DNA from: Flavobacteriaceae bacterium CG2_30_34_30
GTDB lineage: Bacteria; Bacteroidota; Bacteroidia; Flavobacteriales; Flavobacteriaceae
Assembly (NCBI GenBank): GCA_001873105.1
Contig: MNYN01000060.1
Location: forward strand, 1-64,000
Length of the DNA stretch: 64,000 nucleotides
Direction of reading: 5' to 3'
The translations under genes were made by a program, and so were the position numbers. This document shows, piece after piece, positions 1 to 64,000 of the stretch (positions within the stretch are counted from its first letter, which is position 1; each line of letters starts with the position of its first letter). Under the pieces are notes generated by a model. The model worked only from the letters and a program-made list of their open reading frames with translations. It did no database searches and was not told the origin of the DNA.

Positions 1-589
1 TTCCTAAACTGCCAAAGGTCCAAAAAATGTATTGTTGTAATTGCTCAGCAGGGCTAAAGTATGCCAGCACTCCCACAAAAGCAGCCGTAAAACTGCCAAA
101 CATCAATCCAATAATAAGGATTGCCATAGTATCTTTAATACGAATGCTTACTGCTAAAACACCCAATAAAACGATAAAACTTCCTATGCCCGAAGCAATA
201 ACTAAACTCCACGTACTTAATAACCAGGTAGTTAAAACGCCTCCAATTGCCGTTGCTCCCATAATAAGCAAAGCTACTCCTAAACTAGCACCGCTACTCA
301 AACCTAAAACAAATGGACCTGCTAAAGGATTTCTAAAAAGGGTTTGCATTAATAACCCACATACCGAAAGTCCGGCACCTACCATTACTGCAGTAAGCGC
401 TTTAGGTAATCGGTATTCTTGTATGATATAGGCCCATGACGCTTTTTCCGGTGAAAGATGAAATAAACTTCGCACTACTTCATCAAAAGGAATCGCCACA
501 GAACCTAAACTGATGTTGCCTAGAAAAAAAACAATCAGAAGTACTAGTAATAGCAGAAATGGAAGTTTGTATGTTTTTGGTTGTACCAC
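1..589 (-). CDS. btuC: FecCD/BtuC-family ABC transporter permease (partial, 3' end outside window)
   Basis: Inner-membrane permease subunit of a periplasmic-binding-protein ABC importer, probably for cobalamin. The minus strand from 589 down to 1 is open. It reads a hydrophobic first helix (KLPFLLLLVLLIVFFLG), the family-typical segment YRLPKALTAVMVGAGLSVCG and then LMQTLFRNPLAGPFVLGLSS, a signature of FecCD/BtuC permeases, followed by further membrane helices. About 196 residues are visible of a usual 330 or so. I take the GTG at 589 as start: the frame is closed by a TAA at 598-596 and no upstream ATG exists. It lies 1 base after the stop of the binding-protein gene, so the two are cotranscribed. 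Cobalamin rather than iron/heme is inferred from the adjacent riboswitch; the family alone does not decide the substrate. Confidence 0.85.
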   Translation of the reverse strand, partial: MVQPKTYKLPFLLLLVLLIVFFLGNISLGSVAIPFDEVVRSLFHLSPEKASWAYIIQEYRLPKALTAVMVGAGLSVCGLLMQTLFRNPLAGPFVLGLSSGASLGVALLIMGATAIGGVLTTWLLSTWSLVIASGIGSFIVLLGVLAVSIRIKDTMAILIIGLMFGSFTAAFVGVLAYFSPAEQLQQYIFWTFGSLG

Positions 590-590
590 C

Positions 591-1751
591 TTATTTTATT
601 TTTGTAAAAAAGAACAATTCATGCTCGGGTAAAAGCTCCGGATGTAATATTTTAACCAAATCTTTTAAAACGATATCCGGACGATTGGGAGCTAATTCAT
701 AATAAATAACGCCTCCGGTGGCACCTTTTTTTTGAGAAAAACTATAAATTTCACCAGTATTAAATGCTTCAAATTGCGAGTAGGAGTGATGTGCTTCTTG
801 CATTCGCTGCAAGGAGTCAAACTGCCCTGGACCAATCCAAAAACTGGCATTTTGTGCTTTTTCTAAAACGGATTCTATATTGAGTGACAAACTTCCGATG
901 CCATTGCTATCTGCCCAAAGATAGCTGCCATTTGCGTCTTTTATGAATTGTGCCGCCCAGCTATTGCCTTGCGGAAGGTACCAGATGTCTTTCCACATAG
1001 CACCACTTAAAACCGTAGGAGAATTTGTCTGATTTTGAGCAAGTTCTTTTATGTGAAGGTATTCGGTTTCTATTTTGCTAAATTCGTTTTCAGCGAGTGT
1101 TTCTTTATTAAAAAATGCGCCAAAAAATTTAATCCATTCGGCTTTGCCAAGTGGGGATATTTCTGTCCAATCGCCATTATAAACAATTGGAATTCCTGCT
1201 TTTTCTAAAGAATGAAACGATTTATTATTTCCATCTATGCCAAAACCAACAAATAAATCAGGTGCTAAATCAATAACAATTTCGGTGTTTATGGATTGGT
1301 TGTTTCCTATTTCACGAATGTTGCCATTGGTTATTTGTGTTCGGGTTTTTTCGGAAGAAATATAGTCTAAATTCGGAAAAGCTATGATTTTATCTTCTTC
1401 TTCCAGCATTTCTAAAGATGGAATATGGGTGGTTGAAGTGACAATAATTCTTTCAACAGGAACAGCAATTGTTACATCTACAAGAACTTCTTTCGGAAGC
1501 TTTTTTCCTTTTTGCACTAAGGCATACCGATATACTTTTTCTGCTTCAGGCCACGGATTATAAACTTCAATTATTTTGTAGTCACCATAACTAGTAAGAG
1601 AAAAGCCTTTAGCGTGCCTTATGGAAATTTTTTCGCCCTCAGGCAGTGTGGCAGTGCTTTTCTTTGTTGAATTTTGGCAAGCTAGAGTTAGTAAAAACAA
1701 CGCTAAAAAGCTTAGTAATGTTCTATAATTATGTAGTGTTTTTTGTTTCAT
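591..1751 (-). CDS. btuF: ABC transporter substrate-binding lipoprotein, BtuF-like
   Basis: Substrate-binding component of the importer whose permease follows 1 base downstream. The protein begins MKQKTLHNYRTLLSFLALFL and has a lipobox (LTLAC) with the lipidated Cys near residue 25, so it should be anchored in a membrane facing the periplasm. The family-typical first lobe is visible (VERIIVTSTTHIPSLEMLEE), then DLAPDLFVGFG and AGIPIVYNGDWTE, as in helical-backbone class III binding proteins of the BtuF/FhuD/FepB group. The length (386 residues) is normal for Bacteroidota. An in-frame ATG exists upstream at 1787, but a TACTTTTG -7 element at 1783-1776 lies inside that extension, so 1751 is preferred. 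Vitamin B12 as ligand is inferred from the divergent B12-riboswitch/TonB-receptor gene. Confidence 0.85.
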   Translation of the reverse strand: MKQKTLHNYRTLLSFLALFLLTLACQNSTKKSTATLPEGEKISIRHAKGFSLTSYGDYKIIEVYNPWPEAEKVYRYALVQKGKKLPKEVLVDVTIAVPVERIIVTSTTHIPSLEMLEEEDKIIAFPNLDYISSEKTRTQITNGNIREIGNNQSINTEIVIDLAPDLFVGFGIDGNNKSFHSLEKAGIPIVYNGDWTEISPLGKAEWIKFFGAFFNKETLAENEFSKIETEYLHIKELAQNQTNSPTVLSGAMWKDIWYLPQGNSWAAQFIKDANGSYLWADSNGIGSLSLNIESVLEKAQNASFWIGPGQFDSLQRMQEAHHSYSQFEAFNTGEIYSFSQKKGATGGVIYYELAPNRPDIVLKDLVKILHPELLPEHELFFFTKIK

Positions 1752-1775
1752 AAGGATAATCTCACTTCCAAAAAA

Positions 1776-1783
1776 CAAAAGTA
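1776..1783 (-). promoter_or_regulatory. -7 promoter element of the btuFC-like operon
   Basis: Minus strand reads TACTTTTG, an exact match to the Bacteroidota -7 consensus TAnnTTTG, 24 bases before the ATG at 1751. No clear -33 TTTG is visible. Confidence 0.5.
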
Positions 1784-1841
1784 ACATTATTTAAACTTTA
1801 GTTTCCCACATCTTCAAAAATGTTTACTTTTGACCTGAATT

Positions 1842-2136
1842 TTGGTTTGAAACCTTCCATCAGGAATGTTTCGATTAAAAGGGAATCAGGTGATTTGAAG
1901 TTAGAGGTTAGAAGTTAGAAGTTAGAAGTTAAAGGTTTTTTCTCTTCAAATTCTGTTTTTCCTACTTCGTACTTCAAACTTCGTACTTCAATTAATCCTG
2001 AGCTGTTCCCGCAACTGTAAGCTTTGTCTCGATTTTTTCGAGATGTTTGTAATTCTTCTTTATGTCACTGATGATTTCCACGTTTTTTGGAACTATCGGG
2101 AAGGCCTATTACAAAACGCGAGCCAGGAGACCTGCC
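1842..2136 (+). ncRNA. Cobalamin (B12) riboswitch with an expanded apical loop
   Basis: The conserved blocks appear in order on the plus strand: AAAAGGGAATCAGGTG (1877-1892), AATCCTGAGCTGTTCCCGC (1994-2012), CAACTGTAA (2012-2020), GTCACTG (2064-2070), GGGAAGGC (2098-2105) and AGCCAGGAGACCTGCC (2121-2136). Together these are diagnostic of the AdoCbl-type class. It ends 84 bases before the ATG of the TonB receptor, so cobalamin should repress that gene in cis. Normally only a few bases separate the GGTG block from the AATCC block; here about 100 bases intervene (roughly 1893-1993), made of short direct repeats. The 5' boundary is approximate. Confidence 0.93.
1897..1990 (+). repeat. Short direct repeats inside the riboswitch loop
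   Basis: 1897-1934 holds about five degenerate copies of a 7-base unit close to GAAGTTA (AGAAGTTAGAAGTTAGAAG). 1963-1990 holds CTTCGTACTTCAAACTTCGT-type repeats (two copies of ACTTCGTACTTCA with a spacer). The first block is GAAG-rich and the second CTTC-rich, so they can pair with each other and extend the stem. Confidence 0.8.
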
Positions 2137-2220
2137 TTTATTCACATTGTCAAACTTTCGGGATAAAAGTTTGGGTGAGGGAAACTTCATTCTTTGTTCT
2201 CGTTTAATTTTTTAAATAAA

Positions 2221-4146
2221 ATGAAAAAAGTAATTTTTTTAGCGCTTGCCTGCGCTACTACCTTTGCGTATGCTCAGGTAAACCAACAATCACAACTATT
2301 AGACTCTGTTTTTATTGACAGCAAAGTTAAAATGAAACGAGAAAACAGCGGTAAAGTTGTCGTGCAGATTACCGCAGAAACTTTGGAAAAAAGCAGCGGA
2401 AAATCGGTTGCACAAATTATTAATGAAGTCTCGGGTATGGAAATCAACGGAAGCCGAAGCAATGACGGTCAAAATTTAGGATACCTTGTAAGGGGTGGAA
2501 GAAACCGGCAGGTGGTTATTATGGTTGACGGTGTGCAACTTACCGATGCCTCGCAAATTGCTAATGATTATGATTTGCGATTAATTTCTACACAAAGTAT
2601 TGAATCTATTGAAATTGTGAAAGGAGCATCCAGCGTTTTGTACGGCTCAGGAGCGGCAACTGCCGTCATTAGTATCACAACCAAAAAGAGTTCAGAAAAA
2701 CCTATTTCTGCTGTTTTTACTTCAACTATGGGAAGTAATAAAGCTTCCGATATTTCCACTTTTAAAGCCCAAGAGTTTACAAATTATGTAAACGTCAACG
2801 GGAAGCTTAATCGATTTTTCTATCTAACTAGTTTTAGTAACAGGTATGTTGATGGGCTTTCTGCAATTGCCGCTCCTGAAGGCGAACCTGCTTTTGAAAG
2901 CGATGTGTTTGATAGTTTTAACACCTATGTTCATCTTGGTTATCAAATTCATAAAAATATGAAAATTAGTCAGTTTTTCAGCTTAGACAAGTTTAAAGCT
3001 GGATTTGATAATTTTGATTTTACCGATGCTAACCATCTTTCTGAAAGTAAACAATTGCGTACTGGCGGCAATTTTGAATGGAAATACAAACGCGGGAAAT
3101 ATGTTTTTAACGATTCCTATACTTGGATAGAACGTGAAATTGCCTCCGGATTTCCAAATAAATTTGATTCACGCTCTTACACTTTAGACAATTATTTGCA
3201 ACATCGTTTTACAGAGAAGTGGATGGCTTTAGTAGGTTTTAATTTGGCTATAAGCGATTTTAATTCATTTAGCATTCCCTTTGGCGGAAATGATTTTGCT
3301 CAAGATGTGGATAAAAAGGATGCTAATTTTACTATTATTGATCCCTATGTAAATGTAATTTATACTTCAGGTTTTGGGTTGAACCTAAACACAGGTGCTC
3401 GACTGAATATCCATAGTGATTATGGCAATCATTTGGTCTATAATATCAATCCATCTTATAATTTTAAAGTTGGCGAAAATAAGGTAAAAGTATTGGCGTC
3501 TTATAGTACAGCCTTTATTACACCATCTTTATTTCAACTATACGACCCCCTTTATGGTAATGCCGATTTACAGCCCGAAGAAAACACTACCATAGAAGGT
3601 GGATTAGAATTAAACACCCAAAATAAATTACGGATTAGTGCGGTTTATTTTAACAGAAATGAAGAAAACTTTGTAGATTTTGTAACGGTGGACCCAATTA
3701 ATTTTATTTCGCAATACCAAAATATTGACGATGAATTTACTGCGGATGGAGTAGAAGTAGAGGTTTCAAAACATTTTGGCAACAAGTGGCAACTTCATGG
3801 AAACTACACATTTACGCAGCCAGATGCCCGGTTTTCACTTCGTATTCCTAAACATAAAGTAAATACAAGTATTCATTTCCAACCAATTGTAAAAACAAAT
3901 TTTGCGTTGCATTATCAATACAATGCAAGCAGACAAGACAGTTTTTTCAATATGGAAACGTTTACAAGCGATACGGTAACTCTAGAAAGTTATGGGGTAT
4001 TGGATTTTTATGTAAGCCACCAGTTTTTGGAAAATTTAAAACTCTTTGCTAATGTGAGCAATATTTTGGATGAACAGTATGAAGAAATATACCGATTTTC
4101 TACTCGAGGCAGAAATGTTCGTTTAGGATTGCAATTAATTTTTTAA
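2221..4146 (+). CDS. btuB: TonB-dependent outer-membrane receptor, BtuB-like (cobalamin)
   Basis: Outer-membrane receptor that takes up a scarce ligand, most likely cobalamin, using energy passed on by TonB. It starts with a signal peptide (MKKVIFLALACATTFAYA). A likely TonB box (LDSVFIDS) follows, then the plug domain at about residues 35-150 with SGKSVAQIINEVSGMEING, YLVRGGRNRQVVIMVDGVQL and IEIVKGASSVLYGSGA. The remaining ~490 residues form the 22-strand barrel, which ends with an aromatic strand terminating in Phe (VRLGLQLIF), as usual for such porins. There is no carboxypeptidase-like N-terminal domain. I use the ATG at 2221, which starts the signal peptide; the open frame extends to a TTG at 2194. 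The upstream B12 riboswitch supports the substrate assignment, and divergent BtuF/BtuC-like genes would carry the ligand across the inner membrane. Confidence 0.9.
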   Translation: MKKVIFLALACATTFAYAQVNQQSQLLDSVFIDSKVKMKRENSGKVVVQITAETLEKSSGKSVAQIINEVSGMEINGSRSNDGQNLGYLVRGGRNRQVVIMVDGVQLTDASQIANDYDLRLISTQSIESIEIVKGASSVLYGSGAATAVISITTKKSSEKPISAVFTSTMGSNKASDISTFKAQEFTNYVNVNGKLNRFFYLTSFSNRYVDGLSAIAAPEGEPAFESDVFDSFNTYVHLGYQIHKNMKISQFFSLDKFKAGFDNFDFTDANHLSESKQLRTGGNFEWKYKRGKYVFNDSYTWIEREIASGFPNKFDSRSYTLDNYLQHRFTEKWMALVGFNLAISDFNSFSIPFGGNDFAQDVDKKDANFTIIDPYVNVIYTSGFGLNLNTGARLNIHSDYGNHLVYNINPSYNFKVGENKVKVLASYSTAFITPSLFQLYDPLYGNADLQPEENTTIEGGLELNTQNKLRISAVYFNRNEENFVDFVTVDPINFISQYQNIDDEFTADGVEVEVSKHFGNKWQLHGNYTFTQPDARFSLRIPKHKVNTSIHFQPIVKTNFALHYQYNASRQDSFFNMETFTSDTVTLESYGVLDFYVSHQFLENLKLFANVSNILDEQYEEIYRFSTRGRNVRLGLQLIF

Positions 4147-4150
4147 AATA

Positions 4151-4206
4151 GTTTTTCTGCGTAGTCTTTAAGATTATAATTAGCCCGAAGATTACGCAGA
4201 TTTTTG
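4151..4206. terminator. Bidirectional terminator between convergent genes
   Basis: TCTGCGTAGTCTT (4156-4168) pairs with AAGATTACGCAGA (4188-4200), a 13-bp stem with one G-U pair. It is followed by TTTTTG on the plus strand and has five T on the plus side before the stem, giving A-rich flanks on both sides. The TAA stop of the minus-strand SnoaL-like gene lies inside the right arm. Confidence 0.6.
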
Positions 4207-4671
4207 TTTATTTTTTATGTACGTTTTCAATAACAATCCTGTTTGTAGTTGCAGTTTGGTTTTAAAAAAAGGAGTCCAACCAAGTAATAATCCTTTCCAC
4301 CCTAAAGCTTGTCGTGACCATTTCCAAAGATTAAAATATTCAGTATGTTTTATTATTTTCTTATTTTTTAAAACAAGTTTTGCTACAATTTGGTTGGTTA
4401 CCATCCTTCCCGTCTTTGTAAAAGGATAGGTTGCTGTCCAATGTACAATAGCAAAATTTACGGCAGCATCATAAATAGTATAAGAAACTTTTAAATTTCC
4501 ATGGCTTCTTTCTATAAGCATTTCCCACATTTTTTGTACTTCTTCACCCTTAAGTTTTCCGAAAGCAGGATCTTTAAATTCAATTTTTTCATCATAGAGT
4601 AATCCCATTTTTGTGGCATTTCCATCTTCAAAAGCGTCATAAAATTGAGTGATAATTTCAAGTGTATTCAT
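4192..4671 (-). CDS. SnoaL-like / NTF2-superfamily protein
   Basis: A 159-residue cytosolic protein of the nuclear-transport-factor-2 fold. The N-terminus MNTLEIITQFYDAFEDGNAT, then MGLLYDEKIEFKDPAFGKLKG, is the usual first helix and strand of SnoaL-like proteins; an HWTATYPF segment and an IVAKLVLKNKKIIKHTEYF strand pair complete the cone-shaped fold. The last ~40 residues are basic. No catalytic residues can be assigned with confidence; family members are isomerases, hydrolases or ligand binders. I choose the ATG at 4671 because it begins the conserved helix; an in-frame ATG six codons upstream (4689) is possible. It converges on the TonB receptor gene. Confidence 0.75.
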   Translation of the reverse strand: MNTLEIITQFYDAFEDGNATKMGLLYDEKIEFKDPAFGKLKGEEVQKMWEMLIERSHGNLKVSYTIYDAAVNFAIVHWTATYPFTKTGRMVTNQIVAKLVLKNKKIIKHTEYFNLWKWSRQALGWKGLLLGWTPFFKTKLQLQTGLLLKTYIKNKQKSA

Positions 4672-4879
4672 ACGTGTGACAAATCTCATTTTGAATCACA
4701 CAAATTACACTTAATTTTGATATAGCCACCTATATTTTTATAAGATAATGCACGTTATAAATTCGATAAATATTAAAAACAGTTTTATACAATGCCTGTT
4801 GAAATAGGAATTCATTTCTTTTAGTAACCACTGAAAATGAATAGGAATAAACATATTTCAACAAAAAAAAATATTTCAT

Positions 4880-4887
4880 TAAATTTG
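4880..4887 (+). promoter_or_regulatory. -7 promoter element of the Na/Pi symporter gene
   Basis: TAAATTTG matches TAnnTTTG and lies 17 bases before the ATG at 4905. No clean -33 box. Confidence 0.4.
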
Positions 4888-4904
4888 ATAAAGAACTTTT
4901 AATT

Positions 4905-6560
4905 ATGAAAGAGATACCGTTTGATTTTTGGATGTTTTTAGCCGGATTAGGAATCTTTCTTTTTGGAATGCGTCATCTAGAAGATGGCATCAAAGGGCTC
5001 GCCGGAAAATCCTTTCATCGTTTAATTCATCGATTTACAAATCGAAGTTGGAAAGGGGTATTAACAGGAACATTGGTAACAGCAATTTTGCAAAGCAGTT
5101 CTATGGTTACGCTTTTGGTTTTGGCATTTTTAGGAGCAGGGATGCTTTCCTTAAAAAGCGCTTTGGGGGTGGTTTTAGGAGCAAATTTAGGAACAACTAT
5201 TACGGCATGGATAGTTGCAACTTTGGGATTTAAAATGGATATAGCCGATTTTTCATTTCCCTTTTTAGCGGTAGGAATTTTGTCTTATCTGTTTTTAGAA
5301 TCTAGACCTATTTTAAAAAATTTAGGCGTCTTTTTGATTGGTTTTGGACTGCTTTTTCTGGGATTAGATTTTATGAAAGATGCATTAGATACCATGGCAA
5401 ACCAAATTGACCTTTCTTTATTTTCGCAATATGGTCTTTGGGCATTTTTAGTCTTAGGGTTAATTGTAACTGCTTTAATTCAATCTAGCTCTGCCATGAT
5501 TGTTATAATTTTAAGTGCATTAAATGCAGGTTTAATTGATGTTTATCAGTCTTTTGCTATGATAATTGGCGCAAATATTGGTACAACATCAACCCTTTTG
5601 CTTGGATCTATTAAAGGAACTGCAGACAAGAAACGCTTAGCTCTTGCCAATGTAATTTTTAACAGCACCATTGGAATTTTAATATTTATTTTTTTACGTC
5701 AAGTTGTTGATGGCATATTTGTTTTATTAAAATTTACAGACCCTTTAATGGAATTGGTTTTGCTAAATACCTTATTGAATTTAGGAGGTATTTTGGTGTT
5801 TATTCCCTTTTTAGAACCTTTACAAAAGCTTTTAAAGAGGAGTTTTCATCAATCCGAACCAAAAGGAGAAACACTTTATATAAAAAATATTTCTACAGCA
5901 TTTCCGGAAGTTGCCTTAAAAGCAATAACCGATGAATTGCATCAGGTTTATTTGTATGTTCAGGATTTTATTTTTAATTGTTTTGGCATTGGCATCAACA
6001 CAAATAAATCTTCCGGATGGATATCTATTTTTAAAACTGCTGTAAATTGGAATGAAAAATATGATAAAATTAAAGTTATAGAGGATGAATTGAGTATGTT
6101 TTATGCTCAACTTCAAGAACAAAACTTAACCATAAAGGAGTCGCAACAATTAACTTCCAGTATGATGACTCTTCGGTCGTTAGTCTATGGCGTAAAAGAC
6201 ATAAAAGATGTAATGCACAATATTAAGTTTATGATGGAAAGTGAAGATGAACTTGCTTTGGAAATACTTAATAAACTGCAAGTTTTTGTAAAAATGCAAA
6301 TGGGTATAATACATAAATGTATAACAGACAACCAAAAAGAGCCTAAAAAATTAATAAAAGTATTGGAGCAAAATGAAACTTTTTACGAAGAAACAATTTT
6401 CCTACTGTATCAAAATATTAAACAACATAACAAAAAAGGAGTGCCTGTTTCTACAATGACCAATGTGATAAAACAAACCGTTTCAGCTATGAACAACCTT
6501 TGTGCTATTTTTAATACAGGTTTTGATAAAAATGAGCGTTTATATTCAAACCAAAAATAA
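4905..6560 (+). CDS. Na/Pi cotransporter family protein (NptA/PhoU-like C-terminus)
   Basis: Inner-membrane sodium-dependent phosphate transporter. The first ~310 residues are hydrophobic and contain the two inverted-repeat signatures of this family: TAILQSSSMVTLLVLAFLGA (near residue 60) and TALIQSSSAMIVIILSALNA (near residue 190), each followed by a glycine-rich stretch with GANLGTTITA or GANIGTTSTL. The duplicated QSSS motif is the substrate/sodium site of NaPi-II-type proteins. Residues ~330-551 are hydrophilic and helical, resembling a PhoU-like regulatory domain. The length is typical for bacterial YjbB/NptA-type proteins. It appears to be a single-gene unit. Confidence 0.9.
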   Translation: MKEIPFDFWMFLAGLGIFLFGMRHLEDGIKGLAGKSFHRLIHRFTNRSWKGVLTGTLVTAILQSSSMVTLLVLAFLGAGMLSLKSALGVVLGANLGTTITAWIVATLGFKMDIADFSFPFLAVGILSYLFLESRPILKNLGVFLIGFGLLFLGLDFMKDALDTMANQIDLSLFSQYGLWAFLVLGLIVTALIQSSSAMIVIILSALNAGLIDVYQSFAMIIGANIGTTSTLLLGSIKGTADKKRLALANVIFNSTIGILIFIFLRQVVDGIFVLLKFTDPLMELVLLNTLLNLGGILVFIPFLEPLQKLLKRSFHQSEPKGETLYIKNISTAFPEVALKAITDELHQVYLYVQDFIFNCFGIGINTNKSSGWISIFKTAVNWNEKYDKIKVIEDELSMFYAQLQEQNLTIKESQQLTSSMMTLRSLVYGVKDIKDVMHNIKFMMESEDELALEILNKLQVFVKMQMGIIHKCITDNQKEPKKLIKVLEQNETFYEETIFLLYQNIKQHNKKGVPVSTMTNVIKQTVSAMNNLCAIFNTGFDKNERLYSNQK

Positions 6561-6670
6561 AAATAAAAAATAGAAAACGGAAATCATTAAACCAAAAAGA
6601 AAATGTTTCCTTTTTGCTCTTTCACAAGTATCTTTAACTTTTCATTATAGGTTAAATTTCAAAAATCCTA

Positions 6671-6678
6671 TATTTTTG
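6671..6678 (+). promoter_or_regulatory. -7 promoter element of the TlpA-like gene
   Basis: TATTTTTG matches TAnnTTTG, 18 bases upstream of the ATG at 6697. Confidence 0.4.
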
Positions 6679-6696
6679 TAAACTCAAAAAACTATA

Positions 6697-7257
6697 ATGA
6701 ATTTTATAAAAAAGAATCTTTCAAATATCCTTTTTGCAGTAATAATTCTTCTTTTGCTTATTCCGCAAACCCGAATGCCCATACAAGTATTTGTACAACG
6801 ATTAATTTCATTTAGTCCTTCCACCATTGCAGAAGAAAAACGCGAACAACTTCAAGAGTATAATTGGCAATTAAAAAAATTAAATGGTGAGGTGGGCAAT
6901 CTTAGCGAATCTAAAAACAAAGTGATTTTAATAAATCTTTGGGCAACATGGTGTCCCCCGTGTATTGCTGAAATGCCTTCCTTACAAAAACTCTATGATG
7001 ACTATGGTGATAAAGTAAATTTTTATTTTGTTTCAAACGAAAAGGAAGAAACACTTCATCGCTTTATGCTAAAAAATAATTATACCTTTCCAATACACCA
7101 AGCACTAGAGGCCGCACCAGAACAATTAAACTCGAATACGCTTCCTACAACGTATATTTTATCCAAATCAGGCGAAATTGTTATAGACAAAAAAGGAGCA
7201 GCAGATTGGAATAGCAGTAAAACAAGAGAAATAATCGACAAACTTCTAATTAATTAA
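6697..7257 (+). CDS. TlpA/ResA-like thioredoxin-fold oxidoreductase
   Basis: A 186-residue membrane-anchored thioredoxin-like protein. One N-terminal helix (NILFAVIILLLLIPQTRMPI) serves as signal anchor. Then comes a TlpA/AhpC-TSA domain with VILINLWATWCPPCIAEMPS, where WCPPC supplies the two redox cysteines near residues 88-91. The cis-proline strand is SNTLPTTYILSKSGEIV. Such proteins reduce or isomerise disulfides in the periplasm, for example during cytochrome c maturation. The DsbD homologue 1.7 kb downstream could supply electrons, but the genes are not in one operon, so this link is only inferred. Confidence 0.85.
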   Translation: MNFIKKNLSNILFAVIILLLLIPQTRMPIQVFVQRLISFSPSTIAEEKREQLQEYNWQLKKLNGEVGNLSESKNKVILINLWATWCPPCIAEMPSLQKLYDDYGDKVNFYFVSNEKEETLHRFMLKNNYTFPIHQALEAAPEQLNSNTLPTTYILSKSGEIVIDKKGAADWNSSKTREIIDKLLIN

Positions 7258-7321
7258 AATAAACTTGCCATCTTTAAGTTTATGAGGTTAAATAAGGGTT
7301 TAAAAACCTTGCATATTTAAC

Positions 7322-7329
7322 TATATTTG
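7322..7329 (+). promoter_or_regulatory. -7 promoter element before the NeuB-like remnant
   Basis: TATATTTG, an exact TAnnTTTG match, lies 23 bases before the ATG at 7353; a TTTA sits about 19 bases further upstream. The promoter seems intact although the gene behind it is only a fragment. Confidence 0.45.
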
Positions 7330-7352
7330 AAGTATTAAATCAATTTTCAAGA

Positions 7353-7556
7353 ATGGTAAGTCATTACAAAGCTCCATTTCCTATTACCGAGAAAGCACAA
7401 GCACACGGCAGAAGTATTGAAAAAGAACATAACTATATAGATGCAATAGCCACTACAGGAGTACATGCTATTAAATTTCAAATCCATATTTCTGAAGTTA
7501 ATAAGTCTAAAGGAATTGGTATCGAAGCCTTTTCCTTAAAAAAATGTTTTGGGTAA
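7353..7556 (+). pseudogene. Remnant of a NeuB-like N-acetylneuraminate/pseudaminate synthase
   Basis: A 67-residue open frame whose middle part reads AQAHGRSIEKEHNYIDAIA and then TTGVHAIKFQIHISE. This matches the start of the TIM barrel of NeuB-family sialic-acid synthases, which read roughly E(I)AQ(A/N)H.GS...A..YIDA.A..G.DAIKFQ.HIAE. Intact enzymes are about 330-350 residues; here the reading frame stops at 7556 after an unrelated tail (KGIGIEAFSLKKCFG). No continuation is visible in other frames before tilS at 7632. The most likely explanation is a deletion remnant left by an internal recombination; the alternative, a true short protein, is less likely because only the first beta-alpha unit is present. 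The family assignment is from memory of the motif and needs a profile search. Confidence 0.6.
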
Positions 7557-7570
7557 AAAGTGGAATAAAA

Positions 7571-7600
7571 AAAAGAGTTGGCAGGAATTTTTACCTGCCA
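7571..7600 (-). terminator. Orphan minus-strand intrinsic terminator
   Basis: TGGCAGG (7579-7585) and CCTGCCA (7594-7600) form a perfect 7-bp stem. Read on the minus strand it is followed by ACTC and a run of eight T, the normal layout of an intrinsic terminator. Read on the plus strand there is no T run. No minus-strand gene lies upstream. Confidence 0.6.
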
Positions 7601-7631
7601 TGGATATTTTAGAGTAATTTAATTACAAGAA

Positions 7632-8954
7632 ATGTTGCAACCATTTATAAATCATGTTCAAAATAATTTTCCTTTTCTTCTAAAAAGTAAAATTTGCGTG
7701 GCATGTAGTGGCGGCATAGATAGTGTGGTTCTCACGCATTTATTGCATAAAATGAACTGCAATATAACCTTATTACATTGCAATTTTTCCCTCCGCGGAA
7801 AGGAAAGTGACGGAGATGAAAAATTTGTTGTCCATTTGTCTAAAAATCTTGAAATTCCCATATATACCAACACTTTTAATACAGAAAGTTATGCAAAAAA
7901 TAACAATCTAAGCATACAAATGGCAGCTAGAGAACTAAGATATTCCTGGTTTGTGGAAATTGCGAACTTACTTAAAATAGATTTCGTCGCAACTGCCCAC
8001 CATTTAGATGACGATTTAGAAACTTTTTTAATACACACGTTTCGTGGTACGGGATTAAATGGCCTTACAGGTATTCCGAAATTAAACGGAAAAATGATTA
8101 GACCTCTATTACCTTTTTCGAGAGAGGAAATTTTTAGCTATGCAGAGGAACACAACATTACTTGGCGAGAAGATAGCAGTAATAAAAGTACAAAATACCT
8201 TAGAAATAAGTATCGATTAGAGGTTATTCCAAAAATAAAGGAAGAAAACCCTAAAGCATTACAAAATTTTAAAAACACGCAAAGTCATCTTATGGATGCA
8301 CAAGTTCTTTTAGAAGATTATATTGAAATAGTTTTCAAACAAACTGTTCAGAAAATTGCAGACGGATATAAAATAGATATTGAAAAATTAAAGTCATTTC
8401 CAAATACAAAAGCGCTTTTGTACCAACTTTTACACACCTTCGGATTTAAAGAATGGGAAGATGTATATCATTTACTGAATGCACAATCCGGAAAGCAAAT
8501 TCTTTCCGAAACTCATTCCTTGCTAAAGGACAGAGAGTTTTTATTTTTAAAAACGATACACCTTTCCCAAACAAAAGCAAACCAAGAGGTTTATTTAATT
8601 TCAGAAAATACAAAAAAAATTTCTGAACCTATTTGTTTAACATTTAAAGAAGTTTCTGAAGTGAATAAAACAAACCACAAAAGTATTTTTGTGGACAAAG
8701 ACACTTTAAAATTTCCACTACTTTTGAGAAAATGGGAAGATGGCGATGTGTTTTATCCTTTTGGAATGCAAGGAAAAAAGAAATTGAGTAAATTTTTTAA
8801 AGATGAAAAAGTATCTTTGTTTGATAAAAAAAATATCTGGCTACTTTGTAGCCGGAAAAACATAATCTGGATTGTAGGTCATCGTGCCGACGATAGATTT
8901 AAAATAAGCCCAACCACCAAAAGTATTATTAAAATAACCTATACTAATGAATAA
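7632..8954 (+). CDS. tilS: tRNA(Ile)-lysidine synthase TilS
   Basis: Modifies the wobble cytidine of tRNA-Ile(CAU) to lysidine using ATP and lysine, so that AUA codons are read as Ile; the enzyme is essential and cytosolic. The PP-loop signature CVACSGGIDSVVLTHLLHKM (SGGxDS) lies near residue 27. LHCNFSLRGKESDGDEKFV and then VATAHHLDDDLETFLIHTFR and GLNGLTGIP are TilS-specific blocks in the N-terminal ATP-pyrophosphatase domain (about residues 20-205). The C-terminal substrate-binding domain (about 360-435) includes LLRKWEDGDVFYPFGMQGKK. The length of 440 residues is typical. The stop overlaps the dsbD start by 8 bases, so the two are translationally linked. Confidence 0.96.
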   Translation: MLQPFINHVQNNFPFLLKSKICVACSGGIDSVVLTHLLHKMNCNITLLHCNFSLRGKESDGDEKFVVHLSKNLEIPIYTNTFNTESYAKNNNLSIQMAARELRYSWFVEIANLLKIDFVATAHHLDDDLETFLIHTFRGTGLNGLTGIPKLNGKMIRPLLPFSREEIFSYAEEHNITWREDSSNKSTKYLRNKYRLEVIPKIKEENPKALQNFKNTQSHLMDAQVLLEDYIEIVFKQTVQKIADGYKIDIEKLKSFPNTKALLYQLLHTFGFKEWEDVYHLLNAQSGKQILSETHSLLKDREFLFLKTIHLSQTKANQEVYLISENTKKISEPICLTFKEVSEVNKTNHKSIFVDKDTLKFPLLLRKWEDGDVFYPFGMQGKKKLSKFFKDEKVSLFDKKNIWLLCSRKNIIWIVGHRADDRFKISPTTKSIIKITYTNE

Positions 8955-10941
8955 ATTTTTTCTTGTTTTAATTTCTATTTTCTCCCTTTTTAGTGCCTCT
9001 TCTCAAATAATAGAGCCTGTAAAATGGCAAGCTGAGGTAAATGCCTTGGATTCAACTACCTACACACTAAAATTCACAGCTTTAATCGATTCAGGATGGC
9101 ATTTGTATTCGCAAATAGAAGTCGGTGATGGCGATGGTCCTTTACCCACAGAATTTATTTTTGATGAAGAAGGATATTCCCTAATTGGTAAAACTACAGA
9201 GCCTTATGCAGAACCCCATTTTGATGAGGTTTTTGAAATGGATATTACCTATTTTAATACCCATGCTGAATTTGTTCAAACCATTAAAGTAAATAACCCT
9301 GAATTAAAATTTATTAATGTCGAGCTTAGTTATATGGCCTGCGATGATGAACGTTGCATTGCAGACGGTAAGGAATTTCGACTTTTTCTTGATGGAAAAA
9401 CACCCTCAGGAGTTTATACTGAGGATGTATCCACGGTTCAACCAATTACAACAGATGCAACTAGCATAGACAATACAAACATTGAAAAAGATCAGAAAAA
9501 AACCGAAAAACGCAGTTTATGGGCCATTTTTATCATAGCCTTTTTATCTGGGTTTGCGGCTTTATTAACACCCTGTGTTTTTCCAATGATTCCTTTAACG
9601 GTGAGTTTCTTTACCAAACAAAGTAAAACACGTGCTAAAGGTATAAAAAATGCCATTATTTATGGGGTGAGTATAGTGGTTATCTATGTGTTTTTAGGAT
9701 GGCTAGTTACCTTTCTTTTTGGTGCCGATGCACTCAATGAATTATCCACTAATGTCTGGTTTAATATAGCCTTTTTTGTTTTGCTTGTTGTTTTTGCAAT
9801 TTCTTTTCTTGGTGCTTTTGAAATTACTTTGCCTCAATCTTGGGCCAATAAAGTGGACAAACAATCCGGTAGAGGAGGTGCAATAGGAATTTTCTTTATG
9901 GCGATGGCTCTTGCTATTGTGTCCTTTTCATGCACGGGGCCTATAGTAGGTGCATTGCTTTTTGAAGCGGCAACCACTGGAGGATTAGCGCCTATCATCG
10001 GTATGTTAGGATTTTCACTAGCATTAGCAATTCCGTTTATGTTGTTTGCTATGTTCCCGGGATGGTTAAATTCGCTACCCAAAAGTGGCGGTTGGCTTAA
10101 TACCGTAAAAGTGGTATTAGGATTTCTAGAATTAGCATTGGCATTTAAATTTCTTTCTAATGCAGATTTGGTGTTGCAATCCCATCTGTTGGAACGCGAA
10201 GTATTTTTAGCAATTTGGATAGCCGTTTTTGGAGCACTTACTTTGTATCTCTTTGGCAAAATTAAATTACCGCACGATTCCCCTACCGAAAGTATTTCTG
10301 TAGGTAGAATGCTCTTTGGTTTAGTAACTCTTACGTTTACTTTATATTTAGTTCCCGGACTTTGGGGAGCACCGCTAAAAATAATTAGTGGTTTTCCACC
10401 TCCAATGAACTATAGTGAGTCTCCTTATGGGGTAGGTAATTCTAGTGGTGGAACCATAACAGAATTTAAAGAGGGAATGCCCGAAGGCGCTAAACTTGGA
10501 CCCAATAATATACTTACCTTTACCGATTATGATAAAGGTGTAGCCTATGCTAAATCCATAAACAAACCTATTTTAATAGATTTTACAGGACATGCATGTG
10601 TAAATTGCAGAAAAATGGAAGAACGTGTTTGGGCGGAACCACAAATTTTGAATATTTTAAAAAACGATATTGTATTGATTTCACTTTATGTGGATGAAAG
10701 AACACCACTGCCAGAAAGCGAGCAATATATAAGCCCTACCACAGGAAAGAAAATTAAAACCATTGGAAATAAATGGAGCGATTTTCAAATTAAAAATTAT
10801 GAAATGAATGCCCAACCTTATTATGTTTTAATAGACTTAAATGAAAAAAACCTAAACGTTCCGGTGGGTTATACTCCAGATATTTACCAATATGAAGCGT
10901 GGCTTCAAGAAGGTATAAACGCATTTAACAATAATAAATAA
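8947..10941 (+). CDS. dsbD: Thiol:disulfide interchange protein DsbD
   Basis: Carries reducing equivalents from cytosolic thioredoxin across the inner membrane to periplasmic disulfide reductases. Order of domains: signal peptide (MNKFFLVLISIFSLFSASSQ); periplasmic alpha domain (~20-155) with the redox pair in YMACDDERC; about eight membrane helices (~190-490) with the two redox cysteines in LTPCVFPMIPLTVSF and SFSCTGPIVGALLF; and a C-terminal thioredoxin-like gamma domain with GHACVNCRKMEERVW (CVNC, near residue 550). All three cysteine pairs are present, so the protein should be functional. Its length of 664 residues is normal for Bacteroidota DsbD. It overlaps tilS by 8 bases and is followed 10 bases later by a CocE-like hydrolase gene. 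Confidence 0.95.
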   Translation: MNKFFLVLISIFSLFSASSQIIEPVKWQAEVNALDSTTYTLKFTALIDSGWHLYSQIEVGDGDGPLPTEFIFDEEGYSLIGKTTEPYAEPHFDEVFEMDITYFNTHAEFVQTIKVNNPELKFINVELSYMACDDERCIADGKEFRLFLDGKTPSGVYTEDVSTVQPITTDATSIDNTNIEKDQKKTEKRSLWAIFIIAFLSGFAALLTPCVFPMIPLTVSFFTKQSKTRAKGIKNAIIYGVSIVVIYVFLGWLVTFLFGADALNELSTNVWFNIAFFVLLVVFAISFLGAFEITLPQSWANKVDKQSGRGGAIGIFFMAMALAIVSFSCTGPIVGALLFEAATTGGLAPIIGMLGFSLALAIPFMLFAMFPGWLNSLPKSGGWLNTVKVVLGFLELALAFKFLSNADLVLQSHLLEREVFLAIWIAVFGALTLYLFGKIKLPHDSPTESISVGRMLFGLVTLTFTLYLVPGLWGAPLKIISGFPPPMNYSESPYGVGNSSGGTITEFKEGMPEGAKLGPNNILTFTDYDKGVAYAKSINKPILIDFTGHACVNCRKMEERVWAEPQILNILKNDIVLISLYVDERTPLPESEQYISPTTGKKIKTIGNKWSDFQIKNYEMNAQPYYVLIDLNEKNLNVPVGYTPDIYQYEAWLQEGINAFNNNK

Positions 10942-10951
10942 CGCTTTACTT

Positions 10952-12826
10952 ATGAAAAAATCATTTCTAATAAAAACAGTATTATTTGCATTTTTACTTG
11001 CTTCTTTTATAGGGTTTTCACAGAATATCACAGCAATTGATACAAATTATGTAAAAAACAATTATCTAAAAAGCGAAGTGTACATAGAAATGCGAGATGG
11101 TATAAAACTGCATACTACTATTTATTCACCAAAAGACACCTCAAAAAAATACCCAATACTTTTGCAACGCACACCCTACAGTTCCAGACCTTATGGAAAA
11201 GACAAGTTTCGTTCTCAAATTTCTCCCAATCGGTTTTTAATGGAAGATGGGTATATTGTGGTATATCAAGATGTTCGAGGTCGATGGATGAGTGAAGGAG
11301 TATATGATAATATGAGGGCTTACCTTCCAAATAAAAAAGGAAAACAAATAGATGAAGCTAGTGATACCTATGATACCATTGATTGGTTAGTGAAAAATGT
11401 AAAAAATAATGCAGGTAAAGTGGGAACTTGGGGCATTTCTTATCCCGGGTTTTATGCTACCTATTCCTTACTAGATGCACATCCTGCACTAAAAGCTGTG
11501 AGCCCACAAGCACCAATAGGCGATTTTTATTTTGATGATTTTCATCACAATGGAGCCTATTTATTAAGCTATTGGAATGCTACCGCTGTTTTTGGATATG
11601 AAAAAACACTACCAACCGACAAAACTTGGTACGAATTTCCAGAGTTAGGCACACAAGACCAATACCAGTTTTTTTTAGATCACACACCATTAAGCAAATT
11701 AGACGCTTTTTATAAAGAAGACAACGTGTTTTGGCAACAACTAAAATCGCATCCTAATTATGACGAATTTTGGCAATCAAGAGGCATAATTCAACATTTA
11801 AAAAACATCAAACCTGCAGTAATGGCTGTGGGTGGATTGTTTGACGCCGAAGATTTATACGGACCGCTAGAAACGTATAAAAACATAGAAAAAAATAGTG
11901 ACAACTACAATACCTTAGTTTTTGGACCCTGGAGTCATGGTGATTGGGCGCGAACCAAAACAAGGCAAGCTATTGGTAATGTGTATTTTGGAGAGGATAT
12001 TTCATTAAATTATCAAAGAGAAGTAGAAACAAAATTCTTTCACCATTTTTTAAAAGGAAATGGCGATATCAATTCAGGATTACCCGAAGCATATATCTAT
12101 GACACTGGCAAAAATGAATGGAAAAGTTACTCCACTTGGCCACCTCAAAACACTTCAAAAAAATCGTTCTTTTTGCAAAGTAACCAACGACTAAATGCCT
12201 TAGCAGAGAAAAATCTGACCTCAGAAGAATTTATCAGCGACCCCAAAAAACCAGTTCCTTATTCTGAAGATATCAAAATGGTCTTTACGCCACGCAAATA
12301 TATGACAGATGACCAGCGATTTGCCGCAAGACGCCCCGATGTTCTGGTTTTTGAATCCTCTGTTATGGAGGATGATGTGACACTTGCAGGAGATATTTTG
12401 GCAAAATTAGTAGTGGCAACGACAGGCACAGATGCCGATTGGGTAGTAAAAGTTATAGATGTCTTTCCTGCAAATGCACCAGATTTTGAAGAAACCCAGA
12501 GTTATTTAAAAATGAGTAACTACCATATGATGATAAGAAGTGAAGTAATGAGGGGTCGATTCAGAAATAGTTATGAAAAGCCAGAACCTTTTGAACCTAA
12601 CAAAATGACCAATGTACATATAAAATTGCAAGATGTACATCATACCATTAAAAAAGGACACAAATTGCAAATTCAAGTGCAAAGTTCATGGTTTCCATTA
12701 ATCGATTTGAATCCACAAAACTACGTGCCCAATATTTTTAAAGCCAAAGAAACCGATTTTCAAAAACAAACACATACTGTTTATAATAATTCCTCAGTAG
12801 AATTTACTATTTTAGAGGACAAATAA
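10952..12826 (+). CDS. CocE/NonD-family (S15) alpha/beta hydrolase, secreted
   Basis: Secreted or periplasmic serine hydrolase related to cocaine esterase, glutaryl-7-ACA acylase and Xaa-Pro dipeptidyl peptidase. The signal peptide is MKKSFLIKTVLFAFLLASFI. VEIYxxMRDGIKLHTTIYSPK-type N-terminus is followed by RTPYSSRPYG and QDVRGRWMSEG, both family hallmarks. The catalytic triad can be placed: Ser163 in GTWGISYPGFYA, Asp298 in GGLFDAEDLYGP and His329 in GPWSHGDWAR. The C-terminal ~200 residues form the jelly-roll domain (VFESSVMEDDVTLAGDI). The substrate is unknown; peptides or acyl esters are the usual choices. It sits in a tight run between dsbD (10-base gap) and a DUF885 lipoprotein gene (9-base gap), which suggests a shared role in peptide or ester breakdown. 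Confidence 0.9.
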   Translation: MKKSFLIKTVLFAFLLASFIGFSQNITAIDTNYVKNNYLKSEVYIEMRDGIKLHTTIYSPKDTSKKYPILLQRTPYSSRPYGKDKFRSQISPNRFLMEDGYIVVYQDVRGRWMSEGVYDNMRAYLPNKKGKQIDEASDTYDTIDWLVKNVKNNAGKVGTWGISYPGFYATYSLLDAHPALKAVSPQAPIGDFYFDDFHHNGAYLLSYWNATAVFGYEKTLPTDKTWYEFPELGTQDQYQFFLDHTPLSKLDAFYKEDNVFWQQLKSHPNYDEFWQSRGIIQHLKNIKPAVMAVGGLFDAEDLYGPLETYKNIEKNSDNYNTLVFGPWSHGDWARTKTRQAIGNVYFGEDISLNYQREVETKFFHHFLKGNGDINSGLPEAYIYDTGKNEWKSYSTWPPQNTSKKSFFLQSNQRLNALAEKNLTSEEFISDPKKPVPYSEDIKMVFTPRKYMTDDQRFAARRPDVLVFESSVMEDDVTLAGDILAKLVVATTGTDADWVVKVIDVFPANAPDFEETQSYLKMSNYHMMIRSEVMRGRFRNSYEKPEPFEPNKMTNVHIKLQDVHHTIKKGHKLQIQVQSSWFPLIDLNPQNYVPNIFKAKETDFQKQTHTVYNNSSVEFTILEDK

Positions 12827-12835
12827 ATAATAGAT

Positions 12836-14662
12836 ATGAAGTTCAAAGCTTTTCCCATAGTCCTAATTTGCTTTTTCTTTATTGGATGTAAAAAGGAAAT
12901 AAAAAATAAAATGATTACTGATGCAACTATTGAGGCGGAATCTACTAAAGCCAATGAATTCTTTGCAGCATATTTTGAAGAATACAAAACCCTATATCCT
13001 CAATTTCAAACCCAATTGGGCTCAAAGGAAAATTATGGTAAATGGGACGATATTTCCCATTTGTTTGAAACAGCTGAATTAGAAAGAGCTAAAAAATATG
13101 CGACCTTTATTAAGGATTCTTTAGATTACGACTTGTTAGATGAAAACACATCCTTAAGTTATGACCTTTTTAAATTAGAAATGGAAAATATTATAGCTAA
13201 TTACGAATTTAGATTTCATAATTATCCTGTAAATCAAATGTTTGGACTACATAGCGGCGTGCCAGCTTTTCTAATAAATATGCATAAAATTGACAGTTTA
13301 GAAGATGCCGAAGCCTATCTCTCTAGATTAGAAGGAATTAAACCATTATTCAATCAGTTAATTGAAAACTTACAGCTTCGTGAAAAAAATGGAATTGTAG
13401 CTCCAAAATTTGTTTTTGAAAAAGTAATAGACGACTCAAAAAATATTTTAAAAGGACTTCCTTTTGAAAAAGAGTCTATTAATGAAAGTGCCTTATTAAA
13501 TGATTTTTCCACTAAAATAAACAAAACAAATGTAGATAACGAAACGAAGAAAAAACTAATAGATAAAGCAAGAAATTACTTGATAAACTATGTCCAACCG
13601 GCATATTTAAGTCTTATAGAGTTTTTAGAAAATCAAGAAAAAAGAGCTACAATAGAGGATGGTGCCTGGAAGTTTCCAAAAGGAGATAAGTTTTATGCAA
13701 ATGCTTTAAAAAACATCACAACCACAAAGATGACAGCTGATGAAATTCACCAGCTAGGTTTGTCAGAAGTAAAACGAATTCATAGCGAAATGGAAGCCAT
13801 TTTGAAAACCATTGGTTTTGAAGGAACTTTACAAGATTTCTTCTCCTTTATGCGCACAGATAAACAATTTTACTATCCGGATACGGAAGAGGGAAAAGAA
13901 AAATATTTAAAAGAGGCAACAGCATTAATAAATACCATGAAAGGAAGGTTAGACGAACTATTTCTTACCAAACCAAAAGCAGAAATAGTTGTTAAAGCTG
14001 TAGAGTCTTTTAGAGAGAAAAGCGCAGGAAAAGCATTTTATCAAAGACCAGCATCAGACGGTACTAGACCCGGAACATATTATGCAAATTTGTACCAAAT
14101 GAACGCCATGCCAACCTATCAAATGGAAGCATTAGCTTATCACGAGGGAATTCCAGGGCACCATATGCAAATAGCAATAGCTCAGGAATTAAAAGGAATT
14201 CCAGATTTTAGGAAGTTTAAAAACTACACCGCTTATGTAGAAGGTTGGGGTCTTTACAGCGAATATTTCCCTAAAGAAATTGGCTTTTATGCAGACCCAT
14301 ATTCCGATTTTGGACGTTTGGCGATGGAACTTTGGAGAGCTTGTCGTTTGGTAGTGGATACCGGAATACACAGTAAAAAATGGACAAGACAAGAAGGTAT
14401 AAACTACTATAAAGAAAACACTCCAAATGCAGAAAGCGATTGCGTGAAAATGGTAGAACGTCATATTGTAATGCCAGGACAAGCAACAGCCTATAAAATA
14501 GGAATGATTAAAATTTTACAATTAAGAGAGCAGGCTAAAGAAAAACTAGGGGATACATTTGATATAAGAGAATTTCACGATGTCATTTTAACTAATGGCT
14601 CCTTACCATTAAACATTTTAGAAAATAAAGTCAATGCGTGGATTGCTTTAAAACAAAAATAA
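12836..14662 (+). CDS. DUF885 family metallohydrolase-like lipoprotein
   Basis: A 608-residue lipoprotein: signal peptide MKFKAFPIVLICFFFIG with the lipidated Cys at about residue 18 (FIGCKK). DUF885 proteins are zinc-peptidase-like; here the metal motif HEGIPGHHMQ starts at His436, preceded by METALAYHEG-like context and followed by YTAYVEGWGLYSEYFPKE, which holds the downstream Glu ligand. A further conserved block is WTRQEGINYYKENTP. The protein is probably on the periplasmic face and degrades peptides, consistent with the S15 hydrolase 9 bases upstream. No member I recall has a settled physiological substrate. A terminator hairpin directly follows, closing the tilS-dsbD-CocE-DUF885 unit. 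Confidence 0.85.
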   Translation: MKFKAFPIVLICFFFIGCKKEIKNKMITDATIEAESTKANEFFAAYFEEYKTLYPQFQTQLGSKENYGKWDDISHLFETAELERAKKYATFIKDSLDYDLLDENTSLSYDLFKLEMENIIANYEFRFHNYPVNQMFGLHSGVPAFLINMHKIDSLEDAEAYLSRLEGIKPLFNQLIENLQLREKNGIVAPKFVFEKVIDDSKNILKGLPFEKESINESALLNDFSTKINKTNVDNETKKKLIDKARNYLINYVQPAYLSLIEFLENQEKRATIEDGAWKFPKGDKFYANALKNITTTKMTADEIHQLGLSEVKRIHSEMEAILKTIGFEGTLQDFFSFMRTDKQFYYPDTEEGKEKYLKEATALINTMKGRLDELFLTKPKAEIVVKAVESFREKSAGKAFYQRPASDGTRPGTYYANLYQMNAMPTYQMEALAYHEGIPGHHMQIAIAQELKGIPDFRKFKNYTAYVEGWGLYSEYFPKEIGFYADPYSDFGRLAMELWRACRLVVDTGIHSKKWTRQEGINYYKENTPNAESDCVKMVERHIVMPGQATAYKIGMIKILQLREQAKEKLGDTFDIREFHDVILTNGSLPLNILENKVNAWIALKQK

Positions 14663-14698
14663 GCGTACCGATATTTTCGATACGCTCCTGATTTTTTT
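14662..14698 (+). terminator. Terminator after the DUF885 gene
   Basis: AGCGTACCGA (14662-14671) pairs with TCGATACGCT (14678-14687) with one mismatch, then CCTGATTTTTTT. Confidence 0.75.
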
Positions 14699-14970
14699 AG
14701 TAAATAAATCATCTACCTATCTAAACAAGACCTATGACTAAATTGTTAAAATTATCATCCCCACAATAAAATAACAAATACAAGTTTGGGCATGCTTTAC
14801 ATAATCGTGACAGATTTCGTTTAATAAATAATATTAAAAAATACGTAGTATTACGTATTTTCTACATTTCCATTTAAAATTTTAATTAATGCTTTGTTCA
14901 TTTATGGAAATCATTAAAATTTATTTACATTAGCAAAAAAAAAATGCAATTAACATAAATTCTTCACATT
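14699..14970 (+). other. Intergenic region upstream of the secreted subtilisin
   Basis: AT-rich stretch of 272 bases without a gene. It contains the perfect inverted repeat at 14838-14861, listed separately. I could not place a convincing -33/-7 pair. Confidence 0.6.
14838..14861. promoter_or_regulatory. Perfect inverted repeat, candidate operator
   Basis: AAAATACGTA and TACGTATTTT are perfect 10-base arms separated by GTAT, about 110 bases before the ATG of the S8 protease gene. A regulator-binding palindrome is one reading; a weak bidirectional terminator is the other, as the arms end in A4 and T4. Confidence 0.5.
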
Positions 14971-16860
14971 ATGAAAATCAGTACTCTTTTATTAACAACC
15001 CTTTTGATGTTTGTTACTACACTTTCTGCAATAGCGCAAACACCGGAACAAATACAAAAAATTCTCTCTAAATACGATTTAAATAATTTAAGACTGCTAG
15101 AAGCTCAAGCAGCCTTTGAATTTAACAGAGATAGACAAGAAGCATTAGACCTTGCTGCAATTTACGGTTGGGCAGAATCTTATGAAACAGAAAACGGAGG
15201 TCAAGGACTTTTAGTGGGAGTGCTCGATGGCAATTACCCTCTTTATTATGAAACTACAAATAAAGGTGCAGGAATTACCGCCAGAGTGGATAGAGTTCAT
15301 ACCGGCGGTACAGCAGGCTTAGATTTAAATGGCGAAAACATGCTTGTAGGTGTTTGGGATGGAGGTTTAGTTAGAACAACTCATGAACTTTTAGAAAACC
15401 GTGTCACTCCTATAGATGGAGCTACCACGTTTAGCGACCATTCAACCCATGTATCAGGAACAATATTAGGCTCAGAAGCTTTTCAAGCAGGAAATGCGAA
15501 AGGAATGGCTCCTCTTGCAGAAATTATTTCAAGCGATTTTAATAATGCTTCCTCAGAAGCTTTAAATGCTGTTGCAACTTATGGTTTATTAGTTTCTAAC
15601 CATTCGTATGGAATTCCGGCAGACCAATCTCCTGTTTGGTTTTTGGGCAAGTATGACTCGAATGCCCGACTTTGGGATCAAATAACATTTAGTGCTCCTT
15701 ATTATTTACCGGTTTATTCTGCGGGAAATGCCAGAAATACAAACCACCCAAACCAAGCAGATGGAGGGTATGATATTTTAACCGCCTATTCAAATTCTAA
15801 AAATGTACTTGTGGTTGCAGCAACTTTTCAAGTATTAAATTATGTAAATGCAACCAGTGTAAATATGTCTTCTTTCAGCAGTTGGGGACCAACAGATGAT
15901 GGAAGGATTAAACCGGATATTTCAGCAAAAGGAGTAAATACTTTTTCTTCAGTTGGTCCTGGAAATTCAAACTATGCAAATTTTTCCGGAACATCTATGT
16001 CTGCACCAAGTGTGGCTGGAGCTGCTATTCTACTTCAACAACATTACAGTAACCTGAATGCCGGGGAGTTTATGCTTTCCTCTACTTTAAGAGGTTTAAT
16101 AATTCATACTGCCGATGAAGCAGGTGCCGCTCCGGGGCCCGATTATCGTTTTGGATGGGGATTAATAAATACCGAAAGAGCTGCAGCAGTTTTGACAAAT
16201 AACGGAACCACAACTACCGTTCAAGAATTAACGTTACCACAAGCTAATGTGTTCACATTAACTGGTACAGCTATTCCAGGTGAAAGACTTGTTGCTTCTA
16301 TTACTTGGACAGACAAACAAGGAAATGTAACAGCCGGGCAAATTGAAGATGACGATACACCCATGCTTGTGAATGACCTAGACCTTCGAGTAACAGACGC
16401 AAATAATGTGGAGTATCTACCTTGGATTTTAGACCATACTAACTTTTCTGCTCCAGCAACAAACGGAGATAACTTTAGAGATAATGTAGAAAAAATAGAA
16501 ATTGACAATCCGGTGGGTGACTATACCATAACAATTTCTCATAAAGGTGTTTTGCTCAATGACCAACAAGTGGTATCTTTAATCCTAACAGGAATTGAAA
16601 ATGTTGTTTTAAGTACTCCAGATAATGAATTAGCGGTTGCCTCTATTTATCCAAACCCTGCTTCTGATAAATTAAATATTAAAGCAAAAACACAAATTTC
16701 AAATGTGGAAATCCTAAATTTATTAGGACAAGCTATGGGTTCTTATAAAGTAAACTCAAACGATGCACAAATAGATATTGCATCACTTTCAGCAGGGACA
16801 TATTTTGTTAGAGTTACCATAGATAATGCAAGTAAAGTATATAAATTTATTAAGAAATAA
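14971..16860 (+). CDS. Secreted S8 (subtilisin-like) serine protease with T9SS sorting domain
   Basis: Extracellular or cell-surface protease exported by the type IX secretion system. The signal peptide is MKISTLLLTTLLMFVTTLSA. The catalytic triad is visible: Asp130 in VGVWDGG, His160 in HSTHVSGTI and Ser342 in FSGTSMSAPSVAGAA; the oxyanion Asn region is YSAGNARNTNH. Residues ~410-545 make a P/proprotein-like beta domain (LVNDLDLRVTDANN). The last ~80 residues form a type A T9SS signal: a PNPASDKLNIK strand, then VEILNLLGQ, LSAGTYFVRV and a final basic KFIKK. The length of 629 residues is normal. It stands alone, flanked upstream by a palindrome and downstream by a terminator. Confidence 0.93.
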   Translation: MKISTLLLTTLLMFVTTLSAIAQTPEQIQKILSKYDLNNLRLLEAQAAFEFNRDRQEALDLAAIYGWAESYETENGGQGLLVGVLDGNYPLYYETTNKGAGITARVDRVHTGGTAGLDLNGENMLVGVWDGGLVRTTHELLENRVTPIDGATTFSDHSTHVSGTILGSEAFQAGNAKGMAPLAEIISSDFNNASSEALNAVATYGLLVSNHSYGIPADQSPVWFLGKYDSNARLWDQITFSAPYYLPVYSAGNARNTNHPNQADGGYDILTAYSNSKNVLVVAATFQVLNYVNATSVNMSSFSSWGPTDDGRIKPDISAKGVNTFSSVGPGNSNYANFSGTSMSAPSVAGAAILLQQHYSNLNAGEFMLSSTLRGLIIHTADEAGAAPGPDYRFGWGLINTERAAAVLTNNGTTTTVQELTLPQANVFTLTGTAIPGERLVASITWTDKQGNVTAGQIEDDDTPMLVNDLDLRVTDANNVEYLPWILDHTNFSAPATNGDNFRDNVEKIEIDNPVGDYTITISHKGVLLNDQQVVSLILTGIENVVLSTPDNELAVASIYPNPASDKLNIKAKTQISNVEILNLLGQAMGSYKVNSNDAQIDIASLSAGTYFVRVTIDNASKVYKFIKK

Positions 16861-16887
16861 TACAGAATAAAATATTATTTGTAAATT

Positions 16888-16920
16888 AAACCTTCCCTTC
16901 AAAAGAGAAGGTTTTTTATT
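16888..16920 (+). terminator. Terminator after the S8 protease gene
   Basis: AAACCTTC and GAAGGTTT form the stem around a short loop, followed by a T run (16912-16917). Confidence 0.75.
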
Positions 16921-16946
16921 AAAATTATTTATTAAAATAGTTATAT

Positions 16947-18491
16947 ATGCTTACAAAGATATACGGAAGTGCATTTTTTGGTGTAGAAGCCACAACCATT
17001 ACTATTGAGGTTAATGTTGGCAGTGTAGGAGTTGGCTATCATTTAGTAGGTCTTCCCGACAATGCTATAAGAGAAAGTAATTTTCGAATTGCAGCTGCTC
17101 TTCAAAATAATGGGTATAAAATACCCGGAAAAAAAATTACTCTAAATATGGCACCCGCTGATTTAAGAAAAGAAGGTTCTGCTTATGATTTGCCATTAGC
17201 AATAGGTATTCTTGGAGCTACAGAACAAATTAAATTAATCAACAATCCCGAAGATTATGTTATTATGGGCGAACTTTCCTTAGACGGAAAAGTACAACCC
17301 ATTCGAGGAGCGTTGCCTATTGCTTTTAAAGCCAAAGAAGATGGATTTAAAGGCTTTATCTTACCAAAACAAAATGCAAAAGAGGCAGCAATGGTAGAAG
17401 GATTAGAAGTATATGGGGTGGAATCGATTGACGAAGTAATTGACTTTTTTGATAAAAACACTTCACTGCATCAAACCATAGTAGATATAAAAGCCGAATT
17501 TTATGAACATTTAAGCCATCCAGAATTTGATTTTGCTGATGTAAAAGGGCAAGAATCCATAAAACGATGTATGGAAATTGCTGCTTCCGGTGGACACAAT
17601 ATTATACTTATTGGTCCTCCGGGATCCGGAAAAACGATGTTAGCAAAACGATTGCCTTCTATTTTACCCCCGATGACTCTTACCGAAGCTCTAGAAACTA
17701 CAAAAATCCATAGCGTTGCTGGAAGGACAAAAGAACATTCCGGCATTATGACACAACGACCTTTTAGAAGCCCACACCATACCATTAGCGATGTTGCGCT
17801 TGTAGGAGGTGGAGCTTATCCACAACCAGGAGAAATTTCATTATCGCATAACGGTGTTTTATTTCTAGATGAATTACCCGAATTTAAACGTGGCGTTTTA
17901 GAGGTAATGCGGCAACCTCTTGAGGATAGAGAAGTAACAATTTCTAGAGCTAAATTTACAGTTACTTACCCAAGTAGTTTTATGTTGGTTGCAAGCATGA
18001 ATCCTAGTCCGGGAGGTTATTTTAACGATCCAGATGCACCGGTAACTTCTTCACCGGCTGAAATGCAACGGTATTTAAGTAAAATTTCAGGACCACTATT
18101 GGATCGAATCGACATACATATTGAGGTTAATCCTGTGCCTTTTGAAAAATTGAGCGAAGAAAGAAAAGGAGAAGGAAGTGTTGTTATACGTGAACGCGTA
18201 ACGAAAGCAAGAGAAATTCAAACCAAGCGATTTGAAGAATTAGATGCGGTACACTACAATGCACAAATGGGGGTAAAGCAAATTCGGGAATATTGTAAAT
18301 TAGACGAAGCATCTCTTGGGTTATTAAAATCAGCCATGGAACGATTAAATCTTTCTGCTAGAGCTTATGACCGTATTTTGAAAGTTTCAAGAACCATAGC
18401 AGATTTAGAAGGAAGTGAATCGATTACCGGCACCCATATTTCAGAGGCTATTCAATACAGAAGTCTAGATAGAGATGGTTGGTTTGGGTAA
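16947..18491 (+). CDS. YifB/ComM-family Mg-chelatase-like AAA ATPase
   Basis: Cytosolic ATPase of the YifB/ComM family; in naturally competent bacteria ComM is a helicase that drives branch migration of incoming DNA. The N-terminal Lon-like fold (about 1-160) has VGLPDNAIRESNFRIAAAL and LNMAPADLRKEGSAYDLPLA. The AAA core follows with Walker A GPPGSGKTMLAKRLPS near residue 220, then RPFRSPHHTISDVALVGGG, Walker B-like VLFLDELPEF and FMLVASMNPSPGGYF. The C-terminal lid ends RSLDRDGWFG. The length of 514 residues is standard. Single-gene unit. Whether this organism is competent cannot be told from the window. Confidence 0.92.
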   Translation: MLTKIYGSAFFGVEATTITIEVNVGSVGVGYHLVGLPDNAIRESNFRIAAALQNNGYKIPGKKITLNMAPADLRKEGSAYDLPLAIGILGATEQIKLINNPEDYVIMGELSLDGKVQPIRGALPIAFKAKEDGFKGFILPKQNAKEAAMVEGLEVYGVESIDEVIDFFDKNTSLHQTIVDIKAEFYEHLSHPEFDFADVKGQESIKRCMEIAASGGHNIILIGPPGSGKTMLAKRLPSILPPMTLTEALETTKIHSVAGRTKEHSGIMTQRPFRSPHHTISDVALVGGGAYPQPGEISLSHNGVLFLDELPEFKRGVLEVMRQPLEDREVTISRAKFTVTYPSSFMLVASMNPSPGGYFNDPDAPVTSSPAEMQRYLSKISGPLLDRIDIHIEVNPVPFEKLSEERKGEGSVVIRERVTKAREIQTKRFEELDAVHYNAQMGVKQIREYCKLDEASLGLLKSAMERLNLSARAYDRILKVSRTIADLEGSESITGTHISEAIQYRSLDRDGWFG

Positions 18492-18586
18492 ATAAAAAAT
18501 CTTAATTTCTTGCCAAAGATTTTTATTACTTTCAAAAGTTGCCCATTTAAAGAGTAAATTTGAAAAAATTATTGACATAACTTTCC

Positions 18587-20131
18587 ATGGAAACATTAGA
18601 TAAATCAAGAAAAATTGAATTGCGAAACCTTGTTGTAGAGGATTATTTGGAATTAAAAAAATCCATGATAAAGTCCTACAACAAAATGCCGGAGGCGTAT
18701 TGGAAAGAAAAAGAAATAAAACTTCTACTGAAAAAATTTTCACAAGGGCAATTGTGTATTGAAATTGATGGAAAAATTGCCGGTTGTGCACTAAGTATAA
18801 TTGTGGACTCCAAAAAATTTGAAGATGACCATTCCTATAAAGAAATTACAGGTGATTTTACGTTTAGTACACACGATGACGATGGTGATGTCCTTTACGG
18901 TATAGACGTTTTTATCCATCCGGAATACAGGGGAATGCGTTTAGGAAGACGATTGTATGAAGCTAGAAAAGAACTTTGTGAACAATTAAATTTACGCTCC
19001 ATTGTTTTTGGTGGAAGAATTCCTAATTTTAGCAAACACGCAAATGAGCTCACCCCTAAACAATATATTGAAAAAGTAAAACTTAAAGAAATATACGACC
19101 CTGTTCTTTCCTTTCAATTAGCAAACGATTTTCACGTAAGAAAAGTAATAAAAGGCTATTTAGGTGGCGATATAGAATCGATGGAGTTTGGCACTTTGAT
19201 GGAATGGAACAATATTTATTACACCAAGCCTAGTAAATCACTTCACACAGAAAAAGTGGTAGTTCGCTTAGGATTAGTGCAATGGCAAATGCGGTTGTTT
19301 AGAAATTTTGACGCTCTTGTAAATCAAATTGAATTTTTCGTAGATGCTGTATCCGATTATCAAAGTGATTTCATCCTTTTTCCAGAGTTCTTCAACGCAC
19401 CTTTAATGGCAGATTTTAATCATTTAAATGAAGCTGAAGCCATACGAGCACTGTCTGATTTTACAGAACCATTGTTAGAAAAATTCTGTGAATATGCCAT
19501 TTCCTATAACATCAATATCATTACCGGAAGCATGCCGCAAAAAATTGGGGAACATTTATACAATGTAGGATATGTGTGTCGCAGGGACGGAAGTTTTGAA
19601 CGCTATGAAAAACTTCATATAACCCCAGCTGAAGAGTCTGCTTGGGGAATAAAAGGAGGCGATAAGGTACAAACCATTAATACCGATTGTGGAAAAATAG
19701 GTGTGCTTATTTGTTATGATGTTGAATTTCCAGAATTAGCAAGAATTTTAGCAGATCAGGATATGAAAATTCTTTTTGTACCCTTTATGACCGACACCCA
19801 AAATGGTTATGAACGTGTTAGAAACTGTGCAAAAGCGAGAGCCATTGAAAATGAATGTTATGTTGCAATAGCCGGAAATGTGGGCAATCTTCCAAAAGTA
19901 AATAATATGGATATTCAATATGCCCAAAGTGCTGTGTTTACGCCTTCTGACTTTGCTTTTCCGGTAAACGGAATTAAAGCTGAAGCAACTCCTAATACCG
20001 AAAGTACGTTACTGGTAGATATCGATTTAGACTTGCTTAAAGAACTTCATAATTATGGAAGTGTCAGGAATTTAAAAGACAGACGCCACGATTTATACAG
20101 TCTTAAGCTCAAAAAGAAACCTAAAAGTTAA
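18587..20131 (+). CDS. Bifunctional GNAT acetyltransferase / carbon-nitrogen hydrolase
   Basis: Two-domain cytosolic protein. Residues ~8-200 form a GNAT domain with the acetyl-CoA loop in IHPEYRGMRLGRRLYEARKE. Residues ~225-505 form a nitrilase-superfamily domain with its Glu-Lys-Cys triad visible: Glu in FPEFFNAPL, Lys in YEKLHITPAEES and Cys in GVLICYDVEFPELARIL. The fusion occurs in many Bacteroidota and other bacteria and is generally annotated as a bifunctional GNAT/carbon-nitrogen hydrolase, but its substrate is not established to my knowledge; an amide hydrolysed by one domain and an amine acetylated by the other is plausible. Its 3' end overlaps the converging aldehyde dehydrogenase by 4 bases. 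Confidence 0.9.
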   Translation: METLDKSRKIELRNLVVEDYLELKKSMIKSYNKMPEAYWKEKEIKLLLKKFSQGQLCIEIDGKIAGCALSIIVDSKKFEDDHSYKEITGDFTFSTHDDDGDVLYGIDVFIHPEYRGMRLGRRLYEARKELCEQLNLRSIVFGGRIPNFSKHANELTPKQYIEKVKLKEIYDPVLSFQLANDFHVRKVIKGYLGGDIESMEFGTLMEWNNIYYTKPSKSLHTEKVVVRLGLVQWQMRLFRNFDALVNQIEFFVDAVSDYQSDFILFPEFFNAPLMADFNHLNEAEAIRALSDFTEPLLEKFCEYAISYNINIITGSMPQKIGEHLYNVGYVCRRDGSFERYEKLHITPAEESAWGIKGGDKVQTINTDCGKIGVLICYDVEFPELARILADQDMKILFVPFMTDTQNGYERVRNCAKARAIENECYVAIAGNVGNLPKVNNMDIQYAQSAVFTPSDFAFPVNGIKAEATPNTESTLLVDIDLDLLKELHNYGSVRNLKDRRHDLYSLKLKKKPKS

Positions 20132-21522
20132 ATCCATTTTGAAATTTTTTTAAAAAGATTGACTTTTCTTTTATAAGGTGCATAACGAAATGGAATATCT
20201 AACCAAGTTCCTTTTCTTGTAATGGATTTTTTGTGAGAAAAGGTTTCAAAGGAATATTTTCCGTGGTAGGCACCCATCCCACTGCTTCCCACACCGCCAA
20301 ATGGCAATCGATGATTGACAAACTGAATCATAACATCATTTGTAGCACCGCCACCAAAAGAGAATTTCTTTAGAATTTTTTCAGCAAAAGAATAGTTTTC
20401 AGAAAACACATAAAAAGCAAGCGGCTTTTCATATCTCAAGATTATTTTTTCTAAATCTGCTTCTGTAGAATAGGTTATAATAGGTAATATAGGACCAAAA
20501 ATTTCTTCTTGCATTACTGCGTTTTCCAACGAAGGGTTTTGTAATAATGTTGGAGCTATATATAAATTTTCAACATCGGTAACGCCTCCTACTATAATTT
20601 TTCCGTCTTTAAGAAAGGCAGATAAACGTTCAAAATTTGCGGTATTTATGATTCTAGGAAAGTCTTTTGAAGTTTTTGGATTTTCCCCATAAGCCCGAAT
20701 CATTTCTTTTTGTAATTCTTTTATAAAATCAGTTTCTATATTTTTGTGTACTAAAAGATAATCTGGCGCAATACATGTTTGTCCGGCATTGACAAATTTT
20801 CCCCAAACTATGCGTCGAGCTGACAGAGTAAGTTTAGCAGTGTCGTCAATAATGCATGGATTTTTCCCACCCAATTCTAGTGTTACCGGAGTAAGGTGCT
20901 TTGCTGCTGCTTCGGCTATTATTTTTCCTACTTTTACACTTCCGGTAAAGAAAATGTAATCCCATTTTTGTTTCAATAATTTTTTTGATACTTCCTTATC
21001 ACCCTGAACTACTGCAATATAATCCGAAGTAAAAGTTTCTGAAATCATCTTTTCTAAAAGGGCAGAAGTTGCAGGGGTTAGCTCGCTAGGTTTTATTACC
21101 ACAGTATTTCCAGCAGTTATAGCGCCAATAAGCGGTGCAATTACGAGTTGGTATGGATAATTCCAAGGAGCAAGGATTAACACAGCTCCATAAGGTTCTG
21201 AATAGATAAAATCTTTTGATGGAAAGTTTAAAAGCGATGCTCTAACCGATTTTGGATTTGTCCATCGATCAATATTTTTTATGGCTAGTTGTACTTCTTT
21301 CACCACTAAAACCACTTCAGTGGCTAGGCTCTCAAATTTTGATTTTTTAAAATCCTTATAAAGGGCATCACAAATGGTATCTTCGTTTTTTTGAATAACA
21401 GTCGATAGTTTTTTTAAAGATTCTTTTCTGAAGGAAATCTCTTTGGTTTTTCCGCTGGCAAAAAATTTTTTTTGTTTCTCAGTGAGAGTATAAATTGTTG
21501 AGGATGTAGGCATGTGTTTCAT
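20128..21522 (-). CDS. Aldehyde dehydrogenase (class 3-like)
   Basis: NAD(P)-dependent oxidation of an aldehyde to its carboxylate. The general-base Glu lies in TLELGGKNPCIID, the nucleophilic Cys in GQTCIAPDYLL, the cofactor loop in FFTGSVKVGKIIAEAAA, and NYPYQLVIAPLIGAITAGNT is the usual N-terminal Rossmann block. At 464 residues and with the C-terminal motif VNHRLPFGGVGSSGMGAYHG it fits the shorter class 3 (ALDH3/YwdH-like) group, which act on medium- and long-chain or lipid-derived aldehydes. A basic, amphipathic tail (YKRKVNLFKKISKWI) may favour membrane contact. The substrate remains undetermined. Divergent from the DUF2891 gene with a 61-base gap. Confidence 0.92.
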   Translation of the reverse strand: MKHMPTSSTIYTLTEKQKKFFASGKTKEISFRKESLKKLSTVIQKNEDTICDALYKDFKKSKFESLATEVVLVVKEVQLAIKNIDRWTNPKSVRASLLNFPSKDFIYSEPYGAVLILAPWNYPYQLVIAPLIGAITAGNTVVIKPSELTPATSALLEKMISETFTSDYIAVVQGDKEVSKKLLKQKWDYIFFTGSVKVGKIIAEAAAKHLTPVTLELGGKNPCIIDDTAKLTLSARRIVWGKFVNAGQTCIAPDYLLVHKNIETDFIKELQKEMIRAYGENPKTSKDFPRIINTANFERLSAFLKDGKIIVGGVTDVENLYIAPTLLQNPSLENAVMQEEIFGPILPIITYSTEADLEKIILRYEKPLAFYVFSENYSFAEKILKKFSFGGGATNDVMIQFVNHRLPFGGVGSSGMGAYHGKYSFETFSHKKSITRKGTWLDIPFRYAPYKRKVNLFKKISKWI

Positions 21523-21583
21523 TTAAAATTTCTAAATTAGATTACTACTAAAATACTATTTACCAATTGGAAAAGAATTTAAA

Positions 21584-22711
21584 ATGACTAAAAAGATATT
21601 TTTAATTTTATTAGGTACAACCTTTTTAGGATGTTCTGAGAAAAAGAAACAAGCTCCAATGGAGCAAACAATGGAAAAAACAGTTAATATAATTTTTTCG
21701 GAACCATTGTTTACCCTAGAAGAAGCCAATAAACTGGCAGCCCTTCCATTACATTGTGTAGAAACTAATTATCCATATAAACTTGGGCAAGTATTGGAGA
21801 GTGCAGTAGATTTAAAAGAACCCTCGGTATTACATCCCGTTTTTTATGGTTGTTTTGATTGGCATAGTGCTGTGCATGGCTATTGGTCTATGGTTACTTT
21901 GCTAAAGCAATTTCCTGAATTAGAAAAGGCGGAGGAGATTAAAAAAATATTGACAAATAACATTACGGAAGCAAAAATAGCTGGTGAAGTTCATTATTTT
22001 GAAAAACAGGTAAATAGTTCGTTTGAACGCACTTATGGATGGGCTTGGCTCTTAAAACTATCTGAAGAGTTACACTCTTGGGAAGACCCCATGGCAGCAC
22101 CACTGGCTAAAAATCTACAACCTTTAGTTGATGTTATTGTGATGCGCTATAAAGAATTTTTGCCTAAGTTGGTTTATCCCATTCGAGTGGGAGAACATAC
22201 CAACACGGCATTCGGGCTCACTTTTGCTTATGACTATGCGGTTGCTTTTGGAGAAATTAAACTAAAAGAACTCATCGAAAGAAGAGCAAAAGAATTTTAT
22301 TTACTAGATATTAATTGTCCAATTATATGGGAGCCTAGTGGGTATGATTTTTTATCTCCTTGTTTAGAAGAAGTAGATATTATGCGACGCGTACTTTCAA
22401 AAGAAGAATTTTTACCTTGGTTAGATACTTTTTTACCTCAATTGAAAGAAACTTCTTATTCCATTGCCGTTGGTCAAGTAGGGGACCGAACGGATGGTAA
22501 ACTCGTACATCTCGACGGACTAAATTTTAGCAGAGCATGGGTTTTTTATGCACTGGCTAAACAGTATCCAGAGTATACCCATCTTAAAAATAGTGCCAAT
22601 GAACATATTGCATATTCCTATCCCAATTTAATAGGCGATAGTTATGAAGGGGGACATTGGTTGGGGAGTTTTGCAATTTATGCCTTAAATACCTTACACG
22701 AAGTTGAGTGA
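21584..22711 (+). CDS. DUF2891 family lipoprotein
   Basis: A 375-residue protein of unknown function with a lipoprotein signal peptide (MTKKIFLILLGTTFLGCSEK, Cys near residue 17). Recognisable DUF2891 blocks are HPVFYGCFDWHSAVHGYWSM, then RTYGWAWLLKLSEELHSW and VGEHTNTAFGLTFAYDYA. Conserved His, Trp and Glu residues and an all-helical look recall six-hairpin glycosidase-type toroids, but no catalytic assignment is possible from sequence alone. Its stop overlaps the start of the Nramp-related transporter by 8 bases, making it the first gene of the 5-oxoprolinase operon; a periplasmic role in supplying or processing the same substrate is a guess. Confidence 0.85.
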   Translation: MTKKIFLILLGTTFLGCSEKKKQAPMEQTMEKTVNIIFSEPLFTLEEANKLAALPLHCVETNYPYKLGQVLESAVDLKEPSVLHPVFYGCFDWHSAVHGYWSMVTLLKQFPELEKAEEIKKILTNNITEAKIAGEVHYFEKQVNSSFERTYGWAWLLKLSEELHSWEDPMAAPLAKNLQPLVDVIVMRYKEFLPKLVYPIRVGEHTNTAFGLTFAYDYAVAFGEIKLKELIERRAKEFYLLDINCPIIWEPSGYDFLSPCLEEVDIMRRVLSKEEFLPWLDTFLPQLKETSYSIAVGQVGDRTDGKLVHLDGLNFSRAWVFYALAKQYPEYTHLKNSANEHIAYSYPNLIGDSYEGGHWLGSFAIYALNTLHEVE

Positions 22712-23927
22712 TTTTTTTAAAAATATAGGCCCCGGATCTTTTATTGCAGCAGCTTTTATTGGTCCCGGAACAGTTACAGTTTGTTCACTTGCTGGTGTTC
22801 AATTTGGATTTACACTACTTTGGGCGATGGTTTTGTCTATACTTGCGACTCTGGTTTTACAAGAAATGGTAGTTCGGCTTGGGTTAGTTTATGGACAAGG
22901 ATTGGCTGAAACGGTTATAGCTGAAATCGCATCTCCTTTTCTTAAAGTTATAGCGATTTTAATTATACTTTCTGCTATTATAATAGGAAATGCAGCTTAT
23001 GAAGCCGGAAATATTAGCGGAGGAGTTTTGGGGTTGCAAACCTTTTTTAACGAAAATACAATAGCATTTATAGGATTACGAATTAATTTTTTAAGTATTT
23101 TAATTGGAGCAATTTCGTTTGTTTTACTTTTTATAGGCAACTATAAATCTATAGAACGCAGTTTAATTGGGTTGGTAATTTTAATGAGTGTATCTTTTTT
23201 GGTAACCGCTATAATTACCAAGCCAGATATGATGAAAGTAATGGAAGGAATTTTTGTACCCAAACTTCCAAAGGAAGGATTGTTAATGGTGCTTGGATTA
23301 GTTGGAACCACAGTAGTGCCATATAATTTATTTTTGCACGCCGCACTAGTACAAGAAAAATGGAAAGGTGTTAAAGATTTAAAAGTAGCTAGAAAAGATG
23401 CTTTGGTTTCTATTCTTTTGGGTGGCGTCGTGTCCATTGCAATTATTGTTTGTGCAGCAGCTATTGGTCAAAATGAGATAAAGGATTTATCCGGTTTAGC
23501 AAAAGGACTAGAGCCGCTTTATGGTAGTTTTTCCAAATATTTTCTGAGTATTGGCTTGTTTTCCGCAGGTATAACCTCAGCAATTACAGCTCCATTAGCA
23601 GCGGCTTATGTTGCAAAGGAATGTTTTGGGTGGAACGTGGGATTAAAATCAGCTAAATTTAGAAGTGTATGGATGTTTGTTTTGTTCATGGGGGTTATTT
23701 TTTCTTCCTTAGGGTTACGCCCAATAGAAATTATAAAATTTGCCCAAGTAGCAAATGGCTTATTGCTACCAATTGTTGCTGGATTTTTACTTTGGGTGGT
23801 GAACAGAAATTCGGTTTTAGGAGCCTATAAAAATAGTAAAATCCAAAATATATTGGGAATACTTATTTTAGTGACAACAATAGTTTTAGGGGGTTTAAGC
23901 TTACTTAAAGTATTTAAAATCGTGTGA
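22704..23927 (+). CDS. Nramp-family (YcsG-like) membrane transporter
   Basis: Inner-membrane protein of the LeuT-fold Nramp/YcsG family, 407 residues and about 11 helices. Translation starts at TTG (22704), 8 bases inside the upstream gene; no better start exists before the first helix. Canonical Nramp metal transporters carry DPGN in helix 1 and MPH-N in helix 6; here the matching positions read G20-P-G-T23 (IGPGTVTVCS) and V205-P-Y-N208 (TTVVPYNLFLHAALV). The aspartate, the helix-1 asparagine and the helix-6 methionine are therefore missing. It lies between DUF2891 and pxpA, as Nramp-like YcsG lies beside pxpA (ycsF) in Bacillus subtilis. A substrate other than Mn/Fe, such as 5-oxoproline, is a reasonable inference. 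Overlaps pxpA by 4 bases. Confidence 0.85.
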   Translation: MSDFFKNIGPGSFIAAAFIGPGTVTVCSLAGVQFGFTLLWAMVLSILATLVLQEMVVRLGLVYGQGLAETVIAEIASPFLKVIAILIILSAIIIGNAAYEAGNISGGVLGLQTFFNENTIAFIGLRINFLSILIGAISFVLLFIGNYKSIERSLIGLVILMSVSFLVTAIITKPDMMKVMEGIFVPKLPKEGLLMVLGLVGTTVVPYNLFLHAALVQEKWKGVKDLKVARKDALVSILLGGVVSIAIIVCAAAIGQNEIKDLSGLAKGLEPLYGSFSKYFLSIGLFSAGITSAITAPLAAAYVAKECFGWNVGLKSAKFRSVWMFVLFMGVIFSSLGLRPIEIIKFAQVANGLLLPIVAGFLLWVVNRNSVLGAYKNSKIQNILGILILVTTIVLGGLSLLKVFKIV

Positions 23928-24658
23928 AAAAAATTATAGATATCAATGCAGATTTAGGCGAGGGTTCAGGCAATGATGAAAAGCTAATGCCTCTTATTTC
24001 GTCTTGTAGCATAGCTTGCGGTGGTCATTTTGGTGATGAAGACTCAATGTTAAAAGCCATTCGATTAGCAAAAAAAAACAACGTACAGGTTGGTGCACAT
24101 CCTTCCTTCCTCGATAAGGAAAATTTTGGAAGGACAATAATTTTTATTTCTGAAAATGAACTTTCTGAGACACTTTTTCAACAGATAACTAATTTTCAAA
24201 AACTTTGCAAGAAAGAAGGAGTAAACTTGCATCACGTTAAATTGCATGGTGCGTTGTATAATTTGTCTTCTGTAGATGTTTTGACAGCAGAAGCAGTATT
24301 AAAAGGTATTATTAAAACAAATGTAAAAACCAAATTATTCGTTCCCTATAATTCTATTCTGGCAAAAAAATCTAAAAATTTACTGCCTTTGGTTTATGAA
24401 GCATTTATAGATAGAAGGTATAATGATGATTTGACTTTAGTAAAAAGAAATTGTGATACAGCTATTATTTATAGCGCTGAAGAAGCTTGGGACCAATTAT
24501 TTGAAATGGTGATACAACAAAAAGTTACGACTAGGTCCGGTTTAAAAAAAGAGATGATAGCATCTAGTTTCTGTGTGCATAGTGACCATGTGAATGCGGT
24601 AGAAATTTTAAAATACATTAGAGAGCAAATGAAAATTAATTCAATTTACACCTTATGA
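23924..24658 (+). CDS. pxpA: 5-oxoprolinase subunit PxpA (LamB/YcsF family)
   Basis: One of three subunits that hydrolyse 5-oxoproline (pyroglutamate) to glutamate with ATP. The family N-terminus is clear: IDINADLGEGSGNDEKLMPL, then SIACGGHFGDEDSMLKAI and VGAHPSFLDKENFGR, with the conserved Asp/His residues of the barrel. Further blocks are HHVKLHGALYN and EAFIDRRYNDDLTLVKR. At 244 residues it has the usual length. The start is GTG at 23924, overlapping the transporter stop (GTGA), and the stop overlaps pxpB (ATGA), so translation is coupled throughout. Confidence 0.95.
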   Translation: MKKIIDINADLGEGSGNDEKLMPLISSCSIACGGHFGDEDSMLKAIRLAKKNNVQVGAHPSFLDKENFGRTIIFISENELSETLFQQITNFQKLCKKEGVNLHHVKLHGALYNLSSVDVLTAEAVLKGIIKTNVKTKLFVPYNSILAKKSKNLLPLVYEAFIDRRYNDDLTLVKRNCDTAIIYSAEEAWDQLFEMVIQQKVTTRSGLKKEMIASSFCVHSDHVNAVEILKYIREQMKINSIYTL

Positions 24659-25386
24659 AAATCCTTCCCAAAATAGAAAAATTTGGAGAAAATGCTATTC
24701 TTTTAATGTGGAAAGGCACAATAAATGCAGCCTGTAATGACGAAATTATAAAGATAGATAAATGGATGAACACTATGTTTCACAAGGAAATATTAGAAAC
24801 AGTGCCATCTTTTCTTGAAATTGCCATTTATCTGAAACCCAAAGTAGCAATCGATGTATTTGTGAAACAGCTACAATCTAGTTTACAAAATGTGATAAAA
24901 ACAGAAGGTATCAAAAAAAAAATTATTTACGAAATACCGGTTTGTTATGATGAAGAATTTGGGATTGATTTGCGCGAACTTTCTGCACTTTCAGGATTTT
25001 CTATTAAAAAAATAGTTCAATGGCATACAAAACCAGTATACCGTGTTTATTTTTTAGGTTTTTTACCTGGATTTCCTTATTTGGGAGGATTACCGAAAGC
25101 ACTTTGTTTTCCAAGGAAAAAAGAACCTCGAGAGGTTATTACTAAGGGCTCTGTGGGTATAGGAGGCAGTCAAACAGGAATTTATACTTTAGATTCACCA
25201 GGAGGTTGGAATATTCTTGGAAGAACGCCATACTATTTTTTTGATGTTACAAAGGCAATTCCATCTTTATTTCAGGCAGGAGATTATGTGAAGTTTGTAT
25301 CTATTACAAAAACCCAATTTGAAAATATTACTTCACAGATTAAGGAAGGAACATATTCATTAAAAAGAGAAATCTACAATGATTGA
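24655..25386 (+). CDS. pxpB: 5-oxoprolinase subunit PxpB (KipI family)
   Basis: Carboxyltransferase-domain subunit 1 of the 5-oxoprolinase complex; the homologue in Bacillus, KipI, was first named for inhibiting the sporulation kinase KinA. Diagnostic blocks are IPVCYDEEFGIDLRELSALS, YRVYFLGFLPGFPYLGGLP, then PRKKEPREVITKGSVGIGGS and YTLDSPGGWNILGRTP. At 243 residues it is of standard length. It overlaps pxpA by 4 bases and pxpC by 8 bases, which fits a stoichiometric PxpB-PxpC complex. Confidence 0.95.
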   Translation: MKILPKIEKFGENAILLMWKGTINAACNDEIIKIDKWMNTMFHKEILETVPSFLEIAIYLKPKVAIDVFVKQLQSSLQNVIKTEGIKKKIIYEIPVCYDEEFGIDLRELSALSGFSIKKIVQWHTKPVYRVYFLGFLPGFPYLGGLPKALCFPRKKEPREVITKGSVGIGGSQTGIYTLDSPGGWNILGRTPYYFFDVTKAIPSLFQAGDYVKFVSITKTQFENITSQIKEGTYSLKREIYND

Positions 25387-26230
25387 GGTACTTTCATCAG
25401 GTTTATATACGACAATTCAGGACTTAGGTCGTTATGGATATCGCAAATATGGCGTGCCATTAAGTGGTGTGATGGATGGATATTCAGCAAAATTGGCTAA
25501 CCAACTTTTAGGAAATACTAAAAATTGTGCAGTATTGGAAATTACCCTTACCGGTCCTGTTTTAAAATTTAAAAAAGCAACACAAATCGTTATAACAGGA
25601 GCCGGATTTACACCCACTTTAAATTATAAAGAAATCTTTATGAATACACCTGTTGAGGTTCCTTCAACTAGTATCTTAAGTTTTGGTTTACCTGCCTATG
25701 GTTTTAGAGGGTATCTGGCAGTGGCAGGTGGATTTAAAACAGAAAATGTGTTAGGAAGTTCTAGTTTTTATAAAGGAATAACACAAGAGGGTTTGCTCCA
25801 AAAAGGAACTGTTTTAGAAATAAACCCTTCTGAAAGAAGTAAAATAAAGACAAATGCTTTAGTAAGTGTAAAGAAAACCCATTTTATAGAAAAAAATGTA
25901 GAGGTACAAAAAGGACCTGAGTTTGATAACCTTACAAAAAGTGAACAAAGAAAATTACAAGAATTACAATTTACAGTAACCTCCAAAAGCAACCGAATGG
26001 CTTATTTATTAGAATGCCCCTCTATATTAACCGTAAAGGAAATAATTACCGCTCCTGTACAACCCGGCACGGTACAAATTACCCCATCAGGCAAAATAAT
26101 GGTTCTTATGCGAGACGCACAAACCACAGGAGGTTATGCAAGAATACTACAACTTACAGAAAAGTCTATCAACCAATTAGCACAAAAAAGGGCAGGCGAT
26201 AAGGTGGGGTTTTTGTTTTTAGAATACTAA
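25379..26230 (+). CDS. pxpC: 5-oxoprolinase subunit PxpC (KipA family)
   Basis: Carboxyltransferase-domain subunit 2 of the ATP-dependent 5-oxoprolinase. Recognised by IEVLSSGLYTTIQDLGRYGY, then GVPLSGVMDGYSAKLANQLL and AVLEITLTGPVLKF at the N-terminus, and by GPEFDNLT and KEIITAPVQPGTVQITPSG with LMRDAQTTGGYARI at the C-terminus. The length of 283 residues is normal. It is the last gene of the DUF2891-transporter-pxpABC unit and is followed by a terminator. The operon lets the cell recycle pyroglutamate, which forms spontaneously from glutamine and from peptide N-termini. Confidence 0.95.
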   Translation: MIEVLSSGLYTTIQDLGRYGYRKYGVPLSGVMDGYSAKLANQLLGNTKNCAVLEITLTGPVLKFKKATQIVITGAGFTPTLNYKEIFMNTPVEVPSTSILSFGLPAYGFRGYLAVAGGFKTENVLGSSSFYKGITQEGLLQKGTVLEINPSERSKIKTNALVSVKKTHFIEKNVEVQKGPEFDNLTKSEQRKLQELQFTVTSKSNRMAYLLECPSILTVKEIITAPVQPGTVQITPSGKIMVLMRDAQTTGGYARILQLTEKSINQLAQKRAGDKVGFLFLEY

Positions 26231-26248
26231 TTTGTATTTTATTTTAAA

Positions 26249-26300
26249 AAGGGGAAAAACCCCTTATTAAGAAAAGGTTTTTACCCCCTTCTTTTATTTT
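26249..26300 (+). terminator. Terminator after pxpC
   Basis: AAGGGGAAAAACC (26249-26261) pairs with GGTTTTTACCCCCTT (26276-26290), followed by the T-rich CTTTTATTTT. A smaller AAGGGG/CCCCTT hairpin competes within it. Confidence 0.75.
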
Positions 26301-26367
26301 ACTTTGAATATTAAATATTTTAAGGTTATTTTTACTTCCACTAAAAACAACTAATAATTAATCAATC

Positions 26368-26724
26368 ATGGCTATACCAGCAAAATGCGTTACAGTGGAG
26401 GAGGCGAGAGCCCTTCAAGACAACTGGAAAAAAACAAGAGAACCGGAAATTAACAGAGCAATAGGATCTATTGACACCCGAGAATTTTTTTATAGTGTCG
26501 CAGAGTTAGAAGAATATTTAACGTATGTAAAAGAAGAATCTAAAAAACAAGGTATTACTAATCCCGGGGTGCGGATTTATTTTGGTGCTTATAATAACGC
26601 TATTTCAAATAAAGCTTGTGTATTTATAGCACCTACAAATGGCTCAAGTAAGGAATCAGTAAATAATTATTCTGTAGCACCATTTAATCTTGGCTCAGGT
26701 GGCTGGCCTCCAATAAATTACTAA
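26368..26724 (+). CDS. Conserved hypothetical protein, 118 residues
   Basis: I do not recognise a named family. The protein is soluble, has no signal peptide, and starts MAIPAKCVTVEEARALQDNW. The first half is helical and charged (REFFYSVAELEEYLTYVKEE); the second half has beta-like strands (GVRIYFGAYN, KACVFIAPTNGS) and ends with a glycine-rich LGSGGWPPINY tail. Similar proteins occur beside membrane/kinase genes in flavobacteria as far as I recall, but I cannot name one. It is 6 bases upstream of the 7-TM protein gene, so it is probably part of the same transcript as the two-component system and could be a ligand- or signal-related partner. Confidence 0.7.
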   Translation: MAIPAKCVTVEEARALQDNWKKTREPEINRAIGSIDTREFFYSVAELEEYLTYVKEESKKQGITNPGVRIYFGAYNNAISNKACVFIAPTNGSSKESVNNYSVAPFNLGSGGWPPINY

Positions 26725-26730
26725 TTAAAA

Positions 26731-27444
26731 TTGGATTTTATTTTCTTTTTAAAAAGCGTTCTTCCTATAACCATTATTGAAATTTTGGCGGCAATTTTTG
26801 GTTTGTATTACCTTAAAAAGGTAAAACCAAAAGATGCAACAAGATATTTCGTCTATTTTTTATGGTTAATTGTGGTTGTGGAATCATTTGGTGCTATTCC
26901 CGCTATTGCGTATTTTACAAATTATGAATATTTTGGTTTCTTAAAAGATACTTTTTTTCAAAGAAATTCTTGGCTTTATAACATTTTTACTTTAATAACA
27001 TCCATTTTTTATACCCTTTATTTCTTGTCTTTTACAGATTTTAAGCTAAAAAAGTTATTTATTAAAATAGCAGTGTTTATATACTTTATATATGGTGTTT
27101 ATCTACTTTTAGATATTTCAGTTTTAGGTTCAGCAAATGTACCTTTTATAACTATTGGTGGAGCTATAATAATGTTTTTGAGCATTATGACCTTCTATAT
27201 GCAATTACTAAAAAGTGATTTGATTCTTAAACTTCAAAAATATTTACCTTTTTATGTATCTATTGGGGTTCTAATTTTTTATCTCTGTACTACTCCTATT
27301 GAAATTTATATGAATTATTTTAAAGAAGGAAATGAATTTTTTATGACTTTTAAAACGAAGATGTATCTTTATCTTAATTTATTTTTATATGGTTCGTTTA
27401 TTCTAGGATTTATATTATGCTCGAAAAAGAACAAGTTTTATTAA
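26731..27444 (+). CDS. Seven-helix membrane protein, function unknown
   Basis: 237 residues with seven predicted membrane helices (about 7-28, 39-61, 80-100, 109-128, 134-157, 170-190, 208-230) and short, basic loops. No enzyme motif is visible. The start is a TTG at 26731, 6 bases after the preceding stop; no ATG is found before the first helix. The 3' end overlaps the histidine kinase gene by 28 bases. The kinase has only one membrane helix and no sensor domain, so this protein may act as its membrane sensor; this is inference from gene order alone. Confidence 0.65.
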   Translation: MDFIFFLKSVLPITIIEILAAIFGLYYLKKVKPKDATRYFVYFLWLIVVVESFGAIPAIAYFTNYEYFGFLKDTFFQRNSWLYNIFTLITSIFYTLYFLSFTDFKLKKLFIKIAVFIYFIYGVYLLLDISVLGSANVPFITIGGAIIMFLSIMTFYMQLLKSDLILKLQKYLPFYVSIGVLIFYLCTTPIEIYMNYFKEGNEFFMTFKTKMYLYLNLFLYGSFILGFILCSKKNKFY

Positions 27445-28199
27445 TTTTTTATTTTATTAGCATACTGCTTCTCTTTTTAGTTTTTGGGTTGGTTTTTTTG
27501 TCTGCCTTTATAAAACGAAAAAATAAGTTATTACTGGAAAAATTCGAAATTAACAAACGGTTTGAAATGGAACTTTCCAACGCACAAATTGAAATTCAAG
27601 AACAAACATTAAAAAACATTTCTTGGGAACTGCACGATAATGTTGGGCAGTTGCTTTCTGTGATCAACATGCAACTTAATTTGATTGAAAATAAAATACC
27701 TCCAGAATTACAAACACAAATTAGAGAAACAAAAGAGCTTGTTACTACTACTGTAAAAGAGGTGCGAAGCATTTCCAAGACATTAAATTCTGACATGGTT
27801 TTAAAAAACGGTTTATTAAAATCACTTGAACTAGAGTTAGATAGATTTAAACGGCTTAATTTTTTAAAAGTATTTTGCACCATCGAAGGGGAGGTTGTTG
27901 ATATTAAAGCTTCAGATGAAATCATTATTTTTAGAATCTTACAAGAATTTCTTTCAAATGTGATAAGACACGCTAAAGCCGAAAATTTATATGTACATTT
28001 AAATTTCAAGAAGGAGAGTTTAGAAATTGAAATTATAGATGACGGAGTCGGTTTTGAAATGGATCACGTAGAAAAAAGTAACGGCATGACAACCATGAAA
28101 AATCGCTCTGAATTGCTCAACGCTAATCTTATTATTTCATCTATAGTAGGCTCAGGAACTTCTTTGTTTTTAATATATCCTTACAAACATGAATGGTAA
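27417..28199 (+). CDS. NarL-type sensor histidine kinase
   Basis: A 260-residue membrane-bound kinase. One N-terminal helix (LIFYFISILLLFLVFGLVFL) is followed by a short coiled coil and a HisKA_3 dimerisation domain with the phospho-accepting His in SWELHDNVGQLLSVI (near residue 74). The HATPase_c domain follows (about 165-258), with LQEFLSNVIRHAKAENL (N box), IDDGVGFEMD (G1) and a final G2-like GSGTSLFL. No extracellular sensor domain exists between start and helix, so the signal probably enters through a partner, perhaps the 7-TM protein upstream. It overlaps its response-regulator gene by 11 bases. Confidence 0.9.
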   Translation: MLEKEQVLLIFYFISILLLFLVFGLVFLSAFIKRKNKLLLEKFEINKRFEMELSNAQIEIQEQTLKNISWELHDNVGQLLSVINMQLNLIENKIPPELQTQIRETKELVTTTVKEVRSISKTLNSDMVLKNGLLKSLELELDRFKRLNFLKVFCTIEGEVVDIKASDEIIIFRILQEFLSNVIRHAKAENLYVHLNFKKESLEIEIIDDGVGFEMDHVEKSNGMTTMKNRSELLNANLIISSIVGSGTSLFLIYPYKHEW

Positions 28200-28842
28200 T
28201 GAAAAAATTAATTATGTGGTAATAGTGGATGACCATTTACTTTTTGCAGGCTCGTTAGAAGGTTTAATAAATTCTTACCCAAATTTTAAAGTCCTTTTTC
28301 ATGCAAAAAATGGCGTTGACCTTAAAAACAAACTCACTAGTGAAAAACGGATACCAGACATCATTTTGTTAGACATTAACATGCCGGTTATGAATGGTTT
28401 TGAAACCATGCAATTTCTTACCCAAAACTATTCTACCATAAAAGTACTTGCTTTGTCTATGGATGATGAGGAAAAAGTCATATTAAAAATGTTGCGTTTT
28501 GGAGCAAAAGGCTACCTTTTAAAAGACATTCATCCTGATAACCTAAAACTTGCTTTAGAAGAAGTTATTTTAAAGGGTTATTATTATTCTGATAAGGTTT
28601 CTAATACGTTGTTACATGCATTGAATGAGCCTAAGAAAGAAAAAATAATAATGAAAGAAAATGAGCTGAAATTTTTAGAATTGGCTTGTACTGAAATGAC
28701 CTATAAAGAAATTGCTGATATTATGAATCTTAGCCCAAAAACTATTGATGGCTATCGTCAAGAATTATTTAACAGGTTAAATGTTAAGAATAGAGTGGGT
28801 TTAGTAATTTATGCCTTAAAAAATGAATTTGTAAAAATTTAA
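28189..28842 (+). CDS. LuxR/NarL-family response regulator
   Basis: A 217-residue regulator and the expected partner of the overlapping kinase. The receiver domain (about 7-125) has the acidic pair in VIVDDHLLFAGSL, the phospho-Asp in IILLDINMPVMNGFE and the conserved Lys in GYLLKDIHPDNL. The C-terminal LuxR-type HTH (about 155-215) reads ELACTEMTYKEIADIMNLSP and then KTIDGYRQELFNRLNVKNRV. It probably binds DNA as a dimer after phosphorylation. Its targets are unknown. The last 4 bases overlap the converging pseudouridine synthase gene. Confidence 0.93.
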   Translation: MNGNEKINYVVIVDDHLLFAGSLEGLINSYPNFKVLFHAKNGVDLKNKLTSEKRIPDIILLDINMPVMNGFETMQFLTQNYSTIKVLALSMDDEEKVILKMLRFGAKGYLLKDIHPDNLKLALEEVILKGYYYSDKVSNTLLHALNEPKKEKIIMKENELKFLELACTEMTYKEIADIMNLSPKTIDGYRQELFNRLNVKNRVGLVIYALKNEFVKI

Positions 28843-29534
28843 ATACAAAGATCCCAAACAACATCTTTTGGAGGATTGGCAATTATAGTTACTAATTCTT
28901 TGGTTACCGGATGGTTAAAAATAAGTTTTCTAGCATGTAAATGAATGCTTCCATCCGGATTGCTTCTGTCAAAACCATATTTTAAATCTCCTTTAATAGG
29001 ACAACCTAATGCAGATAATTGTGCCCTAATTTGGTGATGCCTTCCCGTATGTAAGTCAATTTCAAGTAAACTGAAATTATCTAATTTCTTTACTATCGTG
29101 TATTCTAAAATGGCTTCTTTGCTATCTTGTACTTCTTTTGTGCGAGCATAGGATTTATTTTGTTTTGAATTTCGCACTAAAAAATGGGTGAGAATGTCCT
29201 TTTGTTTTGGAGGCATATTTTTTACAATTGCCCAATAGGTTTTTTTAGTCTCTCTTTCTGAAAACAATTTATTTAATCGAGCAAGCGCTTTTGAGGTTTT
29301 TGCGAAGACCACAATGCCAGATGTAGGCCTGTCAATTCGATGAGCTACACCAAGATAAACGGCTCCCGGTTTATTGTATTTTTCAGCAATATATTCTTTA
29401 ATTACTTCACTTAACGGTTTATCTCCTGTCTTGTCACCTTGCACAATATCACCGGGGCGCTTATTTAAAATAAGCAAATGATTGTCTTCAAAAAGTATTT
29501 GAAGATTATTTTTGTTTGTGATTGTTTTAACCAA
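28839..29534 (-). CDS. RluA-family RNA pseudouridine synthase
   Basis: Isomerises uridine to pseudouridine in rRNA or tRNA. The catalytic motif is GVAHRIDRPTSGIVVFAKTS with the invariant Asp; the N-terminal strand ILFEDNHLLILNKRPGDI, the block LDNFSLLEIDLHTGRHHQIR and the C-terminal GDLKYGFDR and IHLHARKLIFNHP complete the fold. There is no S4 domain, so at 231 residues it is a short RluA type. The frame opens with a TTG at 29534, the only plausible start close to the conserved strand, so the exact start is uncertain. Which RNA position it modifies cannot be told. Downstream of panB on the same strand with a 39-base gap. Confidence 0.9.
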   Translation of the reverse strand: MVKTITNKNNLQILFEDNHLLILNKRPGDIVQGDKTGDKPLSEVIKEYIAEKYNKPGAVYLGVAHRIDRPTSGIVVFAKTSKALARLNKLFSERETKKTYWAIVKNMPPKQKDILTHFLVRNSKQNKSYARTKEVQDSKEAILEYTIVKKLDNFSLLEIDLHTGRHHQIRAQLSALGCPIKGDLKYGFDRSNPDGSIHLHARKLIFNHPVTKELVTIIANPPKDVVWDLCI

Positions 29535-29573
29535 ATTTGATAAAGTATTAAAAAGTTGAGGCCATTACCAAAC

Positions 29574-30392
29574 TCAATATTGTTCTTCTTTATTAGGGAA
29601 ATCCCCCGATTTAATGTCCTTAGAATATTGCTGTAATGCTTGTGTCATTTCCGTATGTAAATCCATGTAACGACGTAAAAATCGCGGGCTGAATTCTGTA
29701 TTCATACCTAGCATGTCATGAATCACTAATACTTGTCCATCTACTCCGCCTCCGGCACCAATACCAATAATAGGTATGGTAAGACTTTTTGCAACTTCTT
29801 CGGCTAGCTTAGCAGGTACTTTTTCTAAAACAATGGCAAAACAACCAATTTTTTCTAATAGCAGTGCATCTTCTTTTAGCTGTTTAGCCTCTGATTCTTC
29901 TTTGGCTCTAACAGTGTACGTGCCGAATTTATATATTGATTGGGGGGTTAAACCTAAGTGACCCATCACTGGAATTCCGGCATTTAAAATACGTTTTATA
30001 GATTCTTTAATTTCCTGACCACCTTCCATTTTTACTGCGTGCCCACCACTTTCTTTCATAATTCTTATAGCAGAGCGCAGAGCTTCTTTAGGGTCGCTTT
30101 GGTAACTTCCAAAAGGCAAATCTACCACAACCAAGCTTCTGTGTATCGCTCTTACCACCGATGCTGCATGATAAATCATTTGGTCTAAGGTAATAGGTAA
30201 AGTGGTCTCATGACCGGCCATAACATTAGATGCGGAGTCACCCACTAAAATGACATCAATACCGGCACCATCTACAATTTGCGCCATAGAAAAATCATAG
30301 GCAGTAAGCATAGATATTTTTTCACCTCGTGATTTCATGTCCACCAACGTTTTGGTGGTAATGCGCTTGTAATCTTTTTTTGCTACAGACAT
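29574..30392 (-). CDS. panB: 3-methyl-2-oxobutanoate hydroxymethyltransferase PanB
   Basis: First committed step of pantothenate (coenzyme A) synthesis: transfers a hydroxymethyl group from 5,10-methylene-tetrahydrofolate to alpha-ketoisovalerate, giving ketopantoate. Family blocks are [20 protein letters not shown], then [50 protein letters not shown] and [18 protein letters not shown], with metal-binding Asp in the VGDS block. At 272 residues it is normal length. It precedes the pseudouridine synthase gene and may share its transcript. Confidence 0.96.
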
Positions 30393-30456
30393 AAGTTGCT
30401 ATTTATATCGGTAAAAGTACTAAATTAGCTAACCACTTTCAAAAGAGATTTGCATT

Positions 30457-30915
30457 ATGAAAAAAAAGATTTCTTTCTTACTAGTATTGGCTATCTCTTT
30501 TGCAAAAGCACAACAAGTAGATCCAGAAAATGAGGTTAAAAAAGTTATAACCACTTTTTTCGAAGGGTTTCATCAGCAAGATACATTATTGATGAAATCA
30601 TTGGTAAGTGCAGATGTTGTTTTACATTCTGTAATGGTTGGCACGACTAATGAAAATGTATTAAGTTCCACTACATTTGAAGTATTTTTAAATTCTATAG
30701 CTACTATTCCAAAGGAGGTTAATTTTAAAGAAAAACTGCATAGTTTTTCTATCTCTATAAACGGAGTATTAGCTACAGTAACTACCCCATATTCATTTTA
30801 TGTAAATGATACTTTAAGTCATTGTGGGGTAAATATATTTCAATTATATCTTGATAAAGACAAATGGAAAATTGTATCTATTTTAGATAGTAGGCAAAAA
30901 AAAAATTGTTATTAA
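30457..30915 (+). CDS. Secreted NTF2-like (DUF4440-type) protein
   Basis: A 152-residue protein with a signal peptide (MKKKISFLLVLAISFAKAQQ), so it acts in the periplasm or outside. The mature part begins with the helix typical of this fold (VKKVITTFFEGFHQQDTLLM), then SLVSADVVLHSV, SFSISINGVLATVTTPYSFYV and VNIFQLYLDKDKWKIVSILDS. Such SnoaL/DUF4440 folds bind small molecules or have weak enzyme activity; no function can be assigned. It is 115 bases upstream of the MACPF gene, divergent from panB. Confidence 0.75.
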   Translation: MKKKISFLLVLAISFAKAQQVDPENEVKKVITTFFEGFHQQDTLLMKSLVSADVVLHSVMVGTTNENVLSSTTFEVFLNSIATIPKEVNFKEKLHSFSISINGVLATVTTPYSFYVNDTLSHCGVNIFQLYLDKDKWKIVSILDSRQKKNCY

Positions 30916-31030
30916 AATTTAATATACTGTTAAAGTAAATTTTCATAAATTTGAAAACATAAGCATCCCCAAATTTTAAAAGGCCCCAAGCACTTTTATT
31001 AATAATAGTAAATATTATTCACTTTTAAAG

Positions 31031-34000
31031 ATGAATTCAATTTTCAGGGGAATCTTTTTTGTACTTATTACACTTTCGATTAGTTTTACAGCTACTTCGC
31101 AAAATTTAAACCTAGAAGAAAAAACCATAAATCAATCTCTTATACTGGGAGAAGGTTTTGATATTAGAAAGTTAAATCCCGGAAATTGGTCTGCACCTAC
31201 ATTGACAAAAAATCAAAGACAAGCTATAGTTACTATTCAGGTAAATAATCAGTCTATTTCCAATCTGTCTAAAAAGAATATAGAACCGAAAGGGGAAATT
31301 TATTATGTGGAGTCTGCATATGACTTTGAAAGAAAAGTGCTAGCTACAGATACATTATCTAATTTCTATTTGAGTGAAAACAGTGCGTTTTTCAATCAAC
31401 GCATTTTAGATGGAAATAACAAACCCGTTTTTGTTTACGCTATATATAAGAAACCAATACAGACATATAGAATTCCATCAGTCAAAGCAAGTAATTTAGA
31501 CACACTCTTTACCGATTATGTAAAGCGTTTGGGCAAAGATATTTCTGCAGCAGGATTTGTTCATTTATTTGGAACCCATTATGCAACGGAAGTCACAGTT
31601 GGTGGAGCATTTACATTAAGACTTACTGTAGATAGAGATGAATTTATTTATTCCCCATACACCAAAGAAGAGTTTAAAACCGAAATGGAAAAATTTATTA
31701 CCTCAAAAAATGAAGAAACCAGTTACATTAATGAATTTCTAAAGGTAAAAAGTGTAGATGTTTTTGCCAACGGAGGAGATAAAGAAGTAAGATCGTTGCA
31801 AAAATGGTTGCCAACGTTGCCCTCAAAGGCACAACCCATCGATGTAAAATTAGAACCAATTACAAATTTATTAACGACTCAAAATTTTCCCAATATAGAG
31901 GATTTAGAATCTAAAAAGGAATTACTGGATGCATTTATAGAAAAAGGAATAGCGACTGTTAAAGAACGAATTAAACAACCTGTAAAAAGCACTTATTTTC
32001 AAAAATTTTCAATTCCATTCCGGCAGCGATTGGTTAATATATTAAAAGTAGAATCAGGCAAAAACACCGATAACGACAGTCCATTTACAGGAGATATTTT
32101 CTTTGGGGGCTTTACCGATAACCAAACAGTAATAAAATCCACTTCGGTCATAGATTATGGTGGGGTGCGCCTAGAAACTTTAATTACAGATGAAGAAATT
32201 GAAGTAAATAAATTTATTGACGTCATAGTACCTCCGGAACATTTTAAAAAGGGTTTTGTCAATGTTTGGGATGAGTCCAGAAAGCTTGTAAAAGGTATGG
32301 GAAGGACTGCATTGGTTATTTCCGGGGATCCGGAAAACAGGACTTATTTTCAAGAAGCCTTGCGAAAAAAAATAACTAAAAAAGCAGAAGTAAAAAGTAT
32401 TGATAATGACAGTTATATTCTCCACTATACTTTAGAGTCCATACGTCTTGAGAATGAGATTTTCAAACAGAATACTACCATGGATTATGTTATGGATTCT
32501 CAGATTATTACTGCAGCTTCAGTTGGAGATCTTAGACTAATTAAGGAACTTTATGCTAAAGGTGCTAATGTAAGGGCAGAAGGTGTTTTAAGAGCTGCGA
32601 TTGTAAGCACACAACCTGCTGAGGTAATCAATGTATTAATAGATCAGGGTATAGTTCCCACAACGGCAGATTTAGATATGATTTTTGAAGTAAATTATTT
32701 TAATCCTGATATTGCAATTATACTCTTAGAACGCGGTGCTAAACCTAAAAACAATATGATATTTAAAGCAGTTGCTTATAGACAGCCTAATGTTATAAAA
32801 GCATTATTAAGGGAAGGTGCAATTCCTGTAAATAACGACTTAGAATTTGCCATACGATTAAAAGATGAAGAACTGGTAAGTGCAATAACCGGAAGAAAAG
32901 TACTCAAAATAGAAGATGAACAAATAGTCTATGATGAAGCCCCTCTTCCTAAAGCCACTATGGAAGAAACTGTTTATGTAGTAAAAAGAGGCGATTATTT
33001 ATCTAAAATTGCAAATTTCTATGGGGTTAATGTAAGTGATATAAAAACGTGGAATAATCTAAAAAACGATCTTATTTTCATAAACCAGAAGTTGCTCATT
33101 TTAGACGTAAATTCCATTACTTCTACTGTAACTGAAATCTCTAAATCGCAAACTTTAGTAGAGAAAGAAATTTCAACAAAACCAATAGTAGAAGTTATTG
33201 AAGTGCAAAATAATATGGTAGCTAAGAAAGAAGTTTTCTCTTTGGAAACAAGCCCGAATAGATTTACTTATAAAGTTAAAAATGGAGATATTCTTGGAAA
33301 AATTGCTCAAAAATTTAATGTAAGTGTTAATGAAATAAAAAAATGGAATAATCTGAAAAACAGTCGTTTGTACATCAACCAAGAACTTATTATTCAAACT
33401 ATAAATAAAGAACCAATCAAAAATCCAGAAATTTCTCAAATAGGGGATACTTCCCTCTCTGTAATAGAAAACAGGAAAAAAGAGGAAGAAATTGCAGTAG
33501 TAAAAGAAGAAAAAATAATATCCAAAAAAGAAATAAAAAACGCACCAGAAGTAAAACTACCTATAGCAGCAGATCAAGCTACTACAGAATACGCATTAGA
33601 AAATGCTTTAGAAGATAACAAGGAAGCAGAAGCCTTAGAATTAGTAAATAAACTTAACAAAGCAGACAATCGATTTTTGACTATTGCTTCAAGAAGAGGT
33701 CAGATAAATGTGGTAAAAGCTCTGTTAAAAAAGGGAGCTTCCCCTGACGCTGGTATAATTAATGCTATTTTCTACAGAGAGATTGGCGTGCTTGAAGAGC
33801 TTATTAAATCAGGTGCCGAATTGACATTGCAACAACTCAATTTGACCATCAAAACTGATTTTTTGGAAGCTTTTAAACTATATATAGAAAATGAGGTAAA
33901 TCCGTTGGAATCTTATATAGGGGAAACCGCAGTGCATCAAATTGTACAGACTTATAGTGAGGAACGATTTGAAATGCTTCAATTCTTAATTGATAAAGGC

Positions 34001-34198
34001 TTTGCAATTGATAACAAAAATGAAAAAGGGGAAACCCCTCTTCATAAAGCAGTGCGCATGGGTGATAGTAACCTTCCCATTGTAAAACTATTAATTGAAA
34101 ACAATGCAAATACTAAGGACAAAGACAATACTGGAAAAAGCATACTAGAGGTAAATACAGGACAGGAACTTAAAAAAGTGCTTAATAAGGCAAAATAA
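31031..34198 (+). CDS. Secreted MACPF-ankyrin-LysM-LysM-ankyrin protein
   Basis: A 1055-residue multidomain protein. It starts with a signal peptide (FVLITLSISFTATSQ). Residues ~120-370 look like a membrane-attack-complex/perforin domain: the signature is HLFGTHYATEVTVGG (His178-Gly192), i.e. Y/F-G-T-H-Y followed by GG, preceded by ISAAGFV. Residues ~490-640 hold degenerate ankyrin repeats (DLRLIKELYAKGANV, PNVIKALLREGAIPV). Two LysM domains follow at ~648-691 (VYVVKRGDYLSKIANFYGVN) and ~745-788 (FTYKVKNGDILGKIAQKFNV), joined by a charged linker. Residues ~865-1050 are more ankyrin repeats (NVVKALLKKGASPD, GETPLHKAVRMGD). MACPF proteins form pores; in Bacteroides some are secreted antimicrobials (BSAPs). 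Here LysM could hold the protein on peptidoglycan. Pore formation is inferred, not shown. Confidence 0.8.
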   Translation: MNSIFRGIFFVLITLSISFTATSQNLNLEEKTINQSLILGEGFDIRKLNPGNWSAPTLTKNQRQAIVTIQVNNQSISNLSKKNIEPKGEIYYVESAYDFERKVLATDTLSNFYLSENSAFFNQRILDGNNKPVFVYAIYKKPIQTYRIPSVKASNLDTLFTDYVKRLGKDISAAGFVHLFGTHYATEVTVGGAFTLRLTVDRDEFIYSPYTKEEFKTEMEKFITSKNEETSYINEFLKVKSVDVFANGGDKEVRSLQKWLPTLPSKAQPIDVKLEPITNLLTTQNFPNIEDLESKKELLDAFIEKGIATVKERIKQPVKSTYFQKFSIPFRQRLVNILKVESGKNTDNDSPFTGDIFFGGFTDNQTVIKSTSVIDYGGVRLETLITDEEIEVNKFIDVIVPPEHFKKGFVNVWDESRKLVKGMGRTALVISGDPENRTYFQEALRKKITKKAEVKSIDNDSYILHYTLESIRLENEIFKQNTTMDYVMDSQIITAASVGDLRLIKELYAKGANVRAEGVLRAAIVSTQPAEVINVLIDQGIVPTTADLDMIFEVNYFNPDIAIILLERGAKPKNNMIFKAVAYRQPNVIKALLREGAIPVNNDLEFAIRLKDEELVSAITGRKVLKIEDEQIVYDEAPLPKATMEETVYVVKRGDYLSKIANFYGVNVSDIKTWNNLKNDLIFINQKLLILDVNSITSTVTEISKSQTLVEKEISTKPIVEVIEVQNNMVAKKEVFSLETSPNRFTYKVKNGDILGKIAQKFNVSVNEIKKWNNLKNSRLYINQELIIQTINKEPIKNPEISQIGDTSLSVIENRKKEEEIAVVKEEKIISKKEIKNAPEVKLPIAADQATTEYALENALEDNKEAEALELVNKLNKADNRFLTIASRRGQINVVKALLKKGASPDAGIINAIFYREIGVLEELIKSGAELTLQQLNLTIKTDFLEAFKLYIENEVNPLESYIGETAVHQIVQTYSEERFEMLQFLIDKGFAIDNKNEKGETPLHKAVRMGDSNLPIVKLLIENNANTKDKDNTGKSILEVNTGQELKKVLNKAK

Positions 34199-34204
34199 AA
34201 ATAA

Positions 34205-35629
34205 TTAGCAATCGCTCATATTTACCCTTACTGCCAAACCGCCTTCACTGGTTTCTTTGTATCTTGAACTCATATCTTTAGCAGTTTCCCACATCGTTTC
34301 AATAACTTTATCTAAAGGTACTTTTGCTTTAGTTGCATCCCCATCTAAAGCCATTTCTGCAGCATTGATTGCTTTTATGGCTCCCATGGCATTACGCTCT
34401 ATACATGGTATTTGCACCAGTCCGCCTATGGGATCACAGGTAAGTCCTAAATGATGTTCCATAGCAATTTCACTGGCCATTTGCACCTGTTCCGGGGTGC
34501 CGCCCATGAGTTCGGTTAATGCTCCCGCTGCCATTGCAGAAGAAACACCTATTTCTGCCTGACAACCGCCCATAGCTGCAGAAATAGTAGCTCCTTTTTT
34601 AAACAAACTTCCTATTTCTCCTGCTACCAGCATAAACTGTTTTACATGATTAAAATTAGCATTGTGGTTTTCAATAACCATATAGTACATCATCACTGCG
34701 GGTATTACCCCGGCACTGCCATTAGTAGGAGCAGTAACCACTCTCCCCAAAGAAGCATTAACTTCATTAACGGCAAGGGCAAAACAAGTTACCCATTTTA
34801 GGATTTGGCGAAACTTTACTTCCGTATTTCTAATCGCTTCAATCCATTCGTCGGGAGTAGTGTAAGCAGCATCCCCTATAAGGCTTTGGTGGGTATGAAA
34901 CGCACGACGGGTAACGTTAAGCCCACCGGGAAGGATGCCCTCGGTATGACAACCCACATACATGGACTCCAGCATTACTTGCCATATGGCTTTAAGTCCT
35001 GCATCAATTTCGGCATCACTGCGTAATGATCGCTCATTTTCTAAAACAATTTCAGAAATTTTCTTTTTTTCAGCTTTGCAATGCACTAATAGTTCTGATG
35101 CTTTTTCTATAGGAAATGGAAACGAGTTGAATTGTTCTTTTTTAAGTTTAGCACTTTTTCTTTCTTTTTTTACTACAAAACCGCCACCAATAGAATAAAA
35201 GGTGGAGCTTGTTTTAGTGCCATTTTGCAGAACCGCTCTAAATGTCATTCCGTTAGGGTGAAAGTCTAAAAATTTTTTGTGGAACACCACATTTTCTTCT
35301 ATTTGAAATGCAATGGCTTTTTCGCCATTAAGCACCAGTTTTTTGTTTGTTTTGATAAAATTAATTTCTGTGGTAATGGATTCGACAGGTATGGTGACAG
35401 GGTCATAACCACAAAGACCTAAAACACTTGCTAAATCTGTAGCGTGTCCTTTTCCTGTTAAAGAAAGAGAACCATATAAATCGACATAAACTTCAGCAAC
35501 ATTTTCAAACTGCTTAGCGATTTTCAGTTCTTCAATCCATCGTTGTGCAGCCCTCCATGGACCAAGAGTGTGGGAGCTAGAAGGACCAACACCAATTTTG
35601 AGCATATCAAAAACACTTATACTTTCCAT
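34205..35629 (-). CDS. sdaA: L-serine ammonia-lyase (iron-sulfur dependent), SdaA-type
   Basis: Deaminates L-serine to pyruvate with a [4Fe-4S] cluster. Single-chain form of 474 residues. The N-terminal beta domain (about 1-155) begins MESISVFDMLKIGVGPSSSH, the usual substrate region, and the C-terminal alpha domain has the cluster cysteines in GGCQAEIGVSSAMA, TCDPIGGLVQIPC and the VTAPTNGSAGVIPAVMMYY block. The start ATG at 35629 is preceded on the minus strand by a TATATTTG -7 element (35654-35647). Ends 6 bases after the converging MACPF gene. Confidence 0.95.
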   Translation of the reverse strand: MESISVFDMLKIGVGPSSSHTLGPWRAAQRWIEELKIAKQFENVAEVYVDLYGSLSLTGKGHATDLASVLGLCGYDPVTIPVESITTEINFIKTNKKLVLNGEKAIAFQIEENVVFHKKFLDFHPNGMTFRAVLQNGTKTSSTFYSIGGGFVVKKERKSAKLKKEQFNSFPFPIEKASELLVHCKAEKKKISEIVLENERSLRSDAEIDAGLKAIWQVMLESMYVGCHTEGILPGGLNVTRRAFHTHQSLIGDAAYTTPDEWIEAIRNTEVKFRQILKWVTCFALAVNEVNASLGRVVTAPTNGSAGVIPAVMMYYMVIENHNANFNHVKQFMLVAGEIGSLFKKGATISAAMGGCQAEIGVSSAMAAGALTELMGGTPEQVQMASEIAMEHHLGLTCDPIGGLVQIPCIERNAMGAIKAINAAEMALDGDATKAKVPLDKVIETMWETAKDMSSRYKETSEGGLAVRVNMSDC

Positions 35630-35646
35630 AAATCTATAATATGTCG

Positions 35647-35654
35647 CAAATATA
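35647..35654 (-). promoter_or_regulatory. -7 promoter element of sdaA
   Basis: Minus strand TATATTTG, an exact TAnnTTTG match, 17 bases before the ATG at 35629. Confidence 0.45.
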
Positions 35655-35772
35655 GTGTCTTAAAATCTTCTTACAGAAAAATTTACTTCAATTTAGGGTT
35701 CCTACTTTTTATTTGATAGGTATTGCTTTACGGAAAAATGGTTTTTATTGCTAGTTAAAATTTGATTTATAT

Positions 35773-35802
35773 TTTGGAATATATCCAAATTTACTATCTT
35801 TG
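35773..35802 (+). promoter_or_regulatory. umuDC promoter with overlapping palindromic operator
   Basis: TTTG at 35773-35776 and TATCTTTG at 35795-35802 are 18 bases apart, the Bacteroidota -33/-7 arrangement. The inverted repeat TTTGGA-ATATA-TCCAAA (35773-35789) covers the -33 box and spacer, where a repressor would block the polymerase. The ATG at 35807 is 4 bases after the -7 box, so the mRNA should have almost no leader. Confidence 0.6.
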
Positions 35803-35806
35803 AAGT

Positions 35807-36175
35807 ATGCAAATTGAAACCGCAGGAAAGCTTGTAAAAGCCAAAGAACAACATCGTGCAGAAGTCTCTAGACAAACCGGATTTCCAAGCGCAGCAACGC
35901 ATTATGCAGAACCCAGTATCGATTTACATAAGGAACTCGTTACAAATCAAGATGCTACTTTTTTTATTCGTATAGAAGGTAATGAATTGGAATATTTCCA
36001 AATACATACTAATGATGTATTGCTTATAGACCGATCACTCTCCCCTAAAAATGGCAATTTAGCGGTGGTGGTTAAAGATGGTGATTTTTTAGTTATAGAA
36101 ATAAATATAAAAAAGTTAGACATAGAATATACTCTTTGGGGGGTAATTACTTACATCATTCATAAAGTCCCATGA
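35807..36175 (+). CDS. umuD: UmuD-like protein lacking the Ser-Lys catalytic dyad
   Basis: Partner of the UmuC polymerase downstream (4-base overlap). 122 residues, S24/LexA-like fold. The region around the self-cleavage site aligns with E. coli numbering: QTGFPSAATHYAEPSIDLHK, with Thr24-Gly25 at the usual Cys24-Gly25. The catalytic Ser60 of E. coli (GDSM) is Glu60 here (IEGNELEYF), and Lys97 (FTVKK) is Ile97 (DFLVIEI). The rest (VLLIDRSLSPKNGNLAVVV) is well conserved. On this reading the protein cannot cleave itself in the normal way and may act as full-length UmuD, be cleaved in trans, or serve only as a structural subunit. The start at 35807 is fixed by the promoter directly upstream. Confidence 0.88.
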   Translation: MQIETAGKLVKAKEQHRAEVSRQTGFPSAATHYAEPSIDLHKELVTNQDATFFIRIEGNELEYFQIHTNDVLLIDRSLSPKNGNLAVVVKDGDFLVIEINIKKLDIEYTLWGVITYIIHKVP

Positions 36176-37455
36176 TAGCACTAGTAGATTGTAACAGTTT
36201 TTATGCGTCCTGTGAGCAGGTATTTAGGCCTGATTTATGGGGAAAACCTGTGGCAGTGCTTAGCAATAATGATGGCTGCATTATTGCCGCTAATAAGGAA
36301 GCAAAAGCATTGACAAATATTAAAATGTTTGAGCCTGTCTTTAAAATTAAAGAAGAATTGGCAGCATACAACGTGCATTTGTTTTCTTCTAACTATGCCT
36401 TTTATGGCGAAATGTCGCAACGGGTGATGAATATCCTACACAACTTTTCCCCGCAAATAGAAATTTACAGCATTGATGAGTCTTTTTTAGATGTAAGCGG
36501 TATCATTACAACAGATATGAATGCCTATGGAATGAAAATTAAAGAAACAGTTTTTCGCTATACAGGGCTTCCGGTAGGCGTGGGTATTGCGCCTACAAAA
36601 GTCTTGGCAAAAGTGGCAAACAAAATTGCTAAAAAATACCCCAGGCAATTGCACCATGTATATGTAATCGATAGTGAAGAAAAACGGGTAAAAGCATTAA
36701 AATGGACTAAAATAAAAGATGTTTGGGGCATTGGCAGGCAACACGCAAAAAAACTGGAAGCCATACAGGTGCATAACGCTTATGACTTCAGTAAACTTTC
36801 CCCGACCTGGGTACTAAAACATATGACTGTAGTGGGTCTGCGCATTTGGCATGAACTCAATGGAAAATCGTGTTTGAATATTGTAGAGATGCCTAAGCCT
36901 AAAAAGGGGATAGGCACGGCAAAATCCTTTGGTAAAAAACTGGAAGATCTCCGTTTGATAGAAGAGGCTTGTGCTTACTATATTTCAGAAGTTGCTGAGG
37001 TATTGCGAGCGCAGCAATCTTGTGCCAATTATGTGCAGGTGTTCCTCCACACAAATTTTTTCAGTAAAAGGGATAAACAGTATGCAAACAGCATTACCAT
37101 GACACTTCCGGTGGCAACTAACGATACCTTTCAACTCATTGTGGCTGCTAAAGATGGTCTGTACCGAATCTACAAACCAGGATTCAAGTATAAAAAAGTT
37201 GGTGTCTGCCTCAGCGGAATTTTACCGGAAAGCTATGTGCAAGGCAACCTTTTTTATCTACCTAAGAAAAACACTAACGAACTCCTGAAAATCTTTGACA
37301 AAATCAACCATAAATATGGAAAAGCCACCGTTTATTCTGCCCAATGTGGCAGCCGCAAGAAAGAATGGCAACTTATACAGGAAGAACGAGGTCCAAGATA
37401 TACGACGAAATGGGAAGAGCTTTTGACAATTAAAGGAATATCGAATAACGAATAA
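36172..37455 (+). CDS. umuC: Translesion DNA polymerase V subunit UmuC
   Basis: Y-family DNA polymerase that copies past damaged bases. Palm and finger motifs: MIALVDCNSFYASCEQVFRP with the first catalytic Asp, AVLSNNDGCIIAANKEAKAL, and IEIYSIDESFLDVSG with the second catalytic acidic pair. Then GLPVGVGIAPTKVLAKVANK and a helix-hairpin-helix (IKDVWGIGRQHAKKLE), and the little-finger domain with GIGTAKSFGKK. The C-terminal DUF4113-like end reads KEWQLIQEERGPRYTTKWEE. The 427-residue length is typical. It overlaps umuD by 4 bases. The last four codons and the stop lie in a short repeat (GAATAAC), so the extreme C-terminus is not conserved sequence. Confidence 0.95.
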   Translation: MIALVDCNSFYASCEQVFRPDLWGKPVAVLSNNDGCIIAANKEAKALTNIKMFEPVFKIKEELAAYNVHLFSSNYAFYGEMSQRVMNILHNFSPQIEIYSIDESFLDVSGIITTDMNAYGMKIKETVFRYTGLPVGVGIAPTKVLAKVANKIAKKYPRQLHHVYVIDSEEKRVKALKWTKIKDVWGIGRQHAKKLEAIQVHNAYDFSKLSPTWVLKHMTVVGLRIWHELNGKSCLNIVEMPKPKKGIGTAKSFGKKLEDLRLIEEACAYYISEVAEVLRAQQSCANYVQVFLHTNFFSKRDKQYANSITMTLPVATNDTFQLIVAAKDGLYRIYKPGFKYKKVGVCLSGILPESYVQGNLFYLPKKNTNELLKIFDKINHKYGKATVYSAQCGSRKKEWQLIQEERGPRYTTKWEELLTIKGISNNE

Positions 37456-37512
37456 CGAATTGTATATTAGGAATGTATAAATTTCACATCTCAAATATCA
37501 CATCTCACATCT
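37440..37512 (+). repeat. Short direct repeats between umuC and dnaK
   Basis: GAATAAC occurs twice in tandem around the umuC stop (37443-37456). TCACATCT occurs three times at 37484-37491, 37498-37505 and 37505-37512. These resemble the simple repeats seen in the B12 riboswitch. Confidence 0.6.
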
Positions 37513-37543
37513 AATTTCTGCCATCCTGTCATAATCCTTCCGC

Positions 37544-37558
37544 TGGCACAATACTTGA
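37544..37558 (+). promoter_or_regulatory. Sigma-54-like promoter upstream of dnaK
   Basis: TGGCAC-N5-TTGA (TGGCACAATACTTGA) matches the -24/-12 consensus TGGCAC-N5-TTGC except for the last base, with the normal 10-base spacing between the GG and the -12 dinucleotide. The ATG of dnaK is 52 bases downstream. Confidence 0.45.
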
Positions 37559-37610
37559 ACATTGGTAACTGACAAAAAAATTAACAATCTATTAAATTAA
37601 ATAAATAGTT

Positions 37611-39521
37611 ATGAGTAAAATAATTGGAATCGACTTAGGTACAACCAACTCGTGCGTAGCCGTAATGGAAGGTAGCGAGCCAACGGTAATTCCTAATGCG
37701 GAAGGAAAAAGAACAACACCCTCTGTCATCGCATTTGTGGAAGGTGGCGAAATTAAAGTGGGTGATCCCGCAAAACGTCAAGCGGTCACTAATCCCACTA
37801 AAACCATCGCTTCTATTAAGCGTTTTATGGGTAATAAATATTCGGAGTCTAAAAGTGAAGCCGAACACGCTGCTTACAAAGTAGTAAAAGGAGACAACGA
37901 TACTGCACGTGTAGATATCGATGGCAGAATGTACACACCACAAGAACTTTCAGCAATGATTCTTCAAAAAATGAAGAAAACTGCTGAAGATTATTTAGGA
38001 CAAACCGTTACCGAAGCAGTAATTACTGTTCCTGCATATTTTAATGATGCACAACGTCAAGCTACAAAAGAAGCTGGTGAAATAGCAGGTTTAAAAGTAA
38101 GACGCATCATCAACGAGCCAACAGCCGCTGCATTAGCATACGGCTTAGACAAAAAAGGAAAAGATCAAAAAATCGTAGTATTTGACTTTGGTGGTGGAAC
38201 GCATGACGTTTCTATCTTAGAGTTGGGAGACGGCGTTTTTGAAGTGCTTTCTACAGACGGCGATACACACCTTGGTGGAGATGATGTCGATCAAAAAATT
38301 ATCAATTGGTTAGCAGATGAGTTTAAGGCAGAAGAAGACTTAGATCTTCGCAAAGACCCTATGGCGTTACAACGTTTAAAAGAAGCTGCTGAAAAAGCAA
38401 AAATTGAATTATCCTCTTCAGCACAAACCGAAATCAACTTGCCTTATGTTACTGCTACTGCAAGTGGGCCAAAACACTTGGTACGCACTTTAAGCAGAGC
38501 AAAATTTGAGCAATTGATAGATGATTTAGTAAAAAGAACAATAGCACCTTGCGAAAAAGCACTAAAAGCTGCTGGTTTATCTAAAAGTGATATCGACGAA
38601 ATTATTTTAGTAGGTGGTTCTACCCGAATTCCTGTTGTGCAAGAAGCTGTAGAAAAATTCTTCGGAAAATCGCCAAGTAAAGGAGTTAATCCGGATGAAG
38701 TAGTTGCTATTGGTGCCGCAATTCAAGGAGGTGTATTAAGTGGCGATGTAAAAGATGTATTGCTTCTAGATATTACACCACTATCACTTGGCATCGAAAC
38801 TATGGGAAGTGTAATGACTAAATTAATTGAGGCTAACACAACCATTCCAACGAAAAAGTCACAAGTGTTTTCAACTGCAGCCGATAATCAACCTAGCGTT
38901 GAAATTCACGTATTGCAAGGAGAACGCCCAATGGCAAATGATAACAAAACCATAGGTCGTTTTCATCTTGACGGTATACCACCTGCAAGAAGAGGAACAC
39001 CACAAATTGAAGTAACGTTTGATATTGATGCTAATGGTATCATTAAAGTAAGTGCTACCGATAAAGCCACAAACAAATCACAAGATATCCGTATTGAAGC
39101 TTCCTCTGGTTTAACCGAAGAAGAAATCAAAAAGATGAAAGCAGATGCCGAAGCAAATGCAGAATCCGATAAACTTGCAAAAGAAAAAGCAGATAAATTG
39201 AACGAGGCAGATGCAATGATTTTCCAAACAGAAAGTCAGTTAACTGAGTTTGGCGATAAATTATCAGCAGATAAAAAGAAACCAATAGAAGATGCTTTGG
39301 AGGAATTGAAAAAAGCTTTTGAAAGTAAAGAAGTTGCAGTTATACAACCAGCTTTAGACAAAATTAATGAAGCGTGGAAAGTAGCTTCTGAAGAAATGTA
39401 TAAAGCACAAGCAGAACCACAAGGAGGAACTCCAGGTGGGGATAGTGGAGATGCTTCAAGCAAGGGATCTGAAAAAGAAAGCAGTGATGTTGAAGATGTG
39501 GACTTTGAAGAAGTGAAATAA
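37611..39521 (+). CDS. dnaK: Chaperone DnaK (Hsp70)
   Basis: ATP-driven protein-folding chaperone working with DnaJ and GrpE, cytosolic. Hsp70 signatures are [18 protein letters not shown] (residues 3-20), [19 protein letters not shown] and [18 protein letters not shown]. The substrate-binding domain holds [20 protein letters not shown]; the lid region follows, and the C-terminus is acidic, ending [11 protein letters not shown]. The full length (636 residues) is normal. dnaJ and grpE are not adjacent. A sigma-54-like element lies upstream and a strong terminator downstream; no CIRCE repeat is seen. Confidence 0.98.
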
Positions 39522-39543
39522 TCTTTTAGAGATTTAAAGTGAT

Positions 39544-39578
39544 AAAAAAGCTGTCTATTTTTTTAGACAGCTTTTTTT
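39544..39578 (+). terminator. Terminator after dnaK
   Basis: AGCTGTCTA (39549-39557) and TAGACAGCT (39564-39572) form a perfect 9-bp stem with a T6 loop, followed by seven T. Confidence 0.9.
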
Positions 39579-39593
39579 ATGTATTGTAAGTAA

Positions 39594-39627
39594 TAAAAAA
39601 ACCACACTTTTTAAGAAATGTGGTTCT
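39594..39627 (-). terminator. Terminator of the LRR gene (minus strand)
   Basis: Minus strand AACCACA and TGTGGTT (39625-39619 and 39606-39600) form a stem followed by TTTTTT. Confidence 0.7.
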
Positions 39628-39650
39628 ATAAATTAAATTTACTTATTTAC

Positions 39651-40358
39651 TTAATTATCTTCGTCCAAAACGATAGTAGATATTTCGGTATTATCAAATG
39701 TTTTTATTTCATTAAAAATCATTGGAGTTCCAACAGAGGTTAGCATTTCTGTAGGTATGTAAAGGTTGGTGTTTGAAAAGTTATTTTCAGCAATAACTAA
39801 TTCAGACATATTTTTTAATTGGTTGTAGGAAAGAGGAATATTTCCGGAAAGTTGGTTGTCAAAAACAACTAAAGAAGTAAGATTGGTTAAAAGGCTTAAT
39901 TCTTTAGGCAGCATTCCTGAAAGTTGGTTACTGCTTAATAAAAGAGTATTTAAATTTGAAAGATTGCCAATGCTAGAAGGGATTTCCCCAATTAGGTTAT
40001 TGCTATTTAAATCTAATACTTTTAATTGGGTTAAGTTTCCTATTTCAGAAGGAAGTGTACCTTCTATTTGATTAAAAAATAATTTTAAAGATTCTAAATG
40101 GGAAAGATTTCCGATAGAAGCAGGAATCGTTCCTGTTAAATTATTAAAGCCTAAATCAATAGCAACTACTTTATTTTCATGGATAGTAACTCCGTGCCAA
40201 GTAGTAACCGGTGCTTCAAGATTCCATGAAGTATTCCAAGAACTTCCATTAGTGCTGTGGTATAAATCTAAAAGAGTTTGTTTTTCTGATTCAGATATTT
40301 GTGCAAAAGTTGTAACACTTGTTAAAAGGCTAACAAATAGTAAGGTTAGTGTTTTCAT
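39651..40358 (-). CDS. Secreted leucine-rich repeat protein
   Basis: A 235-residue exported LRR protein. The start ATG at 40358 gives a clean signal peptide (MKTLTLLFVSLLTSVTTFAQ); the open frame reaches an ATG-like codon at 40397, but the extra residues are not signal-like. After an N-cap like that of plant LRR proteins (LLDLYHSTNGSSWNTSW...TWHGVTI) come about six 24-residue repeats of the form LxxLxxLxLxxNxLxGxIPxxIGNL, for example LKVLDLNSNNLIGEIPSSIG. These would form a curved binding surface. No T9SS signal domain is present, so it is probably periplasmic or otherwise exported. Many flavobacteria carry several such proteins, whose targets are unknown. Confidence 0.85.
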   Translation of the reverse strand: MKTLTLLFVSLLTSVTTFAQISESEKQTLLDLYHSTNGSSWNTSWNLEAPVTTWHGVTIHENKVVAIDLGFNNLTGTIPASIGNLSHLESLKLFFNQIEGTLPSEIGNLTQLKVLDLNSNNLIGEIPSSIGNLSNLNTLLLSSNQLSGMLPKELSLLTNLTSLVVFDNQLSGNIPLSYNQLKNMSELVIAENNFSNTNLYIPTEMLTSVGTPMIFNEIKTFDNTEISTIVLDEDN

Positions 40359-40478
40359 AAGTAGAGTAATTTGGGTTTTCTCTAAAGAATAAAACAAATA
40401 TACAAAACTATTTAGATGATATGCAAATATGTTCGATGAAATACATTTTTTTTCTTACAGGATTTTAAATATTTTTTG

Positions 40479-41138
40479 CTATTCTTTAAAATTTCTCTCT
40501 GAAATTTCTTTTAATAGGTTGCTATTTACTTCATGTTTCCCTTTAAATTGTTGGATAAATAAATTATTTCCAAAAAGTTCTTTAGCTCTTGCTTCTTCAT
40601 ATTTTGCTCTTTTCTCATCAATATATTCGTCTTCAACACCATACAATAAATGCACTTTTGTTTTTGAATTTAAAAATTGAAAATCTTCTTTTAAAAGTTC
40701 TTTAGGAATACCACCTGAATGTATAATTATGGATTGACAGTTTATTTTACGTTTTGCTACCCACCGCAAAGCTATGGAAACCCCTTGCGAGAAACCTAAA
40801 ATAATCAAATTATGTTGGTTTAGTAAGTTTTCTTTTTTGTACACACTATCTAAAAAATTCAAATTATTTTCAGTTTCTACAACCGTATTTTCTTTTGTTA
40901 ACCACGAGGCACCTACGTGTTTAAAATCATCTCCTTGATAATATTTTGATGGTGCTTGAGGTGCAATTATGTAGTTTTCTTGAGGATTTAAGTTTTTAAA
41001 ATACTGTATAAAATACCTGCTTAAATACCCTAAACCATGACAAACAAACCAAATGTTTTTTGTTTTTGCATTTACTTCATTTAAGGTAGAATACGTGTTA
41101 ACATGTTGATAGAAAACTTCATTTTCTTTATTGGTCAT
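40479..41138 (-). CDS. Alpha/beta hydrolase (phospholipase/carboxylesterase type)
   Basis: A 219-residue cytosolic serine hydrolase. The nucleophile elbow is LGFSQGVSIALRW (Ser in GFSQG); an Asp in YGVEDEYIDEKRA and a His in QFKGKHEVNSNLL complete the triad. The first strand reads IWFVCHGLGYLSRYFIQYFK and ENYIIAPQAPSKYY gives the typical phospholipase/carboxylesterase layout. A minus-strand TACCTTTG element lies upstream. It is divergent from the thioesterase gene that opens the menaquinone cluster, but GFSQG rather than a MenH-type motif argues against a role in that pathway. Substrate unknown. Confidence 0.85.
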   Translation of the reverse strand: MTNKENEVFYQHVNTYSTLNEVNAKTKNIWFVCHGLGYLSRYFIQYFKNLNPQENYIIAPQAPSKYYQGDDFKHVGASWLTKENTVVETENNLNFLDSVYKKENLLNQHNLIILGFSQGVSIALRWVAKRKINCQSIIIHSGGIPKELLKEDFQFLNSKTKVHLLYGVEDEYIDEKRAKYEEARAKELFGNNLFIQQFKGKHEVNSNLLKEISERNFKE

Positions 41139-41161
41139 TGTATTATGTTTTTGTATTTTTA

Positions 41162-41169
41162 CAAAGGTA
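41162..41169 (-). promoter_or_regulatory. -7 promoter element of the alpha/beta hydrolase gene
   Basis: Minus strand TACCTTTG matches TAnnTTTG, 23 bases before the ATG at 41138. Preceded by TTTGGG. Confidence 0.4.
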
Positions 41170-41179
41170 ACCCAAAGCT

Positions 41180-41593
41180 ATGAACTTTAATAAAGAGGAA
41201 ATTTTAAAACAATGTAACGCAATTTCTAAAAACACATTAATGGAAACTTTAGAAATTGAATTTATTGATGTTACTGAAACGAGTTTAACGGCCAGAATGC
41301 CTGTAACCTCAAGAGTGCATCAGCCGGATGGTGTTCTACATGGAGGAGCATCTGTAGCACTTGCAGAAAGTGTAGGTAGTGCTTGTGCTTTCGTTTTTTT
41401 AGATTCCAAAAATGTGAAGGTAAGAGGTATTGAAATTTCAGCAAACCATATAAAGTCTATTCGCGATGGTTTTGTTTATGCTACAGCTTCAATTATACAT
41501 AAAGGAAGATCAACACAACTTTGGCAAATAAAAATCGTAAATACTGAAAATGAATTGATATCTTTAGTCAAATTAACAACTATAACTATTTAA
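41180..41593 (+). CDS. PaaI-family hotdog thioesterase, probable DHNA-CoA thioesterase
   Basis: A 137-residue hotdog-fold acyl-CoA thioesterase. The family signature is VHQPDGVLHGGASVALAESV (His and Gly pair plus the catalytic acidic residue), with VRGIEISANHIKSIRDG forming the next strands. It is 34 bases upstream of menF and the first gene of the menaquinone cluster. MenI-type enzymes release 1,4-dihydroxy-2-naphthoate from its CoA ester, so this assignment follows from gene position plus fold; sequence alone would only say PaaI-like thioesterase. Confidence 0.85.
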   Translation: MNFNKEEILKQCNAISKNTLMETLEIEFIDVTETSLTARMPVTSRVHQPDGVLHGGASVALAESVGSACAFVFLDSKNVKVRGIEISANHIKSIRDGFVYATASIIHKGRSTQLWQIKIVNTENELISLVKLTTITI

Positions 41594-41627
41594 TAACCAA
41601 AATTATCCCCGCTTAAAATTTATATGT

Positions 41628-42755
41628 ATGAAACTACATGACTTATTTGCTGAGATGCGTGCGCATTACATCAGTGAATTGCCGTTTGTAATTTATAGAA
41701 AGCCGGGCCAGAATGGTGTTAATTTAATTAAACAGACAAATAAAGCATTGTTTTTGTCATCTAATTATTCAGAAAGTGGCTTTATCTTTTCGCCTTTTGA
41801 TGACGAACTTCAATCTATAATTTTCCCTATTGAGAAATGCGAATTTCAAAAAGCTACTATTGAAAACCTTTCAGATAATTATATAGGAAAAAAAGTCGAA
41901 AAGTTTTTCCCTGAAAACGACAAACAAAAAAAGCAGCATATCGCTTTGGTTGAAAAAGGCATTGCACATATTCAACAAAATGGACTTCGAAAAGTGGTGT
42001 TGTCTAGAAAACAACAAGTAAAAATTAATGCTATTAATTCAGAAGAAACCATTGTTGAAATTGTACAAAAACTTTTGGCGAAATACCCTTCGGCATTTGT
42101 TTACTGCTGGTATCATCCTAAAGTAGGGCTATGGATTGGGGCAACACCTGAATCTCTTTTTTCATTAGAAAATAAGACATTTCGCACGATGTCGCTTGCC
42201 GGTACACAAAAGTATCATGAAAACCATAAAACCATCTGGAATGAAAAAGAGAAAGAAGAGCAAGCATTGGTAACAGAATATCTTGAAAAAGCATTAGAAA
42301 AAATTGTACCTATTTTAATGATTTCTAGACCCACAACAAGTTTAGCTGGAAATGTAGTTCATCTTAAAACAGAAATAGGTGGAACAATTAATACTAGATT
42401 GTGTGATGTGTTGTGCCTAATTAAAAAATTACATCCTACCCCAGCAGTTTGTGGGCTGCCAAAAGACAACGCAAAGCAGTTTATAAAAAACTATGAAAAT
42501 TATGACAGAGAATTTTATGCCGGGTTTTTAGGAGAAATTAACCTTCCAGTAGATGTTTTTGAAGAGTATAAAAAAGAACAAAAAACAGACATAAAAAAAT
42601 ATACCGATTTATATGTAAACTTACGTTGTATGAAGATAGTGGAAGACATAGCTTCCATTTTTGTTGGAGGTGGTATTACTATAGATTCCATCCCAGAAGA
42701 AGAGTGGAAAGAAACACAATATAAAGCAGAAACATTGATGCAAATTTTATCGTAA
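41628..42755 (+). CDS. menF: Isochorismate synthase MenF
   Basis: Converts chorismate to isochorismate, the entry step of menaquinone synthesis. Chorismate-binding-family blocks are LRKVVLSRKQQVKI, WIGATPESLFSLE, FRTMSLAGTQKY and LHPTPAVCGLPKDNAKQFI, followed by YDREFYAGFLGEI and SIFVGGGITIDS, which carry the Mg-binding Glu residues. The N-terminal ~120 residues are the variable lid region. The length of 375 residues fits Bacteroidota MenF; EntC or salicylate synthase is excluded mainly by the directly following menD. Confidence 0.93.
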   Translation: MKLHDLFAEMRAHYISELPFVIYRKPGQNGVNLIKQTNKALFLSSNYSESGFIFSPFDDELQSIIFPIEKCEFQKATIENLSDNYIGKKVEKFFPENDKQKKQHIALVEKGIAHIQQNGLRKVVLSRKQQVKINAINSEETIVEIVQKLLAKYPSAFVYCWYHPKVGLWIGATPESLFSLENKTFRTMSLAGTQKYHENHKTIWNEKEKEEQALVTEYLEKALEKIVPILMISRPTTSLAGNVVHLKTEIGGTINTRLCDVLCLIKKLHPTPAVCGLPKDNAKQFIKNYENYDREFYAGFLGEINLPVDVFEEYKKEQKTDIKKYTDLYVNLRCMKIVEDIASIFVGGGITIDSIPEEEWKETQYKAETLMQILS

Positions 42756-42793
42756 TTTTCTAGGAGTATTTAGTAAATATAGTATAAGTGTGA

Positions 42794-42801
42794 TACCTTT
42801 G
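42794..42801 (+). promoter_or_regulatory. -7 promoter element of menD
   Basis: TACCTTTG matches TAnnTTTG, 8 bases before the ATG at 42810, so a transcript from here would be nearly leaderless. A TTTA lies about 21 bases upstream. Confidence 0.45.
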
Positions 42802-42809
42802 CAGTATTC

Positions 42810-44474
42810 ATGAAATTCTCAAACATTCCTTTAGCCCAAACCATCACGCAACTTTGCTTAGCCAAAGAAATTAAGCATATTGTTATTTGTCCGGGTTCCA
42901 GAAATGCCCCTTTAACCATAGGATTCTCAGAAAATGAAAATTTTGAAGTGTTTAGTATTGTAGATGAGCGATCTGCTGCTTTTTTTGCCCTCGGTATTGC
43001 ACAACAAATTAAACATCCTGTTGCGGTTATATGTACTTCAGGTTCTGCAGTTCTTAATTTTTATCCGGCAATAGCAGAGGCTTATTACAGTGATATTCCT
43101 TTAGTTGTGATATCAGCAGACAGACCCGTAAATTTTATTGATATAGGTGACGGTCAGACGATTATGCAGAAAAATGTTTTTGCAAACCATATTTTGTATT
43201 CGGCAAATTTAGAAATTGGAAAAAACCATCAAATTTATAACGAAACTCAAATTAATATTGCCCTAAATACGGCTATAGAATTAAAAGGTCCCGTACATAT
43301 AAATGCACCTTTTGAAGAACCATTGTATGGTGTGTCTGAAGATATTCAAGTGCGACCACAACATGTTCCGGCTAATAATTTACCAAAAAAAATAGAAGAA
43401 GACCTTTCTGAATTCCTACCTATATGGAATGAAGCAAAGCGAAAATTAATTTTGGTGGGTGTATTACAACCCAATTCCATTGAGCAAAAATGGCTCCATT
43501 TTCTTGCAAATGAGGAAAGCGTATTAGTATTTACAGAAACTACATCTAATATGCATCACGAGTCTTTTGTATCTTCTATAGATTCATTAATCGACGGATT
43601 ATCAGAAGAAGAGTTAAGTAATTTGCAACCGGAAATTCTAGTGTCTTTTGGGGGTATGGTAATTTCCAAAAAAATTAAAACTTTTTTACGAAAGTACCAA
43701 CCAAAACACCACTGGCATATAGATGAAAAGAAAGCCTATGATACGTATTTTTGTTTAAGCAAACATTTTGAAGTAAATCCTCAAACATTTTTTTCTGCTT
43801 TTCTTCCTTTCAATGAAAAAGTAAAAAGTGAATACCAAGGCAAATATTTAAATATAAAAAGAGATAAACAGGTCAAACATAATTTCTATTTAAAAACCAT
43901 AGGAATTAGTGATTTAAAAGTATTTGATGTTTTATTAAAATCATTACCCGAAAATTCAATATTACAGTTAAGCAATAGCGCCGCCATAAGATATGCTCAA
44001 CTATTTTTGATAAGCCCAACAATAAAAGTGTTTTGCAATCGTGGAACAAGTGGTATAGACGGGAGTACCTCTACTGCAATTGGCGCAGCACTTGCATCAA
44101 AAATACGAACGACTTTTATTACTGGTGATTTAAGTTTTTTTTATGATTCTAATGCTTTGTGGAATACCTACATACCCAATACCTTTCGCATACTTCTAAT
44201 TAATAACAATGGAGGTGGAATATTTAGAATATTACAGGGCAATAAAGACATACAAAATTTTGAAACTTTTTTTGAAACCACACACACATTAACTGCAGAG
44301 CATCTTTGCAAAATGTTTCATATAGAGTATCAATGTGTGTCTAATGAAGAGGAATTACATAAAAATTTACAAACTTTTTATACGGAAAGCAGCAAACCAA
44401 AACTTCTTGAAATTTTTACTCCTAGAAAAGAAAATGATACTATCCTGTTAGATTATTTTAAAGCTTTAAAATAA
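42810..44474 (+). CDS. menD: 2-succinyl-5-enolpyruvyl-6-hydroxy-3-cyclohexene-1-carboxylate synthase MenD
   Basis: Thiamine-diphosphate enzyme that joins isochorismate and 2-oxoglutarate (SEPHCHC synthase), the second menaquinone step. Family blocks are HIVICPGSRNAPLTIGFSEN, FSIVDERSAAFFALGIAQ, VAVICTSGSAVLNFYPAIAE with PVHINAPFEEPLYG, and the cofactor region TFITGDLSFFYDSNALWNT plus LLINNNGGGIFRIL. Its length of 554 residues is normal. It follows menF by 54 bases with its own -7 element in the gap and is closed by a terminator at 44481. Later men genes (menB, C, E, A) are not next to it. Confidence 0.96.
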   Translation: MKFSNIPLAQTITQLCLAKEIKHIVICPGSRNAPLTIGFSENENFEVFSIVDERSAAFFALGIAQQIKHPVAVICTSGSAVLNFYPAIAEAYYSDIPLVVISADRPVNFIDIGDGQTIMQKNVFANHILYSANLEIGKNHQIYNETQINIALNTAIELKGPVHINAPFEEPLYGVSEDIQVRPQHVPANNLPKKIEEDLSEFLPIWNEAKRKLILVGVLQPNSIEQKWLHFLANEESVLVFTETTSNMHHESFVSSIDSLIDGLSEEELSNLQPEILVSFGGMVISKKIKTFLRKYQPKHHWHIDEKKAYDTYFCLSKHFEVNPQTFFSAFLPFNEKVKSEYQGKYLNIKRDKQVKHNFYLKTIGISDLKVFDVLLKSLPENSILQLSNSAAIRYAQLFLISPTIKVFCNRGTSGIDGSTSTAIGAALASKIRTTFITGDLSFFYDSNALWNTYIPNTFRILLINNNGGGIFRILQGNKDIQNFETFFETTHTLTAEHLCKMFHIEYQCVSNEEELHKNLQTFYTESSKPKLLEIFTPRKENDTILLDYFKALK

Positions 44475-44480
44475 AATTTT

Positions 44481-44513
44481 AAAAAGCGACTCTATTTAAA
44501 GTCGCTTTTTTTA
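44481..44513 (+). terminator. Terminator after menD
   Basis: AAAAAGCGACT and AGTCGCTTTTT form an 11-bp stem around CTATTTAA, followed by more T. Confidence 0.9.
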
Positions 44514-44524
44514 TGGCATTCCAC

Positions 44525-44532
44525 TACCTTTG
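44525..44532 (+). promoter_or_regulatory. -7 promoter element of the CvfB-like gene
   Basis: TACCTTTG matches TAnnTTTG, 15 bases before the ATG at 44548 and just downstream of the menD terminator. Confidence 0.5.
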
Positions 44533-44547
44533 TAAAAATATGCATAG

Positions 44548-45378
44548 ATGATTGAAATAGGACAATACAACAACTTAGAAATAATCAGAGAGGCAGTTCA
44601 AGGTGTGTATCTAGCAGATAATGAAGGCAATGAAGTTTTATTGCCAAATAAATATGTGCCCAAAGAATTTAAAATTTGGGATACAATTTCGGTTTTTGTG
44701 TATTTAGACCATGAGGAACGAATTACTGCAACGACTATAAAACCATACGTAACGCTCCAAAATTTTGGTTATTTGCGCTGTATGGATGTAAATGAATATG
44801 GAGCATTTGTTGATTGGAACCTAGAAAAACAATTGTTTGTGCCGTTTAAAGAGCAAGCCAGACCTATGCAGGTGGGTAATTGGTACATAGTGTATGCTTA
44901 TTTGGATGAAAAAACAAATCGTTTGGTAGGTTCTAGTAAAACAAAAAAATATCTATCTAATGAAAACATCACTTTAAAAAAGTTTGACAAAGTAGATATT
45001 CTTGTGACCCATCTTACTGAAAAAGGAGCAAATGTCATCATAAACCGAAAGCATGAAGGGCTTATTTATAAAGAAAATATTTTTGAAGACATCCGCACTG
45101 GTGATAGGCTAGAGGCTTATATTAAAAAAGTAAGAGAGGACGGAAAAATTGATGTTGTATTGCAAGAAGAAGGCTACAAAAGTATTGAGCCTAATGCGCA
45201 ATTTGTTTTAGAGGAATTGCAAGCTTCAGGAGGTTTTCTTCCACTTCACGATAAATCAAACCCTGAGGAAATTAAAAACCAATTGGGTTTAAGTAAAAAA
45301 TTATTTAAAAAAGCAATTGGAACCCTTTATAAAGATAAAAAAATAGAAATTAAAAAAGACGGTATAGAACTTCTTTAG
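44548..45378 (+). CDS. CvfB-like S1-domain RNA-binding protein
   Basis: A 276-residue cytosolic protein of the CvfB family. Three S1-type beta-barrels and a C-terminal winged helix are expected: S1A (about 1-65) with IGQYNNLEIIREAVQGVYLA, S1B (about 70-135) with FGYLRCMDVNEYGAFVDWNL and LFVPFKEQARPMQVGNWYIV, then S1C (about 150-215) with LVTHLTEKGANVIINRKHEG. The winged helix is FLPLHDKSNPEEIKNQLGLS followed by KKLFKKAIGTLYKDKKIEIK. In Staphylococcus CvfB affects virulence and RNA turnover; the biochemical role here is not established. It stands alone. Confidence 0.85.
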   Translation: MIEIGQYNNLEIIREAVQGVYLADNEGNEVLLPNKYVPKEFKIWDTISVFVYLDHEERITATTIKPYVTLQNFGYLRCMDVNEYGAFVDWNLEKQLFVPFKEQARPMQVGNWYIVYAYLDEKTNRLVGSSKTKKYLSNENITLKKFDKVDILVTHLTEKGANVIINRKHEGLIYKENIFEDIRTGDRLEAYIKKVREDGKIDVVLQEEGYKSIEPNAQFVLEELQASGGFLPLHDKSNPEEIKNQLGLSKKLFKKAIGTLYKDKKIEIKKDGIELL

Positions 45379-45452
45379 AAGGAAAATGCATAAAGTTTAG
45401 CCTGTTTTTATCTTGCTTAGAAAGAGTTTTACTTATGTGGTTATTTTTTGGC

Positions 45453-48275
45453 TTAATACCATCTTCTAGAAAATAATCGAAACAAAGTATCCGGGCTTAA
45501 CGTAACAATAAATCGTATTTTTTGGTCATAATTATCCTGTGCGGGTTCCCAACCAAGACTAGAATACATTGGAAAATACACTTCAAAATAATCGGCTATT
45601 AAACTCACTCTAATTCCTGTATCGTAGAGAGCTTTTGTGCCCACATAACGGTTGTTAACTAACCCAACATCGCCATAAACATGTATAAATTGCCAAATGT
45701 TTGTACTTGCATTTATAGTGGTTAACCAACGGTTTGCGAAGGGTGTGTCTAGTTTAGATTTAAAGCCACCCTCGGCAAAAATAATTTGTTGGCTAAATAA
45801 TCCGGAACTTTCTGACCTTCCATAATAATTATAATCAAAAAGATAGTCAGTAGGTCTGTCTAATGCAAAACTAAAAAAGTTAGATTCTGCGGCATTTTTA
45901 TTAGTAATAAAACTACCAGCAAAAAGGCGAAGGTTAAGCTGACGGTTGTTTAAAAACAGCTTTCTGTATTCCAATGTGGCATAAATTTTTTGAAATTTTG
46001 AAGATATTTCATAATCAAACTTAGCTCTAATATAATTAATTAAATTGATGTTAGAGGTGACATATTGTAAATTGATGACATTATAGTTTGGCTCGTCTGG
46101 AATGATGATATTGGTGTTTATGTCTCTTTGAACTAAAACATTTCTTAAATTAATGAATCTTTTTTTATTGCCTCTTAAATCTAATTCTCGAAAAGCTAAA
46201 GTAGAATAGGTCGATAACTTTCTATATAATAAATCGGTATTATAGGAAAATGTTCTTCCAGAAACACCTAAAATCATGGCGTACAATTTTTTGTTTTCTA
46301 TAGGGTAGGTGTAAAATGCAGAACCGCCACCTACAATTGTATTTGAGGTTAATCCATATTGAGGTTCAATTTTAAAAATGAAATTTTTTGCTAGCACTGT
46401 TTTATTGTACAATTTTGCACCTAAAGTAATACCATCATATAAGTTGTATTCAGTAACAGGCATAAAAAAAAGCTGGTGATATTCAGGATCTTCTACGTCT
46501 TGGAATAAACGAAATTGTATTGGTTTTTTAAAAATCCCATTTATTTTTCTGTAATTGTTTCTTTTGTTAAATTCAGGTGTTTTTTGTTCAAAATCAATCG
46601 CTATTCTATCTACACCTTCCCTAGGAATTTTAATTGTTTTTGTGTGTTCAAAACCATCTTCCCATTGTTTTGAAATAATATTTCTTTTGTTCATGCCGTA
46701 TAAGGAAAAAGGCATGGTATTTTTTCTTTTATTGATAATAGTGACGGCAAGCGAATCTCCCATTTTTTCCACTTTCCCTATTTTGTAATCTATTTTTTTA
46801 TTAGTTGCTACATATTCATCAAAAAACCAAGACACATCTTTGCTTGTTTTGGATTCTAAAATAGTCCTGTAATTTTTTACTTTTGTGGGTTTTAAAAGAT
46901 ATTCTTCGTAATATTTTTTAATGGATTTGGCTACAATGTCATTTCCTAGATATTCATCTAAATAATGAAGTCCTACACCTCCTTTGTATCCGGAGGCTAT
47001 TTCGGCATTATATTTTATTAAGGAATCTTTTGTCATTCCTATAGGCTGATCGATATTTAAACGAGCTGAATTCATATACAAAAAAGCATATTGGTCATTA
47101 AATTCTAATTGTGCTGCGTGTAACCATTTTAACCCCCACACAGTACTTAAACTTCCAACAATTTTCATTTCAGGATAATACTTGTCTGTATATTTCATCA
47201 TTAAATATATCTGCAAGGCTTCCGGAAACCAATGCTCTATTCTTGGATTTAATAGCAAGGTATTTTTTATAAATACCCCTGTAATGGATTTAAGTTGTTC
47301 AATATCATATTGAAAACCATCCGGAAAAGGACGAATAAAATTGGGTAATTGATTAAACCCATAAACCGGATTTTTTTTATACTCTTCATCAGAAATTATC
47401 ATTTTTTCAAAAGGATATTCTCCTAATTCCTGTTTTAAAAATTGAATGATTCTATCAATTTGAAGTGCTTTTAATGGTGGAAAAAGACCTTTATCATTGA
47501 TACTGCTTACCACTTCTACCTCATCGGTTATAATTTTTTCAAAAGAAGATTCTCTTTCCAAATAAAGCGTTACTGATGTTCTGTTTTCACCTTGTAATTT
47601 ATTGGTTATAAATCCATTCGTTGACTCTCCAATTGTATGGTTTAAATCAGTGGTAACAATAAATTCTTCTGGTGTTTTTAATAGAATGTTGAAGGATGAA
47701 GGCGGCATATAAAAATCGTCTAAATTCTTATTGCTATATGCTTGCCATTGGCCATCAAAAACAGCAGGAGTTATAAACCAGAATTTTAAATTATAATCTC
47801 CGTTTCTTTTATAACCGAATCGGGTAAATTTTGCGTCCGGAAGTTTTACCTCATAAACAAAATTAAAAAGGTAAGTTTCCCCAGGCTCAATAGGATATTC
47901 AGGGATAACTTTAATAATATCTACTTCTTCACCTCTTTTCCAGTTCAGTGTTTTGTAAGAATCATTCGATATAGAATGTAAAAAAGTTTTTCCTCGATTT
48001 TTTTGTTTTTCAAAATGAAAATTACTTTGAAAATTATAGGAAAAACGTTTTGCTAATGGCGTTGTTTTAGACGAAAAACTATTTGCCCAATCTAAAAAAT
48101 AAATGGTATCTAGTGTTTGGGTGGAAGTATTTTTATAGTTTACTTGTTCTTTAATCTGAAGGAGATGTTCATCTATATTTAATTCAGCAAAAATGGTGAT
48201 TTCATGTTGTGCCGAAAGAACATCACAATACATTAAAACCAAAAATACCCAAAGAAATTTAGCATTTGTTTTCAA
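45453..48275 (-). CDS. M1-like gluzincin domain without HExxH, fused to an outer-membrane barrel
   Basis: A 940-residue exported protein (signal peptide MKTNAKFLWVFLVLMYCDVL...AQ). Residues ~22-230 resemble the N-terminal saddle of M1 aminopeptidases (HEITIFAELNIDEHLLQIKE, YKNTSTQTLDTIYFLDWANS). Residues ~240-520 follow the M1 catalytic layout, but the HExxH motif is replaced by a stretch around SITGVFIKNTLLL, while the downstream Glu helix is retained (HWFPEALQIYLMM, Glu352). So zinc catalysis looks lost. From ~600 on, alternating aromatic strands (YDGITLGAKLYNKTVLAKNF, LRLFAGSFITNKN) and a C-terminal aromatic end (SRRWY) suggest an outer-membrane barrel. It abuts the upstream nuclease gene with no gap. 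The role is unknown; a surface binding module is one option. Confidence 0.75.
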   Translation of the reverse strand: MKTNAKFLWVFLVLMYCDVLSAQHEITIFAELNIDEHLLQIKEQVNYKNTSTQTLDTIYFLDWANSFSSKTTPLAKRFSYNFQSNFHFEKQKNRGKTFLHSISNDSYKTLNWKRGEEVDIIKVIPEYPIEPGETYLFNFVYEVKLPDAKFTRFGYKRNGDYNLKFWFITPAVFDGQWQAYSNKNLDDFYMPPSSFNILLKTPEEFIVTTDLNHTIGESTNGFITNKLQGENRTSVTLYLERESSFEKIITDEVEVVSSINDKGLFPPLKALQIDRIIQFLKQELGEYPFEKMIISDEEYKKNPVYGFNQLPNFIRPFPDGFQYDIEQLKSITGVFIKNTLLLNPRIEHWFPEALQIYLMMKYTDKYYPEMKIVGSLSTVWGLKWLHAAQLEFNDQYAFLYMNSARLNIDQPIGMTKDSLIKYNAEIASGYKGGVGLHYLDEYLGNDIVAKSIKKYYEEYLLKPTKVKNYRTILESKTSKDVSWFFDEYVATNKKIDYKIGKVEKMGDSLAVTIINKRKNTMPFSLYGMNKRNIISKQWEDGFEHTKTIKIPREGVDRIAIDFEQKTPEFNKRNNYRKINGIFKKPIQFRLFQDVEDPEYHQLFFMPVTEYNLYDGITLGAKLYNKTVLAKNFIFKIEPQYGLTSNTIVGGGSAFYTYPIENKKLYAMILGVSGRTFSYNTDLLYRKLSTYSTLAFRELDLRGNKKRFINLRNVLVQRDINTNIIIPDEPNYNVINLQYVTSNINLINYIRAKFDYEISSKFQKIYATLEYRKLFLNNRQLNLRLFAGSFITNKNAAESNFFSFALDRPTDYLFDYNYYGRSESSGLFSQQIIFAEGGFKSKLDTPFANRWLTTINASTNIWQFIHVYGDVGLVNNRYVGTKALYDTGIRVSLIADYFEVYFPMYSSLGWEPAQDNYDQKIRFIVTLSPDTLFRLFSRRWY

Positions 48276-49529
48276 TTATTTTTTTAAAAATTTATAGGTT
48301 TTATTGGAAATTTGGTTTGGAATTAAGTAATACATTCCGCTTGCATAACTAGAAATATCTACTTTATATTGCAGGGTATTGTTGTTTTTAATACTTGTAA
48401 TTTTTTGTCCAAATACATTGTAAATATCAAAAGCTATTTCTTTTTGTATACGGTTATCCACTTGAATATTTAAATAGTTTGTAGCAACATTTCCGGACGG
48501 AAATTGTATAAGATTACTATTTGTAAAATCAGGAGTGCTTAAAAAGGTTTGATTGGTTTGTAATTGCATAACAATGGGTAAATGGTCACTCATTAAATAC
48601 AAACGGTCACGAAGGGCTTGACTATAAAATCCATCGCAGTCGGGCGAATCTATACGGTTATTTAAGCAATTATCATTATTGCCAAAAGATTTATAGGTAT
48701 CCTGCAGATATAACATTTCCGGGTTTTGAAGCATATTTTCAGAAACGAGTATATAATCAAATCTATCGTCTAAACCGCCACCGGCACCGCCACCAAAACC
48801 TACATTGCTCAATCGTGTGCTTTGTGAATGTAAGTAAGCAAAGTTTGGATTGTCATGCCAAGACCCGGGAGCATCAAGTGGGTCTGCCATAGTAATGGCA
48901 TTGTTGGGATTTAAAAGTTCTTGATACGCTGGCTCTGACGATGTGTACAAATTTAAGTCGCCCGAAAAGATTACGTAGGAATTTGGATCTAAATTTGGTA
49001 AAGTTGCGGTAAATTCAGATACCATTTGTAAACGTAATTGTTGGTTTGCTGATCCGGTACTCGATTTTAAATGTGCCACATAAAGGTCAAGAAAAACGGG
49101 ATTATTTTGTTGGTCATCTGTAAGAAGTTTTAGTTGAAATCTATTAATATCTCTAATAGTTGTTACAATTACATCAGTGGTTTCTAAGAAAAATTTAGAT
49201 GCCTTAAAGAATACCATTTGCTGTAATTCAGAAATTCCGGATTGATTTGCTACAAAAGGAGATCTTTCATAAATATTACCAGTATTGTTTAGTGCATTAT
49301 TTAAAATATCATCTGCTCCTTCTTCCGTTTCTATTTCGCATACCATAAAAATATCAGGGTCGTAAAAGGCAATGATATCCGATAAAATTTGCGCTCTATT
49401 TGGAGTAGGAGCACTAGGATAATTAAAAACATTGTAAAACATTGTTTTTATAACTTCCTGAGAAAAAGCTCCCTGAAAAATTAAAAAGCAGAAAACGATT
49501 AGTAAATTTTTTAGTTGAATCAAATTCAT
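48276..49529 (-). CDS. Secreted endonuclease/exonuclease/phosphatase-family protein with T9SS domain
   Basis: A 417-residue exported phosphoesterase-like protein. The signal peptide is LLIVFCFLIFQGAFSQ. The EEP fold is shown by MFYNVFNYP (metal-site start), FMVCEIETEEGADDIL (Glu), YVIFSGDLNLYTSSEPAY (GDxN), the HSQST/RFDYILVSENML block and LMSDHLPIVMQL (SDHxP catalytic His). Extracellular nuclease or phosphatase activity is thus likely, and the active-site residues look complete. The last ~75 residues are a T9SS sorting domain: SGNVATNYLNIQVD, FDIYNVFGQKI and a final KFLKK. Its gene ends at the base before the M1-like gene begins. Confidence 0.88.
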   Translation of the reverse strand: MNLIQLKNLLIVFCFLIFQGAFSQEVIKTMFYNVFNYPSAPTPNRAQILSDIIAFYDPDIFMVCEIETEEGADDILNNALNNTGNIYERSPFVANQSGISELQQMVFFKASKFFLETTDVIVTTIRDINRFQLKLLTDDQQNNPVFLDLYVAHLKSSTGSANQQLRLQMVSEFTATLPNLDPNSYVIFSGDLNLYTSSEPAYQELLNPNNAITMADPLDAPGSWHDNPNFAYLHSQSTRLSNVGFGGGAGGGLDDRFDYILVSENMLQNPEMLYLQDTYKSFGNNDNCLNNRIDSPDCDGFYSQALRDRLYLMSDHLPIVMQLQTNQTFLSTPDFTNSNLIQFPSGNVATNYLNIQVDNRIQKEIAFDIYNVFGQKITSIKNNNTLQYKVDISSYASGMYYLIPNQISNKTYKFLKK

Positions 49530-49541
49530 TTTAATACTTAA

Positions 49542-50231
49542 TTAAAAATTTGGACTTAGATTATACTCTCCATAAAATTCGTCTAAAATATGTAATACTT
49601 CATCTTCAGTATCCACAAGATTAAGTAAATCAATATCTCCTTCGCTAATATTTCCAAACTTATCTTGAATGGTTGCTCGTATCCAATCTATTAAACCTCC
49701 CCAAAATTCAGTACCAACAAGAATGATAGGAAAGGCATCAATTTTTTTAGTTTGAATAAGTGTGATTGCTTCAAAAAGTTCATCAAGAGTACCAAACCCT
49801 CCGGGCATAACTACAAATCCTTGTGAATACTTAACAAACATTACTTTTCTTACAAAAAAATAATCAAAATCTAAACTTTTATCGCTGTCAATATAAGGAT
49901 TATCTTGTTGTTCAAAAGGCAAATAAATATTCAAACCAACCGAAGTACCTCCGGCAAGATGTGCCCCTTTATTTCCGGCCTCCATTATTCCTGGACCGCC
50001 ACCGGTAATTACACCATAACCACTCTCGGTTATTTTTTTTGCAATTTTTTCGGCTAGTAGGTAGTATTTATTATCAGGTTTTGTTCTTGCAGATCCAAAA
50101 ATGGAAACACAAGGACCAATTTTACTCATTTTTTCATAGCCGCTTACAAATTCACCCATGATTTTGAATATTGCCCATGAATCATTTGTTTTTACTTCAT
50201 TCCATTCTCGTGTATGTGTTTCTCTTCTCAT
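49542..50231 (-). CDS. LOG-family (TIGR00730) nucleotide 5'-monophosphate phosphoribohydrolase-like protein
   Basis: Rossmann-fold protein of 229 residues. Diagnostic motifs are VSIFGSARTKPDN, the GGGPGIMEAGNKGAHLAGG block and the catalytic PGGFGTLDELFEAIT (PGGxGTxxE). In plants and several bacteria LOG enzymes release cytokinin bases from nucleotides; in most bacteria the true role is uncertain and may be nucleotide salvage or cleaning. The enzyme is longer at the N-terminus (RETHTREWNEVKTNDSWA) than the shortest LOGs, which is common in Bacteroidota. It lies 12 bases upstream of the nuclease gene and 49 bases downstream of uvrA. Confidence 0.92.
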   Translation of the reverse strand: MRRETHTREWNEVKTNDSWAIFKIMGEFVSGYEKMSKIGPCVSIFGSARTKPDNKYYLLAEKIAKKITESGYGVITGGGPGIMEAGNKGAHLAGGTSVGLNIYLPFEQQDNPYIDSDKSLDFDYFFVRKVMFVKYSQGFVVMPGGFGTLDELFEAITLIQTKKIDAFPIILVGTEFWGGLIDWIRATIQDKFGNISEGDIDLLNLVDTEDEVLHILDEFYGEYNLSPNF

Positions 50232-50280
50232 GTATTTTAAAATGTAACAGTTTGTTGTGTTATTCCCCTACGTTTTTTTG

Positions 50281-53112
50281 CTAAAATAACTCTTTTTTTA
50301 AGAACTTGGCAGTATAACTTTTTTTGTGATTTGCAATAACTTCCGGAGTTCCTTCGGCAATAATTTTTCCCCCTTTTTTACCGCCTTCTTGACCAATGTC
50401 TATAATATAATCTACTGTTTTTATGACATCCATGTTGTGTTCAATAACTAAAACCGTATTTCCTTTTTCCACTAATTTATTTAATACAATTAGTAAAACT
50501 CGTATATCTTCAAAATGTAATCCGGTAGTGGGTTCATCGAGTATGTATAAGGTATTTCCTGTGTCGCGTTTTGATAATTCGGTTGCAAGTTTTATGCGTT
50601 GTGCTTCTCCTCCTGAAAGTGTTGTAGATTGTTGTCCTAGTGTGATGTATCCTAAACCTACGTCTTGTATTGTTTTTACTTTTCTATATATTTTTGGAAT
50701 GTTTTCGAAAAAGGATACCGCCTCATTAATAGTCATATCCAATACATCAAAAATTGATTTTCCTTTATAACGTATTTCTAATGTTTCTCTAGTAAATCGT
50801 TTTCCTTGACAAGTTTCACAAGTAACGTACACATCGGGTAAAAAGTTCATTTCTATAACACGAACTCCAGCTCCTTGACAGGTTTCACACCTGCCACCTT
50901 TTACGTTAAAACTAAATCGACCCGGCTTATAACCACGAATCATTGCTTCGGGAACTTTTACAAATAAACTTCTTATTTCTGAAAATACGCCGGTGTAGGT
51001 TGCGGGGTTTGATCGAGGTGTTCTTCCAATTGGCGATTGGTTCACATCTATTACTTTATCAATATGCTCTAATCCTTCAATTTTTTTGTAGGCAAGCGGT
51101 TTTTTTACGCCATTAAAGTAATAAGCATTTAAAATGGGATATAAGGTTTCATTAATTAAAGAAGATTTTCCACTTCCTGAAACGCCTGTAATGCCTGTCA
51201 TTGTTCCTAGGGGAATGGTTAAGGTTACATTTTTCAGGTTATTTCCTGTAGCACCACAAAGTTTTAAATAGTTACCATTACCAACTCTTCTTTTTTGGGG
51301 AATTTCAATATTTTTTGTTCCTTTGAGATACGCTGAGGTTAAAGTATCTTGTCTTTTTACTTCCTCAGGTGTTCCTTCTGAAATGATTTCTCCTCCAAAT
51401 TTTCCTGCTCCTGGACCAATATCAATAACGTGGTCGGCTCTTTCAATCATTTCTTTATCGTGTTCTACTACGATTACAGAGTTTCCCAAGTCTCTTAGCT
51501 GAATTAGAGCGTGGATTAATCTTTCGTTATCTCTTTGGTGTAACCCTATACTTGGCTCGTCTAAAATATACAGAACTCCAACCAATTGTGAACCAATTTG
51601 TGTGGCTAATCGAATGCGTTGCGCTTCTCCACCGGAAAGAGATTTGGAGCTTCTGTTAAGAGAAAGATAGTGTAGCCCAACATCTACTAAAAATTGTATT
51701 CGAGTATTTACTTCTTTGATTATTTCTTCTGCAATTTGAATTTGCTTTTCGGTAAGATTTCTTGGAAGTTTAAGAAACCATTTCTGTAGTTCATCAATAT
51801 CCATTTCTGATAGTTCAGCAATGTTTTTTCCGTTTATTTTAAAAAATAAAGATTCTTTTTTTAATCGAGTTCCTTTGCATTCCGGGCACTGAATATGGTT
51901 CATATATTCTTTTGCCCAACGTTTTAAAGAAGTGGTGTCATTACTGTTATAGGTGTTTTGAATGAAAGTGGCAACACCTTCAAAATCAATTTTATAACTT
52001 CGGGTTATACCAAGGGTTTTTGATTCCACTTCAAATTTTTCCTTACCACCATATAAAATCATTTGCAAGGCTTCATTCGGTATTTTTTCTATAGGGTCTG
52101 TAAGTTTGAATGCAAATTTTTCGGCGATGAGTTCTAGTTGTTTAAAAATCCAATTATCTTTTTGTGCCCCATGAGGCACAATGGCTCCTTGTTTTATAGA
52201 TAATTTTTTATTCGGAATAATTTTATTTACTTCTACTTCATATAAATGCCCAAGACCTTTGCAGTTCGGACACATTCCTTTGGGAGAGTTAAAAGAAAAG
52301 TTATTTGGCTCTGGATTTGGGTAAGAGATTCCTGTTTTAGGGCACATTAATGTTCTGCTGAAATAGCGTATTTCTTGGCTTTCATTTTCTAGAACCATAA
52401 TAGCATCTTCTCCGTGATACATAGCCGTTTTAATAGCTTCGTTTAATCGGTTTTCATAGTCTTGGTCAGCAAAAAGTTGAAGTCTATCAATTACTATTTC
52501 AATATCGTGGGTTTTATAACGATCTACTTTCATTCCTTTAGAAAGATCTACCAACTCCCCATTTATTCGCACTTTAAGAAAACCTTGTTTAGCAATTTGT
52601 TCAAACAGTTCTCTATAATGTCCTTTTCTAGAGCGAATGATTGGTGCTAGAAAAGTAATTTTTTTGCCTAAAAATTCTTCAAGAATAAGCGATTTTATTT
52701 GCTCATCGTTATAACGAATCATTTTTTCGCCGGTATTATAGCTATAAGCATCTGCTGCTCTAGCATATAAAAGCCTTAAAAAATCATAAATTTCAGTTAT
52801 GGTGCCAACAGTGGAACGTGGGTTTTTTCCCGTGGTTTTTTGTTCAATGGCAATAACAGGAGAAAGGCCATCAATTTTATCGACATCAGGTCGTTCTAAA
52901 CTACCTAAAAATTGTCTTGCATAAGCAGAAAAAGTTTCTATATAACGGCGTTGTCCTTCCGCATAAATAGTATCAAAAGCTAAAGACGATTTTCCGCTGC
53001 CGGAAAGTCCTGTGATAACTACTAATTTTTCTCTTGGAATTTTAACATCAATGTTCTTGAGATTGTGCACTCTGGCACCAAAAACCTCAATAAAATCCTC
53101 TTTTTTAACCAT
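50281..53112 (-). CDS. uvrA: Excinuclease ABC subunit UvrA
   Basis: Damage-recognition ATPase of nucleotide excision repair. Two ABC modules: Walker [17 protein letters not shown] near residue 36 and [17 protein letters not shown] near residue 645. Signature motifs [20 protein letters not shown] and [20 protein letters not shown] follow. Zinc-finger cysteines are seen in [15 protein letters not shown] with [15 protein letters not shown], and in [18 protein letters not shown] with [12 protein letters not shown]. The UvrB-binding insert and full length (943 residues) are present. The minus-strand -7 element TATCTTTG lies 5 bases before the ATG, so translation may start at the mRNA 5' end. Confidence 0.97.
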
Positions 53113-53117
53113 GTTTG

Positions 53118-53125
53118 CAAAGATA
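53118..53125 (-). promoter_or_regulatory. -7 promoter element of uvrA
   Basis: Minus strand TATCTTTG is identical to the umuD -7 box and ends only 5 bases before the ATG at 53112. Confidence 0.5.
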
Positions 53126-53196
53126 CTTATTTTATACCAAAATTGTAAAGGTCAAGTACTTTTTGTACTATTAAAATAAAGGAAATAAAAAGGCTT

Positions 53197-54210
53197 TTAA
53201 ATTTCAATTTCTTTAGTTAAGAACTGATAAAAAGAAGATACAATAAAGAAAATTAAACTAAGTATAATTGCAATGGATAAAACAAGCACAAAAGGGTCTA
53301 AAGAAAATAAAAGATAAAGGATAGGCAGTAATACCCCAAATAGAACAAATCCTAGCAATAAAGAAAAAATATTGTTCATCATTTTCGGGAGTTTTTGTGC
53401 GGTAAAGGTTTGGTATTGGTGTAGTTTTGGAAGTACTTCTTTGTTCATATATTCACCAAGTTTGGATAAGAAAACTTCATTAAATGAGGAGTCTTCAAAG
53501 GCTTCACTATCTATAGATTGTGCAAGGGTCATGATTTTATCTTGGTGGCGCTCAAAAACAGCTTCTAAATCCAGAGCACTTTTGAATGTTGCGTATTTAT
53601 AGCCAAAATAATACCATAAACCGGACCCACATTTGTGCTCTAACCATTTTTCAACAATCGCATTGTCATAATGTTTTGGGTATTTAATATTTTCGGTAAC
53701 TATTTTTTCTTTAGGAGAAGTAATTACTAGTGCTTTAAATTCTAGATATAAATTTTCTGTGTCTTGGTATGGATGGTTTTCTTGCAAAAATTCTATGGCT
53801 AATTTTGAAGAGCCTTTATAAAATTCTTTAACCTCGAAAAAGTTTAAATTGGCATATTCTTCATCTAAATAATGTTTTAATCCGGGCAACCACATTTTAG
53901 ATCGTAAAAGCAAATCGATAATCGATCTGAAATTATGCATTTTTTGAGTGATTTTATTTAATTCAGCAATAACATTTGTTCGGTTATTTCTTAAGTTTAT
54001 GACCATAGTAGCTAAATAGAACATTATAGAAACTGCTATAATACCACTTATGGTGATGATGATTTTTAAAATTGTTTCAAGAATAGTTAAAAAGGTAGGG
54101 TCATAAGTCAATTTATCCCATAATAAATAAATGAGAGCCAAACACAAAATACCGCTAATTAAAAGTGGTATCAAGTTCAAAAGATCTTTGATTAAAGATT
54201 TATTTCCCAT
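53197..54210 (-). CDS. Unknown membrane protein, 337 residues
   Basis: I do not recognise a family. Two N-terminal helices (about 13-33 LIPLLISGILCLALIYLLWD and 43-68) and two C-terminal helices (about 280-300 and 305-330, VLVLSIAIILSLIFFIVSSF) flank a ~200-residue soluble middle that is helical and charged. Conserved-looking patches are FYKGSSKLAIEFLQENHPYQ and LEHKCGSGLWYYFGYKYATF. The layout could be a two-helix sensor or scaffold protein with its central domain on one side of the membrane. The start ATG is at 54210. The 311-base upstream region has no convincing promoter. Confidence 0.6.
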   Translation of the reverse strand: MGNKSLIKDLLNLIPLLISGILCLALIYLLWDKLTYDPTFLTILETILKIIITISGIIAVSIMFYLATMVINLRNNRTNVIAELNKITQKMHNFRSIIDLLLRSKMWLPGLKHYLDEEYANLNFFEVKEFYKGSSKLAIEFLQENHPYQDTENLYLEFKALVITSPKEKIVTENIKYPKHYDNAIVEKWLEHKCGSGLWYYFGYKYATFKSALDLEAVFERHQDKIMTLAQSIDSEAFEDSSFNEVFLSKLGEYMNKEVLPKLHQYQTFTAQKLPKMMNNIFSLLLGFVLFGVLLPILYLLFSLDPFVLVLSIAIILSLIFFIVSSFYQFLTKEIEI

Positions 54211-54521
54211 GCATATTTACCATGCAGCAACCAAGTGGTTTTTTTGGAACTAAAAGAATCTTATGCTATAAGATGGTTATTTTTATATTCTAAAATGTTT
54301 TTTTACCAATAATTGTGGGACTAATTTTTATAGTTTATAAATATTCTTATAATATAATGATTGTCTGTTTCCCTTAATTTTGTTGATACAAAAACATTAA
54401 AGACGGTTCCCCAATAGTCTTTCTGCTTTATATTTATTAGTTATTTGGTTTATATTTAGCCTGCTAATTTACATAAAATTCTTACAAAAAGTAGTATAAT
54501 ACCTACATTTATTGCGTTTTA
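54211..54521. other. 311-base AT-rich intergenic region, nothing recognised
   Basis: Separates the stop of the gamma-glutamyltransferase gene (left end 54522) from the start of the unknown membrane protein. A TAATTTTG on the plus strand is an isolated -7-like match with no matching -33. No open frame, hairpin terminator or repeat stands out; a small RNA cannot be excluded. Confidence 0.5.

Positions 54522-64000: not shown

What the first reader, a model, noticed from the sequence alone, without database searches (positions are those of the whole stretch)
31031..34198. MACPF domain combined with ankyrin repeats and two LysM domains in one secreted protein
The sequence shows a signal peptide, the MACPF hallmark HLFGTHYATEVTVGG (residues 178-192), two LysM domains (~648-691, ~745-788) and ankyrin repeats on both sides of them (~490-640, ~865-1050). 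MACPF proteins form pores and in Bacteroides act as secreted antimicrobials (BSAPs). I know of no common MACPF protein with LysM and ankyrin modules together. LysM could anchor it to peptidoglycan and the ankyrin arms could bind a partner or target protein. Function is inference.
Basis: partly seen in the sequence, partly recalled or inferred. Interest (0 to 1): 0.82.

Follow-up and report, generated by a model that had tools for sequence, protein, structure and literature searches.

The report
Exported MACPF protein with LysM-split ankyrin arm
A flavobacterium-like bacterium exports a protein that joins the perforin-like domain used by immune and toxin proteins to a chain of ankyrin repeats, and in this genus two cell-wall-binding LysM domains have replaced the middle of that chain; it belongs to a small undescribed family whose target and killing ability are still unknown.

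Summary
Confirmed: window 31031-34198 encodes a 1055-aa protein with a Sec-type signal peptide, a MACPF domain (Pfam E=7.5e-16), two LysM domains and ankyrin repeats on both sides. It is not a one-off. Nine further genomes of the same family carry SP - MACPF - new ~135-aa domain - ankyrin repeats. Only this genus has LysM (3 of 5 species, one clade); there the pair replaces the middle of a roughly 23-repeat ankyrin chain, and one LysM-less relative stops exactly where LysM begins here. Two more distant genomes encode a jacalin-MACPF protein near a separate exported ankyrin protein, so MACPF and ankyrin act as a pair. The gene sits at an old locus (panB...sdaA), is under purifying selection, diverges fast, and is lost in two congeners (one remnant, one empty site). 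The most conserved stretch is ankyrin repeats 3-5 (23 of 40 residues invariant), not the MACPF motif. It is not a BSAP: no lipoprotein cysteine, no BSAP C-terminal domain, no receptor-type neighbour. Pore formation is unproven and no usable structure model was obtained. Best reading: an envelope-exported MACPF-ankyrin effector, held on peptidoglycan here by LysM. New variant of a known kind; interest about 0.5.

The parts
31031..34198 (+). whole gene, 1055 aa, MACPF-ankyrin protein with two LysM domains
   Evidence: ORF; Pfam; orthologues L002/L003 43% identical over full length
31031..31102 (+). Sec-type signal peptide, residues ~1-24, no lipobox cysteine
   Evidence: sequence reading; no Cys in first 40 aa
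31136..32005 (+). MACPF domain, residues ~36-325
   Evidence: Pfam 130-300 E=7.5e-16; profile-profile 99.1% to L061 MACPF
31568..31606 (+). MACPF signature FGTHYATEVTVGG, residues 180-192
   Evidence: pattern present in all ten members
32066..32470 (+). middle domain, residues ~346-480, conserved in the family, no known match
   Evidence: alignment; no credible Pfam or PDB match
32483..32896 (+). N-terminal ankyrin arm, residues ~485-622, 5 repeats
   Evidence: alignment; helix pairs; omega 0.03-0.07
32726..32851 (+). near-invariant ankyrin block, residues 566-607 (LERGAKPKNNMIFKAVA...REGAIPVNND)
   Evidence: 23 of 40 residues invariant in ten proteins
32966..33100 (+). LysM 1, residues ~646-690
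   Evidence: HMM
33263..33397 (+). LysM 2, residues ~745-789
   Evidence: HMM
33581..34183 (+). C-terminal ankyrin arm, residues ~851-1051, ~7 repeats
   Evidence: Pfam Ank_2 943-1032; helix pairs
30457..30915 (+). small exported NTF2/SnoaL-like protein, upstream neighbour; not a specific partner
   Evidence: 247 of 397 family genomes carry a relative, mostly without MACPF
29574..30392 (-). panB, left flank of the conserved locus
   Evidence: synteny in L056-L060, L063-L065; named from sequence and general knowledge
34205..35629 (-). sdaA-type serine dehydratase, right flank
   Evidence: synteny in L056, L057, L063-L065; named from sequence and general knowledge

Best explanation
An exported, envelope-associated MACPF-ankyrin effector. 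Shown by sequence: a Sec-type signal, a MACPF domain, an undescribed middle domain and a highly constrained five-repeat ankyrin block form one conserved unit; what follows is exchangeable (about 18 more ankyrin repeats, nothing, or two LysM domains plus about 7 repeats). Inferred: the unit oligomerises through the MACPF domain, the ankyrin block holds a conserved partner or packs on the MACPF, and the downstream arm gives reach or anchorage. In this genus the LysM pair takes over anchorage by binding peptidoglycan, so the protein is most likely held on the cell wall in the periplasm (or on wall material after release) and acts on a nearby membrane. Whether that act is pore formation is open.
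For: Domains; orthologues with the same architecture in two congeners; eight fused genomes plus two with MACPF and ankyrin as close neighbours among 14 MACPF-bearing genomes of 397; in the window genome Ank_2 is found only in this gene, and not at all in the congener that lost it; LysM carriers form one clade, 95/99; the short relative G122 ends where LysM begins here; purifying selection, omega 0.12-0.17, and 0.03-0.07 in the first ankyrin arm; invariant block; no lipobox and no type IX secretion tail among NCBIfam hits, which leaves the periplasm as the default place.
Against: No experiment. No usable structure model (pLDDT 35 and 42 without an alignment). Peptidoglycan binding is inferred from the LysM family. 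Patchy occurrence and fast divergence would also fit a protein sent out against other cells. The LysM-less relatives show that wall binding is not needed for the family's general function.
Confidence: 0.5

Rival explanations
1. A released antibacterial pore-forming toxin that works like a BSAP: the ankyrin arms recognise a surface protein of related bacteria, LysM binds exposed or periplasmic peptidoglycan, and MACPF perforates the membrane.
For: MACPF domain; patchy distribution, 10 of 397; fast divergence, 43% between congeners against 83-95% for sdaA and panB; loss with a remnant in G001 and an empty site in G002; BSAPs use the C-terminal part for receptor choice (PMC12853789).
Against: No lipobox; no BSAP C-terminal domains; no receptor, outer-membrane or glycan gene beside it; the most conserved part is an ankyrin block, whereas a receptor-binding part in an arms race should vary; old fixed locus rather than a mobile one; second hairpin segment short.
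Confidence: 0.25
2. A non-lytic envelope scaffold: the MACPF fold serves only for oligomerisation or adhesion, as in MACPF proteins that do not lyse, and LysM plus ankyrins hold an envelope complex together.
For: Distance from the GG of the signature to the conserved W is 64-71 residues here, 75-103 in three other flavobacterial MACPFs and 100 in C8beta (read from the alignment); hairpin regions are charged and lack a clear alternating pattern; exported with LysM; purifying selection.
Against: The difference in length is modest against the nearest homologue (67 against 75) and amphipathy was only scored crudely; frequent loss is odd for an envelope scaffold.
Confidence: 0.2
3. A weapon or adhesin against eukaryotes (grazers, algae, invertebrates), in the manner of ankyrin-bearing pore toxins such as latrotoxins.
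For: Distant relatives carry lectin-like jacalin and hemopexin domains near an ankyrin protein.
Against: No latrotoxin-type or lectin domain in this protein; LysM points to peptidoglycan or chitin rather than to animal membranes; no other host-directed system was examined.
Confidence: 0.05

Closest known systems
Bacteroidales secreted antimicrobial proteins (BSAPs)
   Same: Bacteroidota, exported, MACPF domain followed by a variable C-terminal part
   Different: BSAPs are surface lipoproteins with an N-terminal cysteine and export signal (PMC12853789); here no such cysteine. Their C-terminal domains are DUF5648, the Bt_3439 type and others; here ankyrin repeats and LysM. No receptor gene next door.
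Jacalin-MACPF proteins of the same bacterial family
   Same: Homologous MACPF; ankyrin protein encoded close by
   Different: Ankyrin part on a separate gene; lectin-type domains in front; longer hairpin segments; no LysM
Complement C8beta, C6, C9 and perforin
   Same: MACPF signature and core (C8beta E=1.2e-6)
   Different: No ankyrin or LysM; longer segment after the signature in C8beta
Latrotoxins and bacterial latrotoxin-like proteins
   Same: Pore-type protein with many ankyrin repeats (PMC3482391)
   Different: No MACPF in them by general knowledge; no latrotoxin C-terminal domain among the Pfam hits here
MltD-type lytic transglycosylases with two LysM domains
   Same: LysM pair, possible source of the cassette; a short linker motif is alike in G000
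   Different: No transglycosylase domain here; the LysM tree does not fix the source

Membership tests
MACPF/CDC superfamily | MACPF profile match above curated cut-off | tested here: met
   Pfam 59.4 bits against 21.5; relatives match independently
MACPF/CDC superfamily | signature [YWF]-G-[TS]-H-[FY]-x6-G-G | tested here: met
   the relative G122 has GTHL instead of F/Y
MACPF/CDC superfamily | MACPF fold | tested here: inconclusive
   single-sequence model pLDDT 35; profile matches to solved MACPFs, E=1.2e-6
MACPF/CDC superfamily | two helix clusters able to form membrane hairpins | tested here: inconclusive
   segments present but short and charged
MACPF/CDC superfamily | pore formation | not testable with these tools
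   needs purified protein
BSAP | N-terminal lipidated cysteine and surface export signal | tested here: not met
   no Cys in first 40 aa; definition from PMC12853789
BSAP | MACPF domain | tested here: met
BSAP | C-terminal domain of a known BSAP group (PF18885, PF20779/PF20785) | tested here: not met
   not among Pfam hits; groups from PMC12853789
BSAP | receptor-type gene next to the toxin gene | tested here: not met
   neighbours are panB, a pseudouridine synthase, NTF2-like and sdaA
BSAP | kills related strains | not testable with these tools
   needs a competition assay
LysM proteins | LysM profile match | tested here: met
   E=1.7e-28, two copies; kept in two congeners
LysM proteins | peptidoglycan binding | not testable with these tools
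   inferred from the family
Ankyrin-repeat proteins | ankyrin profile match, repeated | tested here: met
   Ank_2 E=1e-20
Type IX secretion cargo | C-terminal sorting tail (TIGR04183/TIGR04131 type) | tested here: not met
   not among NCBIfam hits; the proteins end with the last ankyrin repeat
Latrotoxin-like toxins | latrotoxin C-terminal domain | tested here: not met
   not among Pfam hits
Polymorphic toxin systems | dedicated immunity gene directly downstream | tested here: not met
   next gene is sdaA on the other strand; the upstream NTF2-like gene is common without MACPF

The most novel reading that the evidence does not exclude
A new class of bacterial MACPF machine in which a conserved ankyrin block is an obligatory working part (fused or as a companion gene), and in which one genus has converted the free-reaching version into a peptidoglycan-tethered one by replacing half of the ankyrin chain with LysM domains.
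Probability: 0.35. Interest if true: 0.72.

Novelty: new variant of a known kind. Interest (0 to 1): 0.52.

Why it matters
Bacterial MACPF proteins with tested functions are few and are mostly lipoprotein toxins of gut Bacteroidales. This family would add a flavobacterial branch with a different export route, an undescribed middle domain and ankyrin repeats as the conserved partner module. The natural swap of ankyrin repeats for LysM domains, and the version split over two genes, make it possible to test which part targets, which part anchors and whether MACPF acts as a pore.

Tried and rejected
(1) BSAP membership: rejected (lipobox, C-terminal domains, neighbours). (2) The upstream NTF2-like gene as a dedicated partner or immunity gene: rejected, a relative is in 247 of 397 genomes and it stays in G001 after the MACPF gene is gone. 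(3) Curli link: G216 and G232 carry the gene tail-to-tail with a csg operon, but the other copies do not, and the window genome's own csgG lies on another contig: not general. (4) Phage or viral origin: no relative in viral contigs. (5) Source of the LysM cassette: similarity to MltD-type LysM including a linker motif, but the 45-aa tree does not resolve it. (7) Pfam and PDB searches for the middle domain: only chance-level matches. (8) The PADLOC hit PDC-M72A covers ankyrin residues only (886-1046), so it is not evidence of a defence role. (9) Promoter: a TAAATTTG box at 30946-30953 lies upstream, but the motif occurs at chance level in the window. (10) search for related loci in genome contigs returned only LysM relatives.

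Full report
OBSERVATION. The ORF at 31031-34198 (+) encodes 1055 aa. Pfam-A gives MACPF (130-300, E=7.5e-16), two LysM (E=1.7e-28) and ankyrin (E=1e-20), all well over their cut-offs. NCBIfam gives only LysM- and ankyrin-based partial matches. The MACPF call is supported in three further ways: nine relatives each keep the signature and those scanned match PF01823 on their own; a family profile finds complement C8beta (E=1.2e-6) and other solved MACPFs; profile-profile comparison aligns residues ~36-326 with the MACPF of a jacalin-MACPF protein at 99.1% probability.

ANATOMY. Signal peptide ~1-24 without cysteine; MACPF ~36-325; a middle domain ~346-480 that is conserved (mean pairwise identity 39%) but has no credible Pfam or PDB match; five ankyrin repeats ~485-622; LysM 646-690; variable linker; LysM 745-789; variable linker; about seven ankyrin repeats ~851-1051. 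The low-confidence model of the second half still shows five helix pairs, a strand-helix-helix-strand LysM and six to seven helix pairs in the expected places. The most conserved stretch of the family is not the MACPF signature but ankyrin repeats 3-5: 23 of 40 residues at 566-605 are invariant in ten proteins. Selection agrees: omega is 0.12 (G003/G004) and 0.17 (G170/G354) over the gene, and 0.03 and 0.07 for the first ankyrin arm, against 0.45 for the linker after LysM 2 (the synonymous distances for G003/G004 are near saturation).

RELATIVES. The genomes searched are unnamed; the family is taken to be Flavobacteriaceae from gene content and general knowledge. Full-length orthologues with both LysM domains are in two congeners, 43% identical. 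A profile of residues 25-480 finds 10 of 397 genomes of the family and, in broader samples of phylum and order, nothing outside this family. Outside the genus the full-size proteins are SP-MACPF-middle domain-ankyrin, 1096-1152 aa, with no LysM. By hand count G216 has about 23 repeats; in the window protein some 11 central repeats are replaced by the LysM segment. G122 is only 661 aa and ends exactly where LysM starts here. The LysM carriers form one clade, 95/99, so one gain of LysM in this genus is the simplest reading. In G202 and G363 a jacalin-MACPF protein (with a hemopexin repeat in G363) lies near a separate exported ankyrin protein; in G363 the two genes are 5 bp apart, in G202 one gene lies between. 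Of 14 MACPF-bearing genomes among 397, eight carry the fusion and two the neighbour arrangement; the other four MACPF genes have no BLASTP-similar ankyrin gene nearby. Ankyrin genes are few: in the window genome the Ank_2 profile rings only in this gene. MACPF and ankyrin are thus linked beyond chance, which supports a joint function.

LOCUS. The gene stands between panB and sdaA in this genus and in G170/G354; G173, G261 and G122 also have it beside panB. G216 and G232 have it elsewhere, tail-to-tail with a curli operon. In the genus, G001 keeps only about the last 70 codons behind the NTF2-like gene, and G002 has 143 bp between panB and sdaA with no trace. So the gene is old at this place, useful enough to be under purifying selection, and dispensable. 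It diverges faster than its neighbours (43% against 83% for sdaA and 95% for panB between G000 and G003). The upstream NTF2-like gene is widespread without MACPF and is not a dedicated partner.

MECHANISM. Shown: export signal, domain content, conserved unit, exchangeable tail, selection. Inferred: oligomerisation through MACPF, partner binding by the ankyrin block, peptidoglycan tethering by LysM. With no lipobox and no type IX tail the default place is the periplasm; LysM fits that. Pore formation is open: the segment from the signature GG to the conserved W is 64-71 residues in the family, 75-103 in three other flavobacterial MACPFs with both landmarks, 100 in C8beta (read), and it is charged; but 67 against 75 in the nearest homologue is no strong argument. 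I put 0.5 on a wall-held envelope effector, 0.25 on a released BSAP-like toxin, 0.2 on a non-lytic scaffold and 0.05 on an anti-eukaryote role.

KNOWN KINDS. BSAPs are surface lipoproteins whose C-terminal domain sets the receptor (PMC12853789). This protein shares the MACPF and the idea of a variable C-terminal part but fails the lipoprotein, C-terminal-domain and neighbourhood features. No paper in the held library combines MACPF, ankyrin repeat and Bacteroidetes, and the MACPF-LysM papers are unrelated; most subscription journals and preprints are not held, so this is not proof of novelty. Verdict: new variant of a known kind.

Noticed in passing
L061:8869-16166, L062:1-7359: Small gene sets in two genomes of the family: a repeat-rich exported protein, a jacalin-MACPF protein (hemopexin repeat in L062) and an exported ankyrin protein. 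In L061 the MACPF C-terminus and the ankyrin protein's N-terminus each resemble the thiol-activated cytolysin beta-sandwich weakly (E=0.0018 and 0.016, below cut-off); the two stretches do not align to each other by BLASTP.
   Followed up: partly
L065:9367-9582: Gene remnant in a congener: about the last 70 codons of the MACPF-ankyrin gene directly behind the NTF2-like gene, frame-shifted at its start.
   Followed up: yes
L054:141-6681 and L055:12454-18908: Curli gene set (in L054 curlin repeats, CsgE, CsgF, CsgG by Pfam) tail-to-tail with the MACPF-ankyrin gene in two genera.
   Followed up: partly
window 30457-30915: Exported NTF2-like protein with an invariant SHCGVN motif and a second invariant cysteine near the end (possible disulfide), common in the family; close relatives of the window's type sit next to panB.
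   Followed up: partly
window 32066-32470: Undescribed conserved domain (GDxFxGGF ... VWDDxKKLxKG ... TIDxDxYxIxYSLE) seen only in this protein family.
   Followed up: partly
L081:8652-9932: A MACPF protein without an evident signal peptide that also matches the fungal MACPF_1 profile (E=3.8e-16), in another genome of the family.
   Followed up: no
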